Source of the DNA: Methanothrix harundinacea 6Ac
GTDB lineage: Archaea > Halobacteriota > Methanosarcinia > Methanotrichales > Methanotrichaceae
Assembly (NCBI RefSeq): GCF_000235565.1
Contig: NC_017527.1
Span: forward strand, 2,480,001 to 2,544,000
DNA length: 64,000 nt
Direction of reading: 5' to 3'
The notes under the pieces are model-generated. The model searched no databases. It worked only from the letters and a program-made list of their open reading frames with translations, and was not told the DNA's origin. A program made the position numbers and the translations under genes. This document shows positions 1 through 64,000 of this stretch, piece after piece. The number at the start of each line of letters is the position of its first letter. The first letter of the stretch is position 1.

Positions 1-1
1 C

Positions 2-535
2 CTCACCACCGACGACGGGACCGCCTGGGCGCCGGAGGTCTACTCCGCCCCCAGCTCGAGGCTCGTCTCCAGGATGGTGAACTGGGCGATCGGCGACCCC
101 AGGCCCGAGGCCTGGAGGGTCGACGCCGAGGACGGTTGGGCGGGGACCCCCCTCCAGCTGACGATCACAAGCCCGAGCCCTCCCAGGATCGAGGGGGTGG
201 AGGCGGAGAGGGTGGGGGAGAACCGGTACTCTGCGGTCATCACCCCCGAGGAGGAGGGGATATACGCCGTGGGGGACTACGGTATCGCCGTAAACTACCC
301 CCTGGAGTACAGGTTTGTCGGCTATAACCCCGACTTCCCGAGGCTGATCATGTCCACCGGCGGGATGGTCTTCACCGAGGAGGAGGTGGCAAGGAGCCTC
401 GTCGAGGAGGCGAGGAAGAGGAGCGAGATCACCGTCCAGGAGAGGGTCAGCCGCCGCTTGCCTCTCCTATTCCTCGCCCTGGCCATATTCCTCGGCGAGG
501 TGATCGCGAGGAGGCTTGGGGAGGTGAGGAGGTGA
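2..535 (+). CDS. C-terminal part of a membrane-anchored protein (partial, runs off the left edge)
   Basis: The frame is open from the window edge, so only about the last 177 residues are visible. They look like a beta-rich extracytoplasmic region (alternating hydrophobic residues, many Pro/Gly, a YAVGDYGIAVNYP stretch). One hydrophobic helix near the end, LPLLFLALAIFLGEV, is followed by a short basic tail, which suggests a single C-terminal membrane anchor. Archaeal VWA/BatA-type surface proteins often end this way, but no VWA domain is visible, so that identity is a guess. No recognised neighbour function; the next gene is 220 bp downstream. Confidence 0.6.
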   Translation, partial: LTTDDGTAWAPEVYSAPSSRLVSRMVNWAIGDPRPEAWRVDAEDGWAGTPLQLTITSPSPPRIEGVEAERVGENRYSAVITPEEEGIYAVGDYGIAVNYPLEYRFVGYNPDFPRLIMSTGGMVFTEEEVARSLVEEARKRSEITVQERVSRRLPLLFLALAIFLGEVIARRLGEVRR

Positions 536-754
536 GGGGAAGACCCTTCGGGAACGGAGATCCCGGTGGTCCCCTCCACCGGCGGGGCGAAAGGTTCTTG
601 ACTATCCATCCGGGGGTCTTTTTCCGGTCTGCCCGGCCACCAATAGCTATTTACCCTATCGATTTCATCTCGATCAGGAGATTGGCTCAACTGCAGGACC
701 GATAGGGGATGCAAGGAATGAGTTCATATATTCTGTGGAGGTAACTACCAGAAG

Positions 755-1072
755 ATGAGTTCCGAGATGTGCCCAGTATGCGGCCTTCCCAAAGACCTTT
801 GCATATGCCAAGAGGTGGCCAAGGAGCAGCAGAGGATCACGGTGAAGATCAACCGGCGAAGATATGGTAAAGAGGTTACAGTGATCCAGGGGATAGATCC
901 TCACGAGATAGATCTCAGCGAACTAGCTACACATCTCAAATCGGAGCTTGCCTGCGGTGGGACCGTCAAGGGCTACGGCGTCATAGAGCTGCAAGGCAAT
1001 CATACCGGGCGTATAAAGAAGATCTTGGTGAAGAAGGGCTTCGGTGAAGGTCAGATCCAGATAAGCTCCTGA
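755..1072 (+). CDS. SUI1/eIF1-family translation initiation factor
   Basis: A 105-residue protein of the archaeal aIF1 (SUI1) family, which binds the small ribosomal subunit and monitors start-codon selection. The N-terminus has a small Cys motif ([13 protein letters not shown]) typical of archaeal members. The SUI1 fold follows, with [11 protein letters not shown]-like chemistry seen here as [17 protein letters not shown] and the terminal [10 protein letters not shown]. The length matches the family. A GGAGGT about 11 bases before the ATG supports this start. It appears to be transcribed alone, since the next genes are on the other strand. Confidence 0.93.
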
Positions 1073-1203
1073 TGGTCCGCGTTCAATGCCCGCCCCCCAA
1101 GAGAATATATAAGACCTTTTTTATCCGGGCGGCCTGAGCCCCGCAGCGGCGGAGGGGTCAGGCAGGCCTTCCCCGGAAGATTTGAAGAGAACGGTAGCGG
1201 CCC

Positions 1204-1596
1204 TTACGGCTGGAGGTGGGCTGCGCTGACCTTCTTGGCCGGCTTGTCGAGGCCGAGGTCGGCGCCCTCCGCCAGGACTACGGCGAAGATCCACTCGCTC
1301 AGCTCAGGACAGTGCTCGGGGACGCATTCGTTTATGCAGCCGGCACACGGCTCGAAGGCGCCCCCCACCAGGAGCTGCCTGAAGCGGCCGGAGGAGTTGA
1401 GGACCCGGACGTACCGGAGCCGGTAAGTTCTGACCCCATCCACCGACTCGGGCTCCCGGGTGATGAGGTCATCCTTCAAGAGCTTTGTGACTATCCGAGA
1501 ACATTTCCGGGAATCTATATCCAGACACTTCCACAGGTCGCTCTGCAGGACACCGTCCTCACACGCCTTTATGTACTCCAGCGCTTCCTCATACAT
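1204..1596 (-). CDS. winged-helix regulator with C-terminal Cys cluster
   Basis: A 130-residue protein. Residues 1-70 read as a winged helix-turn-helix of the MarR/TFIIIC B-block type (helices around LQSDLWKCLDIDSRKCSRIV, then a wing with GVRTYRLRYVR). Residues 80-96 carry CAGCINECVPEHC, a four-cysteine cluster able to hold zinc or an Fe-S centre. DNA binding is inferred from the fold; the regulated genes are unknown. It lies 16 bp after the LSm gene on the same strand and is probably cotranscribed with it. No strong ribosome-binding site is seen, so translation may be coupled. A redox or metal-sensing role is inference. Confidence 0.7.
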   Translation of the reverse strand: MYEEALEYIKACEDGVLQSDLWKCLDIDSRKCSRIVTKLLKDDLITREPESVDGVRTYRLRYVRVLNSSGRFRQLLVGGAFEPCAGCINECVPEHCPELSEWIFAVVLAEGADLGLDKPAKKVSAAHLQP

Positions 1597-1612
1597 CGGT
1601 ACACCCGAACTG

Positions 1613-1837
1613 TCACTCCACCGGACTTATGAGGATTATGTTGTTCCCCCGGAGTATAACTGAACCCAGGGATCGTGCCCTCTCACCATCTACTATCTCC
1701 ACCGTCTCCTGGAGATGGAGGTTCAGGTAGTCGTCGACGCTGTTGAGGGTTCCCTCCAGAACGTTCCGCTGCGACCCTTTCATCTCCACCTTGATCCTGG
1801 ACCCGATCAACGTTTGTACCTTCTTGCTCGGAAACAC
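1613..1837 (-). CDS. Sm-like (LSm) RNA-binding protein
   Basis: A 74-residue archaeal Sm-like protein expected to form a ring that binds U-rich RNA. The Sm1 motif appears as GSRIKVEMKGS..LEGTLNSVDDYLNLHL, and the Sm2 motif as GSVILRGNNIILI, matching the family's I-RG-N signature. The start is a GTG at 1837 preceded by an AGAGG about 8 bases upstream. It sits in a minus-strand run with the NifU-domain gene upstream and the winged-helix gene downstream. The product is shorter at the N-terminus than the most common Sm1-type archaeal proteins but complete in its fold. Confidence 0.88.
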   Translation of the reverse strand: MFPSKKVQTLIGSRIKVEMKGSQRNVLEGTLNSVDDYLNLHLQETVEIVDGERARSLGSVILRGNNIILISPVE

Positions 1838-1960
1838 GACTTATGCCTCTTGCTCGTTTATTTTCAGAACCGGCGGAGAGCCGGCCTCTCAGAGGAGATC
1901 CACCAAATCAGGAATATAAATGCGACGGGCGTAAAAGGGGGGCGATCAGAAGTGCGGCCA

Positions 1961-2191
1961 CTATACCGCCACAACTTCCTTTATGCCGTCCACGTTCTTC
2001 TTCAGCTCTCTTTCGACGAAGTTCTTGAGGGTCATCTGAGAGAAGGGGCAACCTGCGCAGCTTCCAGTCAGCTTCACCGAGACCACCCCGTCCTCGGCGA
2101 CGTCGACCAGCTCGATATCTCCACCTTCCATCCTGAGGGCGTTCCTGATCACCTCGAGGACGGACTCCACCTCTCGTCTCAACTTCTCCAT
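1961..2191 (-). CDS. NifU C-terminal-domain protein (Fe-S scaffold)
   Basis: A 76-residue stand-alone NifU C-terminal (Nfu) domain. The cluster-binding pair is visible in GSCAGCPFSQMTL, and the typical N-terminal helix and DGGDIELVDV-like segment (EGGDIELVDVAED) precede it. Nfu proteins hold or deliver [4Fe-4S] clusters, which fits an organism rich in Fe-S enzymes such as ACDS. The gene is six bases downstream of the PII-like gene and has a purine-rich ribosome-binding site before its ATG. It probably belongs to a four-gene minus-strand unit. Confidence 0.9.
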   Translation of the reverse strand: MEKLRREVESVLEVIRNALRMEGGDIELVDVAEDGVVSVKLTGSCAGCPFSQMTLKNFVERELKKNVDGIKEVVAV

Positions 2192-2197
2192 GGATCC

Positions 2198-2521
2198 TCA
2201 ATCTCCTCTGACCTTCAGTACTGTTACCTTTTGCCCCATGATCGTATACCTTATCCCTTTTAAACCTTGTTCCAGCCCCTTGACGATCGGCTCGCAGTCG
2301 CCGTCGATGACGGTGTTGACCAGGACCCCGGGCTCTGCATGATGTCTGACCGCCTCGATCGTCATCTCCGGGTCCTCCTTCAGGAGGAAGCTTTTCCATT
2401 CTTTTGGAGCCATCCCCTTATACTCATATAGATAAAATCCGGTGATACCAAGCTCGGTGAGGGTATTTATCACCCGGCCGAGGTGCTCGTGATCTACAAA
2501 TATCTTGACCAATGTCTTCAT
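2198..2521 (-). CDS. PII-like protein of the MJ1244/MTH1110 type
   Basis: A 107-residue protein that looks like a ferredoxin-fold homologue of nitrogen regulatory protein PII (the group described from MJ1244 and MTH1110). The start MKTLVKIFVDHEHLGRV and the end KVTVLKVRGD match the first and last beta strands of that fold, with a central long loop. The sensed ligand is unknown. It is first in a minus-strand run, with an A/T-rich TATA-like stretch (TTATTTAAA on the minus strand near 2548-2558) in the gap shared with cobZ. Assignment is from overall pattern, not a catalytic motif. Confidence 0.65.
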   Translation of the reverse strand: MKTLVKIFVDHEHLGRVINTLTELGITGFYLYEYKGMAPKEWKSFLLKEDPEMTIEAVRHHAEPGVLVNTVIDGDCEPIVKGLEQGLKGIRYTIMGQKVTVLKVRGD

Positions 2522-2634
2522 AAAATCCCTTCCCGATACTCTGACACGAGACTTTAAATAACTTCTGCCGTCCCGGGATCTTCGGCCACCAGATACGCTT
2601 TTATCCCGCGAGGGGGCTTATCCCTCCGATCGAT

Positions 2635-3102
2635 ATGGCCGCTGGCAAGGACATCCGAGACGTCCTCCAGGAGGCGGGGATCGCCATCGACGAGGTGGTC
2701 TCCGCCGCCCTGGAGCTTTACGTGCCGCATCCGGGGGTGGAGACGAGGTCGAAGGCCGAGGAGGTCTTCCGGAGGGAGCTCGACCTCGCCCTCTCCGACC
2801 CGAACCTCTGCCTCCTGATCTACGCGGGGCTCCTCCTGGAGGCGGAGGGGAGGAGGGGAGGCCTCCCCAACATGAAAAGCTCCGATTACGAGAGGGATCT
2901 CACGTACCTGATAGCCGATGAGGTGATCGGGATGACGATAGCCAAGTACATCGGAGGGTACAAGGGGACCTTCGACTACGTGCGGTACGATAAGGCGAAG
3001 CCTGGGATCCTGGGGGTCCTCGGACCCTTCATGGACGACGTCATAGCGGGGCTGATCGGCGGGGTCTCCGCGAACATGTACACCAGGGCGGTGTTCGGCT
3101 GA
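2635..3102 (+). CDS. cobZ: alpha-ribazole-5'-phosphate phosphatase CobZ
   Basis: A 155-residue protein of the PgpA-like family that includes archaeal CobZ, which removes the phosphate from alpha-ribazole phosphate in nucleotide-loop assembly of cobamides. A separate N-terminal segment is followed by a PgpA-like region with DEVIGMTIAKYIGGY, LGPFMDDVIAGLIGG and conserved Asp/Glu. The assignment is strengthened by the next two genes, cobS and cobY, which act in the same pathway. Its TGA overlaps the presumed cobS start, indicating translational coupling. A TATA-like CTTTTATCC lies about 40 bases upstream. Confidence 0.87.
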   Translation: MAAGKDIRDVLQEAGIAIDEVVSAALELYVPHPGVETRSKAEEVFRRELDLALSDPNLCLLIYAGLLLEAEGRRGGLPNMKSSDYERDLTYLIADEVIGMTIAKYIGGYKGTFDYVRYDKAKPGILGVLGPFMDDVIAGLIGGVSANMYTRAVFG

Positions 3103-3881
3103 AGGACCACCTCCTCGCCCTCAAGGCCGGCTTCGGCTTTCTATCGACGATACCCGTCGGGATATCGATGGAGGGGATCGAGGCCCTGATGAGGCACATC
3201 TACCTCTTCCCCCTGGTGGGGGCGGCCCTCGGCCTCATCTACGCCGCCATAGCCCTCGCCCTGACGGCCGTGGTCCCGCCGGGGATCGCGGCGGCCTTGA
3301 TCATCGTCGCGATATTCAAGCTCTGCGGGATAAACCACGCCGACGGCCTCGCCGACTTTGGGGACGGGGTCGGCGCCCATACCACCGTCGATAAGAAGAT
3401 CGCCGCCATGAAGGACGTCCACATCGGGACCGGCGGCGTCCTCTTCGTGACGCTTTCGATCCTCGCCGTCTACGGGTCCCTGACGGCGATCCCGGCGGCG
3501 GCCCTGCCGGTCTCCCTGGTGGTGGCGGAGGTGGCGGCGAAGCAGTCGATGGTCGCCTTCGCCGCCTTCTCCACCCCCCTCCACCAGGGCTTCGGCTCCA
3601 TCGCCATCCAGAACGCCGACCGGGCCGACTTCCTCCTCGGCCTCGGGGCGGCAGCCCTCCTCTGTGGCGCCTTCGCCGGCCCCCTGGGGATCGCCGTCCT
3701 CCTGGCGGCCCAGGTCTCGGCGTTTTATATGGTCGCCGTATCGAGGAGGAACTTCGGAGGAGCCACCGGCGACGGCTTCGGCGCCACCAACGAGGTGGCA
3801 CGGGCCGTCTCCCTGGTCCTCGCCAACGTCCTTCTCGCCCAGGGACTCGGATGGGGGGGGGCGATCTGGACGCCGTGGTGA
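3099..3881 (+). CDS. cobS: adenosylcobinamide-GDP ribazoletransferase (cobalamin 5'-phosphate synthase) CobS
   Basis: CobS is an integral membrane enzyme joining adenosylcobinamide-GDP to alpha-ribazole (phosphate). The protein is strongly hydrophobic with several membrane helices. It carries the family's acidic motif in KLCGINHADGLADFGDG and the ending GGATGDGFGATNEV. Homology to the normal N-terminus (LLALKAGFGFLSTIPV) begins 23 codons before the first in-frame ATG at 3168. No ATG, GTG or TTG exists upstream in this frame near the cobZ end. The CTG at 3099, overlapping the cobZ stop, is therefore the likeliest start. The 3' end overlaps cobY by 31 bases. Confidence 0.88.
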   Translation: MKDHLLALKAGFGFLSTIPVGISMEGIEALMRHIYLFPLVGAALGLIYAAIALALTAVVPPGIAAALIIVAIFKLCGINHADGLADFGDGVGAHTTVDKKIAAMKDVHIGTGGVLFVTLSILAVYGSLTAIPAAALPVSLVVAEVAAKQSMVAFAAFSTPLHQGFGSIAIQNADRADFLLGLGAAALLCGAFAGPLGIAVLLAAQVSAFYMVAVSRRNFGGATGDGFGATNEVARAVSLVLANVLLAQGLGWGGAIWTPW

Positions 3882-4471
3882 TGGCAGGGGGCCTCGGGAC
3901 GAGGCTGAAGATGGGGGAGAAGCCGATGGTCCGCCTCCTCGGCCGTCCCCTCATCGGATGGGTCGTCTCCGCCCTCCGGGAGAGCGCCCTCGATAGGGTC
4001 TTCGTGGCGACGTCCCCCCGATCCCCCGGGACGGCGGCCTGGGCCGAGGGGGAGGGGCTCGAGGTGGTGGAGACGCCGGGGGCGGGGTACGTCCCCGACA
4101 TGATCTCCGCCGTCGAGGGGGCGGGGATCGAGGGGCCGGTCCTGATCGTGATGGCGGACCTGCCCCTCCTCCGGGGAGAGATCCTGGACGAGATCCTGGA
4201 GGTCTACGAAGGCGTCCCGGAGCCGGCCCTCTCGGTCCACGCCCCCCTGGAGATATACCGGCGGATCGGGGCGATCCCCGACGCCCTCTTCAACTATCGA
4301 GGCCGGCTGATCGTCCCCGCGGGGGTGAACGTCCTCCTCGGCTCGGAGATCAGGGCCGAGCAGGAGGACTACCACCTGATCCTCGATAGGCCGGAGGTGG
4401 CGGCCAACGTCAACTCTCCGGAGGATTTAGCCATATGCGAGGCGATCCTCCGGGGAGAGCTTCTGATCTGA
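3851..4471 (+). CDS. cobY: GTP:adenosylcobinamide-phosphate guanylyltransferase CobY
   Basis: A 206-residue nucleotidyltransferase that makes adenosylcobinamide-GDP, the CobS substrate. Archaea use CobY in place of bacterial CobU. The N-terminus has the sugar-nucleotidyltransferase signature LDAVVMAGGLGTRL with Lys at KPMVRLLGRP. VLIVMADLPLL carries the metal-binding Asp, and NVNSPEDL is the usual C-terminal motif. The gene overlaps cobS by 31 bases, implying coupled translation. A later ATG at 3881 would remove the first beta strand, so 3851 is preferred. Confidence 0.92.
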   Translation: MGGGDLDAVVMAGGLGTRLKMGEKPMVRLLGRPLIGWVVSALRESALDRVFVATSPRSPGTAAWAEGEGLEVVETPGAGYVPDMISAVEGAGIEGPVLIVMADLPLLRGEILDEILEVYEGVPEPALSVHAPLEIYRRIGAIPDALFNYRGRLIVPAGVNVLLGSEIRAEQEDYHLILDRPEVAANVNSPEDLAICEAILRGELLI

Positions 4472-4487
4472 GATTTGAGGTGAAGAT

Positions 4488-4838
4488 ATGGATTACGTGG
4501 AGATCGAAGGCGAGAAGTACCCGGTCGAAGACCTGGAGACCCTGACGGGGGAGGCGAAGATGGAGGCTGCGAGAGGTTACATCCTCCTCCTGGCGAGGGT
4601 CCTGAAGGACCCCCTGAGCCTCCCCCGGAGGCTGAAGGAGATCTGCTCCCTAAAGCTGAACGACGAAGAGAGGCGAGACCTCCGGATGGCCCTGATCCGG
4701 GTCCAGATCGAGAGTGAATTGAGGATGAACGAGGACATCCAGCGGTACCAGCAGAGGAGGTACGTATCCCAGGTGATCGAGATCCTCATCTTCAAAGACC
4801 TCCTCCTCGCCCCCGGAGAGCCCGAGGAGATGGATTGA
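4488..4838 (+). CDS. uncharacterised 116-residue helical protein
   Basis: Not recognised. The product is charged and predicted almost entirely helical (MEAARGYILLLARVLKDPL, then NDEERRDLRMALIRVQIES), with no cysteines in a motif, no signal peptide and no membrane segment. It starts 16 bases after cobY with a GAGGTGAAG ribosome-binding site, so it is probably the last gene of the cobZ-cobS-cobY unit. A role in cobamide synthesis is possible only by context. The good ribosome site and the codon composition shared with its neighbours support a real gene. Confidence 0.6.
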   Translation: MDYVEIEGEKYPVEDLETLTGEAKMEAARGYILLLARVLKDPLSLPRRLKEICSLKLNDEERRDLRMALIRVQIESELRMNEDIQRYQQRRYVSQVIEILIFKDLLLAPGEPEEMD

Positions 4839-4930
4839 GCGACGGTATTGGCCAAAGAGATCGGAGAATCCGATCTTGCTGGGTCGTATATCCGATTAAG
4901 AAGGAAAAGCTGGATGATCCGATCGGAGGT

Positions 4931-4947
4931 ATGAAGAAAAAAAGTAG
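4931..4947 (-). terminator. T-rich terminator after the cdh operon
   Basis: On the minus strand, about 50 bases past the cdhE stop, there is a run of seven T followed by CTTC. It is preceded by a GC-rich stretch with CCCCGGGG self-complementarity. A T-tract of this kind is the usual archaeal termination signal, and the convergent 116-residue gene ends about 95 bases away. Confidence 0.5.
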
Positions 4948-4999
4948 GAGAAGGGCCTGACCCCCCGGGGAGACCCTTCAACGCCGTTTTTTTGCGGCT

Positions 5000-6424
5000 T
5001 CACTTCTTTGGTGGCCACTGCTTTTCCATCCAGCCGGGGATCCTTCCGGAGTCCTCGGGGCCGACCATGGCCTTGACCTTGTAGGCGTAGAGGTCGTCCA
5101 GCTCGCCGCTGAACTTGGCGGCCATCCCGGGGAGGATGAAGGCCTTGTGGGTCGTCTTCTCGAAGTCCATCCCCGCCTCGGCGAAGGCGTCCTTGATCTT
5201 GGCTGGGGTCAGCTGGCCGCCAGCGACGGAGGCCTGGACGCCGATGCCGTCGGTGTTCACCGCCAGGAGGTACGAGTCGATGTTGTTGGATCCGAGGTCC
5301 GACTCGACCGTATAGTAGGTCAGGGCGAAGTTGGTGGTGAGGAAGACCGGGGAGCTCTCCGTGGGGTTGCCCACCTTGTAGAGGCCAGGCTTCACCTGGA
5401 CGGGGGTCCTGGGGTCGGTGTAGATGTTGAACCTCAGGTGCATGTCGGGCATGACGCTGTGGGGCTCGATGGAGTGCCTGATCATGATGTCGGCGCCGCG
5501 GATGACGAAGGTGGCGGCGAGGACAGACTCCCAGTAGGCGCCCCGAACCGGGTCCTTGGTGGTCATCCAGGCGTTGATCGGCAGGGCCATCACGGGGTAG
5601 TTGAAGTCCTTCTGCCCCTCCTCGACCGAAGCCCTCCGGAGCTTGATGAAGTTCTGGAGGGACTCCTGGAGCTTCTCGCCGTTGGGGGCGGTGCCGGGGT
5701 CGAGGACTAGGTCCTTGAGGCCCATCTCGGCGAAGGTCTGGGCCATCCCCTTGAGGCCGTCGAGGTCGAAGGGGACGGAGAGGGTGACCGGGACCTTGTA
5801 GTCGAAGGCGAGCTGGGCCACCTCCTTCCAGTTCTCCTTGGTGGCGGCGTAGATCAGGGGCCTGGTGGCTGCAGAGACCTCGAGACCGGCCTTCAGGACC
5901 TTCGGGTCGAAGGAGCAGAGGATCATCGGCTTCTTGGTGTTCTCCATCACCTTCTTGACGCAGGCTGCAAACTTGGCGGGGTCGCCGGTAACGGACCTGA
6001 CCGCCACCATCTCGACGCTCTCCCATTTGCCGATGTAGAACTTCTTCCAGCCGTCGATCAGCTTGACCCTCTCGACGAGGTCCGCCTCATTCATGCCGTC
6101 GGTGACGTCGTAGGCAAATGGAGGCTTGTTGAAGAAGGTCATCTGGTGGCGGTACATCACGTCCTCGCCTCCGACCTTCAGCTGCTGGTCGCCAACTCCG
6201 ACGTATACCAGGGCGACCTCGGGGGCGATGACGGCCTTCAGCTGGTCGAGCTTCTTGCCGTACTTCTTCTGGTTCTTCTCGTCTACGAGGGGCTTGCACT
6301 CCTCGATCTTCCTGGTCCTCGAGATGATTCCTGCTGCAAAGGCCATGCAGGTCTGCTCACCGCACTCGCCGCAGTTGGTCTGAGGCAGGAACTTGTAAAG
6401 GTTGAGCGGGCTACTTTCCTTCAA
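5000..6424 (-). CDS. cdhE: ACDS gamma subunit, corrinoid/iron-sulfur protein large subunit
   Basis: CdhE, with CdhD, forms the corrinoid Fe-S protein that carries the acetate methyl group between the acetyl-CoA synthase centre and tetrahydrosarcinapterin/methanopterin. The N-terminal [4Fe-4S] site is visible as CGECGEQTC, after the typical NLYKFLPQTN. A TIM-barrel and a C-terminal corrinoid-binding region follow (475 residues here). The ATG at 6451 lies inside cdhD and lacks a ribosome site. A TTG at 6424 follows GGAGGTG by 9 bases and gives an N-terminus (KESSPLNLYKFLPQTNCGEC) typical of the family, so I chose it. Last gene of the operon. Confidence 0.95.
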   Translation of the reverse strand: MKESSPLNLYKFLPQTNCGECGEQTCMAFAAGIISRTRKIEECKPLVDEKNQKKYGKKLDQLKAVIAPEVALVYVGVGDQQLKVGGEDVMYRHQMTFFNKPPFAYDVTDGMNEADLVERVKLIDGWKKFYIGKWESVEMVAVRSVTGDPAKFAACVKKVMENTKKPMILCSFDPKVLKAGLEVSAATRPLIYAATKENWKEVAQLAFDYKVPVTLSVPFDLDGLKGMAQTFAEMGLKDLVLDPGTAPNGEKLQESLQNFIKLRRASVEEGQKDFNYPVMALPINAWMTTKDPVRGAYWESVLAATFVIRGADIMIRHSIEPHSVMPDMHLRFNIYTDPRTPVQVKPGLYKVGNPTESSPVFLTTNFALTYYTVESDLGSNNIDSYLLAVNTDGIGVQASVAGGQLTPAKIKDAFAEAGMDFEKTTHKAFILPGMAAKFSGELDDLYAYKVKAMVGPEDSGRIPGWMEKQWPPKK

Positions 6425-6429
6425 GGCTA

Positions 6430-7782
6430 TCACACCTCCATTGAGATCCACTTGGTGGTGTCAGGAGTCTCCGCCTTGACGAGGCCCATCAGAGACTGGG
6501 TGATCTCCTGCAGGTAGGCTACAGCGATCGGGTTCATCATCATGAAGATGTCCACCCCGGCCATGGCCAGGGAGAACCCGGTGAGGATCTCCCAGATGGG
6601 ACCCCTCAGCATCCTGTCGCCCCACGGAGAGTCGTTCTTGTTGGGGGAGTTGACCATCCAGGCCTCTCGGACGCCCCAGGCGTTGGTGGTACCGGAGGAC
6701 ATCGGGAAGTTCAGCTCCTCGTCGCCCTTCAGGCCGCCGAGCCTGATCCTCTCCATGTTGGTGTAGGCGAAGTCCATGCCGTAGGCGAGGGCCGCGGTCG
6801 TCGGGTCCATGACGATGGAATCCCTGGGGACGCCTGCGACCTTCATCAGCTTCCTGTTCAGTTCCTTCTGGGAGTTGATCTCGAGCTGGGTCCAGGCGAG
6901 GCAGACGTTGTTGTTGGCGACGCAGGCCTTTCCGATCGCCTCCCAGTCCAGGTTCAGGCTGGCGCTGGCGATGAGGGCGCGCTCGCCCTGGGCCACCTCG
7001 CTCGCCTTGGATAGGACCTCCACGTCCTTCTCGGGGTTGCCGCTTCCGCCGATGACGATCGGCACGTCGACGGCCTGGAGGACGTCCTCTACCACCTTCA
7101 CCGCCTCCTTGGCCGGCGTGTCCTTTACCAGGGGGTCGGTGCTGATCAGGTGAGTTGTTACCAAATCAGCCTTGAACTCCTTGACCGCCTTCTTCGCCCA
7201 GTCGGCGGGGTCGTTCATGACGTCCTCGTAGTGCATCTTGACGGCCTTGGCCATCCCGATGGGCATGTCGAAGACGTCGATGGTGACGACGGGTCTGTTC
7301 GGCATCGCGGCATCGAAGAAGAAGGGCATCGCCTTCTCGCCGCCGATCTTGATGACGTGACCTCGGGATCCTCCCTCGGCCTTGGTGGCTCCGAGCTGGA
7401 CCTCCTGGATCTGGGTCTTCCAGGTCTTGTCGGTGCCGACCGCGAACTTGGTGCTCTTCAGAGCGTCGGGTATCTTGAAGGCCGGAACTGCGGCCGCTGC
7501 CTTGGCCAGCTCAGCGGGGGCGGGCGATATCGCCTGAGCCACCGCCACCGGCTGAAGCAGGCTCTCTACAGGATAGCCGAAGGCCTTGGCCATATTGACC
7601 AGCTGGACCGCCACCTTTGCGACCTCTTCGCCGAAGTAGTATGCGAAGAGAGGTCCGACGCCGCCAGCACCAGCGTCGATCTCCAGTTCGATGTCTCCCT
7701 CGATGGTGATCCCCTCGAGGGACTTCACGTCCATTTCCGCCAATTTCTTATTTAAGTCGGATATGCTTAGTTTCTCTCCCAT
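6430..7782 (-). CDS. cdhD: ACDS delta subunit, corrinoid/iron-sulfur protein small subunit
   Basis: A 450-residue CdhD, the second component of the corrinoid Fe-S protein of the ACDS complex. The N-terminal ~100 residues include an acidic segment and an Ala/Pro-rich linker (AQAISPAPAELAKAAAAVPA). The TIM-barrel domain follows (VTIDVFDMPIGMAKAVK, GGSGNPEKDVEVL, DPTTAALAYGMDFAYTNMERIR). GGGGAG eleven bases before the ATG supports this start. It lies 12 bases after the CooC-like gene, and its stop overlaps the ribosome-binding site of cdhE. Confidence 0.95.
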   Translation of the reverse strand: MGEKLSISDLNKKLAEMDVKSLEGITIEGDIELEIDAGAGGVGPLFAYYFGEEVAKVAVQLVNMAKAFGYPVESLLQPVAVAQAISPAPAELAKAAAAVPAFKIPDALKSTKFAVGTDKTWKTQIQEVQLGATKAEGGSRGHVIKIGGEKAMPFFFDAAMPNRPVVTIDVFDMPIGMAKAVKMHYEDVMNDPADWAKKAVKEFKADLVTTHLISTDPLVKDTPAKEAVKVVEDVLQAVDVPIVIGGSGNPEKDVEVLSKASEVAQGERALIASASLNLDWEAIGKACVANNNVCLAWTQLEINSQKELNRKLMKVAGVPRDSIVMDPTTAALAYGMDFAYTNMERIRLGGLKGDEELNFPMSSGTTNAWGVREAWMVNSPNKNDSPWGDRMLRGPIWEILTGFSLAMAGVDIFMMMNPIAVAYLQEITQSLMGLVKAETPDTTKWISMEV

Positions 7783-7794
7783 GTTGATCTCCCC

Positions 7795-8556
7795 TCATAG
7801 ACCGATCTCTCGGATTATATGCTCCTCCACTTCCATCACGGCAGGAGAGTCGTCTGGCAGGCCGACCAGGGGGTCGCCTGCCAGATCGAGCCGGGCCACG
7901 TTCTCGTCGTAGGGAATCATGCCGATGACCTTGAGGCCTAGGCCCTCTGCAACCTTCAGGATCTGATCTTTTGACAGATCGCGAACCTTGTTCGCTATGA
8001 CATAGAGGCTTTTGTACTTCAGGTCCAGCTCCTTGGCGAGCTGTCTTATCGTCTCAGCGGTCTTGAGGCCCCTCCTCGATTCGTCGGTGACCACGATCAG
8101 AGAATCCACCTCCGAGATGGTCTTCCGGCTCAGATGCTCAAGCCCCGCCGGAGAGTCGACGATGACCAGGTCGTAGTCATCGATGGTCTCGTCCATGATC
8201 CCCTTCAGCAGGGAGTTGAGATAACAGTAACACCCGGACCCTTCCGACCGGCCCATCACCAAAAGATCGTATCCGTCCTTCTCCAGAAGGGCCTCGAAGA
8301 TCTTGGCCGCAAAGAGCTGCTTCTTGTCGATATCGGGCGGGAGCGAGATCCTTGAGTCCTGGATCTCCTCTCTTATGTCACCGACGGTCATCTCCACATC
8401 ATCCCCCAGAACGTCTGCAAGGTTCGCATCTGGGTCGGCGTCTATCGCCAGAATGGTGGTCTTCTTCTCACGCTTGAGAAGAGACCTGATGATCATCGCG
8501 GTGACCGCGGTCTTGCCGGTGCCGCCCTTCCCGGTTATCGCTATGACTTTCCCCAC
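7795..8556 (-). CDS. CooC-family nickel-insertion/maturation ATPase
   Basis: A 253-residue MinD/SIMIBI-class ATPase of the CooC/AcsF group, which matures nickel centres of CO dehydrogenase or acetyl-CoA synthase. Visible motifs are a deviant Walker A GKGGTGKTA, the DADPDANLADVLG segment, and VIVDSPAGLEHLSR (Walker B/switch II). A GCYCY pair (residues ~141-145) matches the metal-site cysteines of CooC proteins. Position between cdhC and cdhD supports a role in loading Ni into CdhA or CdhC. The start is GTG at 8556. Confidence 0.92.
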   Translation of the reverse strand: MGKVIAITGKGGTGKTAVTAMIIRSLLKREKKTTILAIDADPDANLADVLGDDVEMTVGDIREEIQDSRISLPPDIDKKQLFAAKIFEALLEKDGYDLLVMGRSEGSGCYCYLNSLLKGIMDETIDDYDLVIVDSPAGLEHLSRKTISEVDSLIVVTDESRRGLKTAETIRQLAKELDLKYKSLYVIANKVRDLSKDQILKVAEGLGLKVIGMIPYDENVARLDLAGDPLVGLPDDSPAVMEVEEHIIREIGL

Positions 8557-8574
8557 GGTACTAGCCTTCTGCTT

Positions 8575-8778
8575 CTATTTTGAGCTCTTCGGCTTGATGA
8601 TGACTTCCTTGATGGAGACGTTGGCGCCCCTCAGCTCCAGGACTATGCCGCCAGAGCCTCCCGCGGGCATTGCGAAGGCGGGGGCTGCTGCTGCCGCCGG
8701 GGCCGCCGCCGCTGCGGCGGGGGCTGCCGCTTCAGGCTCCTTCTTCTTCAGCTTGAGTGCTAACTTCTTTCCAGCCAT
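8575..8778 (-). CDS. small Ala-rich-linker protein, first copy (ACDS-associated)
   Basis: A 67-residue protein with three parts. A basic amphipathic start (MAGKKLALKLKKKEP) leads into a flexible Ala/Pro linker, then a short beta-rich tail (GGSGGIVLELRGANVSIKEV). The start is placed at 8778 because a GGGAGA precedes it and the paralogue at 8895-9089 begins the same way. It is in the cdh operon between that paralogue and the CooC-like ATPase. I do not know its function. The shape resembles a detached swinging or docking domain on a flexible tether. CdhC here lacks any Ala-rich tail, so a split-off C-terminal domain of an ACDS subunit is possible (inference). Confidence 0.8.
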   Translation of the reverse strand: MAGKKLALKLKKKEPEAAAPAAAAAAPAAAAAPAFAMPAGGSGGIVLELRGANVSIKEVIIKPKSSK

Positions 8779-8894
8779 AACAATCTCTCCCTCTCGATTT
8801 TTCCCACATCTCTCAGAATCGACCGTCGGGCTGGAAGCCTCGACGATCGAGACCATCCCTCTCCCTCAAGATATAGGAGGGAAAAGGTGGACGC

Positions 8895-9089
8895 TCACTT
8901 GGCGAGCGTCACCTTCTCGATGGTAACCTTGGCGTCCTTGAGGATCAGCTTGATCCCGCCCGCTCCGCCCGCCGACATGGCAAAGGCGGGGGCAGCTCCT
9001 GCCGCCGGGGCTGCTGCTGCGGCCGGAGCCGCCGCGGCAGGTGCTCCAGGTTCCTTCGACTTCAGCTTCAGTGACAGTTTCTTGGCCAT
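8895..9089 (-). CDS. small Ala-rich-linker protein, second copy (ACDS-associated)
   Basis: A 64-residue paralogue of the preceding protein with the same order: a basic start (MAKKLSLKLKSKEP), an Ala/Pro linker, then a beta-rich tail (GGAGGIKLILKDAKVTIEKV). A strong AGGAGGT ribosome site lies before the ATG. It follows cdhC by about 45 bases, so both small proteins should be made with the ACDS subunits. The two copies align end to end with conservative changes in the tail, indicating tandem duplication and retained function. No cysteine, signal peptide or membrane helix is present. Confidence 0.83.
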   Translation of the reverse strand: MAKKLSLKLKSKEPGAPAAAAPAAAAAPAAGAAPAFAMSAGGAGGIKLILKDAKVTIEKVTLAK

Positions 9090-9134
9090 TCCTATAACCT
9101 CCTACACCCTCAAATACAGAGATACTATAAATTC

Positions 9135-10541
9135 TTACTCCAGTATGCCCTCGTTCTGCAGGTACTCGATCACCTGCATGAACTGGCCCTCGCTCATGTT
9201 CAGCTTCGCCTTGATCGCATCGACGTCGATGTCGCCGCCCGTCTCCTCGATGAAGGCGATCACCTGCTCCTCGTACTCCGACGGGTCCTCCACCTTCCAG
9301 CCCTCGGTGACCTTCTTGCCGTCGACCTTCCGCTCGACGCCGTCGACGACGGGGTGGTCGACCTTCAGAAGGAAGGCCTTCAGAGCAGCAAGGTCTGGCG
9401 CGTCCTCTTCGGTCGCGATCTTCGGGTACATCTCGGGGTCGATACCGTCCTTCACCCGCTCCTTGAGCTGCTTCGGCATCCAGACGATACGTCTCCAGCC
9501 GCCGTCAGCCTGGAGGAACTTCGGCGAGAAGTAGTAGAGAATCCCCATGCCCAGGAACCCGACTACCTGCTTGCCGCCGCCAGCCTGGCCGGCCATCGTC
9601 GAGAACGGCAGACCGTTCGGGGTCGGGTTCCTGAAGTCACGGTCGACGACGCCGATCCCGTCCACCTCCGGCATGTAGAAGCCGATCGTCTCGAAGCAGC
9701 CGCAGGAAGTGTGGGGGGCGTCGAAGAACGTGTAAAGCGCCATCCTCGAATACTCGCCGCCGGATCTCGAACCTGCCATCTCGTTCACCGACTCGTACTC
9801 GCCGGCGATCTCGTCGATGACCCCCGTCTTGGGGATCGCGAACTGGGGTCCCTCGGGGTCGACCTTCGCTGCCGCACGGCCGTCGAACCAGGTGATGGCT
9901 CCGCAGAGCGATGGCCTGTCGGGAGTGACGCAGCAGGCGCTCGTCGGGGCGAAGGCCTGACAGAGAGTGCAGCCGTAGAAGACGTCAACCTCCTCGTCGT
10001 GGAGCCCCTTCGCCCGCTCGTCCCTCGCGTGGTAGGCGGTGTGAGCCTGCTCAAGACCCTTGGCGACCGCCGCGGGGTCCGTCAGGATCGTCACCTCCAT
10101 CTTCTCGATGAAGGGCATCTCAGCCTTGTAGAGGGTCATGACGTTCTTGAAGATCTGCTCAAAGGAAGTTACTCCAGCCTTCTTCAGGTCGAGGCCGGCC
10201 CTCATCCAGATCGCGTCCCTCTGGTTTAGGTGCATCCAGCCGTGGATGTAAGAGAGGAGAGCGTGGTTACGCCGCTCGATGATCGACTCCAGATCCTTCT
10301 CGATGAGCTCGCCGGCCACCTTGAAGATCATCCCGAAGTCGATCGTCTTGCCAACTTCCAGCTCGGAGATGTCGGGGCCGATGACTGTGACCTTGCCGTC
10401 CTGGATCTCGTCCATCGTACCGGCGACGGAGAGCTCAAAGGCCTTCGCCTTCGGACCGCCCATCTCGACCCAGATCTCGTCTTTCCTGATCCGCTCCCCC
10501 TCGTACATGGGGGACATTTCCAGTTCGATTTCTTCTGCCAT
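9135..10541 (-). CDS. cdhC: ACDS beta subunit, acetyl-CoA synthase
   Basis: CdhC carries the Ni-Ni-[4Fe-4S] A-cluster that makes or cleaves the acetyl C-C and C-S bonds. A-cluster ligands are visible in YGCTLCQAFAPTSACC with a further Cys at SLCG, and in the HTSCGCFET Cys-Gly-Cys motif that binds the distal nickel. GQAGGGKQVVGFLGMG matches the domain near the CoA site. The 468-residue protein ends in a small acidic helical domain (NMSEGQFMQVIEYLQNEG) that looks like a winged helix, not an Ala-rich tail. GGAG precedes the ATG. Third gene of the operon. Confidence 0.96.
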   Translation of the reverse strand: MAEEIELEMSPMYEGERIRKDEIWVEMGGPKAKAFELSVAGTMDEIQDGKVTVIGPDISELEVGKTIDFGMIFKVAGELIEKDLESIIERRNHALLSYIHGWMHLNQRDAIWMRAGLDLKKAGVTSFEQIFKNVMTLYKAEMPFIEKMEVTILTDPAAVAKGLEQAHTAYHARDERAKGLHDEEVDVFYGCTLCQAFAPTSACCVTPDRPSLCGAITWFDGRAAAKVDPEGPQFAIPKTGVIDEIAGEYESVNEMAGSRSGGEYSRMALYTFFDAPHTSCGCFETIGFYMPEVDGIGVVDRDFRNPTPNGLPFSTMAGQAGGGKQVVGFLGMGILYYFSPKFLQADGGWRRIVWMPKQLKERVKDGIDPEMYPKIATEEDAPDLAALKAFLLKVDHPVVDGVERKVDGKKVTEGWKVEDPSEYEEQVIAFIEETGGDIDVDAIKAKLNMSEGQFMQVIEYLQNEGILE

Positions 10542-10580
10542 TTCTACAACTCCGTTTTTCTAAAAAGGAAAAAATAAAGG

Positions 10581-11126
10581 TTATGCCGCCAGCTTTGCGA
10601 TAACCTCGTCTATCGCCTCGTGGTACTTCTCCGGGTCGAAGGCCAGGTTTCCGAAGGTCATGTCGGCGTTGACGTGGTAGTACCGGTCGATGGAGACCCG
10701 CTTGATATCCCGGTTGAAGTTCTTCAGCGTCGAGAACATGGCGCTGGCGAACTTGTAGAAGATCCCCGTGAAGATCACCACGTCGTACTGGCCCTTCCCG
10801 TCCAGCCCCTGCCAGTCCTTGAACCGGAGGTAGTTGGTCAGGGGGTGCAGGCCGATCATGGTGACGTTCTCGGTGTAGCCCCGCTCGACGAAGCCCTTGA
10901 TGGAGTGGGCGGTGGCCGCAATCGGGACGCCCGTCTTCCCGATGGCGATCGCCTTATCGAACATCACGGGGTCCTCGAAGAGCTCGGCCCCCACCACGAG
11001 GAGGGGCCTCTTCGCCTTCTTGATGATGGCCCCAATCACCGCGGTGTTGTAGGCCTTCGCCATCTCAGGCCCCGGGATCTGGGCCATCTCAAAGGGTACA
11101 GCGTTCTTGGTGGTGTCGACTGCCAT
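10581..11126 (-). CDS. cdhB: ACDS epsilon subunit
   Basis: A 181-residue CdhB, the small partner of CdhA in the alpha2-epsilon2 CO dehydrogenase component. It has the Rossmann-like segment KRPLLVVGAELFEDPVMFDKAI and the motifs AATAHSIKGF and YHVNADMTFGNL typical of the family. FAD or ferredoxin interaction has been proposed for this subunit (family knowledge). It begins 13 bases after cdhA with a GAGGAGG ribosome site, so the two subunits should be made in step. Confidence 0.95.
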   Translation of the reverse strand: MAVDTTKNAVPFEMAQIPGPEMAKAYNTAVIGAIIKKAKRPLLVVGAELFEDPVMFDKAIAIGKTGVPIAATAHSIKGFVERGYTENVTMIGLHPLTNYLRFKDWQGLDGKGQYDVVIFTGIFYKFASAMFSTLKNFNRDIKRVSIDRYYHVNADMTFGNLAFDPEKYHEAIDEVIAKLAA

Positions 11127-11139
11127 TTTTATCGCCTCC

Positions 11140-13575
11140 TCACTTCTTCACCCTGATCTTCCTCTCGATGTTCGTCGGGTCGAAGCTGACGTCGGACTTC
11201 CGGATCGGGCCGCTGACTATCGCCTTCCTCTTCCAGTCGATCTCCCAGCCGTACTTCGACTCCAGCTCCTTCAGCATATCCTCCTTCCACTTGAGGGGAA
11301 GGTCCGAGGCGTGGCGGACGTAGATCGGCCAGTCTGGAGGCATGCAGCCGAAGTACTTCATGCTGATGTCGCAGTAGTGGGTCAGCTTGATCATCCTGCC
11401 CGAGTTGTTGTCGCTCGGCCGGAAGCAGAGCTTGGCCATCATCAGCATGCACTCTTCGACGGACTCGGCGACGTAGAGCATGTGCTCCGGGGCGGGCTCG
11501 CAGTAGACCTTCGAGCCGTCACGGGCGTCGATGATCTCCCAGTCCTCCTTCTTGTCGGTCCTGCCGAGGAACGCTCTCCTGTACATGACGCTGTGGGACT
11601 GGACGACGGCCGGAACCCCGAGCCTGTTGAACCCGGTGGCGATGGAGGCCGCCTTCTGGGAATAAGCACCCCAGGCGACGCCGCAGGCTCCCACCTTGGA
11701 GAGGATGTAGTCGGCGATGTCGTCGTAGTTAGCCCGCTCGTTCCTCCCGGCGAAGATCGTCGCCACCTTAATCCCAGCGCCGTGGAGGTGGGCGTTGGCA
11801 ACGCAGCTTCCGACGTTGCAGATGTTTCTGCCATCGAAGCCGCCGGGGAACTGCTCCCAGATCGTCTTCCCTTCCGCGTCGGTGTAGAGGGACATGTCCA
11901 TCGCCATGCAGCCGGTGGCCGCCACGATGAAGCCTCTGTCCACGAACTCCCGGGCGATGTCGTAGCACTCCTTCGTCCCGTTCGGATAGTTGCCGCAGCC
12001 GATGATGGCGATGACCCCGGGGATCGTCCCGAGGACGAGGGGTGCGCCGACCCGGCGGATCTCCGTGTCCTTGATGGGACCCCTTCCGGCCCTCATCTTG
12101 AACTTCTGGTTTCGGATGTAATCCCGGTTGGCGTAGGCGTAGAGGCTGAGGATCGGTATCTCCTGAGGACATACCTGCTCGCACCTCCGGCAGCCGACGC
12201 AGATCTCGTAGGTGGAGCTCAGGGGCTCCAGGTTCCCCTCAGCCGCGGCCCGGACGACGTCCCCGATCTTGATGTGGGGGGGACAGACGAACTGGCAGGA
12301 GTGGCAGTAGGTACAGGACTCGGCGTACTTCTTGAACTCCTCTTCCGAGATGAAAGGATCGGCTTCGCGGATCTCGGCCCTCTTGGGCTTGACGGCGATC
12401 GCCGTCTTGATCCCCACCTCTCCGGCCTTGACCGGGTCGAGGACGACGACGCCGGGCATCCTGAAGTTCACCAGGTCGTCGACGATCTCGTCGACGGGAT
12501 CGTTCGTCCTGTCGGGGAGGCCGAGCATGATCTTCTCGTTGGTGGCGATCAGGGGGATCTTGTACTTCTCGGCATCGACGATGGCGTCGGTCCAGACGCA
12601 CTGCTCGTCGACCATGATGCAGTCCATGCAGTCGCCCCGGACCATCTTCCTCCACCAGCCGATGGCGCCGGCGATCTTCGCCTTAGTCCCCACCATCCTG
12701 TACTTGTCGTTGAACTCCTTGTCGGGGTGGCCGATACCCTCGCAGATCCTGGTGTTGTCGATGGCCGTGCAGCAGACGCCGCCTATGTCCACCTTGTCCC
12801 AGAGCTTGTTGTCCTCGGCGTAGAACATCGCCTCGGCGGAGCCCGCCAGGTTGTGGCCGTAGGTGATCAGGATCGCCTTATTCTTGTCGAGGGTTCCCAT
12901 CCCGCACTCCACCAGGGGAGCGTCCTCGTCACCCCGGGGCATATCGTAGGCGACGATCTGGATCAGGTCAGAGACCTCTTTGCCGAGGGAGTCGAGCATC
13001 CCGGCGTGGAGGGCCTTCGACTCGAAGTCTACGTAGTTTCCTTCCTGGCCGGTGTGGGTGCAGGCGAGGAGCTGGGATACCTGCTCTTCGACGTAGCTGA
13101 GGACCGGCCCGAAGTCCTTCAGGGTCTTGGGCTTGATCCCGGCGATGGTTCTGGTCAGGGGGGCGTCCACCAGGATCTCGTCCCCCATCTTGAAGGGGAG
13201 GTCTCCGAACTTGTCCAGGCACCAGTGGTAGAGGTGTCGGCCGTGGGCGGCGTGGGCGGTGCAGCCCATGAGGACCGCGATGAGGACGATCCTCCCCTGC
13301 TGGGCCGCCTGGTCGATGCCGCAGGCGCCCCTCTTGTTTCCGGTCAGGTCGCAGGGGCCGTAGGTACAGAGGGTGCACCTATCGCAGATCGGCGAGTAGA
13401 AGACCTTGTACCTGTTCATAATCTTGAAGTCCCAGTTCCTCAGCGTGGCGATGCTCGGGTACGGGAACGGTCCCATGGGCTGGTCCCACTCCTCCACCTC
13501 CTTGACTACCGCGCCGATGTTAATCTGGACATTCTGCATGTCCTCAACGGCAAAACTGCCTTCCATCTTATCCAT
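11140..13575 (-). CDS. cdhA: ACDS alpha subunit, nickel CO dehydrogenase
   Basis: An 811-residue Ni-Fe CO dehydrogenase that oxidises the carbonyl released from acetyl-CoA. N-terminal cysteines for clusters B/D are in CDRCTLCTYGPC with GACGID. Archaeal CdhA has two extra ferredoxin-type sites, seen as CTYCHSCQFVCP and CVGCRRCEQVCP. C-cluster Cys/His residues are in GCTAHAAHGRHLYHW, NVGSCVANAH and GACGVAWGAYS. A longer frame to 13647 exists, but AGGAGGT seven bases before the ATG at 13575 fixes the start. First gene of the operon, behind an AT-rich leader. Confidence 0.96.
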   Translation of the reverse strand: MDKMEGSFAVEDMQNVQINIGAVVKEVEEWDQPMGPFPYPSIATLRNWDFKIMNRYKVFYSPICDRCTLCTYGPCDLTGNKRGACGIDQAAQQGRIVLIAVLMGCTAHAAHGRHLYHWCLDKFGDLPFKMGDEILVDAPLTRTIAGIKPKTLKDFGPVLSYVEEQVSQLLACTHTGQEGNYVDFESKALHAGMLDSLGKEVSDLIQIVAYDMPRGDEDAPLVECGMGTLDKNKAILITYGHNLAGSAEAMFYAEDNKLWDKVDIGGVCCTAIDNTRICEGIGHPDKEFNDKYRMVGTKAKIAGAIGWWRKMVRGDCMDCIMVDEQCVWTDAIVDAEKYKIPLIATNEKIMLGLPDRTNDPVDEIVDDLVNFRMPGVVVLDPVKAGEVGIKTAIAVKPKRAEIREADPFISEEEFKKYAESCTYCHSCQFVCPPHIKIGDVVRAAAEGNLEPLSSTYEICVGCRRCEQVCPQEIPILSLYAYANRDYIRNQKFKMRAGRGPIKDTEIRRVGAPLVLGTIPGVIAIIGCGNYPNGTKECYDIAREFVDRGFIVAATGCMAMDMSLYTDAEGKTIWEQFPGGFDGRNICNVGSCVANAHLHGAGIKVATIFAGRNERANYDDIADYILSKVGACGVAWGAYSQKAASIATGFNRLGVPAVVQSHSVMYRRAFLGRTDKKEDWEIIDARDGSKVYCEPAPEHMLYVAESVEECMLMMAKLCFRPSDNNSGRMIKLTHYCDISMKYFGCMPPDWPIYVRHASDLPLKWKEDMLKELESKYGWEIDWKRKAIVSGPIRKSDVSFDPTNIERKIRVKK

Positions 13576-13852
13576 GCTTGACCTCCTTCTGTACTCTGGT
13601 TTGCTCGGTAGTCGCATGTAGAAGATAAAACCCTTTCGGATTGGCAACTAGTATAATGAGAATATTATTGTTTAGTTTATTGATTAGAACACATATACAT
13701 TTAAGTTTGTGAAATCGTGACGGTGATTTAATGCTAAAAATTACCGATTATGTTTTGATGGGAGGATATCCAATTAAATTGATAAAAATCCATTTAGATT
13801 GAACTCAATCCGCCAGGTTGAAATGGTGAGAGGCTGGAGAGGAGGGCGGTTT
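13576..13852. promoter_or_regulatory. AT-rich divergent control region between cdhA and cobD
   Basis: The 277 bases between the cdhA and cobD starts are markedly AT-rich in a GC-rich neighbourhood. On the minus strand a TATA-like AACTTAAATGTATATG lies near 13691-13706, leaving a leader of roughly 90 or more bases before cdhA. A/T-rich stretches near 13755-13800 could serve cobD. Long cdh leaders are known in Methanosarcina, so leader-based control is plausible here. No hairpin strong enough to call was found. Confidence 0.5.
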
Positions 13853-14967
13853 ATGATGAAGATCAGAGAAAGCTTCGCGGAGGCCGAGGCCTGCCACCAC
13901 GGCGGGAGGATCCGGGCTAAGGCCTCCGGAAGAGACCTCGGCCAGGAGGAGCTCCTGGACTACAGCGCCAACATAAATCCCCTCGGCCACCCGCCCCTCG
14001 ACGACCTGATCCTGAAGGAGATGGAGTGGATAGGCCATTATCCCGAGAACGATTACCTCGAGTTCAGGGCGGCTTCTGCGAGGTTTGTGGGGGTCGGCCC
14101 GGAGAACGTCGTTCCTGGAAACGGCTCCTCGGAGCTGATGAGGCTCTTCGCCGAGGCGCTGATCGAGGAGGGGGATAGGGTCTTGATAACGACCCCCACC
14201 TTCGGGGAGTATGAGGCCCAGTCCCGCCTCTTCGGGGCCGAGATCGTCCACGTCCCCCGGGGGGTCCGGGAGGCTAAAAGTCCGAAGGATTTTCTGGACG
14301 ACGCCCTCCTCGGGGGAGCGAAGGCGGCCTTCATCTGCAACCCCAACAACCCCACGGGGATCCTCCTCCCCAGGTCCGAGATCGCAGAGCTGGCGGAGAG
14401 GTGCGAGAGGGCTGAGACCTTCCTCTTCGTTGACGAGGCGTTCATCGAGCTCTCGGACCCCGACCAGACCGTGGCGGCGATGGCACCGGAGATGGAGCAC
14501 CTCTTCGTCGCCAGGTCCCTCACCAAGTCCTTCGGGTTCCGGGGATAAGGCTCGGCTTCGGGGTCGCCGGAGATCGCCTGGCAGAGGTGATGAACAAAAC
14601 CCGCCTCCCCTGGAGCATCAGCTCCCTCGCCTCGGCGGCCGGGACCTACCTCCTAGCCCAGGAGGAGCACCTCGTCGAGAGCAGGCGGGTGATAAGAGAG
14701 GAGCTGGGCTGGCTCTCGGGGGAGCTGAAGCGGCTCGGCCTCGACCCGATCGAGAGCTCCGTCAACTTCATCCTGGTGGGAGTGGCAGCCGCAGGCCTGC
14801 GATCCCCGGAGCTCGTTGAGCGGATGGAAGAGGAGGAGGGGGTCCTCATCCGGGACTGCAGCTCCTTCGGCCTCGGGGAGGATTACGTCCGGGTGGCGGT
14901 GAGGAGGAGGGAGGAGAACGCGAGGCTGATCGGAGCCCTGGAGAAGGTGCTGGGATGGAGAGGGTGA
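13853..14967 (+). pseudogene. cobD: threonine-phosphate decarboxylase CobD, interrupted by a one-base frameshift
   Basis: PLP-dependent aminotransferase-fold enzyme that converts threonine phosphate to aminopropanol phosphate for the cobamide side chain. The first part has LDYSANINPLG, CNPNNPTG and the PLP-lysine motif SLTKSFGF. Reading then stops at 14548 in SFGFRG. Adding one C near 14539-14541 restores SFGFPGIRLGFGVAG and the rest of the protein (ending EKVLGWRG) in the next frame. The gene is otherwise intact, so it is a fresh frameshift or a base-calling error. GGAGGG before ATG 13853 sets the start. The 3' end overlaps the Cys-rich gene, and cbiB follows. Confidence 0.85.
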
Positions 14968-15197
14968 GCTGTGATCGCTACCCCTGCCACTATCCCGGCC
15001 AGGACTGCACCTTCTGCTTCTGCCCCTTCTACCCCTGCGGCGACGGCAGAACGGGTGGAGGGTTAGCCGACGGCGAGTGGTCCTGCGGAGACTGCCACCT
15101 CCTCCACGACCCCGAGGTGGCGGCGATGGTGATGAAGGGGCTGATCCGGGGCGAAGCCCTGGAAGATATATGGAGAGATCTGGAGAAGAGGCTATGA
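14955..15197 (+). CDS. cysteine-rich small-domain protein (cobamide-cluster associated)
   Basis: An 80-residue protein with nine cysteines in its first half (CDRYPCHYPGQDCTFCFCPF, then YPCGDGR and SCGDCHLLHD). It is a probable metal-binding module. A cysteine-rich small domain like this is known to occur beside or fused to CobD/CbiB proteins, which agrees with its place overlapping the cobD end by 13 bases and preceding cbiB. The helical C-terminus (MVMKGLIRGEALEDIWRDL) may mediate partner binding. Exact role unknown; a cobalt or zinc handling role is inference. Confidence 0.82.
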   Translation: MERVSCDRYPCHYPGQDCTFCFCPFYPCGDGRTGGGLADGEWSCGDCHLLHDPEVAAMVMKGLIRGEALEDIWRDLEKRL

Positions 15198-15249
15198 CCC
15201 CCCCGGAGGCGGAGATTCCCTCGAAGTCGAGACGGGGGGCGAGGCGGAG

Positions 15250-16206
15250 ATGATCCCCCATATCTTCTCCTTCCCCCCTCCGATCCCCGAGGCCCTCGCC
15301 GTCCTCCTCCTGGCGGTCGGCATCGACCTGATCCTGGGAGAGCCGCCGGCAAGGGTCCATCCCGTGGTCCTGATGGGGAGGATGATCGGAGGCCTGAGGC
15401 GTTGGGCCCGGCCGACGAGGTGGTGGGGGGTCGCCATCGCCCTCATCGTCATCATCTCGTCGGCGGCAGCGGGGCACCTTCTGATGGGAGCCGCAGACCA
15501 CATCCGCCTCTTCGGCCTCAGCCTCGGGACCCTCGTCTCGGCGTACCTCCTAAAGTCGACGATCGCGATCGACTGCCTCCTCGAGACCTCCAGGGAGATC
15601 GGAAGGCTCTTGGAGGAGGACTTCGATGAGGCAAAAAAGCTCCTTCCCGCCCTGGTCAGCCGCAACCCCCAGGACCTCACCCGGACTCAGGCGACCTCGG
15701 CGGTGATCGAGTCCCTCTCGGAGAACTACGTCGACGCCATCGTATCCCCCCTCTTCTACTACCTCCTCTTCTCTCCCCTCGGCCTGGGAGTGGAGGCGGC
15801 CCTCGCCTTCAAGGCGACGAACACCCTGGACAGCATGCTCGGGTACAGGACCGAGGAGCTGAAGGACCTGGGCTGGGCCTCGGCGAGGCTCGACGACATC
15901 GCCAACTGGGGGCCGGCGAGGCTGAGCCTCCCGATCATCGCCCTGGCCAGCCCCTCCCGGGCGGGGGAGGCGGTGAGGGTCGCCCTCCGGGACCACGGGG
16001 CGACCCCGAGCCCCAACTCCGGTTGGCCGATGGCGGCGGCGGCGGGGGCCCTGGGGACGAGGCTCGAGAAGCCGGGGGTCTACGTCGTCGGCGATGGGGG
16101 TCGGGACCCCTCCACGGAAGATGTAAAGCCCGCCCTGAGGCTTTTGGGGACGGCTATCGGGCTGACGGTGGCCGGGGCGGCGGTCATGCTGATGCTCCTC
16201 CTATGA
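15250..16206 (+). CDS. cbiB: adenosylcobinamide-phosphate synthase CbiB
   Basis: A 318-residue polytopic membrane enzyme that attaches aminopropanol (phosphate), the CobD product, to adenosylcobyric acid. Family motifs are DLILGEPPARVHPVVLMGR at the N-terminus, LVSRNPQDLTRTQ, SLSENYVDAIVSPLFYYL, KATNTLDSMLGYR and SPNSGWPMAAAAGALGTRL. A GGCGGAG precedes the ATG. It follows the cysteine-rich gene by 52 bases and continues the cobamide set interrupted by the cdh operon. Confidence 0.94.
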   Translation: MIPHIFSFPPPIPEALAVLLLAVGIDLILGEPPARVHPVVLMGRMIGGLRRWARPTRWWGVAIALIVIISSAAAGHLLMGAADHIRLFGLSLGTLVSAYLLKSTIAIDCLLETSREIGRLLEEDFDEAKKLLPALVSRNPQDLTRTQATSAVIESLSENYVDAIVSPLFYYLLFSPLGLGVEAALAFKATNTLDSMLGYRTEELKDLGWASARLDDIANWGPARLSLPIIALASPSRAGEAVRVALRDHGATPSPNSGWPMAAAAGALGTRLEKPGVYVVGDGGRDPSTEDVKPALRLLGTAIGLTVAGAAVMLMLLL

Positions 16207-16245
16207 GGATCCCGGGCCGGCCTCCAGTCCGGCCGCCTCAGCGCC

Positions 16246-16572
16246 TCACTCGTTGCAGGAGTCCTGGCCGCACTCCTCGCAGCTCATCAGGCCGCAGGCC
16301 TCGTTCTGGCCCTTGATGACGACGAAGCCTCGACCCCGGGAGTCGTCGACGTAGTCGATGACGGCGACCCGGAGCTCCTCGAACTCGCTGGGGTTGATGT
16401 AGACCTGGACGTCGTTAGTCTCGAAGACCAGGTCCTTATCGTCGAAGGGGCCGAGCCCCAGGGCAAACCGAGGGACCTCGCCGGGGCTGCTAGTCTTGAA
16501 GAGCTTGACGACCTTCCCCTCCACCTGGCTTTCCAGAAGCTTCTCCGCGGCAGCGTCGGTAATCTCGATCAT
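16246..16572 (-). CDS. HesB/IscA-like Fe-S protein
   Basis: A 108-residue protein with the IscA/HesB beta-rich fold (MIEITDAAAEKLLE start, ALGLGPFDDKDLVFETNDVQV middle, YVDDSRGRGFVVIKG late). In place of the classic C-terminal Cys-Gly-Cys it ends CGLMSCEECGQDSCNE, five cysteines in a row of motifs. It may hold or transfer an Fe-S cluster (family knowledge). Transcribed divergently from the 217-residue gene; a CTTTAATATC TATA-like element lies about 30 bases upstream. Confidence 0.8.
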   Translation of the reverse strand: MIEITDAAAEKLLESQVEGKVVKLFKTSSPGEVPRFALGLGPFDDKDLVFETNDVQVYINPSEFEELRVAVIDYVDDSRGRGFVVIKGQNEACGLMSCEECGQDSCNE

Positions 16573-16723
16573 TATTTAGCACCGAGGAGATCTAGGCGGT
16601 GGAGATATTAAAGATATGCCATTGAAGATCGGCTCGCCCTTCCGATCTGATGACCCCGTCGGCGGCTGAGGCCATGCCGGTCCGACAAAATCTTTATCAG
16701 GGCCGCCGACCACCAAAAGGTCG

Positions 16724-17377
16724 ATGGCGAAGATGGGCGACCTTTTGGAGATGCTCCGACGCTTCAACAGCCTGGGCTCGACGAGGGAGGCGGCGACGGA
16801 GGTCTTCGGCTGGGGGGTGGAGGAGGTTCTGATCCGGGAGGAGCGGCCGGGCGTTGACCAGGTGATCATCAGGTTCTACAACGGCCTGATCATCGACGCA
16901 AGACACATCCTCAGCCAGGAGGGGGTCGTGGACTTCGGAGAGGAGTGGGAGTTCCGGCTGAAGATGAGGACGGACCTCACCTCGACCCTGCGGTACAACG
17001 CCTTCTACTCCCGGTACATCCACGGGAAGGGGTACCTCAGAATCGACATCGGATACCTCGAGAACAAGCTCCTCCGGAAGATGCTGGAGGACTTCTACAT
17101 CCCCCGGATGCGGTCGATCTACAAGCCGATCATCCTCGAGTACAAGGGGCTCTTCGACTACGACTTCTTCGGGATAGAGGTGAGCTGCGACCACGCCGAG
17201 GCGTACTACTCCACCGTCCGGCAGGGGCGGGAGGAGGCGGAGTCCGGGATCGACGACGTCATCGGCCGGCTCAACTACCTCTGCGATATGATGAAGTCCG
17301 AGAAGATCCGGAAGGACCTGAAGGCTCTTGATGAGGATCTGTGCAAGGTTCTCTCGATCCTGTGTCCGACGGGATGA
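16724..17377 (+). CDS. uncharacterised 217-residue cytoplasmic protein
   Basis: Not recognised. It starts with a helical region (GDLLEMLRRFNSLGSTREAA), followed by a mixed alpha/beta part rich in aromatic residues (RYNAFYSRYIHGKGYLRID, YKGLFDYDFFGIEV) and a helical end. There is no signal peptide, membrane segment or metal motif. GC content matches the chromosome, so it is probably not recently acquired. A TATA-like AAAATCTTTATC lies about 36 bases before the ATG, suggesting a single-gene transcript. The start is supported by that promoter and by the absence of earlier in-frame starts. Confidence 0.65.
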   Translation: MAKMGDLLEMLRRFNSLGSTREAATEVFGWGVEEVLIREERPGVDQVIIRFYNGLIIDARHILSQEGVVDFGEEWEFRLKMRTDLTSTLRYNAFYSRYIHGKGYLRIDIGYLENKLLRKMLEDFYIPRMRSIYKPIILEYKGLFDYDFFGIEVSCDHAEAYYSTVRQGREEAESGIDDVIGRLNYLCDMMKSEKIRKDLKALDEDLCKVLSILCPTG

Positions 17378-17472
17378 GCCCGACATTCTGGCTTAAGTTA
17401 ATGCATCTAATTTGTGCAAACCAATCGATAGCAGGCAAATATTCTTATATGAACGTATGATTATACTAGATC

Positions 17473-18099
17473 ATGAAAATACCACCGATCCTCATAGGAA
17501 TTATCATCGTATCGTTTGCGTTGGGCACCATTACTTCAGCAAAATCCAGCGACATATTTATTGACTATCTTACTGATATGATCTATGAAGATTGTCAAGG
17601 TAACGATATTCAAATCAACCAACCGTACATCATCAACATAAAAACAAACGAGTCAGTTGACATAATAACGTGGCCTTACGGCTATCAAGATCTACGAAGA
17701 ATTATTGAATTATTTGGTGAGATAGAACCGTTTGCATTTTTTCAAGGATATTGCGAAAATAAAGGTGTAAGTATTAGCGGAGCCGATGGTTGTGGAATAC
17801 TCACCTGCCAGAACAATAGACTAGACATAAATCAATACACCTACTTTTGGAATGGCATCCGAGTTGCTGTTCCTAAAGAGGAGTTCAAGACTACTTTTGG
17901 CCCAAATAGCCCAATAGTTGAAACACACGGAGACAAAAGTCCTGTGACAACCGGGGATAATAGCCCAATTACTCAGAAAGAAAATAATATTTTGAATGAA
18001 CTGTTTTGGTCAAAAGGAACAATCGGAGGATTAATTGTAGCAGGAGCATTAAATATAATTTATATCTTCGTTAAGAAACATCGATTTAAAAGTCCTTGA
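17473..18099 (+). CDS. AT-rich secreted/membrane protein with SPI-type repeats
   Basis: A 208-residue protein not assigned to a family. Residues 1-23 form a signal peptide or anchor (ILIGIIIVSFALGTITSA). The middle is a soluble domain with three or four Cys. Residues ~155-175 contain a triple repeat, NSPIV / DKSPV / DNSPI, spaced by about nine residues, and residues ~183-202 form a membrane helix before a basic tail. The gene is much more AT-rich than its neighbours and opens the first toxin-antitoxin patch. It was probably acquired by transfer. TATA-like TCTTATATGA lies about 30 bases upstream. Confidence 0.7.
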   Translation: MKIPPILIGIIIVSFALGTITSAKSSDIFIDYLTDMIYEDCQGNDIQINQPYIINIKTNESVDIITWPYGYQDLRRIIELFGEIEPFAFFQGYCENKGVSISGADGCGILTCQNNRLDINQYTYFWNGIRVAVPKEEFKTTFGPNSPIVETHGDKSPVTTGDNSPITQKENNILNELFWSKGTIGGLIVAGALNIIYIFVKKHRFKSP

Positions 18100-18189
18100 A
18101 TTGCAGGCTACCTTTTAAAGACCTGCATCCTGCGCGACCTAGCCACAGCCCACTCTGCAACGATGCAGCTCCCCATCGCTGCCACTCGC

Positions 18190-18290
18190 CTGTTTTCGCC
18201 GCCCGTCCACCCCATCCAGCGGAAGTCCCGCGCCACCCCCCTCGCAGCGGCCGCCTCGCATCCCCGCGCCGCCGGGGGCGATCGGCGCCA
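18190..18290 (+). repeat. GC-rich dispersed repeat, copy A
   Basis: A GC-rich block that begins TTTTCGCCGCCCGTCCACC and ends GCGCCGCCGGGGGCGATC. Its first ~28 bases are identical to copy C at 19678. It separates the AT-rich membrane-protein gene from the lone nucleotidyltransferase gene. Confidence 0.75.
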
Positions 18291-18296
18291 GCACCT

Positions 18297-18578
18297 CTAT
18301 CCAGCCCAGACCACCTCCCGTTCCACAAAGGGAGCGATGTAAGGGCTCAAACCCCTGGTGGTGACGAGGTCCACATCCCTTCCGAAGAGGTCTTCGAGGA
18401 AGAAGGCGAGGTCCATGAAGTTGTCGAAGGAGGGCTCCACGAACTCCACGAGGACGTCGACGTCGCTCGTCTCCTTTCCCTCGCCCCGAGCATGAGAGCC
18501 GAAGATCCCGATCCGTTTTACGCCGAACCGCCTCTTAATCTCATTCTCGTGCTCTTTCAGGAGCTTCAACGCCTCCAT
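18297..18578 (-). CDS. minimal nucleotidyltransferase (MNT/MntA-like), no HEPN partner visible
   Basis: A 93-residue MNT-fold protein with the exact GSX10DXD signature (GSHARGEGKETSDVDVLVE). Such proteins are antitoxins that AMPylate a HEPN toxin in MntA-HepT pairs. No HEPN gene is adjacent: downstream is repeat copy A, upstream is copy B. It may be an orphan antitoxin, a solitary nucleotidyltransferase or the remnant of a pair. The second complete MNT-HEPN pair lies 1.3 kb away. Confidence 0.85.
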   Translation of the reverse strand: MEALKLLKEHENEIKRRFGVKRIGIFGSHARGEGKETSDVDVLVEFVEPSFDNFMDLAFFLEDLFGRDVDLVTTRGLSPYIAPFVEREVVWAG

Positions 18579-18667
18579 CCGACTGTCGCCTCCAAAAAGC
18601 TCTTTTCGGCTTATTTTTAGGGTTTGGGGTTATCTAACTTTTGACGCTCCTCGGCGCGTTCAGCCAT

Positions 18668-18770
18668 CCCGCCTGTTCTTCGCCGCCCGCCATCTCCGCC
18701 CCGGCGGGGGTTCCGCCCCCCCCTCGGCGCGGCCGCCCCGCACCCCAGCGCCGCCGGAGGCGATCGCGTT
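18668..18770 (+). repeat. GC-rich dispersed repeat, copy B
   Basis: Begins with CTTCGCCGCCCGCC and ends with CGCACCCCAGCGCCGCCGG then AGGCGAT. About 26 bases near the end are identical to copy C. It occupies most of the gap of about 300 bases between the MNT gene and the PIN pseudogene; nothing else coding is seen in that gap. Confidence 0.7.
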
Positions 18771-18881
18771 TGGACCAAAAGCTCAGCATCTCTCAAGAGC
18801 ATGAATCTGCCCCTCTTCAATAAGATCACGCGGCATCAGAATTACCCTTCTCTGAGCTGTGCCACCTCCACCCGGCGGCCG

Positions 18882-19359
18882 TCATTCGAAAAGGGCTTTC
18901 AGCTCATCGATTTGAAGCTCTCTTATCAAGATTGAATTGGCGCCGTACTCTCTGGCATGATGGCTCATACCATTGTCATTCTGTGAACAAGAGGGCATCC
19001 TTCATCCTGGCCAGAGCAAGGAAGTACGTATCGAACCCGGTGCTTCCCCGATCCAAAGCCACCCTCCAGGCAGATTCGAAGATGTCTGGTTCACCGACCA
19101 AATCGTAGGCCCTCATTAGGCCCCTCGAAAGCTTAGCGGCCAGGTCTCTATTGGCCAACCGCTTCAAAACGGCAGCCGTTTCGATCACACATACTTTGGG
19201 GATGAAAACCTCAACGGAGCTTTCATCCAGAATATTGAGAAGGAGGCGACACTTTTGGTGTGTCCCGAGCTCGCGAGAATAGATCTCTTCTGGAAGAGAT
19301 TTGTAAGGGGTCAACGCCCCTTTCACTATTACGGTGGTATCGAGGACAGCCTTATTCAT
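18882..19359 (-). pseudogene. PIN-domain (VapC-like) ribonuclease, frameshifted near the C-terminus
   Basis: A PIN-fold toxin with the first acidic residue in AVLDTTVIVKG, the conserved Glu in VIETAAVLKR and later acids in GFDTYFLALA. Translation stops at 18976 after DALLFTE. If the single G at about 18980 is skipped, the reading continues as FTNDNGMSHHAREYGANSI to a stop at 18882, which supplies the missing last PIN strand and helix. The gene is thus either inactivated by one base or affected by a sequencing error. It overlaps the antitoxin gene by eight bases. Confidence 0.75.
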
Positions 19360-19546
19360 AGTAATTCCGAGCCCTCATCTCCTTGAGGACGAGGTCGACG
19401 TCTTCTTTTGCTTCCTCCTCCCCCACCTCATCCAAAAGCTTGCTGAAGCTCTCCCTTATGATTATTTTGACCTCAGCCTTATCGGGCAGGTCCAGCTTTT
19501 TTAGAGGTTTCAGAACTTCGTCCTCGTAGATGGCCCTTACTTGCAT
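19352..19546 (-). CDS. DUF104/AF2212-type antitoxin
   Basis: A 64-residue protein starting MQVRAIYEDEVLKPLKKLDL, the hallmark of the AF2212-like (DUF104) antitoxins found in archaea with PIN toxins. The N-terminal beta part binds DNA as a dimer (family knowledge) and the acidic helical tail (GEEEAKEDVDLVLKEM) should wrap the toxin. A longer frame exists, but the family start is at 19546. The stop overlaps the PIN start by eight bases, the normal arrangement for a toxin-antitoxin pair. Confidence 0.83.
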   Translation of the reverse strand: MQVRAIYEDEVLKPLKKLDLPDKAEVKIIIRESFSKLLDEVGEEEAKEDVDLVLKEMRARNYYE

Positions 19547-19677
19547 CTTGACCTCCGTATGTGGATTTGTTTTCAAAGATTTAAGAATATGCTTTGGGTC
19601 CGAATCCGGGTACCGGGGAGCTATCAACGGCATCGAACCGTTATCGTCCCCAGCTCAGAGCTCAGTCTCCCTCCGCC

Positions 19678-19748
19678 CCCAATTTTCGCCGCCCGTCCAC
19701 CCCATCCAGCTGCCGCCCCGCACCCCAGCGCCGCCGGGGGCGAATGGC
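19678..19748 (+). repeat. GC-rich dispersed repeat, copy C
   Basis: The most compact copy. It joins the start shared with copy A (TTTTCGCCGCCCGTCCACC) directly to the end shared with copy B (CGCACCCCAGCGCCGCCGG). It lies in the 305-base gap between the DUF104 gene and mntA, with no other gene in that gap. Confidence 0.75.
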
Positions 19749-19851
19749 CCCACGATCCCGGCATGAGACCTGTTCGGCATCGATCTTCCTAGGCCGAAAG
19801 GTGGACATACCAAAAGAAATGGTGTATAGTTATAGATCAGGTGGTTTGGTC

Positions 19852-20142
19852 ATGGACAAAAGCGACCTCCTCAGGAAGAAGAGGACCAAGATCCTCCAGG
19901 CGGCGGCCGAACACGGGGCTTACAACGTCAGGATCTTCGGATCGGTGGCTCGGGGCGAGGCGGACGAATCAAGCGACTTCGACTTCCTTGTCGACATGGA
20001 ACCTGGTCGGAGCCTCCTCGACCTTGGCGGCCTTCTGATGGACCTTCAGGACCTCTTGGGCTGCCCCGTGGACGTCGTGACCGAGAGAGGGCTTCGAAAG
20101 CGGATCCGAGACCAAGTTTTAAAAGAAGCCGTGGCGCTATGA
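19852..20142 (+). CDS. mntA: MntA-type nucleotidyltransferase antitoxin
   Basis: A 96-residue minimal nucleotidyltransferase with the signature GSX10DXD ([19 protein letters not shown]). In characterised MntA-HepT systems this enzyme transfers AMP to a tyrosine of the HEPN toxin and neutralises it. The start at 19852 is chosen because AGGTGG lies upstream and the longer frame runs into repeat copy C. Its stop overlaps the HEPN gene start by four bases (ATGA). Confidence 0.9.
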
Positions 20143-20486
20143 GGGAAGATAGGAGACGGCTTTTGGACATCGCCGAGGCGATAGAGCGGATCGAGAAGTA
20201 CGCCTCGAAAGGGCGCGAGGCCTTTGAAGACGATGAGCTGATCCAGAACTGGATTCTTCATCACCTCCAGGTCATCGGAGAGGCTGCTCGTGCCATCTCG
20301 GAGGAACTCAAAGACGAGCACGACGAGATGCCATGGCAGCAGATCGTGGGGATGCGCCACATTTTGGTCCACCGCTACTTCGAGGTGGATATTGATCTTA
20401 TCTGGTCCGTCGTCGAGGACGACGTGCCTGTGCTGAAGCAACAGATCGATCTGATTTTGAAAGAGCCCGAAGAGGAAATTCCCTGA
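20139..20486 (+). CDS. hepT: HepT-type HEPN RNase toxin
   Basis: A 115-residue all-helical HEPN protein (DUF86 group) with the active-site motif RX4HXY intact in [10 protein letters not shown]. HepT toxins cleave RNA as dimers, and the Tyr of this motif is the residue AMPylated by MntA. The four-base overlap with mntA and intact motifs in both genes suggest a working module, unlike the damaged modules beside it. The pair has chromosomal-like GC content. Confidence 0.92.
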
Positions 20487-20513
20487 AATTATCCAATATT
20501 TTTAGCCGCCTAT

Positions 20514-20570
20514 GCCTGTTTTTCGCCCCCCCGCATCCCCGCGCCGCCCGGGCGGGCTTTGCGGGGCCTC
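20514..20570 (+). repeat. GC-rich dispersed repeat, copy D (short)
   Basis: A short copy beginning GCCTGTTTTTCGCC and containing CGCATCCCCGCGCCGCC, both of which match segments of copy A. It ends the toxin-antitoxin patch just before the ABC transporter genes. Confidence 0.55.
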
Positions 20571-20582
20571 GGCCCCGATCCC

Positions 20583-21683
20583 TCAAAAGACGTGAACCGC
20601 CGTGGCCTTGAAGGTCAGATAGACGGGATCGCCCACCTTCAGGTCCATCTCCTCGTAGCCGAGCCGGGTCAGCATCGTCATGAAAGGTATCCCCACGTCC
20701 ACCCAGACCTTCACCATCATCCCGCCGTTGGCGATCTCCTCGACCCTGCCGGAGAAGGAATTTCTGGCGCTGGATTTGAGCGGAACCTTGGAGATCAGGA
20801 TCTCCTCGGGCCGGACCGATGCGAAGAGCTCTCGGCCCTCCCAGCCGTTTATCTCATCACTTCTATCGCCATCGTTTCCTTCAGCGCCACCGCCCCCTTC
20901 TGCCGCCGCGACTATCTTCAGGCCGTCCACCACTATCTCCGTCATCCCCCGACTTTTTGATGCGAAGCCCCTGAAGATATTCTCGACCCCGACGAAGTTT
21001 GCGATCATCTCGCACTTGGGCCTTCTGAAGATCTCCTCCGGGGTTCCCACCTGAACTATCTCTCCCCTGTTCATCACCGCCACCCTGTCGGCGAGGGAGA
21101 AGACCTCCTCGAAGCTGTGGGTGACATGTATTATCGTCGTCCTGTAGACCTGGTGAATCCTCTTCAGCTCTCGCCGAAGCCTCTCCCTCGTCAGACCGTC
21201 GAGGGAGCTGAGAGGCTCGTCGAGGAGCATCACTGAGGGCTCCATGACGATCGCTCTCGCGATCGCAACCCTCTGCTTTTCACCTCCGCTCAGCGTCCCT
21301 GGCCGCCGTGGACGAAGGTGCGATATCCCCAAAAGCTCCGAGACCTCGGCCACCTTCACCTCGATCTCGCCGGCGGATACCTTCCTCGATTTCAGGCCGA
21401 AGGCGATGTTCTCCTCCACCGAAAGGTGAGGGAAGAGCATGTAATCCTGATAGACCATGCAGACCCTTCGGTTCCGAGGCGCCTCCCTTGTGATATCCCG
21501 TCCGTCGAGGAAGATCCTCCCCTCCTCGGGGGCGTAGATCCCCGCCACCGTCTCCATGAGGATCGTCTTTCCAGAGCCGGTGGGGCCGATTATGACGAGA
21601 TACTCACCGTCCCCCACCTCCAGGGAGACGTCCTTCAAGACGAAGTCGCCGAGATTCTTGGAGACCTTTTCCATCCTCAGCAT
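20583..21683 (-). CDS. ABC transporter ATP-binding protein, molybdate/tungstate type
   Basis: About 366 residues. The ATPase domain shows Walker A GPTGSGKT, the Q-loop YQDYMLFPHL, signature LSGGEKQRVAIARA and Walker B VMLLDEPLSSLD. The C-terminal ~120 residues (VRPEEILIS, then a GRVEEIANGGMMVKVWVD stretch) form a TOBE-like regulatory domain as in ModC/WtpC. A Gly/Glu/Asp insert splits that domain. The start at 21683 has a GGGGG-type ribosome site; 33 more bases are open upstream. With the permease and binding protein it forms a complete importer. Confidence 0.88.
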   Translation of the reverse strand: MLRMEKVSKNLGDFVLKDVSLEVGDGEYLVIIGPTGSGKTILMETVAGIYAPEEGRIFLDGRDITREAPRNRRVCMVYQDYMLFPHLSVEENIAFGLKSRKVSAGEIEVKVAEVSELLGISHLRPRRPGTLSGGEKQRVAIARAIVMEPSVMLLDEPLSSLDGLTRERLRRELKRIHQVYRTTIIHVTHSFEEVFSLADRVAVMNRGEIVQVGTPEEIFRRPKCEMIANFVGVENIFRGFASKSRGMTEIVVDGLKIVAAAEGGGGAEGNDGDRSDEINGWEGRELFASVRPEEILISKVPLKSSARNSFSGRVEEIANGGMMVKVWVDVGIPFMTMLTRLGYEEMDLKVGDPVYLTFKATAVHVF

Positions 21684-21696
21684 CCTTTGCCCCCTT

Positions 21697-22491
21697 CTAA
21701 AGGCGAAGACCTCCAACCCGCCGTTCGAAGACGTAAAGGCAGACCACCGAGATCAGTATCAGGATGGTCGCCACCGAGATCGCCTCGTCGAGCTTTCCAC
21801 AGGACATGTTCAGAAAGAGAGAGGTGGGTAGGGTCTCGGTCCTCATCCTCGTAGCTCCTGCCATCATCAGGACGGCTCCAAACTCGCCTATCCCCTTCGA
21901 CCAGGTGATCACAGACCCCGCAACCAGGCCGTTTGAGGCCATCGGCAGGGTCACCCTCCAAAGGGCCTGGCCGTCGGTGCACCCCAGGGTCTTGGCTACG
22001 TGCTCGTAGCGCGGGCTGATCCCCTCGAAGGTCGACCTCATCACCCTCAGCATGAAGGGCACGTTGACGAAGAACTGGGCGATCACGATCCCGAGGGGTG
22101 TAAATACGAAGACTAGCCCCGCATCGGCGAGCTGCCTTCCGGGAAGGCTGGTCCCGAAGAAGAGGAGAAGGCCGACCCCCGCCACCAGCGGTGGCAGGGC
22201 GAGGGGCATGTCGATAAGGGTGTTCGCAACGTTCTTTCCCGGAAAGTCGTAGCGAGCAAGGGAATACGCCGCCGGGACCGCGACCAAGAGGCAGAGGATC
22301 GTCGAGGCGACCGACGTCTTGAGGCTGAGGCCGATGGCGAACCGGATCTCCTTGGAGCTGAGAGATGCGAGGAGGGTCTCGGGAGGCGAGCGGGTCAGCA
22401 CCATGAGGAGGACTATGCATATGAAGGCCGCCAGGAAGAGGCCCGTTCCGATGGTGGCGGCCTTCAGCCAGAACCGTTCAAGGATGGTCAG
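21697..22491 (-). CDS. ABC transporter permease, molybdate/tungstate type
   Basis: A ModB/WtpB-like permease with about six membrane helices and the EAA-type loop seen as YEHVAKTLGCTDGQALWRVT. The first ATG (22404) falls in the middle of the first membrane helix. Homology-like hydrophobic sequence (LFLAAFICIVLL) continues upstream in frame to a stop, without any ATG, GTG or TTG. The CTG at 22491, just after a GGGGGGAGAGGAGG run, is the best available start, so the 5' end is uncertain. It sits between the binding-protein and ATPase genes. Confidence 0.82.
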   Translation of the reverse strand: MTILERFWLKAATIGTGLFLAAFICIVLLMVLTRSPPETLLASLSSKEIRFAIGLSLKTSVASTILCLLVAVPAAYSLARYDFPGKNVANTLIDMPLALPPLVAGVGLLLFFGTSLPGRQLADAGLVFVFTPLGIVIAQFFVNVPFMLRVMRSTFEGISPRYEHVAKTLGCTDGQALWRVTLPMASNGLVAGSVITWSKGIGEFGAVLMMAGATRMRTETLPTSLFLNMSCGKLDEAISVATILILISVVCLYVFERRVGGLRL

Positions 22492-22518
22492 CCTCCTCTC
22501 CCCCCTTCAATACAAGTA

Positions 22519-23292
22519 TCATCCCTCATACTTCGGATCTGGATAGGCGACGAACCCGTGATCAACAAAGACCGCCTTCCCCTCTTCCGAGACGACGAAG
22601 TTCATGAACCTCTCGGCGACCTCCTCATCCTCGGAGAAGATCAGAGTTCCGATCGAAACGACCTTGATCTCGTTCTTCTCCCGGGGAATCTCGATCTTCT
22701 CCATCCCATCGGGGTAGAAGAGGTCTTCCCATACTATGGCGGCGTCGGCCTGCCCCAGAGAAACGTAGATGAGAAGCTCGTTTACAGTTCCAGAGAAGAC
22801 GACTACGTTCTCTTCGACCTCATCCCAGATGCCGAGACTCTCCAGGATCTTCTTCGAGACCTTTCCTATGGCGGGACCCGTCGGATCGCCGAGGGCGACC
22901 CTCACCCCCGGCTCGGCCAGGTCCTCGAGGGAATCGATCCCGGCGGGGTTACCTTTCGGGGTGACGATGCAGGGGACGTGGTATACGACGTCTCTGGTCT
23001 CGTCGACGAAGCCCTTCTCTATCGCCGACTCGATGTCAGATCGGGCGCCCGGCATGTAGAGGTCGCCGGTCTTGTATAGCTCGATCTGAGAGAGGAGCTG
23101 GGCCGACCCGCCGAAGGTGTACTGGACCTCGACCCCCTCCCTCTCCTCGAAGAGGTCCGCAATCTCCTCCATCGGCTCACTCATTCCCGCGCCACAATAA
23201 ACGAGGAGCGACCCATCGGCGGCGGACCCCGAGACGACCAGGCTCGCCACCAAGATCGATCCGACTAAAAGGGATAAAGCTCTGCGGTTCAT
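22519..23292 (-). CDS. molybdate/tungstate-binding lipoprotein-like periplasmic protein
   Basis: A ~257-residue solute-binding protein of the ModA/WtpA group. Residues 1-25 are a signal peptide (MNRRALSLLVGSILVASLVV). The oxyanion-binding fold follows, with LLVYCGAGMSEPMEEIADL, YTFGGSAQLLSQIE and GDPTGPAIGKVSKKIL. Molybdate or tungstate is expected because methanogen formylmethanofuran dehydrogenases need them. The ATG at 23292 has no ribosome site, but a TATA-like GTTTATGATC about 27 bases upstream suggests a leaderless transcript. First gene of the transporter unit. Confidence 0.88.
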   Translation of the reverse strand: MNRRALSLLVGSILVASLVVSGSAADGSLLVYCGAGMSEPMEEIADLFEEREGVEVQYTFGGSAQLLSQIELYKTGDLYMPGARSDIESAIEKGFVDETRDVVYHVPCIVTPKGNPAGIDSLEDLAEPGVRVALGDPTGPAIGKVSKKILESLGIWDEVEENVVVFSGTVNELLIYVSLGQADAAIVWEDLFYPDGMEKIEIPREKNEIKVVSIGTLIFSEDEEVAERFMNFVVSEEGKAVFVDHGFVAYPDPKYEG

Positions 23293-23472
23293 GGTGCGGC
23301 ATAAATGCAAGCGTGATCATAAACATGTCGGGTGAAAGGTCAATGGTAGCGTTTAACATCTCGGCAGAAGGGCGGAAAAGAGGGGGGATCTGGAGGTCAC
23401 CGCTGCCTTTGAGAGGGGGAATCGAGGGCGAGGGTTGTAGCCTCGAACCCCCCGGCCTCGAAGGACTGAGAT

Positions 23473-23859
23473 CTACTTCAGGATCAGCCTCAGCGCCCTC
23501 TGGGGACAGGCGGTGACGCAGGTTCCGCACTGGACGCACTTTCCGGCGTCGGCGACCACCTCGGTCCCCTTGAAATGGAAGGTCCCGGTGGGGCAGATCG
23601 ATATGCAGGCGCCGCAGTGGACGCACTCCTCGTCGTCCTTTATGATGGGGTTCTCCAGGAGGACGACCCTGACCCCCCGGGCTTCGAAGGCGGCCTTCAC
23701 CTCACTGCACCTCTCGGGCTCGACGTCGACGACGATCTCCCCGGAGACGGCGTCCACCTTCGCCCGCTCTATGTTGATCAGCGCCTTAGTCTCCAGGATC
23801 ACCGAGGAGACGATCGGCCTTCGGACGATCCCGGGGGCGACGTGGAGCATCAGCTTCAA
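23473..23859 (-). CDS. NIL-domain polyferredoxin linked to homocysteine synthesis
   Basis: A 128-residue protein: an NIL domain (residues ~1-75) followed by two [4Fe-4S] ferredoxin motifs, CVHCGACISICP and CVQCGTCVTACP. Its gene overlaps the DUF39 gene by four bases (ATGA). The same pair in Methanosarcina acetivorans (MA1821/MA1822) is linked to making homocysteine from aspartate semialdehyde and sulfide (established knowledge). By that precedent this protein supplies electrons or sulfur handling to the DUF39 enzyme. Confidence 0.9.
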   Translation of the reverse strand: MKLMLHVAPGIVRRPIVSSVILETKALINIERAKVDAVSGEIVVDVEPERCSEVKAAFEARGVRVVLLENPIIKDDEECVHCGACISICPTGTFHFKGTEVVADAGKCVQCGTCVTACPQRALRLILK

Positions 23860-25364
23860 AGCGACCCCCTCCTGCCGTAGAGCCTGCTTAAGTGGTCGCT
23901 GGTGACCATCCCCACCACCCGGTGGTCCTTGTCCACCACCGGGAGGGCCGAGATCTTGTGGTGGTGGAGCTTCCGCGCCGCAAGCTCCATCGGCTCGTCG
24001 GGGCTGGCGATGAAGACCTTCCTCGTCATCATCTCGGAGATGTGAGAGGTCTTGCCGCTGGCCACCGCCTTGGATACGTCCCAGGCGGTGACCATCCCGA
24101 TCAGCCTCCCCTCCTCCGAGACTACCGGGAGGTGGTCGAAGGGCCCACCGACGATCATCGCCGACGCCTCCTGGATGCTGATCTCCTCGCGAGCCGTCGC
24201 CACCTCGGTGCTCATGACGTCCCTCACCAGGAGGAACTCCTTCGTCTGCTTCATGGGGCTGTTTCTGCCCTTCGCAGGGAGGGGCTCCACCGGAGCCGAT
24301 AGGAGGAACTCGCCCCTCCGGATGGAATCTCCGAGGGCAGAAGCCACCTTCCTCGCCACGTGGCGGCTGGAGAGGGCGGAGGCCCTCACCTCAGCCCCGT
24401 CGATCTCGACGGCCCCGGAGTAGAGCTGCTCGTAGTTCACCCGCCTCACCGTCGGCCGGTCCCTCCTCGGGACGCCGTAGTCGATGATCTCGGTGACGAT
24501 ATCCCTGTCCCTGACGGCGGTCTTCTCGGCGATCCCTTCATTGAGGACTGGTATCGGGACCCCCAGGCCGACGTAGAGGCTGGGACCGTAGTCCTGGAAG
24601 GTGGCGGCCCTGAGAAACTCGGCGCTCATCTCCTTCAGATCCCCCTTCACCATCAGGGTGGCAAACCCGCTCTGGGGGAGGTGCTGGGTCCCCGACCCTA
24701 TGATATGCCCCTGGGCCCCGCCGAGGAAGATCCTCGCCCCGACCCCTATGTACTCGAAGTCGGGGTCGTTTGGTATCGGCGAAAGGCTGCCAGCCCCGCT
24801 GTAGCTGACGTTCCCGCAGCGGGGGAGGAGGGTCCCCATGTAGGTGTGGAGCGTCCTCTCGGTGGAGTTGGTGGCTGCCGCGTACCTCTCGTAAGAGTTT
24901 CTGGGGTTTACCATGATCGCCTGGTTGAAGTCCTCGAGGCGGAGGGTCGTCTCCAGGTCGGAGCGGGGGTAGCAGTCGGTGACCGCGCCCTGGGCCCGGA
25001 GCTCCACCTCCCGTCCGGAGACGAGGTCCTCCATGACGTGGGCTCCGCCGTACTCATCTCCCCGGTCCTCGGACGGCTGGGTGGCTCCCAAAAAGAGGTC
25101 GACGGCCGCAACCCCGCCGTACGCCTCCACGTTGTTCAGCCAGGCTCTGGAGATCTTTATCGGCGGATCGCTGTGGCCGGTGTTGAGAAAGAGACCGGAG
25201 GAGCACATGGCCCCGAAGGTGCCGGTGGTGACGACGTCCACCTCGCGGACTGCACCGTCGGTGCCGAGCTCGTCCACCAGGTCCGGCATCTCCTCCGCAG
25301 TGACCACCCGAACGCTGCCGTCCCGGATGCGTTCGTTGATCTCCGACAACGATTTCTCCTGCAC
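23856..25364 (-). CDS. DUF39 homocysteine-biosynthesis protein with two CBS domains
   Basis: A 502-residue protein. Residues ~1-360 are the DUF39 domain (VTTGTFGAMCSSGLFLN, GGAQGHIIGSGTQHLP, GVGARIFLGG). Residues ~378-495 are two CBS repeats (MSTEVATAREEISIQEA, MTRKVFIASPDEPMELAARK) that could bind an adenosyl ligand for control. The orthologous pair in M. acetivorans is required for homocysteine formation. The start is GTG at 25364 with GAGGGTGG upstream, and a TATA-like CTTTAATACC lies near 25390. Confidence 0.9.
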   Translation of the reverse strand: MQEKSLSEINERIRDGSVRVVTAEEMPDLVDELGTDGAVREVDVVTTGTFGAMCSSGLFLNTGHSDPPIKISRAWLNNVEAYGGVAAVDLFLGATQPSEDRGDEYGGAHVMEDLVSGREVELRAQGAVTDCYPRSDLETTLRLEDFNQAIMVNPRNSYERYAAATNSTERTLHTYMGTLLPRCGNVSYSGAGSLSPIPNDPDFEYIGVGARIFLGGAQGHIIGSGTQHLPQSGFATLMVKGDLKEMSAEFLRAATFQDYGPSLYVGLGVPIPVLNEGIAEKTAVRDRDIVTEIIDYGVPRRDRPTVRRVNYEQLYSGAVEIDGAEVRASALSSRHVARKVASALGDSIRRGEFLLSAPVEPLPAKGRNSPMKQTKEFLLVRDVMSTEVATAREEISIQEASAMIVGGPFDHLPVVSEEGRLIGMVTAWDVSKAVASGKTSHISEMMTRKVFIASPDEPMELAARKLHHHKISALPVVDKDHRVVGMVTSDHLSRLYGRRGSL

Positions 25365-25456
25365 AAGCCCACCCTCTGAAGGCGGGAGGTATTAAAGGCT
25401 TGTGGGGTCTCCGGGCTCAACATCGTTATCTGGGATTACGGGAATGGGACACGAAG

Positions 25457-26950
25457 ATGTTAGGCAAAAGGATAGTCCTCACCAGCGACGCCACCATGAT
25501 GAGCAACTACAACGGGGGAGTAATGCTCGGTTTTGCGGCGATCCTCCCTGCGGCGATGATCCAGGAGAGGATATTTCGTTGGCTCTTCTGCCCGCCCGTC
25601 GAGGCGGCGCCCGACGGCTCCGCCCTCCTCGCCCCCTGCGGGATGAGGAAGGTGGAGGCAGCCCTCCTGGAGGCGGGCTTCTCCAGGGACGAGGTGATGG
25701 TGGCCCACCCCGACCACCTCGATAAGGCCATCGGCCCCGATACCGAGATCGTCGGGATCGGCCACGACGACCCCCTGGGGAAGATCGCCACCCGGGAGAT
25801 CGAGGAGATGATAAACCGGGGCCCCCCCTTAAACAGGACGAAGTTTCTGGAGCTTCTGGACCATCCCCTCATAAGAGAGCACAGGCCGAAGGTCGTCATC
25901 GGAGGGAACGGCTCCTGGGAGCTCCGGGGCGAGGATGAACGGGTCGATCACATCTACCTAGGCGAGGGGGAGAGGACCTTCCCATCGATCTGCAGAAAGA
26001 TCATCTCCGGCGAGGAGGTCCCGGAGGAGGTCGAGGGGGAGGTCGTCCCCGGCGAAGAGATCCCCGTCAACCGGGGCGCCACCGTCGGGGGGATCGTCGA
26101 GATCGGGCGGGGCTGCTGGCGGGGCTGCTCCTTCTGCTCGCCCACCATGCGCAGGCCCCGCCACCGCCCCGTCTCCAGGATAATCGAGGACGCCTCGGTC
26201 AACCTCGGGGCGGGGCAGAGGGACCTGATCCTCCACTCCGAGGACGCCTTCACCTACGGCTCCGTCGGCACGGAGCCCAACCCCGAGAAGCTCCTCGACC
26301 TCTTCCGGCAGGTGAAGGCGCTCGGCCCCCGGACCGTCGACGTCTCCCACGTCAGCCTCGCCTCGGCCTATCACAGCCAGAGCCTGCTGGCGGAGATCTC
26401 CGAGATCGTGGGGATCGGGGCCGGTCAGAGGTACATGTCTGCCTGGATCGGGATCGAGACCGGCAGCCCCCGGCTCCTCGCAAAGCACATGAAGAAGAAG
26501 ACGCATCCTGCCCCCCTGGAGGCCTGGCCCGAGATGGTGAGGGATTGCTACGCCCTCTTTCAGGACCACTCCTGGCTCCCGGTGGCGAGCCTCGTCCTGG
26601 GGCTCCCCGGGGAGACGGCGTCGGATGTGGTCCTTACGACGGAGCTGGTGGAGTCGCTGAAGGACCACGTCGGCCTCATCCTCCCCCTCTTCTTCACCCC
26701 CATCGGGGAGACCCACCTCGGGAAGGCCCGGGGCTTCGGGAGGGACCGGGCCACCCCAGAGCACTGGGAGCTGGTGGGGACATGCCTGGAGTACAACCTC
26801 CGCCACCTGAAGTCGCTTCACAGCTATTACAGCGAGAGGATGACGGCGGGGTTGGGCCAGCACCTGGCCCTCCGGGGGATGAACATCCTCGCGGACTTCG
26901 CCCTCAAGAAATATCTCGGAAGGATGAAGCGGGGGGAGCCTCCCAACTGA
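25457..26950 (+). CDS. radical SAM protein with N-terminal cobalamin-binding-like domain, function unknown
   Basis: About 497 residues. The first ~170 residues resemble the Rossmann/B12-binding-like module of class B radical SAM enzymes (PDTEIVGIGHDDPLGK, then PKVVIGGNGSWEL). The radical SAM motif is CWRGCSFC (CX3CX2C), followed by HSEDAFTYG and the SAM-binding GIETGSPRLLAKHMKKK. The reaction is unknown; the architecture resembles archaeal methylases and lipid-modifying enzymes. The start at 25457 (MLGKRIVLTSDATMMSNYNG) is preferred over the 19-codon upstream extension, which looks non-coding. Confidence 0.82.
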   Translation: MLGKRIVLTSDATMMSNYNGGVMLGFAAILPAAMIQERIFRWLFCPPVEAAPDGSALLAPCGMRKVEAALLEAGFSRDEVMVAHPDHLDKAIGPDTEIVGIGHDDPLGKIATREIEEMINRGPPLNRTKFLELLDHPLIREHRPKVVIGGNGSWELRGEDERVDHIYLGEGERTFPSICRKIISGEEVPEEVEGEVVPGEEIPVNRGATVGGIVEIGRGCWRGCSFCSPTMRRPRHRPVSRIIEDASVNLGAGQRDLILHSEDAFTYGSVGTEPNPEKLLDLFRQVKALGPRTVDVSHVSLASAYHSQSLLAEISEIVGIGAGQRYMSAWIGIETGSPRLLAKHMKKKTHPAPLEAWPEMVRDCYALFQDHSWLPVASLVLGLPGETASDVVLTTELVESLKDHVGLILPLFFTPIGETHLGKARGFGRDRATPEHWELVGTCLEYNLRHLKSLHSYYSERMTAGLGQHLALRGMNILADFALKKYLGRMKRGEPPN

Positions 26951-26964
26951 AGAATCGATATGGA

Positions 26965-27279
26965 TCAATAAGTTTCGAGGACCGAGCTGACGATCACCTT
27001 GTGGTCGGGCTTGAGGGAGTAGACGTTGTGGTCTCCCGAGACGTCGATGCTGAGGATCCCGAGCCTGGTGTTCATGAGGCCGACCATCGCCGATACGCCC
27101 CGATAGCTCACCTCGAACCCCTCCTGGTCGAGATAAGTGTAGACCTCCTCGGTGGTGAAAGACCTGTCATGCAAGAACAGCTTCAGGACAGCCTTCCGGA
27201 TGCCCATCCCGTCGCGCTTGAGGTAGTTTTTCAGGCGCTCACGGATCTGATCTTCATGTTTTCGAACGCTAGCCTCCAT
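26965..27279 (-). CDS. small winged-helix protein (DUF2551-like)
   Basis: A 104-residue protein with a winged helix-turn-helix pattern: GIRKAVLKLFLHDRSFTTEE as helices 1-2, GFEVSYRGVSAMVGLMNTRL as the recognition region and NVYSLKPDHKVIV as the wing. It matches a small family known mainly from methanogens (DUF2551). A TATA box CCTTTATAAG at about 27319-27328 lies inside the end of the upstream radical SAM gene, so it likely has its own transcript. Targets unknown. Confidence 0.72.
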   Translation of the reverse strand: MEASVRKHEDQIRERLKNYLKRDGMGIRKAVLKLFLHDRSFTTEEVYTYLDQEGFEVSYRGVSAMVGLMNTRLGILSIDVSGDHNVYSLKPDHKVIVSSVLETY

Positions 27280-27317
27280 CCTGTAAGCTCACCGCCTCTA
27301 CGTTTACAGCTTTGGAC

Positions 27318-28412
27318 TTATAAAGGTATTCTCTCCACCACCGGCCCGCCCTCGATCGGGTACCTCTCCTCCAGGGCGAGCTCCCACCCCATCGGCTCGA
27401 GCTCCTGGACTATATCCTCCAGGATCCATCCGGCGATCTCGATCCTCCCCTCGGAGATGGAGTACAACTCCTCCGGGACCCCCAATCCCTTCAGCCTCTC
27501 GACGGCGGAGGCGAGGCCGAGCCCAGCGATTCCGGCCCCTGCTCCGTCAGCCCCACCGGCCTCGTCGCAGGGCAGGATCACGCCGTAGATGAGAGTCCCG
27601 TCCTCGGTTGCGAGGTCGAAGGGGCGGGCCGTCCTCTCCGCCCGCCGCTTCAGCCTTTCTCGGAGCTGGACGGCGTCCTTGAAGGCTGAGGAGCAGTAGT
27701 GGACCCGAAGCCCCTCGACTCGAAAGTGCTCTGCTGCAAGCTCGCTCCCAACGGCACCGCAGCCGTAGTCCTGGGATCTGAAGCCCAGCCGTCTCAGAGC
27801 CTCTTGGTTCGTCTCGGAGAACTCCAGCTCGTTGAGGTTGAGGAAGGCATCGGCCCTCCGGACGGCCTCGACGATCGCCGGAGCCGGCCCCAAAGCCGGG
27901 ATCTCGACCCCGGCGAGGAGCCCCAGGGCTTTGGCGTCGAGGAGGGTTTTGTAGAGCCATCCCGGCTCCGACCACTCGGACATTGGGGGATGGAACCTGA
28001 TCTCGTCGAGGCCGGCCTCGGCCAGATCCCGAAGAGAAGAGGGGCCGGGCTTCGATCCCGTATAGAGGTGGATGTGGTGTTCCTCCCCGAACTCCCCCTT
28101 CAGGGCCCGGATCGACTTCAATACAAACTCCATCTTCAGGAGCGGCTCGCCGCCGGTGATCCCCGTCCCCAGGGCGCCGATGGCGTGGGCCTCCTCGATT
28201 ATCTCGGAGTCGGACTCTGCCCGCCGCTCGTTGGCGTAGGCGATGTCAATCCCTCGCCGCTCCTCTGAAAGGGGGCAGTAGAAGCAGCCCCTATCGCAGA
28301 CGCCGGTGACGAACAAGACCAGGGATGCGCCCTGGCGGCAGATCCGGCAGCCTGGGGAGAGGTAGCTACTGAAAGAGCCCGTAAACTCCGAGACCCACTC
28401 CCGATCGGTCAT
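27318..28412 (-). CDS. radical SAM protein of the PflA-related (COG2108-like) group
   Basis: About 364 residues. The cluster motif is CDRGCFYCP and the downstream GITGGEPLL is the radical SAM GGE motif. Further cysteines occur in GCRICRQG before the core and GCGAVG later. Archaeal proteins of this type are described only as related to pyruvate formate-lyase activating enzyme; the substrate is unknown. A GTG or ATG further upstream is possible, but the TATA-like CTATTTAACC near 28437-28446 and GAGGAGG support ATG 28412 (MTDREWVSEFTGSF). Confidence 0.8.
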   Translation of the reverse strand: MTDREWVSEFTGSFSSYLSPGCRICRQGASLVLFVTGVCDRGCFYCPLSEERRGIDIAYANERRAESDSEIIEEAHAIGALGTGITGGEPLLKMEFVLKSIRALKGEFGEEHHIHLYTGSKPGPSSLRDLAEAGLDEIRFHPPMSEWSEPGWLYKTLLDAKALGLLAGVEIPALGPAPAIVEAVRRADAFLNLNELEFSETNQEALRRLGFRSQDYGCGAVGSELAAEHFRVEGLRVHYCSSAFKDAVQLRERLKRRAERTARPFDLATEDGTLIYGVILPCDEAGGADGAGAGIAGLGLASAVERLKGLGVPEELYSISEGRIEIAGWILEDIVQELEPMGWELALEERYPIEGGPVVERIPL

Positions 28413-28446
28413 ATCGGGGGCAGAAGCCCCCTCCTCGGTTAAATAG
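28413..28446 (-). promoter_or_regulatory. TATA-like element, ribosome site and hairpin before the radical SAM gene
   Basis: In minus-strand order: CTATTTAACC, GAGGAGG, a perfect GGGGGC-TTCT-GCCCCC hairpin (28416-28431), then GAT-ATG. The ribosome site is ~20 bases from the ATG unless the hairpin folds, which would bring them to about normal distance. Confidence 0.5.
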
Positions 28447-28578
28447 GTTTGGAGCCGCCGTCCCGGAGCCATTTGAAGATCAGCCGCCCCCCGAGGAAGG
28501 CGGGGCCGAGAAGCTCCGGCAGAGAGGGAGAAGAGAGGCCGGAGAGAGGGAAAAAGATGAAAGAAAGGAGAGGAGCCG

Positions 28579-29919
28579 CTACATCCCGCCGCCCATCATG
28601 GGGCCGAACTTCTTCATCATCCGCTTCATCCCCATCTTGTTCATCCCCCGCATCCCCTTGAGGGCCTTCTGCATCGCCTTGTGGGACTTTAAGAGCTCCC
28701 GGACCAGCTCCGGCGGAGTACCACTGCCCCGGGAGATCCGCTTGATCCGGGAGGCGGTGATGATCTTGGGGTCCTCCAATTCCGCCTCCGTCATGGAGGA
28801 CATGATCACCCGGTACTTCTCGAGCCGGTCCTTGGTGACCTGGTACTCCTGGTCGGAGAGGTCGAGCCCCATCCCGCCGAGGGGGAGCATCTGCATGATC
28901 TGCTTCAGGGGGCCCATCTTGTTGATCGCCTCCATCTGCTTGCACATGTCCTTCAGGGTGAACTTGCCCCGCATCAGGGCCTCGACGTCCACCTCCTCCT
29001 CGACCTTCGTCTCCTGGGCCCGCTCGATGAGGGTCTTGATGTCCCCCATCCCCAGGAGGCGGGATATGAACCGGTCGGCCTCGAACCTTTCGAGGTCATT
29101 GGGGGTCTCGCCGACCCCGATGAAGGCGACCGAGGAGTTGGTCTCGGCGACGGCGGACATGGCGCCGCCCCCCTTGGCGGTCCCGTCGAGCTTGGTGATG
29201 ATGACCCCTGTAATTCCAACGGCCTTGTTGAAGGCCTTCGCCTGCTCGCTCGCCTGCTGGCCGAGGGCTGCGTCCATGACCAGGAGCTTGTGGTCGGCGG
29301 CGACGACGGCGTCGATATCCATCATCTCCTGGATGAGATCCTTCTCCAGGGCGTGTCTTCCGGCGGTGTCGACGATCACGATGTCGTACTTCCTCGACGC
29401 CTCCAGGCCGCGCCTGGCGACGGCGGGGGCGTCGGGGTTCCCCTTCTCGCCGTAGAAGAAGACCCCCTGCTTCTCGCATAACGCCTTCAGCTGGTCGAAG
29501 GCGCCGGCCCTGAAGGTGTCAGCGCAGACGACCGCCGAGCGGAGCCCCTTCCTCTGGAAGAAGGTGGCGAGCTTCGCCGCGGTGGTGGTTTTACCACTGC
29601 CCTGAAGGCCGACGAGCATGATCGTCTGCTTCTCCAGGGTGACCGGAGAGCTTTTGCCGACGAGGTTGATCAGCTCCTGGTAGACGATGTTGATGACGTG
29701 CTCCCTCGGGTTCATCCCCGGGGCGGGCTTCTCGGAGAGGGCCCGGTCCCGGATCCGGTTGGAGAGGTTCATCACCAGCTTGACGTTGACGTCCGCCTGG
29801 AGGAGGGCCCGCTGGATCTCCCTCACCGCCTCGTCGACGACCTGCTTATCTATCCTGCTGGCGGAGGCGATCTTCTTCAGCGCCCCCCTCAGCGACCCGC
29901 CAAGGCTGTCCAGAACCAT
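28579..29919 (-). CDS. srp54: signal recognition particle protein SRP54
   Basis: A 446-residue SRP GTPase. The N domain (residues 1-90) is followed by the G domain with [37 protein letters not shown] and the [12 protein letters not shown] motif. The M domain after residue ~300 ends in a methionine-rich tail ([20 protein letters not shown]) that binds signal sequences. The length and order match archaeal SRP54. It lies downstream of tRNA-Arg on the same strand. Confidence 0.97.
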
Positions 29920-29955
29920 TTAGATCAAGCCATCCGGAGATTTGTCCAGAAATAA

Positions 29956-30046
29956 CGTCCCGACCGGGATTCGAACCCGGGTCTGAGGCTCTCTGCGCTG
30001 CCCTCGGCTCCGCAGGCCTCTAGGATGTCCACTACCCTATCGGGAC
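29956..30046 (-). tRNA. tRNA-Arg(GCG) with a 19-nt intron
   Basis: Acceptor strands GTCCCGA and TCGGGAC pair perfectly, and the T arm is CCGGG-TTCGAAT-CCCGG. Position 37 falls exactly at 30010 when counted from the 5' end. With stem GAGGC/GCCTC and loop CTGCGGA the anticodon is GCG (Arg). The extra 19 bases (29991-30009) lie between positions 37 and 38, the normal archaeal intron site. The mature length would be 72 nt plus CCA, which is not encoded. A class II reading with a long variable arm fits worse. Confidence 0.85.
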
Positions 30047-30074
30047 CCGATGCCGGGTAGGACGGTTATGGTAA

Positions 30075-30884
30075 TTAAGCCTGTTGATTTGAGGACCCCC
30101 GCCCGCGGCAGGCCTGGAAGGTCCTCACCGCCCTCAGAAACTCGATCCTCCCGAACTCGGGCCAGTAGGGGGAGCAGAAGTGGACGGGGGACCGGGAGCC
30201 GTTCGCCTGCCAGGGGAGGAAGTTGGAGGTCCTCATCTCTCCGCCGGTCCTGATTATCAGGTCCACCCGGGGCAGGGGAGCCTCCCCCGGGGGGTAGAGG
30301 TGGGACGCCACGACGTTCTCGTCGACGTCCCGGGGGTCGAGCCCCCCCTCCCTCACCGCCCCGGCGAGGGAGCGGGCGGCGTCGGCGATCTCGCTCTTTC
30401 CGCCGTAGGCGAGGGCGAGGTTGAAGTACATACCGTCGTAGCCCCGGGTCGCCTCCTCCACCTTCCGGATCGCCTCCTGGAGGCGGCCGGGGAGGAGGGC
30501 GGTCCTCCCGATGGCCCTCACCCGGATCCGGTTCTTGTGGACCTTCTCCGATCCGGCCAGCTCCAGAAGCTTCCGCTCCACCAGGCGGAAGAGGTAATCC
30601 TTCTCCGCCTCGTCCCGGTCGAAGTTCTCGGTGGAGAAGGTGTATACGGAGAGGTGCTTTATCCCCAGCTCCAGACACCAGTCCGCCACCATCTCCGTCG
30701 TCTCGGCGCCCCTGCTATGTCCTTCGAAGTTGGGGACGCCCCGCATCCTGGCGTAGCGGCGGTTACCGTCCTGGATTATGGCCACGTGCCCGGGGACTTC
30801 GCCCCTCAGAGCCCGCCTCAAGAGGACGTCCCTGTAGAGGGGCCGGAGGAGGCGGGAGGCGAGGGGCCATCGGCAGAGATCCAT
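30075..30884 (-). CDS. uppS: cis-prenyltransferase (UppS family)
   Basis: A ~269-residue polyprenyl diphosphate synthase that builds the lipid carrier for glycan assembly. The substrate-binding motif is HVAIIQDGNRRYARMRG, where archaeal members have Arg-Arg-Tyr in place of Gly-Arg-Trp. SVYTFSTENFDRDEAE and the RTGGEMRTSNFLPWQ motif follow. The first GTG/ATG codons overlap the ribosome site GAGGTG. The ATG at 30884 is at the right distance. TATA-like CTTTTAAATAG lies near 30906-30918. Confidence 0.93.
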   Translation of the reverse strand: MDLCRWPLASRLLRPLYRDVLLRRALRGEVPGHVAIIQDGNRRYARMRGVPNFEGHSRGAETTEMVADWCLELGIKHLSVYTFSTENFDRDEAEKDYLFRLVERKLLELAGSEKVHKNRIRVRAIGRTALLPGRLQEAIRKVEEATRGYDGMYFNLALAYGGKSEIADAARSLAGAVREGGLDPRDVDENVVASHLYPPGEAPLPRVDLIIRTGGEMRTSNFLPWQANGSRSPVHFCSPYWPEFGRIEFLRAVRTFQACRGRGSSNQQA

Positions 30885-31019
30885 CTCCATCACCTCATCG
30901 AGTTACTATTTAAAAGGTCCTCCTGAAGATAAAGGAACCTCTCCAGAACCCTTTCGCCCCGCCCTCCGGGGGATTTCGAGGAAAAATACTAATAGGCATG
31001 GAGTCGTGGGGGAGATTGA

Positions 31020-31093
31020 GGGCCCGTGGTCTAGGTGGTTATGACATCGCCTTCACACGGCGGGGATCACGCGTTCGAATCGCGTCGGGCCCA
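31020..31093 (+). tRNA. tRNA-Val(CAC)
   Basis: A complete 74-nt tRNA. The acceptor pairs GGGCCCG with CGGGCCC, discriminator A. The anticodon stem TCGCC/GGCGG encloses loop TTCACAC, giving anticodon CAC, and the T arm is ACGCG-TTCGAAT-CGCGT. No intron. CCA is not encoded. An A/T-rich AAAAATACTAATAGG lies about 25-35 bases upstream as promoter. Confidence 0.95.
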
Positions 31094-31226
31094 TCAACTC
31101 TTCTGGTCACAAGCTTTAACTATCATATCCTGCCATTAGCACTGCTGAATGAACTTCAGGTTATCCGCCCCCAGATGTCGGATTTGAAGCTTGATTCGTT
31201 CCCCAGAGGTGGTATACTGGCAAATT

Positions 31227-31546
31227 ATGCGAGCACAAAACGGAAACGGGATGCCCAAGGTCCGGAGATAGTGACCCGGGTCCGCCTCCCGCGAGCCCAC
31301 GATCGAGAGGTCTTCGGCTACGTCGAGACCCTCCTAGGCTCCAACAGGCTGAGGGTGAGGTGCCTCGACGGCAAGGAGAGGATGGCGAGGATTCCCGGCA
31401 AGATGAAGAAGAGGATATGGATCCGGGAAGGCGACGTGGTCATCGTCGTCCCCTGGGACTTTCAGGACGAGAAGGCCGACGTAGTATGGAGATATACCGG
31501 ACCTCAGGTTGATTACCTGGAGCGGAAGGGCTTCCTCAAAAGGTAG
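31227..31546 (+). CDS. translation initiation factor aIF1A, 5' end disturbed
   Basis: The S1-like OB fold of aIF1A is clear from VTRVRLPR through [38 protein letters not shown] and [19 protein letters not shown]. The 5' end is a problem. A natural-looking basic start, [12 protein letters not shown] from ATG 31227, is one base out of frame with the body. Adding one C near 31262 would fuse them as [14 protein letters not shown]. Otherwise translation must begin at GTG 31271. The longer in-frame reading runs back through tRNA-Val and is not credible. The RIO1 gene follows after two bases. Confidence 0.85.
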
Positions 31547-31548
31547 GC

Positions 31549-32334
31549 ATGACCGAGGAGTCCAAGAAAATCCGCCAGTTCGAGGCGAAGATCGACCTGT
31601 TGCGGGAGCGGATCAAAGATTCTGACGACTTTAAGGTCCAGGACGAGGTCTTCGACCGCCGCGCCCTGATGGACCTCTACGCCCTCGCTAGCAGGGGGGT
31701 GATCGGCTCCCTCGGGGGGGCGGTCAGCACCGGGAAGGAGGCGAACATCTTCCGCGCCAAGGGCGAAGACGGGTCCGACCTCGCCATAAAAATTTACAGG
31801 ATCAATACCAGCAACTTCAAGGCGATGCAGAACTACCTCCTGGGAGACCCCCGGTTCGGGTCGATCAAGGGGACGAAGAGGGCGGTCGTCGTCGCCTGGA
31901 CGAAGAAGGAGTTTCGAAACCTGAAGCGGGCTGAGGAGGTGGGGGTGAGGGTGCCCCATCCCATCGCCATGAGGGAGAACATCCTCGTCATGGAGATGGT
32001 GGGCGACGGCGACGCCCCGGCTCCCCAGATCAAGGACGTGGCCCTGGAGCCGGAGGAGGCGAAGCTCGCCCTCGATGAGATATCCGAGTACGTCTCAGTC
32101 CTCTACAACAGGGCGAACCTCGTCCACGCCGACCTGAGCGAGTTCAACATCCTCTACCGCCGGGGAGAGCCGGTGATCATCGACATGGGCCAGTCGGTGA
32201 CCCTGGATCATCCCATGGCCAGGAGCTTTCTGGATAGGGACATATCAAACCTGGCTCGCTTCTTCAAAAAGAGGTACGGGATCGGCTCGGAGGAGGAGAT
32301 CCGGGAGCGGATACGGGCCGGCCGGGGCGGTTGA
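31549..32334 (+). CDS. rio1: RIO1-type serine kinase/ATPase
   Basis: A 261-residue atypical kinase that acts in maturation of the small ribosomal subunit. It has the RIO1 nucleotide loop STGKEANIFRA, lysine in LAIKIYRI, catalytic LVHADLSEFNILY and the metal-binding IIDMGQSV. The short length is typical of archaeal RIO1. It starts two bases after aIF1A and is followed by the KH protein gene, its usual partner in archaea, so the three form a translation/ribosome-assembly unit. Confidence 0.95.
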   Translation: MTEESKKIRQFEAKIDLLRERIKDSDDFKVQDEVFDRRALMDLYALASRGVIGSLGGAVSTGKEANIFRAKGEDGSDLAIKIYRINTSNFKAMQNYLLGDPRFGSIKGTKRAVVVAWTKKEFRNLKRAEEVGVRVPHPIAMRENILVMEMVGDGDAPAPQIKDVALEPEEAKLALDEISEYVSVLYNRANLVHADLSEFNILYRRGEPVIIDMGQSVTLDHPMARSFLDRDISNLARFFKKRYGIGSEEEIRERIRAGRGG

Positions 32335-32385
32335 CTCTTATATCATAAGGACGATGACGGAACGCCTTCGCGGAGGCTGATATTC

Positions 32386-32919
32386 TTGCACATCAAGATT
32401 CCAGCAGATAGAATAGGGGCTCTGGTGGGCCCTTCAGGATCGGTGAAGAGCATGTTCGAGGAGAAGACCGGGGCCACCATCGATATCGATAGCGAGAACG
32501 GCGCCGTGGAGATCACCCCCGGGGAGGACCCGATCATGGCGATGCGCCTCGCCGAGGTCGTCCGCGCCATCGGCCGGGGCTTCTCTCCCGAGAGGGCCCT
32601 TCCCATCCTGGAGGACGAGCTGTTGATGCTCGACGTCATCGACCTCTCCCGGGCCTTCAACACCAAAAGCGACATGGCCCGGGTAAAGGGGAGGATCATC
32701 GGCAAGGACGGGAGGACCCGGGAGATCGCCGAGAAGCTGACCGGCGCCGGGATCTCGGTCTACGGCAAGACGATCGGGATCATAGGAAACCCCGACCAGA
32801 TCCGGGTGGCCCGGACCGCCATCGAGATGCTGATCGACGGCGCCCCCCACGGCGCTGTCTATGGATACCTGGAGAAGAAGAGCCAGGAGCTCGCCAGGTC
32901 CGGGATCGACGACCTCTGA
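32386..32919 (+). CDS. double KH-domain ribosome-assembly protein (Krr1/Pno1-like)
   Basis: A 177-residue RNA-binding protein with two KH domains. The first GXXG is in RIGALVGPSGSVKSMFEEKT and the second in RIIGKDGRTREIAEKLTGA. Archaeal homologues of Pno1/Dim2 are encoded next to RIO1 and act on 16S rRNA maturation. The start is TTG at 32386, supported by GGAGG nine bases upstream. Its stop abuts the convergent FdhD-like gene. Confidence 0.92.
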   Translation: MHIKIPADRIGALVGPSGSVKSMFEEKTGATIDIDSENGAVEITPGEDPIMAMRLAEVVRAIGRGFSPERALPILEDELLMLDVIDLSRAFNTKSDMARVKGRIIGKDGRTREIAEKLTGAGISVYGKTIGIIGNPDQIRVARTAIEMLIDGAPHGAVYGYLEKKSQELARSGIDDL

Positions 32920-33639
32920 TCAGTCCGGGGTGACCCTATCCCGGCCGGTGTAGACGTTCATCCTACCCTGGCGGGCGAAGCCCACCAGGGTCATCCCCCA
33001 ATCTTCCGCCATCTCGACGGCGAGGGTGGTGACCGCCCCCTTGGAGGCGACGATCGGGACGCCGAAGCGGGAGGCCTTCTCGACGGTCTTTCCCGTGATC
33101 CTCCCGGAGGTGACGGCGTAGCACCGCCCCAGATCGACGCCTGCGAGGATGGCCCATCCGAAGATCTTTTCGAGGGTGTTGAGCCTTCCGAAGTCCTCGG
33201 CGGTCGCCAGGATCTCCTCTCCGGAGCAGAGGGAGGAGGTGTGGGTCCCGCCCGTCTTCTCATAGAGTTGCGACGCCAGGGTGGACTCGAGGTTAGCGAG
33301 GATCCATCCGGCCCTGACGGCCCCCACCGGCCCGGCCGCCGCTCCCGGCCCCCCGGGGAGGAACCTTCGCGAAGGACGGGCGGCCGCAGCCCCCGTCGAC
33401 GCCTCCGCCCTACCCCCCTCCACCGAGAGGCGCAAGATCTCAGAGCCGTCCTCTATCAGGCCCCGGTATCGGAGGTGGCCCGCCACAAACTCCTTCTCCT
33501 GGGAAGGGGTGATGGTGGCCCGGCCGATGAGGACGCCGTTCGCGAAGATCTCGAGCTCGACCTCTTTGGGCATCCGTTCCTCGACCTCGAAGGCCTCGCC
33601 TCCATCGAACCTCAGGGCCCTGAAGGGCTGGTACTTCAC
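32920..33639 (-). CDS. FdhD-family protein lacking the catalytic Cys loop
   Basis: FdhD proteins pass sulfur to the molybdenum/tungsten cofactor of formate dehydrogenase-type enzymes. The core is recognisable: THTSSLCSGEEILATAEDFG, RLNTLEKIFGWAI, TSGRITGKTVEKASRFGVPI, SKGAVTTLAVEMA and the terminal GFARQGRMNVYTG. However, residues ~80-110, where the CXXC active site is normally found, are an Ala/Gly/Pro/Arg stretch without cysteine. Sulfurtransferase activity is therefore doubtful. The start is GTG; an AGATATATAACC box about 27 bases upstream suggests a leaderless message. Confidence 0.85.
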   Translation of the reverse strand: MKYQPFRALRFDGGEAFEVEERMPKEVELEIFANGVLIGRATITPSQEKEFVAGHLRYRGLIEDGSEILRLSVEGGRAEASTGAAAARPSRRFLPGGPGAAAGPVGAVRAGWILANLESTLASQLYEKTGGTHTSSLCSGEEILATAEDFGRLNTLEKIFGWAILAGVDLGRCYAVTSGRITGKTVEKASRFGVPIVASKGAVTTLAVEMAEDWGMTLVGFARQGRMNVYTGRDRVTPD

Positions 33640-33722
33640 GGCCGAGAATCTGCCATGAGGTTATATATCTCTTGCCGGGATGAAAGGGACCACACGAAAA
33701 CCGGATCTCGGAGGACGAACCC

Positions 33723-35339
33723 TTGGACCTGAACCTGGAGCTGAACCTTTACGACTGGCTTTTTTTGGGGATCCTCGCCCTCAACCTCCACTGGATCCTC
33801 GCCCTCAGGCTGAGCAAGCGAGAGAAGGTCTCAGGGCTGAAGATCGGCAACTGGGGCCCTGTAATCATGATCAGGACGACGAGGTGGCTCTCCCTCATCG
33901 ACCGGCTGAGCAGGCCAGAGAGGCTCTGGAAGCTCTCCATAACCGCCGGGATACCCCTCGTCGTCCTGGGGATGCTCTTCTTCCTGGTCCTCTTCCTCCG
34001 GACGACCCTGACGGTGATGATGACCCCGCCGGAGCCCTCCGTCTACACCGCCCCGAGGAACGTCCTTCTGATACCGGGGATAAACCAGTTCATCCCCTGG
34101 TTTGCCTGGATCGCCCTCTTCGTCACGATGGCGGTCCACGAGTTCGCCCACGGTATCCTCTGCAGGGCGGAGGGGATCCGGGTGAAGTCGATGGGGATCG
34201 CCCTCCTCGGAGCTCCCGTCGCCGCCTTCGTCGAGCCCGACGAGGAGGAGCTCTTCGGCTCCGACGGTCGGAGGGCGAAGGCCTCCCGGGCGGCCCGGGT
34301 CAGGATCCTCTCCGCCGGGGTCGTGGCGAACTTCGTCGTGGCAGCCGTGGCTCTGGCCCTCTTCTTCGGGCCGGTGATCGGGGCGATCGCCCCCCTGGAG
34401 AGGGTGGTGGTGGTGGACGTCGTCCCCGGCTCCGACGCCGACCTCGCCGGCTTTGAGAGGCAGATGATCCTCCAGGAGGTGGAAGGGGTCCGGATCGACG
34501 ACATCGGGGGGCTCGTGGCGATGGGGACCGATAAAAAGAGGATGAGCCTCCTCCGGGGGGAGGATCTGGTGGAGATGGACCTGGAGGGGCCCTTCCGGGG
34601 GGGTGTCGTCGTCTCTTACGTCTTCGAAGGCTCGGCGGCCGACGAGGCGGGGATCGCTCCGGGTTTCGCCATCTCGGAGATCGATGGCGTCTCGACCCCG
34701 GACTGGGAGGCCTTCAGGGCCGTCATGAACTCCACCCGGGAGGGGCAGACCGTCACCCTGGGGACGAACCGGGGGGAGCATTCCGTCAACCTCACGGCGA
34801 ACCCCGACGGCTCGGGGACGGGGTTCATCGGGATCATCTTCTCCCCGACGAGGGCGGTCTACATCGACGGCGCCACCCTCCAGGAGTTCCCGGCGGGACC
34901 CTTCCTCGCGGAGCTGAAGAATATGCCCCGATCCGGCATCGGTGGGATGATCTCCCTCCTCGGCCTCCCCTTCTCGGGGATCCGGGGCTTCACGGAGATG
35001 GGCTTTCCCGGCTTTGTCGGATGGATCACCCACCTCTTTGAGCCGACCGGCTGGGCGGAGCCCCTCGGCGGGAAGATCTTCTGGATCGCGAACCTCCTCT
35101 TCTGGGTGGGGCTGATCAACCTCTACGCCGGCCTCTTCAACTGCCTCCCGGCGGTCCCCCTGGACGGGGGGCACATCTTTCGGGATTTGCTGCACATGGG
35201 GTTTGCGGCGGTCTTCAAGAGCGAGGCCAGGGCGGAGAGGATGACCAGAGCGGTGGTGGCGTTTATGGCCTGGCTGATCTTCTCGTCCCTCCTCTTCATC
35301 ATCCTCGCCCCCTACATCGCCCACGGATTTGGGGGATGA
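33723..35339 (+). CDS. site-2 protease family zinc metalloprotease with PDZ domain
   Basis: A 538-residue intramembrane protease (M50). Membrane helices surround the zinc motif HEFAHG (residues 139-144). The third ligand is in LPAVPLDGGHIFRDLL near residue 480. Between them are PDZ-like regions (VVDVVPGSDADLAGFE; YVFEGSAADEAGIAPGFAI). Such enzymes cut membrane-bound regulators; the substrate is unknown. The start is TTG with GGAGGA eight bases upstream. A TTATATATCT box lies at 33661-33670 in the gap shared with the FdhD-like gene. Confidence 0.9.
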   Translation: MDLNLELNLYDWLFLGILALNLHWILALRLSKREKVSGLKIGNWGPVIMIRTTRWLSLIDRLSRPERLWKLSITAGIPLVVLGMLFFLVLFLRTTLTVMMTPPEPSVYTAPRNVLLIPGINQFIPWFAWIALFVTMAVHEFAHGILCRAEGIRVKSMGIALLGAPVAAFVEPDEEELFGSDGRRAKASRAARVRILSAGVVANFVVAAVALALFFGPVIGAIAPLERVVVVDVVPGSDADLAGFERQMILQEVEGVRIDDIGGLVAMGTDKKRMSLLRGEDLVEMDLEGPFRGGVVVSYVFEGSAADEAGIAPGFAISEIDGVSTPDWEAFRAVMNSTREGQTVTLGTNRGEHSVNLTANPDGSGTGFIGIIFSPTRAVYIDGATLQEFPAGPFLAELKNMPRSGIGGMISLLGLPFSGIRGFTEMGFPGFVGWITHLFEPTGWAEPLGGKIFWIANLLFWVGLINLYAGLFNCLPAVPLDGGHIFRDLLHMGFAAVFKSEARAERMTRAVVAFMAWLIFSSLLFIILAPYIAHGFGG

Positions 35340-35345
35340 AACGCC

Positions 35346-35366
35346 CCACCCCCCTCCTTGGGGTGG
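35346..35366 (+). terminator. hairpin between convergent protease and mfnF genes
   Basis: CCACCC pairs with GGGTGG across a nine-base C/T-rich loop, seven bases after the protease stop. There is no T-tract, so a terminator role is probable but not certain. Confidence 0.4.
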
Positions 35367-35373
35367 TGGAACG

Positions 35374-36345
35374 CTATCGTCCCCCTAGCTCAACCTCCAG
35401 GAGACGGGCGACGGCATAGGCGGGGAAGACCTCCGAGACCGCCGAGCCGTACCTCTCCGAGAGGCGGATCACCTCGAGGCCGAGGGACCGGGCCGCCTCC
35501 CTGATCAGCCCCTCGCCGATCCCGGCGGCGGCGACGAGATTGAGGCTGTGCTCCTCCGCCAACCGGCGGATCCCCCCCTTCAGAAGCTCGAGCTGACGGG
35601 CCCTAGCCTGGCGGGCTATCGCCTCGACCCCTTCGGGGCCGATCTCCCCGGGATCGGCGCAGACGGTCCGGGCGAGCCTCCGTTCGGCTGATTCTCGATC
35701 CTTTCCGCCGCCGTCGGGGGTCTCGACGGCGTACTCCCCCTCGGCGATATCGCCCAGGAGGAGGTGGGCGTCGGCGGCTATCGCAAAGAGCTCGGCAGAG
35801 AGGGGGACCCTCTCTCCGTCGACCTCCACCGCCCCGAGGAGGGCGGCGAGGTTCGTCCTGAGGAGCCCCATATAGATCAGCTCCCCCCGGGCGAGCCTCA
35901 AAAAGTCGGTCTTCGCCGCCCTCGGTCCCCCCTTTATGGGTATCAGGTCGGTGGTGGTCGATCCCATGTCGACGAAGAGGCAGTCTCCGACCTCCTCGGC
36001 TACGAGGGCGGCCGAGGCGGACCAGTTGGCGGCGGCTAGATCGGCCAGATCGCGCCAATTGAAGCCCGATACTCCCCAGAAGCGGACGGGGCAGGAGAAG
36101 GACCTCTCGACGGCCCCCTTTATGAAGAGGATCCCGGACCTCTTCTCCGGGAAGGAGTCGGCGAGCTCCCCCGTCATGACGACCCCGACCGCCTCCGGCC
36201 TCGCCTCCGCCGATAAGCGGCGGAGGAGGGGCTCGAGGGGTGCCCCCTTCCAGAGGGGGAGGTACTCGATTATCGTGAACGAACCGTCGGAGCTGGCGGC
36301 TTTGGTGTTCGCTCCGCCGACGTCGAGGCCGAGGATCATGACCAT
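35374..36345 (-). CDS. mfnF: MfnF-like ASKHA kinase-fold enzyme of methanofuran synthesis
   Basis: A 323-residue ASKHA-fold protein of the hydantoinase-like, 'H4MPT-linked C1 transfer' group. Its founder MJ0815 (MfnF) joins the furan and tyramine parts of methanofuran. Visible are the phosphate-1 loop ILGLDVGGANTKAA, phosphate-2 FVDMGSTTTDLIPI and the C-terminal AAAGIGEGLIREAAR. Methanofuran is needed for the C1 pathway. The gene is divergent from the FrhB-family gene. Confidence 0.85.
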   Translation of the reverse strand: MVMILGLDVGGANTKAASSDGSFTIIEYLPLWKGAPLEPLLRRLSAEARPEAVGVVMTGELADSFPEKRSGILFIKGAVERSFSCPVRFWGVSGFNWRDLADLAAANWSASAALVAEEVGDCLFVDMGSTTTDLIPIKGGPRAAKTDFLRLARGELIYMGLLRTNLAALLGAVEVDGERVPLSAELFAIAADAHLLLGDIAEGEYAVETPDGGGKDRESAERRLARTVCADPGEIGPEGVEAIARQARARQLELLKGGIRRLAEEHSLNLVAAAGIGEGLIREAARSLGLEVIRLSERYGSAVSEVFPAYAVARLLEVELGGR

Positions 36346-36413
36346 CGAGGGCCCGAGATACCATAAAAGCTTTAGGCTAATCGGCCGTCACCTAGCCACT
36401 GGCTTTTGGAGAG

Positions 36414-37520
36414 ATGATCATGGCTGCCAAGGAGAAGTATCCCGAGCCCACCTATCTGGAGTACGGATTTGGGGAGCTGGAACACGACGTCATCAAGAAG
36501 GAGCTCTGCTGCTACTGCGGAAACTGCATCGCCTTCTGCCCCAAGATCGATAGAGAGGGGAACAGACCGGAGCTCGTCGATTACGACCCGCTCTGCGGCC
36601 TCTGCTACGCCTACTGTCCCCGGACGATGCTGGACATGCCGGGGATGGCGAAGAGGGTCTTCGGGAGGGAGAGGCGGGAGGACGAGCCTCTCGGTATCTA
36701 CCGGAAGGCGGCCTCCGCCCGGGCGGTAAAGGCCGGGGCGAGGGCCCAGGACGGCGGGGTCGCGACCGCCCTCCTGATTGGGGCCCTGGAGGCCGGGATC
36801 ATCGACTGCGCCGTCGTCACCGAGAGGGACGATAAGTGGAGGGGCCTTCCGAAGGTGGCGACGACGGCCGAGGAGATCGCCGCCGCCGCCGGGACGAAGT
36901 ACACCATCACCCCCAGCGTCACCGGGGTCCAGATGGCCATGGACCAGGGCTTCAAGAAGATCGGCTTTGTCGGAACGCCGTGCCAGATCCAGGCCCTGAG
37001 GAAGGTCCAGCTCCTGGAGGAGCCCTACCAGTTCGGCCAGGAGAAGATAGCCCTCCTGGTGGGGCTCTTCTGCATGGAGAACTTCGAGCACGAGCTCCTC
37101 TTCCCCCACCTCGTCGAGGGGAAGTTCGGGTTCAAGGCCGAAGAGGTCGATAAGTTCGAGGTCCAGAAGGGGATGTTCCGGGTCCTCTCCGGCGATATGG
37201 TCAAAGAGGTCCCCCTGGAGGAGACCGACGACTACGTCTGGAAGGGGTGCGGCCCCTGCTTCGACTTCGCCGCGGAGCTCGCCGACGTCTCCGTCGGGTC
37301 CGTCGGGTCGAAGGCGGGCTGGTCGACGGTCCTCACCAGGACCGACCTAGGCGCCAAGGTCTACGAATCCGCCCTGGCGGCGGGATCAATCGAGGAGGCG
37401 GCCGCCTCCGAGAAGGGGCTCGCCCTCGCCGGAAGGCTCGCCAAGTCGAAGGAGGAGCGGTTCACCTCCAAGACGGCGGAGCTCCTCGGCCGGGGCGTTC
37501 CCGTCAACATCCGGAGATGA
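36414..37520 (+). CDS. FrhB/FpoF-family F420-linked iron-sulfur flavoprotein
   Basis: A 368-residue protein of the F420 hydrogenase/dehydrogenase beta-subunit family. Two ferredoxin motifs are present, CCYCGNCIAFCP and CGLCYAYCP. The flavin/F420 domain follows with QDGGVATALLIGALE, FVGTPCQIQALRKV and the WKGCGPCFDFAAELADVSVGS motif. It should move electrons between F420H2 and ferredoxin-type partners, but the partner is not in the window. An FpoF-like role is possible. GGAGAG precedes the start; ATG 36420 is an alternative. Confidence 0.85.
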   Translation: MIMAAKEKYPEPTYLEYGFGELEHDVIKKELCCYCGNCIAFCPKIDREGNRPELVDYDPLCGLCYAYCPRTMLDMPGMAKRVFGRERREDEPLGIYRKAASARAVKAGARAQDGGVATALLIGALEAGIIDCAVVTERDDKWRGLPKVATTAEEIAAAAGTKYTITPSVTGVQMAMDQGFKKIGFVGTPCQIQALRKVQLLEEPYQFGQEKIALLVGLFCMENFEHELLFPHLVEGKFGFKAEEVDKFEVQKGMFRVLSGDMVKEVPLEETDDYVWKGCGPCFDFAAELADVSVGSVGSKAGWSTVLTRTDLGAKVYESALAAGSIEEAAASEKGLALAGRLAKSKEERFTSKTAELLGRGVPVNIRR

Positions 37521-37614
37521 AGAGAGCCCGAATGACGGCGGCCGATAGATAAGCAGCAGAGAGCAGATTCGATAGCAGCAGATAACCAGGTCCGATATAA
37601 CAGGAGGCGATCCG

Positions 37615-38781
37615 ATGTTGTCAGTGGGGCTCGCGGGAAAGCCCAACGCCGGGAAGTCCACCTTCTTCAAGGCGGCGACCCTCGCCGAGGTGGAGATAGC
37701 AAACTACCCCTTCACCACCATAGATGCGAACCACGGGGTCTCGTACGTCCGGGTCCCCTGCCCCTGCCGCGAGCTCGCGACGGAGTGCGGCAGGTGCCGG
37801 GACGGGGTGAGGTACGTCCCCGTGGAGCTGATCGACGTGGCGGGGCTCGTCCCCGACGCCCATCTCGGCAAGGGCCTCGGTAACGAGTTCCTCGACAGCC
37901 TCCGGGTCGCCGAGGCGGTCATCCACGTCCTGGACGCCTCCGGCTCCGCCGACGCGGAGGGTAATCCCGTCGGCGTAGGAAACCACGACCCCCTGACGGA
38001 TGTCGAGTTTCTCAAGCGCGAGATCGGGATGTGGCTCTTCGGCATCTTAAACCGCAACTGGGAAAGGCTGATGAGGCGGGTCCGGGCCGAGAACATCAAG
38101 ATCGAGCCCCTGATCACCGAGCAGCTCGCCGGCGCCGGGGTCGCCGATCACCACGTCCGCTGGGCCCTCGCGACGATGAAGAGCGACCCGACGAAGTGGG
38201 GAGACGACGAGATGAAGAAGTTCGCGGGGCTGCTGCGGGACGCCTCCAAGCCCATGATCATCGCCGCGAACAAGGTGGACGTCGCCCCCCCCGAGTTCGT
38301 CGCCCGCCTGAAGGCGTTGGACGAGATCGTCGTCCCGACGAGCGCCGCCGCCGAGGTCGCCCTGCGGATGGCGGACAAAAGCGGCGCGATCCGGTACCGA
38401 CCGGGGGACCCGGACTTTGAGATGGTAAAAGACCTCTCCGGACCCCAGAAGGCGGGCCTGGAGAAGATCCGGGGGATCCTCAAGGCGGCCGGCGGGACCG
38501 GGGTCCAGGAGTGCCTCGACCGGGCGGTCTTCGAGCTTCTCGAATACATACCCGTCTTCCCGGTGGAGGACGAGGGGAAGTGGACGGATCGAAACGGGGT
38601 CGTCCTCCCGGACGCCTACCTGATGAAGAAGGGCTCGACGACGAAGGACCTCGCCTACCGGATCCACACCGACATCGGGGAGAGCTTCCTCTTCGCCCTG
38701 GACGGGCGGTCAAAGAGGAGGCTCGGGGAGAAGCACGAGCTGAAGGCGGGGGACGTGATAAAGATCGTGTCGACGAAATGA
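37615..38781 (+). CDS. OBG/YchF-family GTPase (MJ1332 type)
   Basis: A 388-residue translation-associated GTPase. G1 is GLAGKPNAGKST, G3 DVAGLVPDAHLG, G4 IAANKVDV, and the TGS domain occupies the last ~80 residues (AYLMKKGSTTKDLAYRIHTD). The archaeal MJ1332 group has a cysteine-containing insertion before G3, here CPCRELATECGRC. AGGAGGCG before the ATG supports the start. A terminator-like hairpin follows, then the convergent ROCO gene. Confidence 0.93.
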   Translation: MLSVGLAGKPNAGKSTFFKAATLAEVEIANYPFTTIDANHGVSYVRVPCPCRELATECGRCRDGVRYVPVELIDVAGLVPDAHLGKGLGNEFLDSLRVAEAVIHVLDASGSADAEGNPVGVGNHDPLTDVEFLKREIGMWLFGILNRNWERLMRRVRAENIKIEPLITEQLAGAGVADHHVRWALATMKSDPTKWGDDEMKKFAGLLRDASKPMIIAANKVDVAPPEFVARLKALDEIVVPTSAAAEVALRMADKSGAIRYRPGDPDFEMVKDLSGPQKAGLEKIRGILKAAGGTGVQECLDRAVFELLEYIPVFPVEDEGKWTDRNGVVLPDAYLMKKGSTTKDLAYRIHTDIGESFLFALDGRSKRRLGEKHELKAGDVIKIVSTK

Positions 38782-38830
38782 AGTGTGGGGAGTGGAGGGG
38801 CCGGACCGACAGAGCTTTTCTTAAGAGATC

Positions 38831-38856
38831 CTGCCCATTTTCTATCTATTGGGCAG
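38831..38856. terminator. hairpin between convergent GTPase and ROCO genes
   Basis: CTGCCCA and TGGGCAG form a perfect seven-base stem around a 12-base A/T-rich loop, 50 bases after one stop and 18 bases past the other. It probably serves both genes. Confidence 0.5.
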
Positions 38857-38873
38857 TTAAAGACTGAAGAGGT

Positions 38874-41800
38874 TCAGAACCTAATTTCATAATACGTTCT
38901 TTTCTCGTTAGCGGATTCTGATGGCCAAACAGCCCAACCATCCCAGGCACCGCCTTTCCGTTGCCTGCAGCGTGTATGAATCCTGATCACCCTGTGATCC
39001 CTTGATATTTCTAACAGACTGTAAAGACGGGGTGTTGATTCGGGTCGCTCACATACCGGAGCGCCAAAAGAGCCAGTACCAGAGACGTAGACTCTTTTTG
39101 GATGAAGATAATTAATTATCTCGGTTTCATCTTCGTGGACATGGCCATGAAGACAAACTCTAATTCCGTTTTCACGCAGTTGCTCCAAAAATGCATCATC
39201 CTTGATTTTGTCATTCCCTGTAACGGGATGATGCCATACAGCGATTTTCAAGACTGATTTATTGCTTGAAAAGGATCTTATCATTCTGTCGGCATTCTCC
39301 AGACCGCGAGCTAGAGTACCTTGATTAATGCTAGATCTCTTAGGGAAGTACTCATCTATTTCCCAGCATGAATTCAACGCAATGAATTGAATACCGTCGT
39401 CAAAAAAGGGGATAGAAATACACTGATCTTTGAATTCCAGTGGATACTCCTTCTGAACTAGTGGATGATAGAAGTTTTCAGAGAAGCTTCTGAAACGGGA
39501 TGGGTATCTTTCTTCGTTCCTTATGAGGTAGCCATCTCCTTGTCGAATCCATCGGCCATTTGCCAATTTTTCTGTATCAATTAAACGCCTATTGATCCAA
39601 TTATATACATCTTCATCCCAGTCAAGATCGTGGTTTCCAGGAACTATTATGCAACGCTCAGCTGTTAGACCGAAGCGCATAATAAGACTAGAGATGAATT
39701 GTCTAGCATTTTCAAATTCTTCTGGCTTTCCATGATTTGTTAAGTCACCTGACACGACCAGATAATCCAATTTTTCAAATCCAAGAGATTCTTTCAAGTT
39801 ATTCAGATCGGTGGCTATCGGTTGAAATTGAGACATTGGATCTGTCTTGAAGTCAAAATGTAAATCGCTTAGATGCAAAAGCCACAACGATTCAAGAGAG
39901 GTTTGGGACGCATCCGTTTTTTTGAAAGTTACTTTGACTTCTTCGATAATTTTATCCTTCTTTTCTCGAATTTCAGTTTTCAACGCCCATGTCTTTCTCT
40001 CTAAGTCGGGATCAATTTCTCTCGCTTTGATCGCGCCTTCACTAATGGTAGTGCGAACATCACACTCAGGGCAACCGATATCTGTATTACCATTTGAAAT
40101 TCGCCTTCTTATAGATTCTTCTGAAAAGTGATAACTGCATTTACAAGTAATCTCAATCCGTTCTTGAATTTCTATGCCGTATTGCCTTAGATGACTTTCA
40201 ACAAAACTTATAAAAAGGTCTCGCATCTCTTGTGGGGTTCGATCTTCGAAATATACATCCAAATGAGCAAAGCCGCTACCGCGATCGATTTTGCGCAAAC
40301 CACAAGCGCCCTTTCCAGCAATTTCAAATTCTGCACGATCTTCCCAAAAACGAGAGCGTCCAAAACGTTCGCTAATAGCCAACCATGCAACTAAAGACGA
40401 GTAGATATTATCGATCGCTCCAGAGAAATCATAATAAAGAGATATGGAGTGGGAAACAGACCCCACCCTGTCAGTTACTGTTGGTTTAAATAATGTGGGA
40501 AATATGAGAAGACCTTCATGTTGTAAACAAATTCCATGCTCAATAAGGAGCTGTACTACGCACTCTAAAATAACGCGCTCTTCAAGCCTAGGTAATCTAT
40601 CCTCCTCTTTGATGCCGGGGAACGACATTCTTGGTGATACTAAAATCTGCTCTTCTATAGCTGGCACTCCGCGCGGATTATTCCTAGCTGCAATGATCAA
40701 AGATCCGGCATAACGCTCTATTTCCCCGATATGGAGAATAATCATTCGTTCTCCAATAGCAGTTTCAGTATCAGAAACAACTCCTTGCAGCGACAAATGT
40801 CTTAAAACAGTATCTAGCGCTTCGATTTCGAATTTAAGCGGGTATTTTTTGCGGATGCTTTTTGAGAGATCCGGAAATGAAATTACAGCCTTGCCCCGAC
40901 CTTTCAAATTCTCTACCTCATCACGGATGATTTGGAAGAATTCAGGACGACTGCTTTCTGACGACGCGTCCCAGTTTATATTCTTAGATATTGCTGCTCG
41001 TAGCTCAGATATCCCTCGTCCAGTTCTCGAGCTTATTGGATAATATCCTTCAAAATCGCAACTCTTAATTAGTCTCTCCAATTCGACTTCATCAATGATT
41101 GTGCTCTCGTCATCTAGTTTGGTACCAACAAGGATCTTGGTGGCTTTATTACCACTTAATTGCTTATCAAGTCTCTTATTCCATTCTTCGACTTCTTTAA
41201 ATGCATTTTGTCCTCTTGTTGGATCGAATAAGATTAGCGCTAATGTAACATCATGTAGAAATATTTGGTGAACAAGTCGGTATTCATTTTGTCCGCCCAT
41301 ATCCCAGATAACTACATCTCTCTTCTTTCCAGGCGGCGTTACGGCAACTGGATCTAATTGTTCTGGCAGTAAAGTCCAAAATCGAGTTCCATGAGTTGTT
41401 TCTAACTCTTCATAACGATCTTCTGATAACCGCAACGATAAGCACGATTTTCCAGCGTTGCTTTCACCTACAAATACGATCTTTGCACTTGAATAATGTA
41501 TCGTTTTAATAGCAGAAGGTATTCTGCTAAGTTCGTCAAAATCCAAATCCCATATATTTATTACTTTGCCACCATCTACAACGGCTGCTAACATGGGAAA
41601 TTTCGGGTTAAATGCGATAAGTGATCGGAACTTACCCGAAGACAACTCCCTAATAATTGCAACAGTTTCCCATTTATCGCAGCTCCACAGCCTTATCGTG
41701 TTATCGAGAGACATCGAAGCAAGAAACTTGCTATCAAAAGAAAAAGATATGCTGACGATAGCATCTGTGTGTCCTTCTAATGTACGAAAATATTTGCCAA

Positions 41801-42365
41801 TGTATACTTCCTCAGCTTCGCGCTCATAGATAGGGCTTAAATTGTGGCGTTTGATTAGATTTGTTTTTATTTGAGTTTCGAATAGGTCTATGGTATTAGA
41901 ATCAAACAGATTGGATGCGAATATACTACTATTTGAGGAATAAGCATAATTAATTATCATCGATTTTCCATGATGTCTAACAAAATTATAAAATCTTTTT
42001 AGATCTGGAATATACTTATAATTAAATTCGTATTCGTTGATTGCTTTAACTGACACCCGACCTAGGATGCCAGAAAAATCTGAATTTGAATTAACTTCAC
42101 AACTAATGAAAGGCGAATCCAATAAGAATAGCGCTTCATCCACTTTACATTCGGTGTTCCAAGGAGTCCATTCATGGATCTGATCAGGAAGAGCATCCTT
42201 TGCAGAGTCAGCTACCTCGTTATCCACGTCCCAAATCTTAATTTTTCCGATATCTAATTCTGCTGCAAGTTGTGTTCCATGCGGGGACCACGAGATTCGG
42301 TCGATTTTTTTCCCGGCGGATAATTTTCTTCGTAATTTGATTCCGGCAGGGATTTTATATGTCAT
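38874..42365 (-). CDS. WD40 - Roc-like GTPase - COR-like - zinc ribbon - calcineurin-type phosphoesterase protein
   Basis: A giant multidomain protein. Numbering is from the alternative GTG at 42401 (1175 residues). Residues ~20-290 hold WD40-like repeats (ISWSPHGTQLA..IKIWDVD; LEGHTDAIVSISFSFDSKF..IRLWSCD; VINIWDLD). Residues ~305-475 are a Roc/Rab-like GTPase with GESNAGKS, WDMGGQNEY, GTKLD and SSRTGRG. Residues ~480-740 look COR-like. A zinc ribbon follows (CKC at 753, CPEC at 777), then a charged helix. From 840 a metallophosphoesterase has intact SDLHFD, SGDLTNHG, PGNHD, HHP and HGHVH. ATG 42365 has GAGGA upstream. The gene is strongly AT-rich and probably acquired. It is likely a sensor-switch-effector protein (inference). 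Confidence 0.9.
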   Translation of the reverse strand: MTYKIPAGIKLRRKLSAGKKIDRISWSPHGTQLAAELDIGKIKIWDVDNEVADSAKDALPDQIHEWTPWNTECKVDEALFLLDSPFISCEVNSNSDFSGILGRVSVKAINEYEFNYKYIPDLKRFYNFVRHHGKSMIINYAYSSNSSIFASNLFDSNTIDLFETQIKTNLIKRHNLSPIYEREAEEVYIGKYFRTLEGHTDAIVSISFSFDSKFLASMSLDNTIRLWSCDKWETVAIIRELSSGKFRSLIAFNPKFPMLAAVVDGGKVINIWDLDFDELSRIPSAIKTIHYSSAKIVFVGESNAGKSCLSLRLSEDRYEELETTHGTRFWTLLPEQLDPVAVTPPGKKRDVVIWDMGGQNEYRLVHQIFLHDVTLALILFDPTRGQNAFKEVEEWNKRLDKQLSGNKATKILVGTKLDDESTIIDEVELERLIKSCDFEGYYPISSRTGRGISELRAAISKNINWDASSESSRPEFFQIIRDEVENLKGRGKAVISFPDLSKSIRKKYPLKFEIEALDTVLRHLSLQGVVSDTETAIGERMIILHIGEIERYAGSLIIAARNNPRGVPAIEEQILVSPRMSFPGIKEEDRLPRLEERVILECVVQLLIEHGICLQHEGLLIFPTLFKPTVTDRVGSVSHSISLYYDFSGAIDNIYSSLVAWLAISERFGRSRFWEDRAEFEIAGKGACGLRKIDRGSGFAHLDVYFEDRTPQEMRDLFISFVESHLRQYGIEIQERIEITCKCSYHFSEESIRRRISNGNTDIGCPECDVRTTISEGAIKAREIDPDLERKTWALKTEIREKKDKIIEEVKVTFKKTDASQTSLESLWLLHLSDLHFDFKTDPMSQFQPIATDLNNLKESLGFEKLDYLVVSGDLTNHGKPEEFENARQFISSLIMRFGLTAERCIIVPGNHDLDWDEDVYNWINRRLIDTEKLANGRWIRQGDGYLIRNEERYPSRFRSFSENFYHPLVQKEYPLEFKDQCISIPFFDDGIQFIALNSCWEIDEYFPKRSSINQGTLARGLENADRMIRSFSSNKSVLKIAVWHHPVTGNDKIKDDAFLEQLRENGIRVCLHGHVHEDETEIINYLHPKRVYVSGTGSFGAPVCERPESTPRLYSLLEISRDHRVIRIHTRCRQRKGGAWDGWAVWPSESANEKRTYYEIRF

Positions 42366-42525
42366 TATCTTAAAGTCCTCATTTGTACTTCTCTTGAGCA
42401 CCGTAGTATATGATTAGGTCCGCTATAAAATTGTCGATCCTTTGCCGCCAAAAGCCAAATAAGAAATTCAGAAAAATTTTCCTTCCCTTGATCTAGAGAT
42501 CACTCCTTGACCGTTGCATCCCCTC

Positions 42526-42545
42526 ATCAGCAGAAATCTGCTGAT
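42526..42545. promoter_or_regulatory. 20-bp palindrome upstream of the ROCO gene
   Basis: ATCAGCAGA-AA-TCTGCTGAT: nine-base arms with a two-base centre, about 160 bases upstream of the ROCO gene start. It could be an operator or a hairpin. No second copy was noticed in the window. Confidence 0.4.
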
Positions 42546-42661
42546 CGGATCGACGAAGGTTACTGCCTCGATTAGCCTCAGGTCGTCCTCCCCCTAGGAG
42601 AAATTTCGATAGATCCGCCTCACTGGTCCTCTTCCTTCGCCAACGTGACAACCCCTCCGCC

Positions 42662-42720
42662 CTTCGCCGCCTTCACCGATCCGCCCCTTCACACCCGCCC
42701 GCACCCCCCGCGCCTCCTCC
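42662..42720 (+). repeat. divergent copy of the GC-rich dispersed repeat (copy E)
   Basis: Starts CTTCGCCGCC and continues to CCCGCACCCCCCGCGCC, the same order of elements as copies B and C but with several changes. It lies upstream of the ROCO gene in the same orientation as copies A-D. Confidence 0.4.
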
Positions 42721-42887
42721 CTCGGCCACCCCTAGCGATCCCTGCCCCCCGCGATCGCGGAGGCGCACTATTTTGCCGGCCGACGCATTATTCGCTATTT
42801 TTGAGCAACAGTTATTATTAAATATCATACCGTCAAAAACTTCAGAACCGACTCTGAGCGCGATTAGATCATGGGAGGGATTAAGCC

Positions 42888-43436
42888 ACGAAAGCTATAG
42901 GAATCGTAGGAAGTCCCCGGAAGGGCGGCAACGTCGATCGCCTCGTCCAGGAGGTCCTGGACGGGGCCGAGGAGGCGGGCTTCCAGACCGAGAAGTACAT
43001 CCTCAACGAGCTGAACTACTCCGGCTGCCAGGGGTGCAACCACTGCAAGACCGCCGATGAGTGCAGGATCGATGACGACATCTCGGGGCTTCTGGAGGAT
43101 ATAAGGGAGGCCGACGCCGTCGTCTTCGGCTCGCCGATATACTTCTACCTATTTTCCGGGCAGTTCAAGCTGATGCAGGACCGGTTTTACTCCTTCATCG
43201 ACTCGGGTTTCCGCTCTCGCCTTGCGCCGGGAAAGAAGGCGGTCATCGTCACCAGCCAGGGGCATCCGGACATCTCCGCCTTCGAGAAGGCCGCCGACGA
43301 CTTCGCCGGGATCCTGAAGCTTCTGGGCTTTGAGGTCGTCGAGATCATCCGGATGGGTGGAGGCGGCGCCCCGGACGCGGTCCTTGCGAGAAGAGACCTC
43401 CTGGATAAGGCGAGGGCCGCAGGAAGGGCCCTCTGA
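42888..43436 (+). CDS. iron-sulfur flavoprotein (Isf-like), apparent ACG start
   Basis: A ~182-residue flavodoxin-fold Fe-S protein. The FMN-binding start KAIGIVGSPRKGGNVDRLV and the compact cluster motif CQGCNHCKTADEC match Isf of methanogens, which shuttles electrons from ferredoxin and reduces O2 or peroxide (family knowledge). VVFGSPIYFYLFSGQFKLMQD is the typical middle. Homology begins right after ACG 42888, which has GGGAGGG eight bases upstream, and no ATG/GTG/TTG is near. So the start codon is ACG, or an ATG has mutated. The first ATG (43173) would cut half the protein. Confidence 0.82.
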   Translation, partial: TKAIGIVGSPRKGGNVDRLVQEVLDGAEEAGFQTEKYILNELNYSGCQGCNHCKTADECRIDDDISGLLEDIREADAVVFGSPIYFYLFSGQFKLMQDRFYSFIDSGFRSRLAPGKKAVIVTSQGHPDISAFEKAADDFAGILKLLGFEVVEIIRMGGGGAPDAVLARRDLLDKARAAGRAL

Positions 43437-43780
43437 AGGGACTGAAGAGACTGATTGGGCTGAAAAAGAAGAGGATGGATTTGCGGCCTTGAGGGCGGCG
43501 GTATGGAGGAAGCGGAGGCAGCAGGGCGCGGTCGTCGGGGTACGGCGGGCCGGGGTGGGGGGAGCGCCCCCGAAGCCATCGGACGGCGCCGCCCGCCGCA
43601 GGCCGAGATCGCGGCGGAGCTCGATTGGCCCCGGTCCTGGTCTCTGTCCTGGTTTCTGTTCAGCCGCTCCAGACCTGGGGGAGGGGGGCTGCGGCCCCCT
43701 CGCCGATCCCAGAGATCATCCCTTCACCATCTCAAAAAATACGATCATCTTTATGATTATGCAGATCCGACGGATTCAAT
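43437..43780. other. intergenic region, no gene seen
   Basis: 344 bases. The first ~280 are GC-rich with G- and C-runs (a GGGGGAGGGGGG-like stretch facing CCCCCTCG near 43677-43704) and lack a convincing frame. The last ~50 are AT-rich and probably form the promoter of the next small gene. Confidence 0.4.
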
Positions 43781-44119
43781 ATGTCAATTTTGAAGATAAT
43801 CGGCCGCGAGGGTCGCCTGATATGGGACGATCTTCCCGTATCCCTGAAATACTGGATGATAGAGCGGGAGAGACCGGACGGCGGAGAAGAGAGCTGGCAC
43901 GGCAGAGCGATCATCTCTCAGACGGACCTGCGTGCCATGATGGAGGTGCAGGCGAAGTCAAGGCCGATCCCGATAAACGAGCCGATCTTCGCAGAGTTTC
44001 GTAAGGGAAAAGAGGTCTACAGGGGAGAGATCCTGACATCCTCATCTCCCGATCCCGTCGACTCCAATCCTCTGATCGATTTTCGAGGCGTCGGCAGGCT
44101 TGAGCAGAAAGACCGGTGA
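43781..44119 (+). CDS. uncharacterised 112-residue protein
   Basis: Not recognised. The product starts MSILKIIGREGRLIWDDLPV and looks like a small mixed alpha/beta cytoplasmic protein with no membrane helix or metal motif. It has an A/T-rich region immediately upstream (TATGATTATGCAG) but no clear ribosome site, so a leaderless message is possible. Codon use resembles neighbouring genes. It might be a real small gene or a chance frame. Confidence 0.45.
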   Translation: MSILKIIGREGRLIWDDLPVSLKYWMIERERPDGGEESWHGRAIISQTDLRAMMEVQAKSRPIPINEPIFAEFRKGKEVYRGEILTSSSPDPVDSNPLIDFRGVGRLEQKDR

Positions 44120-44209
44120 TCCTCAATCCTCGATCCTCGGCCTCTGTCCCGAGCCGATCTTGTCGCGGATGAGGAGAAGATGAGATGAGGAGACGATGAG
44201 AAGAGGAGG

Positions 44210-46105
44210 CTAACCCTCAAGATCTCTGAACTTCATCCGCATCTCATAGACCCCGTCTTCGCTCCTCTTCTCGGTATCGAACCCCATCTTTTTAAAGAGG
44301 TTCAGCATCGGCTCGTTCTCGACCAGGACCTCGGCGGTAAATCCCAGTAGCCCCCGCCCCCGGGCCAGACGGGTGAGATAAGTGAGGAGGTCGTGGCCTA
44401 CGCCCATATTCTGGTACTCGTCCTTCACCACAAGGGCGACCTCGCCGTTATGCATCTTATCATTTATCTCATACTGTCCGATCGCGGCGATGGTCTCTCT
44501 GCTATCACCCTCGACCACCGCCAGGATCATCATGCGGTTGGCATAATCGACTATCCCGAACTCCTGCAGCCGCTCATGAGGCATGTCCATCCTGACGGAC
44601 ATGAACCTGCGGTACATGCTGTCATTGGAAAGATCATAGAAAAAATCTTTCATCAAAGGCTCATCCCCCATCTTGACGGGCCGGAGGAGGACCTTGAGCC
44701 CGGTCCTCGTCGTCCTGAACGTCTCCAGAGCCGCTGGGTATACCCCATTCACCCCGGGCACGAAGGCCTGATCTTTGTAGATGAGGAGGCGCTTCTTCGC
44801 CTCTTCGACGAGCCACGATCTGAACTTGGGATGGGCGATGGCGATCAGATCCATGGCCCGTTCCCTGATATTCTTGCCGTGAAGATATGCTATCCCGTAC
44901 TCGGTCACTACATAGTGGACATCCCCGCGCGTAAGCGTCACGCCCGTCCCCTCCCGGAGAGACGGCACTATCCTGGAGATGGTGTCGTTGACGGCCGTCG
45001 ATGGGAGGGCCAGGATGCTCTTGCCTCCCGGCGCAAGGGCGGCGCCCCTCATGAAATCCGCCTGCCCCCCGACGCCGAAGTAGAAGGTCCCGGCGAGGGA
45101 TTCAGCGGTGACCTGGCCGGTCAGATCTATCTCTATGGCGCTGTTGATGGCGGTCATCAACTTGTTCTTCGCGATGATCAACGGGCTGTTCACATAATCG
45201 ATCGTCTTGAACTCGATGGCAGGATTCTCATCCAGAAACTCGTAGCTCTCCTTCTTGCCCATGCAATAGGAGGCCACAGTCTTGCCGGTGTCGATGGACT
45301 TCAAAGTGTTATCAACGACGCCCTTCTTCATCAGATCGATGATCCCGTCGCTCAAGAGCTCGGTGTGCACACCAAGATGCTTCTTCTCATCCAGGTATGA
45401 GACGACGGCGTTGGGTATGATGCCGTATCCGACCTGTAATGTGGAACCATCTTCAACTATCCGGGCGACATACTTTCCAATCAATTTGATGATCTCCCCC
45501 GGATCTTCTACCTCGTACTCCAGCAACGGTTCATCCCGATGAATGATGAAATGCACATCTTTTATATTTATGAATCCGTCGCCCTGAGTCCGGGGCATAT
45601 GAGAGTTGATCTGGGCGACGATCAATGACGCCTTCTGGGTCGCGGCCTTTACGATATCCACGCTTATACCCAGGCTCATATAGCCGTGCTTATCGGGAGG
45701 AGACGTCTGTATTAACGCTACGTCTATCGGTATAATCTCCCTTCGGATCAGGCCAGGAACGGCAGAAAGAGATACCGGCGTGTAGTCTGCAGCTCCCCGG
45801 TTGATCGCGTTTCGCGTCCCTTCGCTGATGAAGAACGAGTCGATCCGGAAGTTATCACGGAACTTTTCGTCTATGTAGGGGGCGGTTCCCAGGGTCCAGA
45901 CGTGAATGAGCTCGATGCCGAAAAAGGCTTTGGGGCTCCGGCTCACAAAGTCCACCAGCGCCTGAACCAGGTGCTGGGGTTCGCCGCAGCCCGTGCCTAT
46001 GAAGATCTTATCGCCAGCGTGTATATGGCTGAATATCTCTTCTTCGGGTGCGAACTTCTCCGGCCAGCTCTCCTTTAAGAACTCCAACAGATCGCTTCTA
46101 TCCAT
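44210..46105 (-). CDS. acetyl-CoA hydrolase/CoA-transferase fused to a GNAT acetyltransferase
   Basis: A 631-residue fusion. Residues 1-~440 are a 4-hydroxybutyrate/acetate CoA-transferase-type domain (FIGTGCGEPQHLVQAL, LSDGIIDLMKKGVVDN, GVGGQADFMRGAALAPGGKS, VVTEYGIAYLHGKNIRERA). Residues ~465-631 are a GNAT domain with LLRPVKMGDEPLMKDFF and the acetyl-CoA loop EYQNMGVGHDLL. Separately these handle acyl-CoA exchange and acetyl transfer. In an acetate-using methanogen it may move CoA onto acetate or another acid (inference). It lies 47 bases downstream of the thermosome gene. Confidence 0.9.
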   Translation of the reverse strand: MDRSDLLEFLKESWPEKFAPEEEIFSHIHAGDKIFIGTGCGEPQHLVQALVDFVSRSPKAFFGIELIHVWTLGTAPYIDEKFRDNFRIDSFFISEGTRNAINRGAADYTPVSLSAVPGLIRREIIPIDVALIQTSPPDKHGYMSLGISVDIVKAATQKASLIVAQINSHMPRTQGDGFINIKDVHFIIHRDEPLLEYEVEDPGEIIKLIGKYVARIVEDGSTLQVGYGIIPNAVVSYLDEKKHLGVHTELLSDGIIDLMKKGVVDNTLKSIDTGKTVASYCMGKKESYEFLDENPAIEFKTIDYVNSPLIIAKNKLMTAINSAIEIDLTGQVTAESLAGTFYFGVGGQADFMRGAALAPGGKSILALPSTAVNDTISRIVPSLREGTGVTLTRGDVHYVVTEYGIAYLHGKNIRERAMDLIAIAHPKFRSWLVEEAKKRLLIYKDQAFVPGVNGVYPAALETFRTTRTGLKVLLRPVKMGDEPLMKDFFYDLSNDSMYRRFMSVRMDMPHERLQEFGIVDYANRMMILAVVEGDSRETIAAIGQYEINDKMHNGEVALVVKDEYQNMGVGHDLLTYLTRLARGRGLLGFTAEVLVENEPMLNLFKKMGFDTEKRSEDGVYEMRMKFRDLEG

Positions 46106-46152
46106 TTCCCTGCTTTCCTTCTTTGTTGCGGAAGATGGATGGGGGGTGGGAC

Positions 46153-47790
46153 TTATTCGAAGTCCTCTCCACCCATACCGCCCATGCCACCGGGCATTTC
46201 CCCCATCCCTCCTGGCCCAGACTTGGATGCGATGACGTCATCGATCCGGAGGATCATGACAGCGGCCTCAGTCGCTGAGTTGATCGCCTGGGTCTTGACT
46301 CTGATCGGCTCAAGGACGCCCTGTTTCAGCATGTCGACGGGCTCGCCGGTCTCCATATTCAGGCCTGAGTTCTTCATCCCCGTCTCGTGGGCGCTGCGGA
46401 GCGCCATGAGAGAATCGATCTGGTCCAAACCTGCGTTCTCGGCCAGGGTCTTGGGAATGATCTCCATCGCATCGGCGAAGGACTCGATCGCCAGCTGCTC
46501 GCGCCCTCCTACGGTGGATGCGAACGCCCGAAGCCGGAGAGCCAGATCCACCTCGGGAGCACCGCCCCCGGGAACCAGCAATTTATCCTCCAAAGCGACG
46601 CCCACAACCCGCAGCGCGTCCTCCATCGCCCGGTCCAGCTCATCGACGACGTGCTCAGTTCCACCGCGCAAGATGATGGATACGGACTTGGGGTTCTCGC
46701 AACCTTCAACGAAGGTCATCTTCTCGTCGCTGACCTTCCTCTCCTCAACCAGGCCCGCCCTCCCGAGGTCGTCTTTGTCGATATCGTGGATGCTGGTGAT
46801 GACCTTTCCGCCTGTAGCGCGTGCGAGCTTCTCCATGTCGCTCTTCTTGACGCGGCGGACGGTGTAGATCCCGGCCCTGGCCAGGAAATGCTGGGCGAGA
46901 TCATCTATCCCCTTCTGGACGAAGAGGACGTTGGCTCCAGAGGCGACGATATTATCGACCATGCCCTTGAGCGTCGTCTCTTCCTGGTCCAGGAACGCCT
47001 GGAGCTGGTTTGGAGAAGTTATCTGAATCTTGGCATCGATCTCTGTCTTCTCGATCTCCACGGCTGCGTTGATGAGGGCAATCCTGGCGTCGGTGACCGA
47101 CTTCGGCATGCTCGGCTGGAGCCTCTCTTTATCGATGACCACCCCCCTCACGAGCACCGAGTCTGTAATGCCGCCGCCGACCTTCTTCTCCACGGTGATA
47201 TTGTCGGTATCGACGGTCCCGTCTTCGTCTACAACCGACCTGACCGCTTCGACGGCCATAACTGCTAACTCATCCCGGGCCGATTGAGAGCCCTTACCGG
47301 TCATGGCCGTGACGGCTATCTTCCTCAGAAGATCCTCATCTTCTGCAGAGGCGATTACAGCTAGACCCTTGAGAATTTCCATGGACTTTTCGGCCGCCGC
47401 TCTGTAGCCTGCCGCGATCACCGTTGGATGAATCTCCTCCTCCAGCAAACCCTCCGCTTGCTTGAGCAGCTCTCCTGCCAGCACAACGGCGGTGGTGGTG
47501 CCGTCCCCCACTTCCTGATCCTGGGTTTTGGCGATCTCCACCATCATCTTGGCTGCAGGATGCTCAATGTCCATCTCTTTGAGGATGGTGACGCCGTCGT
47601 TGGTGATAACAACGTCTCCAAGGGTGTCCACCAGCATTTTGTCCATGCCCTTGGGACCTAGAGTGGTCCTTACAGCGCCAGAAACCGCCTTGGCCGCCAT
47701 GATATTCGATCTCTGTGCGTCTCTACCAGCAGTCCGTCGACTGCCTTCTCTGAGAATGTATATGGGTGTGCCACCGAATTGTCCAGCCAT
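46153..47790 (-). CDS. thermosome subunit (group II chaperonin)
   Basis: A ~545-residue ATP-driven protein-folding chaperonin. ATP-site motifs are [31 protein letters not shown] and [30 protein letters not shown] is late, and the C-terminus is a flexible Gly/Met tail ([19 protein letters not shown]). The start is set at ATG 47790; four extra codons are open upstream. A clear TATA box lies about 50 bases upstream. Confidence 0.97.
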
Positions 47791-47839
47791 GATTTGCCTC
47801 AATTACGATACCAATTTAAGAACTACTGATTGTTTGAAC

Positions 47840-47852
47840 TTCTATATAAAAC
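47840..47852 (-). promoter_or_regulatory. TATA box of the thermosome gene
   Basis: The minus strand reads TTTTATATAGAAG, close to the archaeal box A consensus. It predicts transcription from about 47815, leaving a ~25-base leader before ATG 47790. Confidence 0.6.
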
Positions 47853-48226
47853 AAATCCTTGAATTGAGCGAATCCCGTTAAAATGATGGCAAAAGTCCTG
47901 AGGACGCCTCCCAAGATCTATCAGGGGTTGAAGAACTCGAACAGGATCGCGACTATGGTGGTCCTCTAATTTGGCTCGGGTGATGCGACTGACCATCGGA
48001 ATGGACGCTTCCATCATGGTTCCAAAGCTTGCCTGATCGCCGATTTCCATCATCGAAATCCCGCGACAACTCTCATTATAGCAGACTATATAGAATTGCG
48101 GCAACTCACCTGGCAACAGGTGCCGCTGGGTATCCGATGAAAATAAGGATGATATCAAAAAGAATGATATCTAATATATTAAAATTTTTAATATAGGGAG
48201 TGGGGGAGCCTCCCGACCTACCCGCT
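47853..48226. other. intergenic region, possibly with a gene remnant
   Basis: About 370 bases. A minus-strand frame (to about 48158) has weak coding character but no ribosome site or family match. Nothing else is seen. The last ~60 bases are AT-rich with an A/T palindrome-like stretch (TATTAAAATTTTTAATATA). Confidence 0.35.
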
Positions 48227-48475
48227 TCAATAAATCGCGTTCTGGTAGAGGAGGACAGCCCAGAGGGCGCCGAGGGCTCCAATCGCCGCCGCCGACCGCC
48301 GGAGGCCCAGGTCGTAGTAGGTGATCCCCACCGCCACCATGATCCCGACGTTCATCAAGGCGGTGGCGGGCTCGATCGCCCCGGTCCTGTTTACATAGCC
48401 GCTCCAAACCTGGGGAAGGAGGGCGAAGACCCCCATCACCGATCCCAGGGTCAATATCAGGTCATGCCGCTTCAA
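48227..48475 (-). CDS. SemiSWEET/PQ-loop-type small membrane protein
   Basis: An 82-residue protein with three membrane helices. The Pro-Gln motif of the PQ-loop family is visible in FALLPQVWSGYV, followed by helix 2 (ATALMNVGIMVAVGITYY) and helix 3 (AAIGALGALWAVLLYQ). SemiSWEETs work as dimers that move small sugars; the substrate here is unknown. It is isolated between two gene-poor stretches and may be monocistronic. Confidence 0.72.
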   Translation of the reverse strand: MKRHDLILTLGSVMGVFALLPQVWSGYVNRTGAIEPATALMNVGIMVAVGITYYDLGLRRSAAAIGALGALWAVLLYQNAIY

Positions 48476-48991
48476 CGCCGTAATCTTCCTTTCGACTCCA
48501 AAGCTGCTTTCTTTTCAGCCTGTATGCCTTCATATGGGGTGGGATGATAGTATTATCATATTATCGTGGATTTGTCCCCATCCCCCCGCCTATATGAATT
48601 TATATATCTTTTTCCACCTCTATTCTGAGGCGAATATTGTCGTTTCCTGAAATGAAGCATATATCGCCTCTGGCCAATCCAATAACACTTTGAATCTGGA
48701 TTGAGAGTCTATCGTGGGTATATGCTGTAATTCTACCGAGATAAATCTTTTGATCGACGATGATATCGAATATATAAGATTATATGTGTTTAATTTTCTT
48801 AAATAGGCTTATTATCTAATTCTAGCCGGATAATCATGGATTAATAAATTATCTAGCTTCATATGCGGATATTATTTCCCATCAGACCAGTTTCATCAAG
48901 TAAAATAGAAAAAAAAGCGGATATATCCAGTAACAAGACTTCCTGACTGGGGATATTGGAGGATAATCTCCTCCTCCCCTTCATCGATCGA
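48476..48991. other. AT-rich intergenic region with no clear gene
   Basis: About 515 bases, strongly AT-rich from 48540 on. A minus-strand stretch at 48600-48776 stays open for ~58 codons (…DQKIYLGRITAYTH…) but has no start codon and may be a decayed gene. TATA-like words are frequent, so promoters cannot be placed with confidence. Confidence 0.4.
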
Positions 48992-50998
48992 TCACCCCTT
49001 CACCCTCGACCCTCCGGGCGGCAGAAAGCTCACGATCTGGTCGACGGAGGCGATGGCCTTGAGCCACCTCCTGTCGTCCTCCCTCTCGGCGAAGGACCGG
49101 TAGATCCTCTTCGCCAGGTCCTCAGCGCTGAGCTCGCCGGGCTCCACCTCGACGACGGGATCGGCCCTCGGCTTCACCGCGGAGACGGGGCCGCCGATCA
49201 GCTGGTCGCCCGCGATCCCGAGGGCAAGGCCGAGGGGGACGTCTCGATAGTAGCGCCGCTCGCCCCGGACGACGAAGGCCCCCTTCTTAAGAAACTCGCC
49301 CGGCTCGGGGGTCTTGGTCACCTGATCGGCCGCCACCAGGTAGCAGTCTCCCTCGAAAAGACCCGCCTTCCAGAGGCTGGAGTAGCTGACGGCAAACGAG
49401 GCCGCCTCCTCCAGGGTCGATTCGGGGACGGCCTCCCCCAGGGTCTTGATGACCGTTAAGGGGGCACCGGGCGCATCGGTATGGAGGGCGAGGTCCCGCT
49501 TCTCCAGGTATTTGGCGTAGATCTCCTCGTTGGAGGTGGCGTCCCTACCGCCGATGACGAGAAAGCCGTCCGAGGAGGTGAACCAGCGGAACCTCTCGTA
49601 CCACTTCGGCTTCCTCCGCCGATAGACCGCCCTCGTCTTCGCCTTCTCCGGCCCCGCCTTCCGCGCTATCAGCCGGATCGTCTCCTCCAGGGCCTTCTCC
49701 GCCCCCTCTCGCTTCTTCGCCTGCTCCTTGGCCAGGTCGTAGTACCTCTGGGCGTTCTGGGGGACGGTGAGGTTTGAGTTCAGCTCCAGAACGGCTCCTC
49801 TCGCCTCGCCCTTCCCTCCGGTATCGCCGACGGTTCCGCCTTTGCCTTCGCCACCGTCCCCGTCGCCGGGGTCGTCGAGGCGGAGGCGAAGCTCCCCCTG
49901 GTAGTCGAGGGCGAGGATCTTCTCCGCTATGGGGAGGCCGGAGGTCTTTATCTTCGCCAGGATCTCGGAGTAGGTGAACCCCCTCTCGAAACCCTTCGAT
50001 ATCGCGGCGAGGACCGCCTCCACCTCGCCGTACCTCTCGTAGACCTTCTCGCCGAGACGGGCCAGCTCCCGCTCCCGCTCCCGGAACTCCTGGATCGACC
50101 GCTCCTGCATCTCACGTCTCCGCTCCAGGGCCGTCTTCGGCTTAGCCTCCTCTGCTTCCGCCTCCTTGGAGGAGAAGAACTCGTCGAGGGCCTCGCTGAA
50201 GGACCCGAACTCCCGCCTTTCGAGGCCGTCGTAGACGGCGAGGGGGGCGGGGACGACGTCGACGATCCTCTCCCCTTCGGCCACCAGATGGGGGTACGCC
50301 TCGGCGAGGCCGAAGACCTCCCCCAGGGCCCAGTGGAGCCGGTCGATCTCCTCGCCGGCGAGGGCGAAAGCCGGCACCGTCTTGTTGATCCCGGCCCGGA
50401 GGCAGATCTCCTCGGCATAGGTCCCCCCCATGTTCAGCCCCCGGACGAGGGTCCTCACCAGCTCCGAGTCGGAGGAGGCGAGGATGAAGGCGAGGTCGTT
50501 TCGGGAGACGGTCCGGGGGTCGACCTGGTCCTCCCGGTACTGGTAGGTCTCGCCGGCGAGGAGCTTTCGGTCCCTGAAGGCCAGGGGCCGCAGCGGCAGG
50601 ACGATCCGGCCGCCGGAGTCCAGGAGGAGGACGTTCCCCTTGGGAAAGATCTCGGCGATGAGGGTGTACCGGTCGTCCCCCCGCTCGATCTCGATCTCCG
50701 CCACCCGGTCGAAGCCGTGCTGGCGGACGGCCGCCACCCGGCCGCCGGAGAGGCGGCTTCGGAGCATCGTCGGAAACTGGGGCGGCATCTTGGGGGCCTC
50801 CCGGGGCTTCTCGGTGAGGTGGATCCGCCTCCCCGCCTCCAGGAGGAGGTCGAGCTTCCCGGAGGCGGGGGACTGAAAGGAGATCACCACCCTATCGGGG
50901 GAGAGCTGGTAGGACTTGCCCACAAAGCCGCCCACCAGCTTCTCCTGCAGCTCCTCCACGACCGCCGCCACGTCCACGTTGCTCATCGCCTTCTTCAT
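48992..50998 (-). CDS. NFACT-family (RqcH/Rqc2-like) protein
   Basis: A ~668-residue protein of the NFACT family, which binds stalled large ribosomal subunits and tRNA. The NFACT-N domain starts MSNVDVAAVVEELQEKLVGG and continues through LHLTEKPREAPKMPPQFP-like sequence and FGFDRVAEIEIERG. A long coiled coil (residues ~310-490, with a Gly-rich break at DDPGDGDGGEGKGG) precedes the NFACT-R domain (KWYERFRWFTSSDGFLVIGG, DATSNEEIYAKYL, LHTDAPGAP). The start at 50998 is used because the upstream extension overlaps the divergent Mut7-C promoter. Confidence 0.92.
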   Translation of the reverse strand: MKKAMSNVDVAAVVEELQEKLVGGFVGKSYQLSPDRVVISFQSPASGKLDLLLEAGRRIHLTEKPREAPKMPPQFPTMLRSRLSGGRVAAVRQHGFDRVAEIEIERGDDRYTLIAEIFPKGNVLLLDSGGRIVLPLRPLAFRDRKLLAGETYQYREDQVDPRTVSRNDLAFILASSDSELVRTLVRGLNMGGTYAEEICLRAGINKTVPAFALAGEEIDRLHWALGEVFGLAEAYPHLVAEGERIVDVVPAPLAVYDGLERREFGSFSEALDEFFSSKEAEAEEAKPKTALERRREMQERSIQEFRERERELARLGEKVYERYGEVEAVLAAISKGFERGFTYSEILAKIKTSGLPIAEKILALDYQGELRLRLDDPGDGDGGEGKGGTVGDTGGKGEARGAVLELNSNLTVPQNAQRYYDLAKEQAKKREGAEKALEETIRLIARKAGPEKAKTRAVYRRRKPKWYERFRWFTSSDGFLVIGGRDATSNEEIYAKYLEKRDLALHTDAPGAPLTVIKTLGEAVPESTLEEAASFAVSYSSLWKAGLFEGDCYLVAADQVTKTPEPGEFLKKGAFVVRGERRYYRDVPLGLALGIAGDQLIGGPVSAVKPRADPVVEVEPGELSAEDLAKRIYRSFAEREDDRRWLKAIASVDQIVSFLPPGGSRVKG

Positions 50999-51054
50999 AG
51001 TGGCCGAAAAAGGGCTATCGACAGATAAATAGTTGCGGCCGTCCCAACCGGAGG

Positions 51055-51510
51055 ATGGTGAAAGACCGATATCTTGCAGACCTGATGCTACTCCGGCTCG
51101 CCCGCTGGCTGAGGATGGCCGGCCACGACGTCTCAAACCCCCCGGAGGGGTCCGACGACTCCGGCCTCCTAGAGGTCGCCCTGAAGGAGGGGAGGACCCT
51201 CCTCACCAGGGACAGGCTCCTCGCCAGGAGGTGTGGGAAGGCCGGGGCCAGCTGCATCCTCATAAGGTCGTCGGACCTCGATGAGCAGCTCCGGGAGCTT
51301 CTGGCCGCGGGGGTCACCCTGGAGATGAATCCTGAGAGGTGCACCCTCTGTAACGGCATCCTCCGAAAGGTGGAGGCATCGGGGGCCTACGGCTCCCCCG
51401 GCCCTGAGGATGCTGACTCTCTCTGGAGGTGCGAGGTATGCGGGAAGATCTACTGGAGGGGGACCCACTGGCAGGGGATTCGAGAGCGTCTGGCGGGAGG
51501 GGGCGCCTGA
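51055..51510 (+). CDS. Mut7-C RNase-domain protein
   Basis: A 151-residue protein with the Mut7-C (PIN-like) nuclease fold. DLMLLRLARWLRMAGHDV carries the first Asp, GRTLLTRDRLLARRC the second, and a C-terminal zinc ribbon has CTLCNGIL and CEVCGKIYWRGTHW. Such proteins are thought to cut RNA. It is transcribed divergently from the NFACT gene, from which it is separated by only 56 bases, so the two may share control. Confidence 0.9.
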   Translation: MVKDRYLADLMLLRLARWLRMAGHDVSNPPEGSDDSGLLEVALKEGRTLLTRDRLLARRCGKAGASCILIRSSDLDEQLRELLAAGVTLEMNPERCTLCNGILRKVEASGAYGSPGPEDADSLWRCEVCGKIYWRGTHWQGIRERLAGGGA

Positions 51511-51695
51511 GCCCTCCTCCGGGTGGGGTCGGGGCGGCCGGTGACCTCCGGCAGTCCCCAGGATCGGGGGATGAGCGACATACATTTGATCCGGGAGCGG
51601 CTTCGACGGATCCGAAATGAATCTCAAAGGGCCGGGTCCCCCGCCCGGAGGTCTGGGAGATGCGACGCGGGGAGGGAGAGATCAGTGAGGCGGAT

Positions 51696-52730
51696 ATGAC
51701 GGAGTCGAAGATGGGAGATAAGGAGACGGTGGGGATCACGTCCATCGGCTGTTACGTGCCGCCGGGGATCATCACCAGCGAAGAGATCGCAAGGCGTTCC
51801 GGCATTCCGGTGGAGGTCTTCCTCGAGAAGATCGGGATGGAGAGAAAGCACGTCGCCGCTGAGGACGAGCATCCCTCCGAGATGGGCATCCGGGCCGCAG
51901 AGGTGGCGGTAGAGAGGGCGGGGATCGATCCGAGAGAGATCGACGTCCTCGTCTACTGCAGCGCCGGGTTTTACGACTACCGGATCTGGTCTCCCGCCGC
52001 CAAGGTCCAGGCCGCCCTCGGCGCCGACGGCTGCTACGCCTTTGAGGTGAAGAACGGCTGCAACGGCGGAAACCTCGGGATCAGCATCTGTAAAAGCCTC
52101 CTCCTCGACGATCCGGATAAGAGGTGCGCCCTGGTCGTCTGCAGCGAGAAGCTCTCCATATCCGTAGACTACGAGGACAGAAACGCCCTCTCCCTCTTCA
52201 TGGTCGGGGACGGAGCGGCCGCCGCCATCCTGAAGAAGGGGGAGGAGACCAATCGGCTCCTCTCTTACGCCGCCCGGACGGAGGGCTCCGCCGTCGACTC
52301 GATCAAGGTCCCCTTCGGAGGGACGCGGCGGCCGCGGCCGCTGGGGATCCCTGATGGCGGCCTCGGCTACATCCGGATAGACGACCCCGCCGGCCTCGAC
52401 CAGATCCTCTCCCAGACCTACCTCGATAACTACCTCCGGGTGATCAATAGATCCCTGGAGAAGAGCGGCCGCTCCCTCCAGGACGTCGACCTCCTCCTGA
52501 CAAACCAGGTGAAGAGGAGCCTCCTGGAGGAGATCCTCCGGGGGCTGGACCTCGGCCTGGATCATACCATCACCTCGATAAGGGATCATGGCCACATGGG
52601 GACCGTCGACGCCCTCTTCAACCTCTCGCGGGCGATCGAATCCGGGAGGCTCGGGCCGGGGAGCCTGGCGGTTCTCGCGAGCAGCGGGGCGGGGTTCACC
52701 TGGGCGGCGATGCCGGTGGAGTTCTTGTGA
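51696..52730 (+). CDS. KAS III-like thiolase-fold enzyme with altered catalytic residues
   Basis: A ~344-residue condensing-enzyme homologue (3-oxoacyl-ACP synthase III type). It has the fold's nucleophile context FEVKNGCNGGNLGI, plus MVGDGAAAAILKKG and the Gly-rich end LASSGAGFTWAAM. The usual HQAN motif is replaced by TNQVKR and the later Asn region by DHGHMGTVD, so the classical Cys-His-Asn triad is not intact. The product could be an acyltransferase or hydrolase. ATG 51696 and 51711 are both possible; the upstream ten codons look non-coding. Confidence 0.8.
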   Translation: MTESKMGDKETVGITSIGCYVPPGIITSEEIARRSGIPVEVFLEKIGMERKHVAAEDEHPSEMGIRAAEVAVERAGIDPREIDVLVYCSAGFYDYRIWSPAAKVQAALGADGCYAFEVKNGCNGGNLGISICKSLLLDDPDKRCALVVCSEKLSISVDYEDRNALSLFMVGDGAAAAILKKGEETNRLLSYAARTEGSAVDSIKVPFGGTRRPRPLGIPDGGLGYIRIDDPAGLDQILSQTYLDNYLRVINRSLEKSGRSLQDVDLLLTNQVKRSLLEEILRGLDLGLDHTITSIRDHGHMGTVDALFNLSRAIESGRLGPGSLAVLASSGAGFTWAAMPVEFL

Positions 52731-52878
52731 GGGCGGCCTTACCTGAAGATCCGAGGGGTTCCGGCCCCGTCTCCGGATATGGTGAGTCGATGGCGCCCCC
52801 AAGCTCCGGATTCTGCCCTATAGGGGGTTTGCCCCTCGATGGACTGCTATTTATCCGGGAATTTCCATAAGGGAGATC

Positions 52879-53769
52879 ATGTTCGGAGAGATCGGGACGG
52901 TCCGAAATTTCGTCGAAGCCGGCGACCTGCAGCACCTCGCCCTCTTCAAGGACAGCATCAGCGAGATCCAGCTCAAAGAAGGGGAGGATCCATCGGCGTA
53001 TTTCAGCCCCGAATTCTCTCATTACATCGTCGCCCACGACCCCCTGGACGGGTTGCTTAAGGAATACGGAGAGGAGTGGTCCAGGAGGTTCTCCGGCCGC
53101 CTGGGCGTCTCCATAGTCGAGCGGATTGGGGCTGGGGAGGGCGCGATCTACGTCAGGGGGCTGATGGCCCAAAACGGGTCGAAGGTCTACCTAGTCCTGC
53201 CTTACACCTCCATCGACGCCGCCGCCTCGATGGGTGCGACCTTCACCGATCCCCGCCCCATCTCGGCGCGGAGACGGGTCTGGCCGGAGGTCCTCCCCGA
53301 GCTGAAGGGGGAGAGGATCCTGGATGTAGGATGCGGCTTTGGGAGGCTGACCCTCGACGTCGCAAGCCAGAGCCCGGCTTCGGAGGTCTTCGGGATCGAC
53401 CTCTTCGACCCCCTGACGGCCCAGGCGAGGATGAACGCCGAGGCCCTCGGGATAAAGAACGCCGAGTTCAGGACCGCCAGCGTCTACGACCTTCCCTTCG
53501 AAGGCGGCTCCTTTGAGACGGTCTACTCCTTCTTCATGCTCCACCACCTCGAGGATATCCCGAAGGGGCTCTTCGAGATCCGGCGGGTCCTGGCGAGGGG
53601 GGGCCGATATCTGGCGGTGGAGCCCCTCGGCCATCACCACGGTCCGAACCACTCCGGGGCCGACTGGCTTCGGATCTTCGAGGATGCGGGGCTCCCGGCC
53701 GGGGCGGAGGAGAAGGAGGGGGCGGTGATCCTCAGGGCCCGGAAGGGAGACCAGAAGATCGAGAGATGA
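52879..53769 (+). CDS. class I SAM-dependent methyltransferase with extra N-terminal domain
   Basis: A 296-residue protein. Residues ~145-290 are a Rossmann methyltransferase: motif I ILDVGCGFGRLTLD, acidic loop VFGIDLFDP, motif IV YSFFMLHHLEDIP and post-motif AVEPLGHHHG. The first ~130 residues, with HYIVAHDPLDGLLKEYGEE, are not recognised and may bind the substrate. Function unknown. TATA-like GCTATTTATCC lies about 30 bases before the ATG. Confidence 0.85.
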   Translation: MFGEIGTVRNFVEAGDLQHLALFKDSISEIQLKEGEDPSAYFSPEFSHYIVAHDPLDGLLKEYGEEWSRRFSGRLGVSIVERIGAGEGAIYVRGLMAQNGSKVYLVLPYTSIDAAASMGATFTDPRPISARRRVWPEVLPELKGERILDVGCGFGRLTLDVASQSPASEVFGIDLFDPLTAQARMNAEALGIKNAEFRTASVYDLPFEGGSFETVYSFFMLHHLEDIPKGLFEIRRVLARGGRYLAVEPLGHHHGPNHSGADWLRIFEDAGLPAGAEEKEGAVILRARKGDQKIER

Positions 53770-53809
53770 TCCCTCGTCGAAGGCGGGATATTCGGTGCAA
53801 GAGGGCGGC

Positions 53810-54100
53810 TCACTCCTCAAGCCGCTTGTAGAGCTTGTGCGCCTTGTCGATGGTCGTTATCTCCAGGATCTTGACCAGCCCGTCCTTCTCGCAAATTTGA
53901 TAAAAGACGGTGAAAGATCTGCCGATATGCAATCGATAGAGCTTAAAATCCAGATGCAGAAGCTCCTTATCGGCTCCCAGGCCCGGGTAGGGGTCCTCCG
54001 AGAGGGCGTGGCACTTCTCCTTGATGAGCCGCTGGCTCTTCTCCGGAAGCTCCGATAGGTATTTCAGAGCTTTCCGATCGATCATCACCTGGCGGCTCAA
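53810..54100 (-). CDS. RelE/ParE-family toxin, copy 1
   Basis: A 96-residue RelE-fold mRNA interferase-like toxin: KALKYLSELPEKSQRLIKE helices, LLHLDFKLYRLHIGRSFTVF strands with the conserved Arg, and KAHKLYKRLEE end. Such toxins cut mRNA at the ribosome (family knowledge). The gene overlaps the antitoxin stop by four bases. By eye, 90 of 96 residues match copy 2 at 55497. Confidence 0.88.
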   Translation of the reverse strand: MSRQVMIDRKALKYLSELPEKSQRLIKEKCHALSEDPYPGLGADKELLHLDFKLYRLHIGRSFTVFYQICEKDGLVKILEITTIDKAHKLYKRLEE

Positions 54101-54282
54101 GGGGGGAGCTCCACAAAGTCGCCCTCATCGGCGATCGTCTTCAGATGCGCTATCAGACGGGCCTTCTTCTCGCGCTCTATCATCTCTTCGAGGAGCTGGC
54201 TGAAGGTCTCTCCCGGCCTCTTGAGATCGGATAGCTCAGCCCATACGGACTCGGTGACGGCCACCCGCTTTGTTGCAATCAT
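54097..54282 (-). CDS. antitoxin of the RelE-type module, copy 1
   Basis: A 61-residue antitoxin with a ribbon-helix-helix/AbrB-like start (MIATKRVAVTESVWAELSDL) and an acidic end (KTIADEGDFVELPP). It should repress its own promoter together with the toxin. The ATG sits just downstream of the tandem TTGTAAAG repeats, suggesting a leaderless transcript. About 55 of 61 residues match copy 2. Confidence 0.85.
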   Translation of the reverse strand: MIATKRVAVTESVWAELSDLKRPGETFSQLLEEMIEREKKARLIAHLKTIADEGDFVELPP

Positions 54283-54289
54283 GATGATA

Positions 54290-54318
54290 TTGTAAAGGTT
54301 GTAAAGCTGATATAATTT
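54290..54318 (-). promoter_or_regulatory. TATA-like element and tandem 9-mer operator of the toxin-antitoxin module
   Basis: In + orientation TTGTAAAGG and TTGTAAAGC lie head to tail (54290-54307), next to GATATAATTT (54309-54318), which reads AAATTATATC on the coding strand. The repeats fall between the TATA box and the expected transcription start. The same arrangement is kept in copy 2 (55977-55994). Confidence 0.55.
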
Positions 54319-54471
54319 GTGGCAGGGAGAGCGAACGACGGGGTGCGAAAGCCGATAGCGGGTCCATTTTTGCGCTTTGGAGAAGGGGTATGGAGAGTTA
54401 GAGCCCCTCGGCCAGGTGGTGATCAGCGGCGGTCTTGGGTGCGGTAGGGCGGGCGGCGCCTAAAGCTTAGA

Positions 54472-54678
54472 TCATACCGCCACCAGGATGGCGTCGAGCC
54501 GATCTTCTGGAACTGGGATGCCGTCTTCCGCGAGAGCGGCGGTGTATACCTCGATCGCTTCCTTGATCTTCTCGATCGCCTCCTCCTTGCTCCTCCCCTG
54601 GCTGATGCAGCCGGGGAGGCTGGGGCATTCCGCCACCCAGAAGCCGTCCTCGCCTGGGTATATTATGACCTGCCGCAT
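54472..54678 (-). CDS. HicB-like antitoxin (no HicA partner found)
   Basis: A 68-residue HicB-type protein: VIIYPGEDGFWVAECPSLPG, then SQGRSKEEAIEKIKEAIEVY, the partial RNase H-like fold of the family. HicB neutralises the small RNase HicA. No intact hicA lies beside it; a damaged one is 170 bases upstream next to a second HicB-like gene. It may be an orphan. Confidence 0.83.
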   Translation of the reverse strand: MRQVIIYPGEDGFWVAECPSLPGCISQGRSKEEAIEKIKEAIEVYTAALAEDGIPVPEDRLDAILVAV

Positions 54679-54724
54679 GGTATCAGTCCCGATTATCGCC
54701 TGTTATTATATCCGCGTCTGCTTA

Positions 54725-54907
54725 TTAACCTGCTGGGGATCGAGGCGACGGCATGGAAAGTAAATTGAGGAAAGCTGCTTCGGGATGCCTAAGCGATGGG
54801 ATTGTACCGATTCCCGGCGGCCCCAGGGCGCGGGTGGAAGGGCGGAGCCCACGAGTTTGTAGACGTCTGACCAGCTCGTTCCAGGAGACTGGTGAGAGCC
54901 GGGACAT
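54725..54907 (-). pseudogene. hicA relic interrupted by GC-rich sequence
   Basis: The first ~21 residues, MSRLSPVSWNELVRRLQTRG, are a good HicA start (dsRNA-binding toxin). After that no frame gives the expected Gly-Gly-X-His active-site region. The sequence turns into GC-rich DNA similar to the local intergenic repeats. It begins five bases after the stop of the HicB-like gene at 54912, the normal hicB-hicA spacing. Confidence 0.55.
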
Positions 54908-54911
54908 GAAC

Positions 54912-55136
54912 CTAAGCCTCGACTGGCGCCTCGGGAGCTTCTATCTCGTGGCCTTCGATCGGCGGTATCGGCAGATCGAACCGCAGGCTCAGAGCTATCC
55001 AGTCCTCTATGGCCATCTTAAGGTTTTTGCGGCACTCTTCGGAGGTTTTGCCGGTCGCCCAGACGCCTTTCAGCTCCGGCACTTCGCCGTAATAGGGCTG
55101 CTCGTCATCGATGACCTCATAGACCGCCTTTGACAT
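54912..55136 (-). CDS. HicB-like antitoxin beside the hicA relic
   Basis: A 74-residue HicB-fold protein: YEVIDDEQPYYGEVPELKGV, TGKTSEECRKNLKMAIEDWI, then a C-terminal acidic/Pro-rich tail (EGHEIEAPEAPVEA). ATG 55136 fits the family start better than the frame's earlier ATG. It precedes the damaged hicA, so its toxin is probably lost. Confidence 0.8.
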   Translation of the reverse strand: MSKAVYEVIDDEQPYYGEVPELKGVWATGKTSEECRKNLKMAIEDWIALSLRFDLPIPPIEGHEIEAPEAPVEA

Positions 55137-55494
55137 TGCTGCCTGGATGTACTCGCAGAACATATCAAGGCCTAACTGGGTCGCCTGAGATATAAATCCT
55201 CGTCAGCGGGAGCCTCGATGGCGAGGCTCAACTGGGGCCTGGAAGGCTGGGTCGATCCCTCCCCGGCCCGGCGGCCCTCATGCGCGGGAGGGCGGGCGGC
55301 GCCGGAGGCGGGACGCTGCCCCGCTCGGCTGGGCCCCTGCTGGGCGGTGGCGAGATTCGGGCGCCTTGTCCACCTCCTGGCGCTGGATCGCTATGGTGGA
55401 TGCAGATCTGGTATTCGGGAACCCGCGCCAAAAAGACGATGGCGGTTCCTGGCAGAAAAAGAATGACGTAGGAATCCCTTTCCCATCTACGCGG
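55137..55494. other. intergenic region rich in GC repeats, no gene seen
   Basis: About 360 bases between the HicB-like gene and the second RelE module. From 55255 to 55380 it is GC-rich with GGGCGGGCGGCGCCGGAGG, resembling the dispersed repeat in reverse orientation. No coding frame is supported. Confidence 0.4.
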
Positions 55495-55496
55495 GC

Positions 55497-55787
55497 TCAC
55501 TCCTCGAAACGCTTGTAGAGCTTGTGCGCCTTGTCGATGGTCGTTATCTCCAGGATCTTGACCAGCTTGTCCTTCTCGCAAATTTGATAAAAAACTGTGA
55601 ACGATCTGCCGATATGTAACCGATAGAGCTTGTAATCCAGATGCAGCAGCTCCTTATCAGCTCCCTGGCCAGGGTATGGGTCCTCTGAAAGGGCGTGGCA
55701 CTTCTCCTTAATGAGTCGCTGGCTCTTCTCCGGAAGCTCCGATAGATATTTCAGAGCCTTTCTATCGATCACCACCTTGCGGCTCAA
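55497..55787 (-). CDS. RelE/ParE-family toxin, copy 2
   Basis: A 96-residue RelE-like toxin differing from copy 1 at about six positions (e.g. Lys for Gln at 4, Gln for Leu at 41, Phe for Leu at 94). The conserved Arg/Tyr of LHIGRSFTVFYQI are kept. It overlaps its antitoxin gene by four bases. Confidence 0.88.
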   Translation of the reverse strand: MSRKVVIDRKALKYLSELPEKSQRLIKEKCHALSEDPYPGQGADKELLHLDYKLYRLHIGRSFTVFYQICEKDKLVKILEITTIDKAHKLYKRFEE

Positions 55788-55969
55788 GGGGGCAGCTCCA
55801 CGAAATCACCTTCATCGGCGATACTCTTCAGATGCACGACAAGACGAGCCTTCTTCTCGCGTTCTATCATTTCTGCGAGGAGCTGGCTGAAGGTCTCTCC
55901 CGGCCTCTTGAGATCTGAGAGCTCAGCCCATACGGGCTCGGTTACAGCTAGGCGCTTTGTTGCAATCAT
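55784..55969 (-). CDS. antitoxin of the RelE-type module, copy 2
   Basis: A 61-residue antitoxin, near-identical to copy 1 with changes such as Leu for Val at 7 and Ala for Glu at 32. The start at 55969 corresponds exactly to copy 1; the longer open frame upstream is non-coding. Cross-neutralisation between copies is likely but untested. Confidence 0.85.
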   Translation of the reverse strand: MIATKRLAVTEPVWAELSDLKRPGETFSQLLAEMIEREKKARLVVHLKSIADEGDFVELPP

Positions 55970-56420
55970 GATGATATTGTAAAGGTTGTAAAGCAGATAT
56001 AATTTGTGGCAGGTGCAAACGATCCTCTCAATCCTTCGAGGCGATGGCATAAGGGATGGGGCGAAGCAGGTGCAGATACCAGGCTGCCCTGGGCGCCGGA
56101 GGTCGGGCGTCGCCGAAGGCGGGCGAGGCGATCCGCATCCTACAAACGGCGGATCTCTGTTTGTGTCCCATGGCGAATGATGGCGGGTGGGTGGCGAAAG
56201 TTCGTTGGTATCGCACTCCCTAAGAGACAAATAGGCTCCTTCGCAGACGGTAGTGGCTTTATCTCAAGGTCTGTGAAATGTGAAATCCGGCGATCCGGGA
56301 GGCAATCGATGCGGAATTATGGAATCCCTTGGTCGATCACGTCTAAATCGCTAGAACGAACCAAGATATCTAGTTCGTTCATCTCAGTGAAATAATACAA
56401 CTAAATATTTTGGGCATAAT
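55970..56420. other. intergenic region upstream of the duplicated module, no gene seen
   Basis: About 450 bases. It begins with the promoter/operator of copy 2. A GC-rich block follows (about 56070-56140), then an AT-rich part with a direct repeat-like pair CGAACCAAGATA/CTAGTTCGTTC near 56356-56380. No coding frame is supported. Confidence 0.4.
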
Positions 56421-58277
56421 TCACCAAAATTCTCCTTTATCCACCGACGCTTTGATTTTATCATCAATAAATACCATATAACGTAGAAATTCTTCAGATG
56501 AACCATCAAAAAGACCTGTCTTTAGAAGCGGCCAATTATCACCTTCACGTGATACCTCTGATTCTATCTCTTCTATGATACTTATTTTTCCTGATTCTGG
56601 ATTCCAATGTTTAATGAAGTGAGCAGTTTTTAATAAATAGTCGATTTTATAGTCGATTTTATGGTCCAATATTTTTGCACGTACAAGAAGGAGTAAATAC
56701 TCAAAACGATCAAAATAGTTCTTAAAATCATCATAAAAATATATATAATCTATAAAATAATTGCGAAGGTGATCAAAAAGGTAATCACAAAAGCATATAT
56801 TGTTGTCTTGATCCGACAGAAATCTTTGAACATCAGATTTCATAACTCCTAACCTATTCAAATCTACAATTAAGGGGCGAAGTTCATCTTTATCAATAAA
56901 TCTTGTGTCATTAACCAAAGCGGAGAAAATATTATATTTTCCAGCTGCAATCGACGCAATTCCCCCTCCATAAAGAAGGAGAAGTGCGGGATATAGTCTC
57001 AGATTTACCAGAGTACTTATAATATCAATATTCTTACCACTTTCATGAATTACGATGGATCTGCTTGTTCTCGTGTGTATTTTGGGGTAATTAGCTATTC
57101 GCTCAAGACAGTTTATCCATAGAGCATTATGGGCTATTTCTCCCCAGTAACACCCTGTGATCATCATGGCCAGAACCGGCTCCGTAAGTGATTCGTAAAG
57201 CTGCACTCGTCTTCTGAACTCATCTTTGATCTCATCTTCAGAGATGCCACTAACAGGGAACGTTTGATCGTCGATTAATCTCGCATAAAGCGTCTCAACG
57301 TTCTGATTCATAAGATCGTGAAGACGAATATCACAACGATCATCACGTAAATATGTCTTAATTCGTTGCACTAGAACCGGCGCCGAAAGCGGGTGGGGGT
57401 TGGAATACTTTTCCAAGGCAAAGACGTTCTCTGCCAGTTCGCCGAAAAAGTTGTCAGCGTCTCGAATGCGTATGACTTCTGCTCGCCTGTGACGTATCAA
57501 TTTGTGTGCTCTTTCACCGGGTTCGTCTCTTGCTGCCCAGTAAGTTGTAAATCTGTGATTTTTACGTCGCTCTATAGCCTTGCGCAACGCTGTATCCCAC
57601 TCTGCAGACCATCCACAAACGATTAGCCCGAATTCATCAAATACGCGATCCAGAAGTTTATTCATCTCAGTGCCATATTTCTCGAGCTCGTCACGAGTAT
57701 TTCTGATTCGGGTGTCTAGATAGTCACCATTTACCTTAATTATGGTGCATCTCTCATACGGAATTGGCAAAGCTCCTTTTACATCGCTTGAATTACTGAC
57801 TACAGCGGGTTCAATGCCGACATCGTCCAGAGCTTTTTCAATTAAATGATCGAAGTTGGTTGTGACTATGACTCGAATGTATCCATTGGCAACTAGCTTT
57901 GCTATCGCTTTATGGGCTGTAGTCGGTACTTTCAACCCTTGTTCGCGCTCTTCTTCGTTCGGCTCAAAATAGCTTTTTAGTAATTGCCTACGTCCTGTGG
58001 GAGACTTTCGAACTTCGGCAAGCAAATCACCGTAATCGGGCTTTTTGTCAAATTTATTTATGTACCAAGTCTCAGGATCTGGGTCGCATTCTTCCCCCAT
58101 TACATGTGCCAATTTTTGTATAAGATCTTCGGTAATTCCCCAAGCAGTTCGTATTCCAGACTCTTGGGATATCCCCGAACCGAGAAGTAGCGCATAGAGC
58201 CCTTCATTAGAGTGGACCGAGATCGCTAGTGATAACATGGGATCTATCATGTATGTAACTTTGCATACACATCTCAT
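56421..58277 (-). CDS. SIR2-like domain protein with long helical C-terminus (defence-type)
   Basis: A 618-residue protein. The SIR2-like domain occupies residues ~15-270: LLLGSGISQESGI (nucleotide loop, residues 31-43), VIVTTNFDHLIEKAL (139-143 core), IIKVNGDYLDTRIRNT (181-185 core) and IVCGWSAEWDTAL. The remaining ~350 residues are helical and unassigned. SIR2-domain proteins with such tails deplete NAD+ in antiphage defence (family knowledge). Here the position usually His is Asn183. The gene is AT-rich beside toxin-antitoxin genes, suggesting acquisition. ATG 58250 is an alternative start. Confidence 0.85.
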   Translation of the reverse strand: MRCVCKVTYMIDPMLSLAISVHSNEGLYALLLGSGISQESGIRTAWGITEDLIQKLAHVMGEECDPDPETWYINKFDKKPDYGDLLAEVRKSPTGRRQLLKSYFEPNEEEREQGLKVPTTAHKAIAKLVANGYIRVIVTTNFDHLIEKALDDVGIEPAVVSNSSDVKGALPIPYERCTIIKVNGDYLDTRIRNTRDELEKYGTEMNKLLDRVFDEFGLIVCGWSAEWDTALRKAIERRKNHRFTTYWAARDEPGERAHKLIRHRRAEVIRIRDADNFFGELAENVFALEKYSNPHPLSAPVLVQRIKTYLRDDRCDIRLHDLMNQNVETLYARLIDDQTFPVSGISEDEIKDEFRRRVQLYESLTEPVLAMMITGCYWGEIAHNALWINCLERIANYPKIHTRTSRSIVIHESGKNIDIISTLVNLRLYPALLLLYGGGIASIAAGKYNIFSALVNDTRFIDKDELRPLIVDLNRLGVMKSDVQRFLSDQDNNICFCDYLFDHLRNYFIDYIYFYDDFKNYFDRFEYLLLLVRAKILDHKIDYKIDYLLKTAHFIKHWNPESGKISIIEEIESEVSREGDNWPLLKTGLFDGSSEEFLRYMVFIDDKIKASVDKGEFW

Positions 58278-58421
58278 AAATTAATCGGTATCTCTGCCAA
58301 ATCAATCTTTAACTCGATCGCAACACATAGTTCGTTGCTACTCGCTGAAATGTTCGAGGACACATATATTTTTACCACATGAAGACCCAGTAAGTCGATA
58401 CGAATTCTTCGAGACGATCCC

Positions 58422-61106
58422 ATGACCCACCCCTGGCACACCCTCACCGCTGACGAGACCCTGGAACGGCTCAGCTCCAGCAGAGATGGCCTCTCCTCCG
58501 AGGAGGCGGCCCGGAGGCTCTCCGAGCAAGGGCCAAACCAGCTCGAAGAGTTCTACAAGCCCTCCAAGCTCCGGGTATTTCTCCGCCAGTTCGAGAACTA
58601 CCTGATCATCGTCCTCATCTTCGCCGCGGCCGTATCCTGGATCGCTGGCGAGACCACCAACGCCTACGCCATCCTCGGCATCATCTTCTTCATATCCCTC
58701 GTCGGCTTCTTCCAGGAGTACAGGGCGGAGCGGGCGATGGAGGCGCTCCGGGAGATGGTGGCCCCGGAGGCGAACGTCCTGCGGTCCGGGAAGATGACCC
58801 GGATAGCCGTCCGGGACCTCGTCCCCGGGGACGTCGTATACCTGGAGGCCGGAGACAAGGTCCCCGCCGACGGTCGGGTGATCGAGGAGACGTCGCTGCA
58901 GGTCGTCGAGTCGTCCCTCACCGGCGAGTCGGTCCCGGAAGATAAGTCCGCGGCGGTGGTGGCCGAAGAGACCCCCCTCGCCGACAGGACGGACATGGTC
59001 TACATGGGGACGATCGTCGTCTACGGCAACGGTAGGGCCGCCGTCACGGCGACGGGGACGAGGACGGAGCTCGGCCGGATCTCGGGGCTCGTCCAGAGGA
59101 GGCCCGAGGAGCCGCCGATAAAGATCAAGTTCCAGCATCTGGCAAAACAGCTCGCCGTCGTCGTCCTCGCCGCCTGCGCCATCATCTTCGCCGTGGAGGT
59201 GAACCGGGGCGCTCCGGTTCTGGACACCCTGATCATCGCCGCCGCCCTCGCCGTCGCCGCCATCCCCACCGCCCTCCCCTTCATCACGACGATCACCCTA
59301 GCCTACGGAACCCAGATCATGGCGGGGAAGAACGCCATCATCCGCCGCCTCCCCGCCGTCGAGACCCTCGGCTCGACGACGGTGATCTGCACCGACAAGA
59401 CCGGGACCCTCACCCGGGGCGAGATGATGGTCCGGAAGATCTGGACGGGCCGAGAGGTGGAGGTGACCGGGACCGGCTACGACCCCGCCGGCACCTTCCG
59501 CCGGGAGGGCGACGATCTGAACCCATCGGAGGATGGACACCTATCAGCCCTCCTCGTCGCCGGGGCCCTCTGCAACAACTCCAGGCTCGAGGAGGGGTCC
59601 GACGGCTGGAACGTCATCGGCGACCCCACCGAGGGGGCCCTCATCGTCGCCGCCTCGAAGGGGGAGATCCTCGACTACGTCGAGGGGTGGTACCTCGAAG
59701 AGGTCGTCGAGTTCCCCTTCGACTCCGAGATGAGGAGGATGACCACCGTTCATCGATCCTCCGATGGGCTCACCGTCTCGATGAAGGGAGCGCCGGAGAC
59801 GGTCCTCGCCTTCAGCACCCGGATCATGCGGGACGGCTCCGAGGAGCCGATCACCTCCGAGGACCTCCTCCGGGCCTCGAAGGCCGCCGACGAGATGGCG
59901 GGGAGCGGCCTTCGGATCCTAGCCCTGGCGGGAAAGGTGATGGCCCCCGGCGCGCCCCTCGGCCGGGATGCCGTGGAGGCGGATCTGACCTTCCTCGGCC
60001 TCGTCGGGATGATGGACCCGCCCCGGGAGGAGGCGAAGGAGGCGATCAAGGTCTGCGAGAAGGCCGGGATCAGGCCGGTGATGATCACCGGCGACCACAA
60101 GCTCACCGCCTCCGCCATCGGCCGGGAGCTCGGCATCCTGAATGAGGGCGGCCGGGTCCTGGAGGGGACGGAGCTGGACGAGATGACCGCCGAAGAGCTC
60201 GCTGAGATGATCGAGGAGGTCTCGATCTTCTCCAGGACGACGGCGGAGCAGAAGGTGAGGATCGTCGAGGCCCTGAGGCGGAAGGGGCACATAGTCGCCA
60301 TGACCGGCGACGGGGTGAACGACGGACCCGCCCTGCGGTCGGCAGACATCGGCGTCGCCATGGGAAGGACCGGCACAGAGGTCTCCAAGGAGGCCTCGGA
60401 TATGGTCATCGCCGACGACAACTTCGCCACCATCGTCGCCGCCGTCGAGGAGGGGAGGAGGATCTACTCCAACATCAGGAAGGCCTCATCTTACCTCTTA
60501 TCCTGCAACTTCGCCGAGGTGATGACGATATTCATCGGCGTCATGCTGGGGCTGCCCGTCCCCCTCATCGCCCTCCAGATCCTCTGGATCAACATCGTCA
60601 CCGACGAGTTTCCGGCCATCGGCCTTGCCGTCGAGCCGGCCCACTCGGACCTGATGAAGAATAAGCCCAGAGACCCGAAGGAGCCGATCCTGACCCGGGG
60701 GCTCTTCCTATACACCCTGGGGATATCGACGGTCATCTTCATCGGGACCCTCGGCCTTTACGCCAACGCCCTCCGGGGCGGGGCCCCCCTCGAGGAGGCG
60801 AGGACGACGGTCTTCGCATCCCTGGTGATCTTCGAGATCTACAACGCCTACAACAGCCGCTCCCTCCATACCTCCTTCTTCAAGATGGACCCGAGGACGA
60901 ACGGAAAGCTGATCCTGGGGCTTATCGCCTCCCTAGGAGCCCTGCTGGTGGCGATATACCACCCCTGGATGCAGAGGCTCTTCGAGACCGCCCCCCTGGA
61001 TGCCGGAAGCTGGGCCGCCATCGTCGTCGCGGCCTCGGCGGTGGTGGTGGTGGCGGAGATCTTCAAGCGGTGGGAGCTTCCAGAGAGGAGCGGACGCCCA
61101 CGATGA
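58422..61106 (+). CDS. P-type cation-transporting ATPase (P2-like)
   Basis: An 894-residue pump with ~10 membrane helices. It has the actuator motif TGES (167-170), phosphorylation motif CTDKTGTLT (Asp325), KGAPE in the nucleotide domain, and the hinge MTGDGVNDGPAL. The M6 ion site NIVTDEF resembles Ca2+ pumps, but M4 has IPTALP (281-286) in place of PEGLP. The ion is therefore uncertain: Ca2+, H+ or another cation. It is transcribed divergently from the SIR2 gene across 144 bases. Confidence 0.93.
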   Translation: MTHPWHTLTADETLERLSSSRDGLSSEEAARRLSEQGPNQLEEFYKPSKLRVFLRQFENYLIIVLIFAAAVSWIAGETTNAYAILGIIFFISLVGFFQEYRAERAMEALREMVAPEANVLRSGKMTRIAVRDLVPGDVVYLEAGDKVPADGRVIEETSLQVVESSLTGESVPEDKSAAVVAEETPLADRTDMVYMGTIVVYGNGRAAVTATGTRTELGRISGLVQRRPEEPPIKIKFQHLAKQLAVVVLAACAIIFAVEVNRGAPVLDTLIIAAALAVAAIPTALPFITTITLAYGTQIMAGKNAIIRRLPAVETLGSTTVICTDKTGTLTRGEMMVRKIWTGREVEVTGTGYDPAGTFRREGDDLNPSEDGHLSALLVAGALCNNSRLEEGSDGWNVIGDPTEGALIVAASKGEILDYVEGWYLEEVVEFPFDSEMRRMTTVHRSSDGLTVSMKGAPETVLAFSTRIMRDGSEEPITSEDLLRASKAADEMAGSGLRILALAGKVMAPGAPLGRDAVEADLTFLGLVGMMDPPREEAKEAIKVCEKAGIRPVMITGDHKLTASAIGRELGILNEGGRVLEGTELDEMTAEELAEMIEEVSIFSRTTAEQKVRIVEALRRKGHIVAMTGDGVNDGPALRSADIGVAMGRTGTEVSKEASDMVIADDNFATIVAAVEEGRRIYSNIRKASSYLLSCNFAEVMTIFIGVMLGLPVPLIALQILWINIVTDEFPAIGLAVEPAHSDLMKNKPRDPKEPILTRGLFLYTLGISTVIFIGTLGLYANALRGGAPLEEARTTVFASLVIFEIYNAYNSRSLHTSFFKMDPRTNGKLILGLIASLGALLVAIYHPWMQRLFETAPLDAGSWAAIVVAASAVVVVAEIFKRWELPERSGRPR

Positions 61107-61177
61107 GATCCCCCGGGCCCAGGTTGGGGGGCACGGAGGATGGAGAGGAAAAGAAGCCGCCGGGTTAGATAGAAACT

Positions 61178-61612
61178 TCAGGGAGGAGGAGAAGGCGCTG
61201 AGCCCCCGGGGGAGGGGGTGAAGAGGTAGAACCACGCCTCGCCGGAGTTGACCAGGGTCCGGCGAAATCCCGGGATCGAAGCGATCTCGTCTCCGAGGGG
61301 CCTTACCATCACCTCGGCCCCCACCTTTTTGGCCAGCCTCCCCATGGCGAGCTGGATCTCCAGGGGCGGCCTTATGGAGTAGATCAGGGACGCGCCCCGG
61401 TATAGATCCAAACTCGGGGAGAATATGTCGTCACCGACGATCGCCATGCCCCCCAGGGCCCGGCCCACCTTATCGGTGGCGACGACCTCCCGCTGAGGGA
61501 CCAGGAGGAGGGCGACCTCGGGGGCGGCGCCGATCCCCACCTCGACGACTTTGCCCGAGTACCGGGCGAGGATGAACCGGGCGAGGTCCTCCCCGCCCCG
61601 GATCGGTGGCAT
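61178..61612 (-). CDS. UPF0146 family protein
   Basis: A 144-residue Rossmann-like protein of the archaeal UPF0146 family: KVVEVGIGAAPEVALLL resembles a methyltransferase-like glycine loop, followed by VVATDKVGRALGG and SLIYSIRPPLEIQLAMGRLA. The reaction is unknown. It begins ten bases after the thi4 stop, so the two are probably cotranscribed. It ends in a Pro/Ser/Gly tail that may be poorly conserved. Confidence 0.8.
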   Translation of the reverse strand: MPPIRGGEDLARFILARYSGKVVEVGIGAAPEVALLLVPQREVVATDKVGRALGGMAIVGDDIFSPSLDLYRGASLIYSIRPPLEIQLAMGRLAKKVGAEVMVRPLGDEIASIPGFRRTLVNSGEAWFYLFTPSPGGSAPSPPP

Positions 61613-61622
61613 CGGGGGGCCC

Positions 61623-62402
61623 TCAGAGCCCCAGCTTCTCCAGGGCGATGGCCGCCGCCTTCTCCCCGGAGAGGAGCATCCCGCCGAAGATCGGGCCCAT
61701 CCTGGGGCCGCCGGCGACGGCCGTCGCCGCCATCCCCGCGGCTATGAGCCCTGGATAGACCTCCTGGGTCACCTCGACGACGGTCCTCTCGCCGACGTCG
61801 GCCCACATCGGCTTCTCCCCGGGGACCCCCAGGGACCCGACCCGAGCTCCGGGGATCTTCCTCTGGACTACCTTACAGATGTTGGCGTCGTGGCCGGTCC
61901 CGTCGATGACCACCTTCGCCCTCACCGATAAGGGGTCGACGTGGAGCCTCGTCCTCTCCACCGCCTCCCAGTTGATGACGAGGCCCGCGACCCTCTCGTC
62001 CTCCCGGATCATCACGTCCTCGACGGCGACGAGGTTTATGATCTCCGCCCCGGCGTCGACGACCCCCGCCGTCAGCTTCGCCACCGTCTCGATGGAGCTT
62101 GCTATGTAGTAGCCTTCAGCGTACTCCCGGTACCAGACCCCGAACTCGTCGAGGATCCTGCAACCCTCCTTCTGGACGACGATCCGGGGGAACATCATCC
62201 CGCCCCCCCAGATCCCGCCGCCGACGGCCAGGTTCCTCTCGAAGACGACGGTCTTCGCGTCCGCCTCGGCGAGCTTCTTTGCCGCCACCAGGTTGGCGGG
62301 GCCCGCCCCCACCAGGGCCACGTCCACGTCGGTGTACTTGAGGAAGGAGTCCATGTAAGACTCGACTATCGCCTTGGTGATCGTAACTTCATCCAGCGCC
62401 AT
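61623..62402 (-). CDS. thi4: Thi4-family thiazole synthase, sulfide-dependent archaeal type
   Basis: A 259-residue FAD/NAD-fold enzyme that makes the ADP-thiazole precursor of thiamine. The nucleotide loop is VALVGAGPANLVAAKKLAE; VFERNLAVGGGIWGGGMMFP and GPIFGGMLLSGEKAA are family motifs. At the site of the sulfur-donating Cys of yeast Thi4 there is His (DGTGHDANIC), the mark of methanogen enzymes that use free sulfide catalytically. A TATA-like TCTTTATCAGG lies about 30 bases upstream. Confidence 0.93.
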   Translation of the reverse strand: MALDEVTITKAIVESYMDSFLKYTDVDVALVGAGPANLVAAKKLAEADAKTVVFERNLAVGGGIWGGGMMFPRIVVQKEGCRILDEFGVWYREYAEGYYIASSIETVAKLTAGVVDAGAEIINLVAVEDVMIREDERVAGLVINWEAVERTRLHVDPLSVRAKVVIDGTGHDANICKVVQRKIPGARVGSLGVPGEKPMWADVGERTVVEVTQEVYPGLIAAGMAATAVAGGPRMGPIFGGMLLSGEKAAAIALEKLGL

Positions 62403-62550
62403 GGATGGGGCGATGGCCCGATTCCTGATAAAGATATCCTTTTCGGAAATTCTTATTTAACATCCCGCAAACCCCATAGCCGTCGGAGATCCTCCGGGGC
62501 GGGGGCTGGGACGAAAACTCCCCTCCCCGGGGTCTTCCGGGTGGGATGAT

Positions 62551-63558
62551 ATGAATCGAGCTGCCGGAGGCGGGATCGGCGCCGATGAGGCCCCTTACTC
62601 TTACGACGGCGAGGAGTTCAGAAAGCCTCGAATCCAGGTGGTCGGCTGCGGCGAGGCCGGATCCCGAATGGTGAGGAGGCTTGAAAAGGTCGGCCCCTCG
62701 GGGGCGGATCTCCTGGAGGTTTGGGACAGCCGCCGCGGGAGGGGTCCGGGAGGAGGGGACGGCTCGGCTGTGGGGGTAGGCCCCAGAACCGATGAGGGAA
62801 AGGCCGACCTGGAGGAGGCCCTCCAGGGAGCCGACCTGGTCTTCGTCCTCGGGGGCCTGGGAGAGGGGATGAAGCCGGAGGGGGCAGCCACCGCCGTCTG
62901 CGAGATGGCGGGAAGGCTGGGGAGGACGTCGGTGGCGATCTTCACCGTTCGGCCGGAATCCCGCGAGGACGAGGAGGGGCGCCGCCCCGGCGGATCCCTG
63001 TCGGGAGGGCTGGCGGAGGCGGCAGATACCGTCATCCTCCTCGACGGCGGGCGAGTTCTGGAGGCAGCCCCGGGCCTCTCGGCGGAGGAGGCCTCCTCGG
63101 TGATGGACCAGGTGGTGGCCGAGATCCTCCGGGGAATCGTCGAGACGGTCCAGGAGACCTCCCTCATAAACCTCGACTACGCCGGCCTGAAGAACGTCGT
63201 CGGAAGCGGCGGCCTCGCCTCCGCCCTGGTCGGCGAATCGGGTTGCGAAGACGGGCCTGAGGCGGCGGTCCGGTCGGCCCTAAGAAATCCGATGCTGGAG
63301 GCGGACCTCCAGAGGGCGAAGGGCTGCATCCTCACCATAACGGGGGGGCGGGACCTCACCCTCCGGAAGGCTGCGGCGATCGCCTCCGCCCTGAAGGGGG
63401 TGCTAGGGCCAGAGGCGGAGCTGGTCTGGGGGGCGAGGTTGAAGGAGGGGCACGAGGGAAAGGTCGGCCTCCTGGCGACGATCGTCGGGGTGGAACTACC
63501 GACTGATATCCGGGAGTCCGGGACCGGTCGAGGGGTTATGGCGGCGAGGCGGGACTGA
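62551..63558 (+). CDS. divergent FtsZ/tubulin-family protein
   Basis: A 335-residue FtsZ-family protein with a ~28-residue N-terminal tail (PYSYDGEEFRKPRIQVVG). The C-terminal domain is well conserved (NPMLEADLQRAKGCILTITG, AELVWGARLKEGHEGKVG). In contrast, the tubulin signature normally GGTGTG is GGLGEGMKPEG, and the T7 loop NLDYAGLK has Gly where the second catalytic Asp belongs. GTP hydrolysis and polymerisation are therefore doubtful; a regulatory paralogue is likely. It is divergent from thi4. Confidence 0.85.
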   Translation: MNRAAGGGIGADEAPYSYDGEEFRKPRIQVVGCGEAGSRMVRRLEKVGPSGADLLEVWDSRRGRGPGGGDGSAVGVGPRTDEGKADLEEALQGADLVFVLGGLGEGMKPEGAATAVCEMAGRLGRTSVAIFTVRPESREDEEGRRPGGSLSGGLAEAADTVILLDGGRVLEAAPGLSAEEASSVMDQVVAEILRGIVETVQETSLINLDYAGLKNVVGSGGLASALVGESGCEDGPEAAVRSALRNPMLEADLQRAKGCILTITGGRDLTLRKAAAIASALKGVLGPEAELVWGARLKEGHEGKVGLLATIVGVELPTDIRESGTGRGVMAARRD

Positions 63559-63590
63559 GTCCGAGAAGCCCCTCCGATCTATTTGGACCC

Positions 63591-64000
63591 TCAGAAGGTC
63601 CGCCCTTCCGGCAGCACTGGCCTCACCCTGAGGAACTTCTCCTCTTCCCCCAGGGTCATGGTGGCGTCGATCCCCACCTTGGTGGTGATCCCGTCGACGG
63701 ACCGGGGGTCGAGGGTGCTCCCCCGGACGTTGGGGTATAAGACCATGTCCTCATCCCCCTTCACCCGGGTGGCGACGGCGTACTCCAGCTCCTCGGGGCT
63801 GTAGATATCGACGTCCTCGTCGACGACGATGACGTGCTTCAGGCTCTTGTGGGCCTCGAAGGCGGCGTCGATCACCTTCCCCGGCTCGGCCTCGCTCCTC
63901 TTCTTGATCTGGACGGCGGCGTGGAGGTAGGAGCACCCCCCCTCCGTCAGGAGGACGTTCTTCACCTCGGCGACCTCGGACGCCGCCCTGAATATGAGGG
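63591..64000 (-). CDS. UbiD-family decarboxylase, C-terminal part (partial, runs off the right edge)
   Basis: The visible ~136 C-terminal residues match UbiD: VIVVDEDVDIYSPEELEYAV, LYPNVRGSTLDPRS, TTKVGIDATMTL. UbiD enzymes use prenylated FMN. In archaea a UbiD homologue decarboxylates anhydromevalonate phosphate in the modified mevalonate pathway, a likely role here but not provable from a fragment. The start lies outside the window; the frame is open to base 64000. Confidence 0.88.
   Translation of the reverse strand, partial: LIFRAASEVAEVKNVLLTEGGCSYLHAAVQIKKRSEAEPGKVIDAAFEAHKSLKHVIVVDEDVDIYSPEELEYAVATRVKGDEDMVLYPNVRGSTLDPRSVDGITTKVGIDATMTLGEEEKFLRVRPVLPEGRTF

Follow-up and report, generated by a model that had tools for sequence, protein, structure and literature searches.

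The gene at positions 56421-58277 on the minus strand of the window, by which we mean the whole 64,000-nucleotide stretch of Methanothrix harundinacea 6Ac analysed here, encodes a full-length member of PDC-S65, a candidate defence family already included in PADLOC, and belongs to the type that carries an asparagine at the position of the usual histidine of SIR2 NADases. Comparison across the family indicates that asparagine in place of histidine is a recurrent and probably still active variant. The gene is one intact open reading frame (58277..56421) of 618 codons counted from the first ATG. Its product scores 41.2 bits against Pfam SIR2_2, above the curated cut-off of 24.5, and matches the PADLOC PDC-S65 profile over its full length (E 3e-199; residues 6-602 align with profile positions 8-580 of 592), such that a chance observation can be dismissed and the assignment as a SIR2 defence-type protein, originally made by the sequence-only reading, is supported. 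The family consensus N-terminus M-I-D-P aligns at residue 10, and in eight relatives the ATG equivalent to Met10 overlaps the stop codon of an upstream hsdS gene by the four bases ATGA (L013, L003, L012, L016, L018, L027, L034, and L051). The true start is therefore probably Met10 (58250), which yields a protein of 609 residues; residues 1-9 of the structure model have a pLDDT below 50. The 2.57 Mb genome encodes no further protein of PDC-S65 or with SIR2_2. The nearest named relative stems from Methanothrix harundinacea (52% identity), and an identical copy of this relative is present at locus L049 from genome G009, which belongs to the window's own genus. PDCs are candidates derived from a guilt-by-embedding approach, most of them without experimental test (PMC12988326). 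In the literature searched we found neither a text naming PDC-S65 nor an assay of any of its members, and NADase activity is thus attributed to the family by analogy.

The SIR2 domain (Pfam SIR2_2) spans residues 12-290 (57408..58244, minus strand, as are all features of the gene) and contains the NAD-binding glycine loop GSGIS (residues 33-37, 58167..58181) and the TTNFD motif (residues 139-143, 57849..57863) with the catalytic Asn of the TTNxD signature, Asn141, which is invariant in the 68 covered rows of the family alignment. Besides GSGIS and TTNFD, the protein carries IIKVNGDYLDTRIRNT, in which Asn183 is the residue in question. It is encoded by AAT and forms, together with Gly184, an NG motif (57726..57731) that is followed by the conserved GWSAEWD (residues 222-228, 57594..57614) with an invariant Asp228. 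The modeled SIR2 domain matches those of the SPARSA, ThsA, KomC, DSR2, and Avs5 NADases with Z scores of 17.8-26.8. SPARSA provides the best match (VIA, Z 26.8 to 8y80_E over residues 12-290, rmsd 2.8 over 270 residues), followed by ThsA, KomC, DSR2, and Avs5, and it is also the closest solved SIR2 domain by sequence (E 1.2e-8).

In length and in its combination of a SIR2 domain with a helical tail the window protein resembles other PDC-S65 proteins; it is of the Asn type and lacks type I restriction neighbours. The SIR2-APAZ protein of SPARSA, a short Argonaute partner, is closest by sequence and fold but has His186 where the window protein has Asn, and its tail is an APAZ region pairing with Argonaute, for which the tail of the window protein gave no Pfam hit; none of the seven neighbouring proteins scanned gave an Argonaute Pfam match. 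DSR2, ThsA, and KomC share the SIR2 NADase fold and the TTN motif; however, they have His at the compared position and a different overall organization (DSR2 has about 1000 residues, ThsA a SLOG domain, and KomC is a short SIR2 subunit). Avs5 (SIR2-STAND) shares the Asn at the HG position, at an almost equal spacing from TTNxD of 45 vs. 44 residues (PMC12931631), and its SIR2 fold matches our model with Z 17.8-18.0; in Avs5, however, a STAND NTPase module follows the SIR2 domain, whereas the window protein has a 325-residue tail without a matched fold.

KVNGD of the window protein aligns with KIHGD of SPARSA, which places Asn183 opposite H186 (numbering according to PMC10781750) and bears out the earlier observation of an Asn at the usual His position. 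We aligned 69 non-duplicate PDC-S65 members gathered from genomes, plasmids, and one viral contig, with sampling outside the window's phylum resting on one relative search, plasmid records, and the viral contig. At column 183, 49 of these relatives have His and 20 have Asn, and no other residue occurs. A single base exchange leads from His (CAY) to Asn (AAY); Asp, Tyr, Gln, Leu, Pro, and Arg are equally one base away, and none of them was seen. On a careful tree, which was built without the His/Asn column and whose bootstrap is not fully settled, the state changes nine times (bootstrap range 8-10), and at least five changes are forced by supported branches. All three members of the methanogen clade to which the window protein belongs have Asn, as does an archaeal clade of six members. 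Asn is further present in representatives of the Gemmatimonadota, Rhodothermales, Ignavibacteriales, Eremiobacterota, Bacteroidales, and Cenarchaeum, as well as on Halobacterium and Haloterrigena plasmids and one Rubrobacter plasmid. A tandem pair of PDC-S65 genes (L059 and L066; G197:C1:193840-197549) in one archaeal genome is of the Asn type in both copies. The Asn proteins retain Gly33 and Gly35 in 18 of 18 covered cases, and Thr139, Thr140, Asn141, Phe142, Asp143, Gly184, Gly222, Trp223, Ser224, and Asp228 in 20 of 20. An alternation limited to His and Asn together with preserved pocket residues points to a substitution that is tolerated or useful and not to decay. Mean SIR2 identity within the Asn type is 42% vs. 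54% within the His type; divergent lineages contain disproportionately many Asn forms, which may have experienced some relaxation. Motif reading of further archaeal SIR2_2 proteins outside PDC-S65 showed HG and not NG. Recurrent His/Asn switching in PDC-S65 appears to be unreported in the literature searched.

A natural precedent for an NG form exists. PaAvs5-1 has NG instead of HG, and in infected cells it lowers the NAD+ level and causes ADPR to rise; an N153H mutant is partly active, N153A and N153Q mutants are inactive, and NG and HG occur at a ratio of about 1:1 in Avs5 (PMC12931631). The ratio of 49 His to 20 Asn in PDC-S65 and the activity of NG proteins in Avs5 (PMC12931631) together imply that defence SIR2 NADases are not defined by a strict requirement for His. 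For SPARSA, exchange of the His for Ala abolishes NADase activity, and simulation led to the argument that the Asn-His pair controls a loop and a water molecule rather than taking part directly in catalysis (PMC10781750). Such an indirect role would make Asn a plausible substitute for His. On the other hand, the loss of activity upon His to Ala exchange and the use of DSR2 H171A and KomC H146N mutants in solved structures imply that the residue is not freely spared or changed in some SIR2 NADases. Avs5 is furthermore a different SIR2 family, and NG in PDC-S65 might behave differently.

A scan for compensating residues revealed no His or other residue consistently gained in the Asn proteins, and the earlier suggestion that another residue may take over from the missing His thus finds no support. 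Eleven of 46 near-invariant columns differ in the Asn proteins, the His/Asn column included, several of them mainly through one haloarchaeal clade. The strongest associate of the His/Asn state is column 230 (Ala230 in the window protein, 57588-57590), chosen post hoc (Fisher p 9e-8): All 49 His-type proteins have Ala, while the Asn-type proteins have Ala in nine, Gly in eight, and Arg in three cases. We do not treat this coupling as significant because the tree offers too few independent pairs (four on supported branches), and residue 230 is a possible second site, found post hoc, that is coupled to the switch. A broader and tentative idea, conceivable rather than likely, would be that in two separate SIR2 defence families, Avs5 and PDC-S65, His and Asn can stand in for each other as catalytic states and have been exchanged repeatedly, possibly with residue 230 as a tuning site and with virus-encoded inhibitors or the choice of substrate or product as the selective force.

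The C-terminal domain (residues 292-618, 56424..57404), a candidate sensor or regulator, is mostly helical and, when folded alone with AlphaFold2, forms a compact separate domain (pLDDT 89, pTM 0.90). Mean identity of relatives to the query is 26% in the tail vs. 55% in the SIR2 part, i.e., the tail is diverging about twice as fast. The tail of the window protein has no Pfam match, Foldseek gave a best E value of 0.3 in both PDB and BFVD and hence no confident match, and the best VIA hit (Z 8.4) is a designed protein. With matches this weak we assign no fold to the tail, nor do we take them as evidence of a new fold. The tail plausibly serves as the sensor, and in this respect the earlier description of an unassigned helical tail with a possible sensory function holds.

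Compared with about 55-70% GC in the surrounding region, the gene has a GC content of about 33-46%. The window copy is solitary and lies beside two near-identical genes for ParE-type toxins of 96 residues, about 1.4 kb apart (53810-54100 and 55497-55787, both minus strand), with antitoxin-like genes between or next to them (UPF0150, 54912-55163; VapB-like, 55784-56230). Toxin and antitoxin-like genes constitute a duplicated toxin-antitoxin segment. The stretch 53793-58411, flanked by a methyltransferase gene and a P-type ATPase gene, is an insertion site of variable content. It is empty in a sister species (G007), where these two genes are about 0.2 kb apart, is occupied by toxin-antitoxin segments without a PDC-S65 gene in G008 and G010, and contains a shorter matching stretch in G009 and G012. 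G008 and G009 carry PDC-S65 elsewhere, beside a CTP synthase gene, and two sister-species copies (L002:6118-9851 and L127:3275-6858) are located just downstream of such a gene, at a site that differs from that of the window copy. The window copy is probably a horizontally acquired AT-rich insertion, and the PDC-S65 gene is one that moves. Copies of it were found on plasmids and on one viral contig; a search of a phage collection yielded only weak matches of 24%.

We consider it likely, by analogy with the solved SIR2 NADases, that the protein is a single-protein abortive-infection NADase whose NG form is functional and whose C-terminal domain keeps the enzyme inactive and senses a sign of infection. 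Once activated, the SIR2 domain would destroy cellular NAD+ as a defence against viruses, and Asn183 would do the job of the usual His, either by hydrogen bonding to the nicotinamide ribose or by positioning loop and water. The sequence-only reading had instead raised the possibility that the NG form binds but does not cleave NAD+, and this appears unlikely. An Asn that is common in a family and accompanied by proven NADase activity, the combination that would contradict it, has largely been found, although the proof comes from the related Avs5 family and not from PDC-S65 (PMC12931631). A pseudo-enzyme, acting as a sensor or scaffold that binds NAD+ or ADP-ribose without cleaving it, would be in line with the inactivity of the SPARSA His to Ala variant (PMC10781750), with the mutant constructs KomC H146N and DSR2 H171A, and with the greater divergence among the Asn-type proteins, but it is quite unlikely given that the checked pocket residues including Asn141 are invariant in the Asn proteins, that all nine changes are between His and Asn, with no Asp, Tyr, Gln, Leu, or Arg at this position, and that a natural NG protein hydrolyses NAD+ (PMC12931631). 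It is also very unlikely that the SIR2 domain is active without being a hydrolase, i.e., that it transfers ADP-ribose to a target or produces a cyclic ADP-ribose signal. ADP-ribose transfer is described for other sirtuins (PMC4518038), and a His to Asn exchange could alter what attacks the ribose; however, the nearest solved folds are those of NADases, the NG form of Avs5 yields ADPR (PMC12931631), and no conserved target or effector gene recurs beside PDC-S65 except for restriction genes.

These restriction genes lead to a further reading, which relates to the trigger and would fit with NADase chemistry, namely that PDC-S65 guards restriction enzymes and is set off by viral inhibition or depletion of the type I complex, with solitary copies being stranded or guarding another enzyme. 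Many relatives of the gene are found within type I restriction loci, often behind hsdS. In L013 (L013:4363-14146) the order is HsdM, HsdS, PDC-S65, and HsdR, as confirmed with Pfam, and the ATGA overlap between hsdS and PDC-S65 in the eight loci listed above suggests translational coupling. Among loci of at least 8 kb, hsd genes are located nearby in 16 of 36 of the His type and in none of nine of the Asn type, a clade-driven difference (p 0.017). We rejected the notion that the Asn type has no restriction partner because the difference is clade-driven and because an HsdM-S fusion follows the Asn-type gene in L042 at a distance of about 630 bp. HsdM-type genes occur elsewhere in the window's genome, in favour of a guard function. 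Nevertheless, hsd genes are missing from the vicinity of the window copy and of most relatives, and co-operonic placement may only reflect gene sharing in defence islands; we regard a guard function as unlikely.

The broader consequence is that absence of the His does not reliably mark a SIR2 defence protein as a dead enzyme. The NG variant known from Avs5 is extended to a different family, PDC-S65, in both archaea and bacteria, and the natural His/Asn pairs within this family represent a set for probing the real role of the residue.
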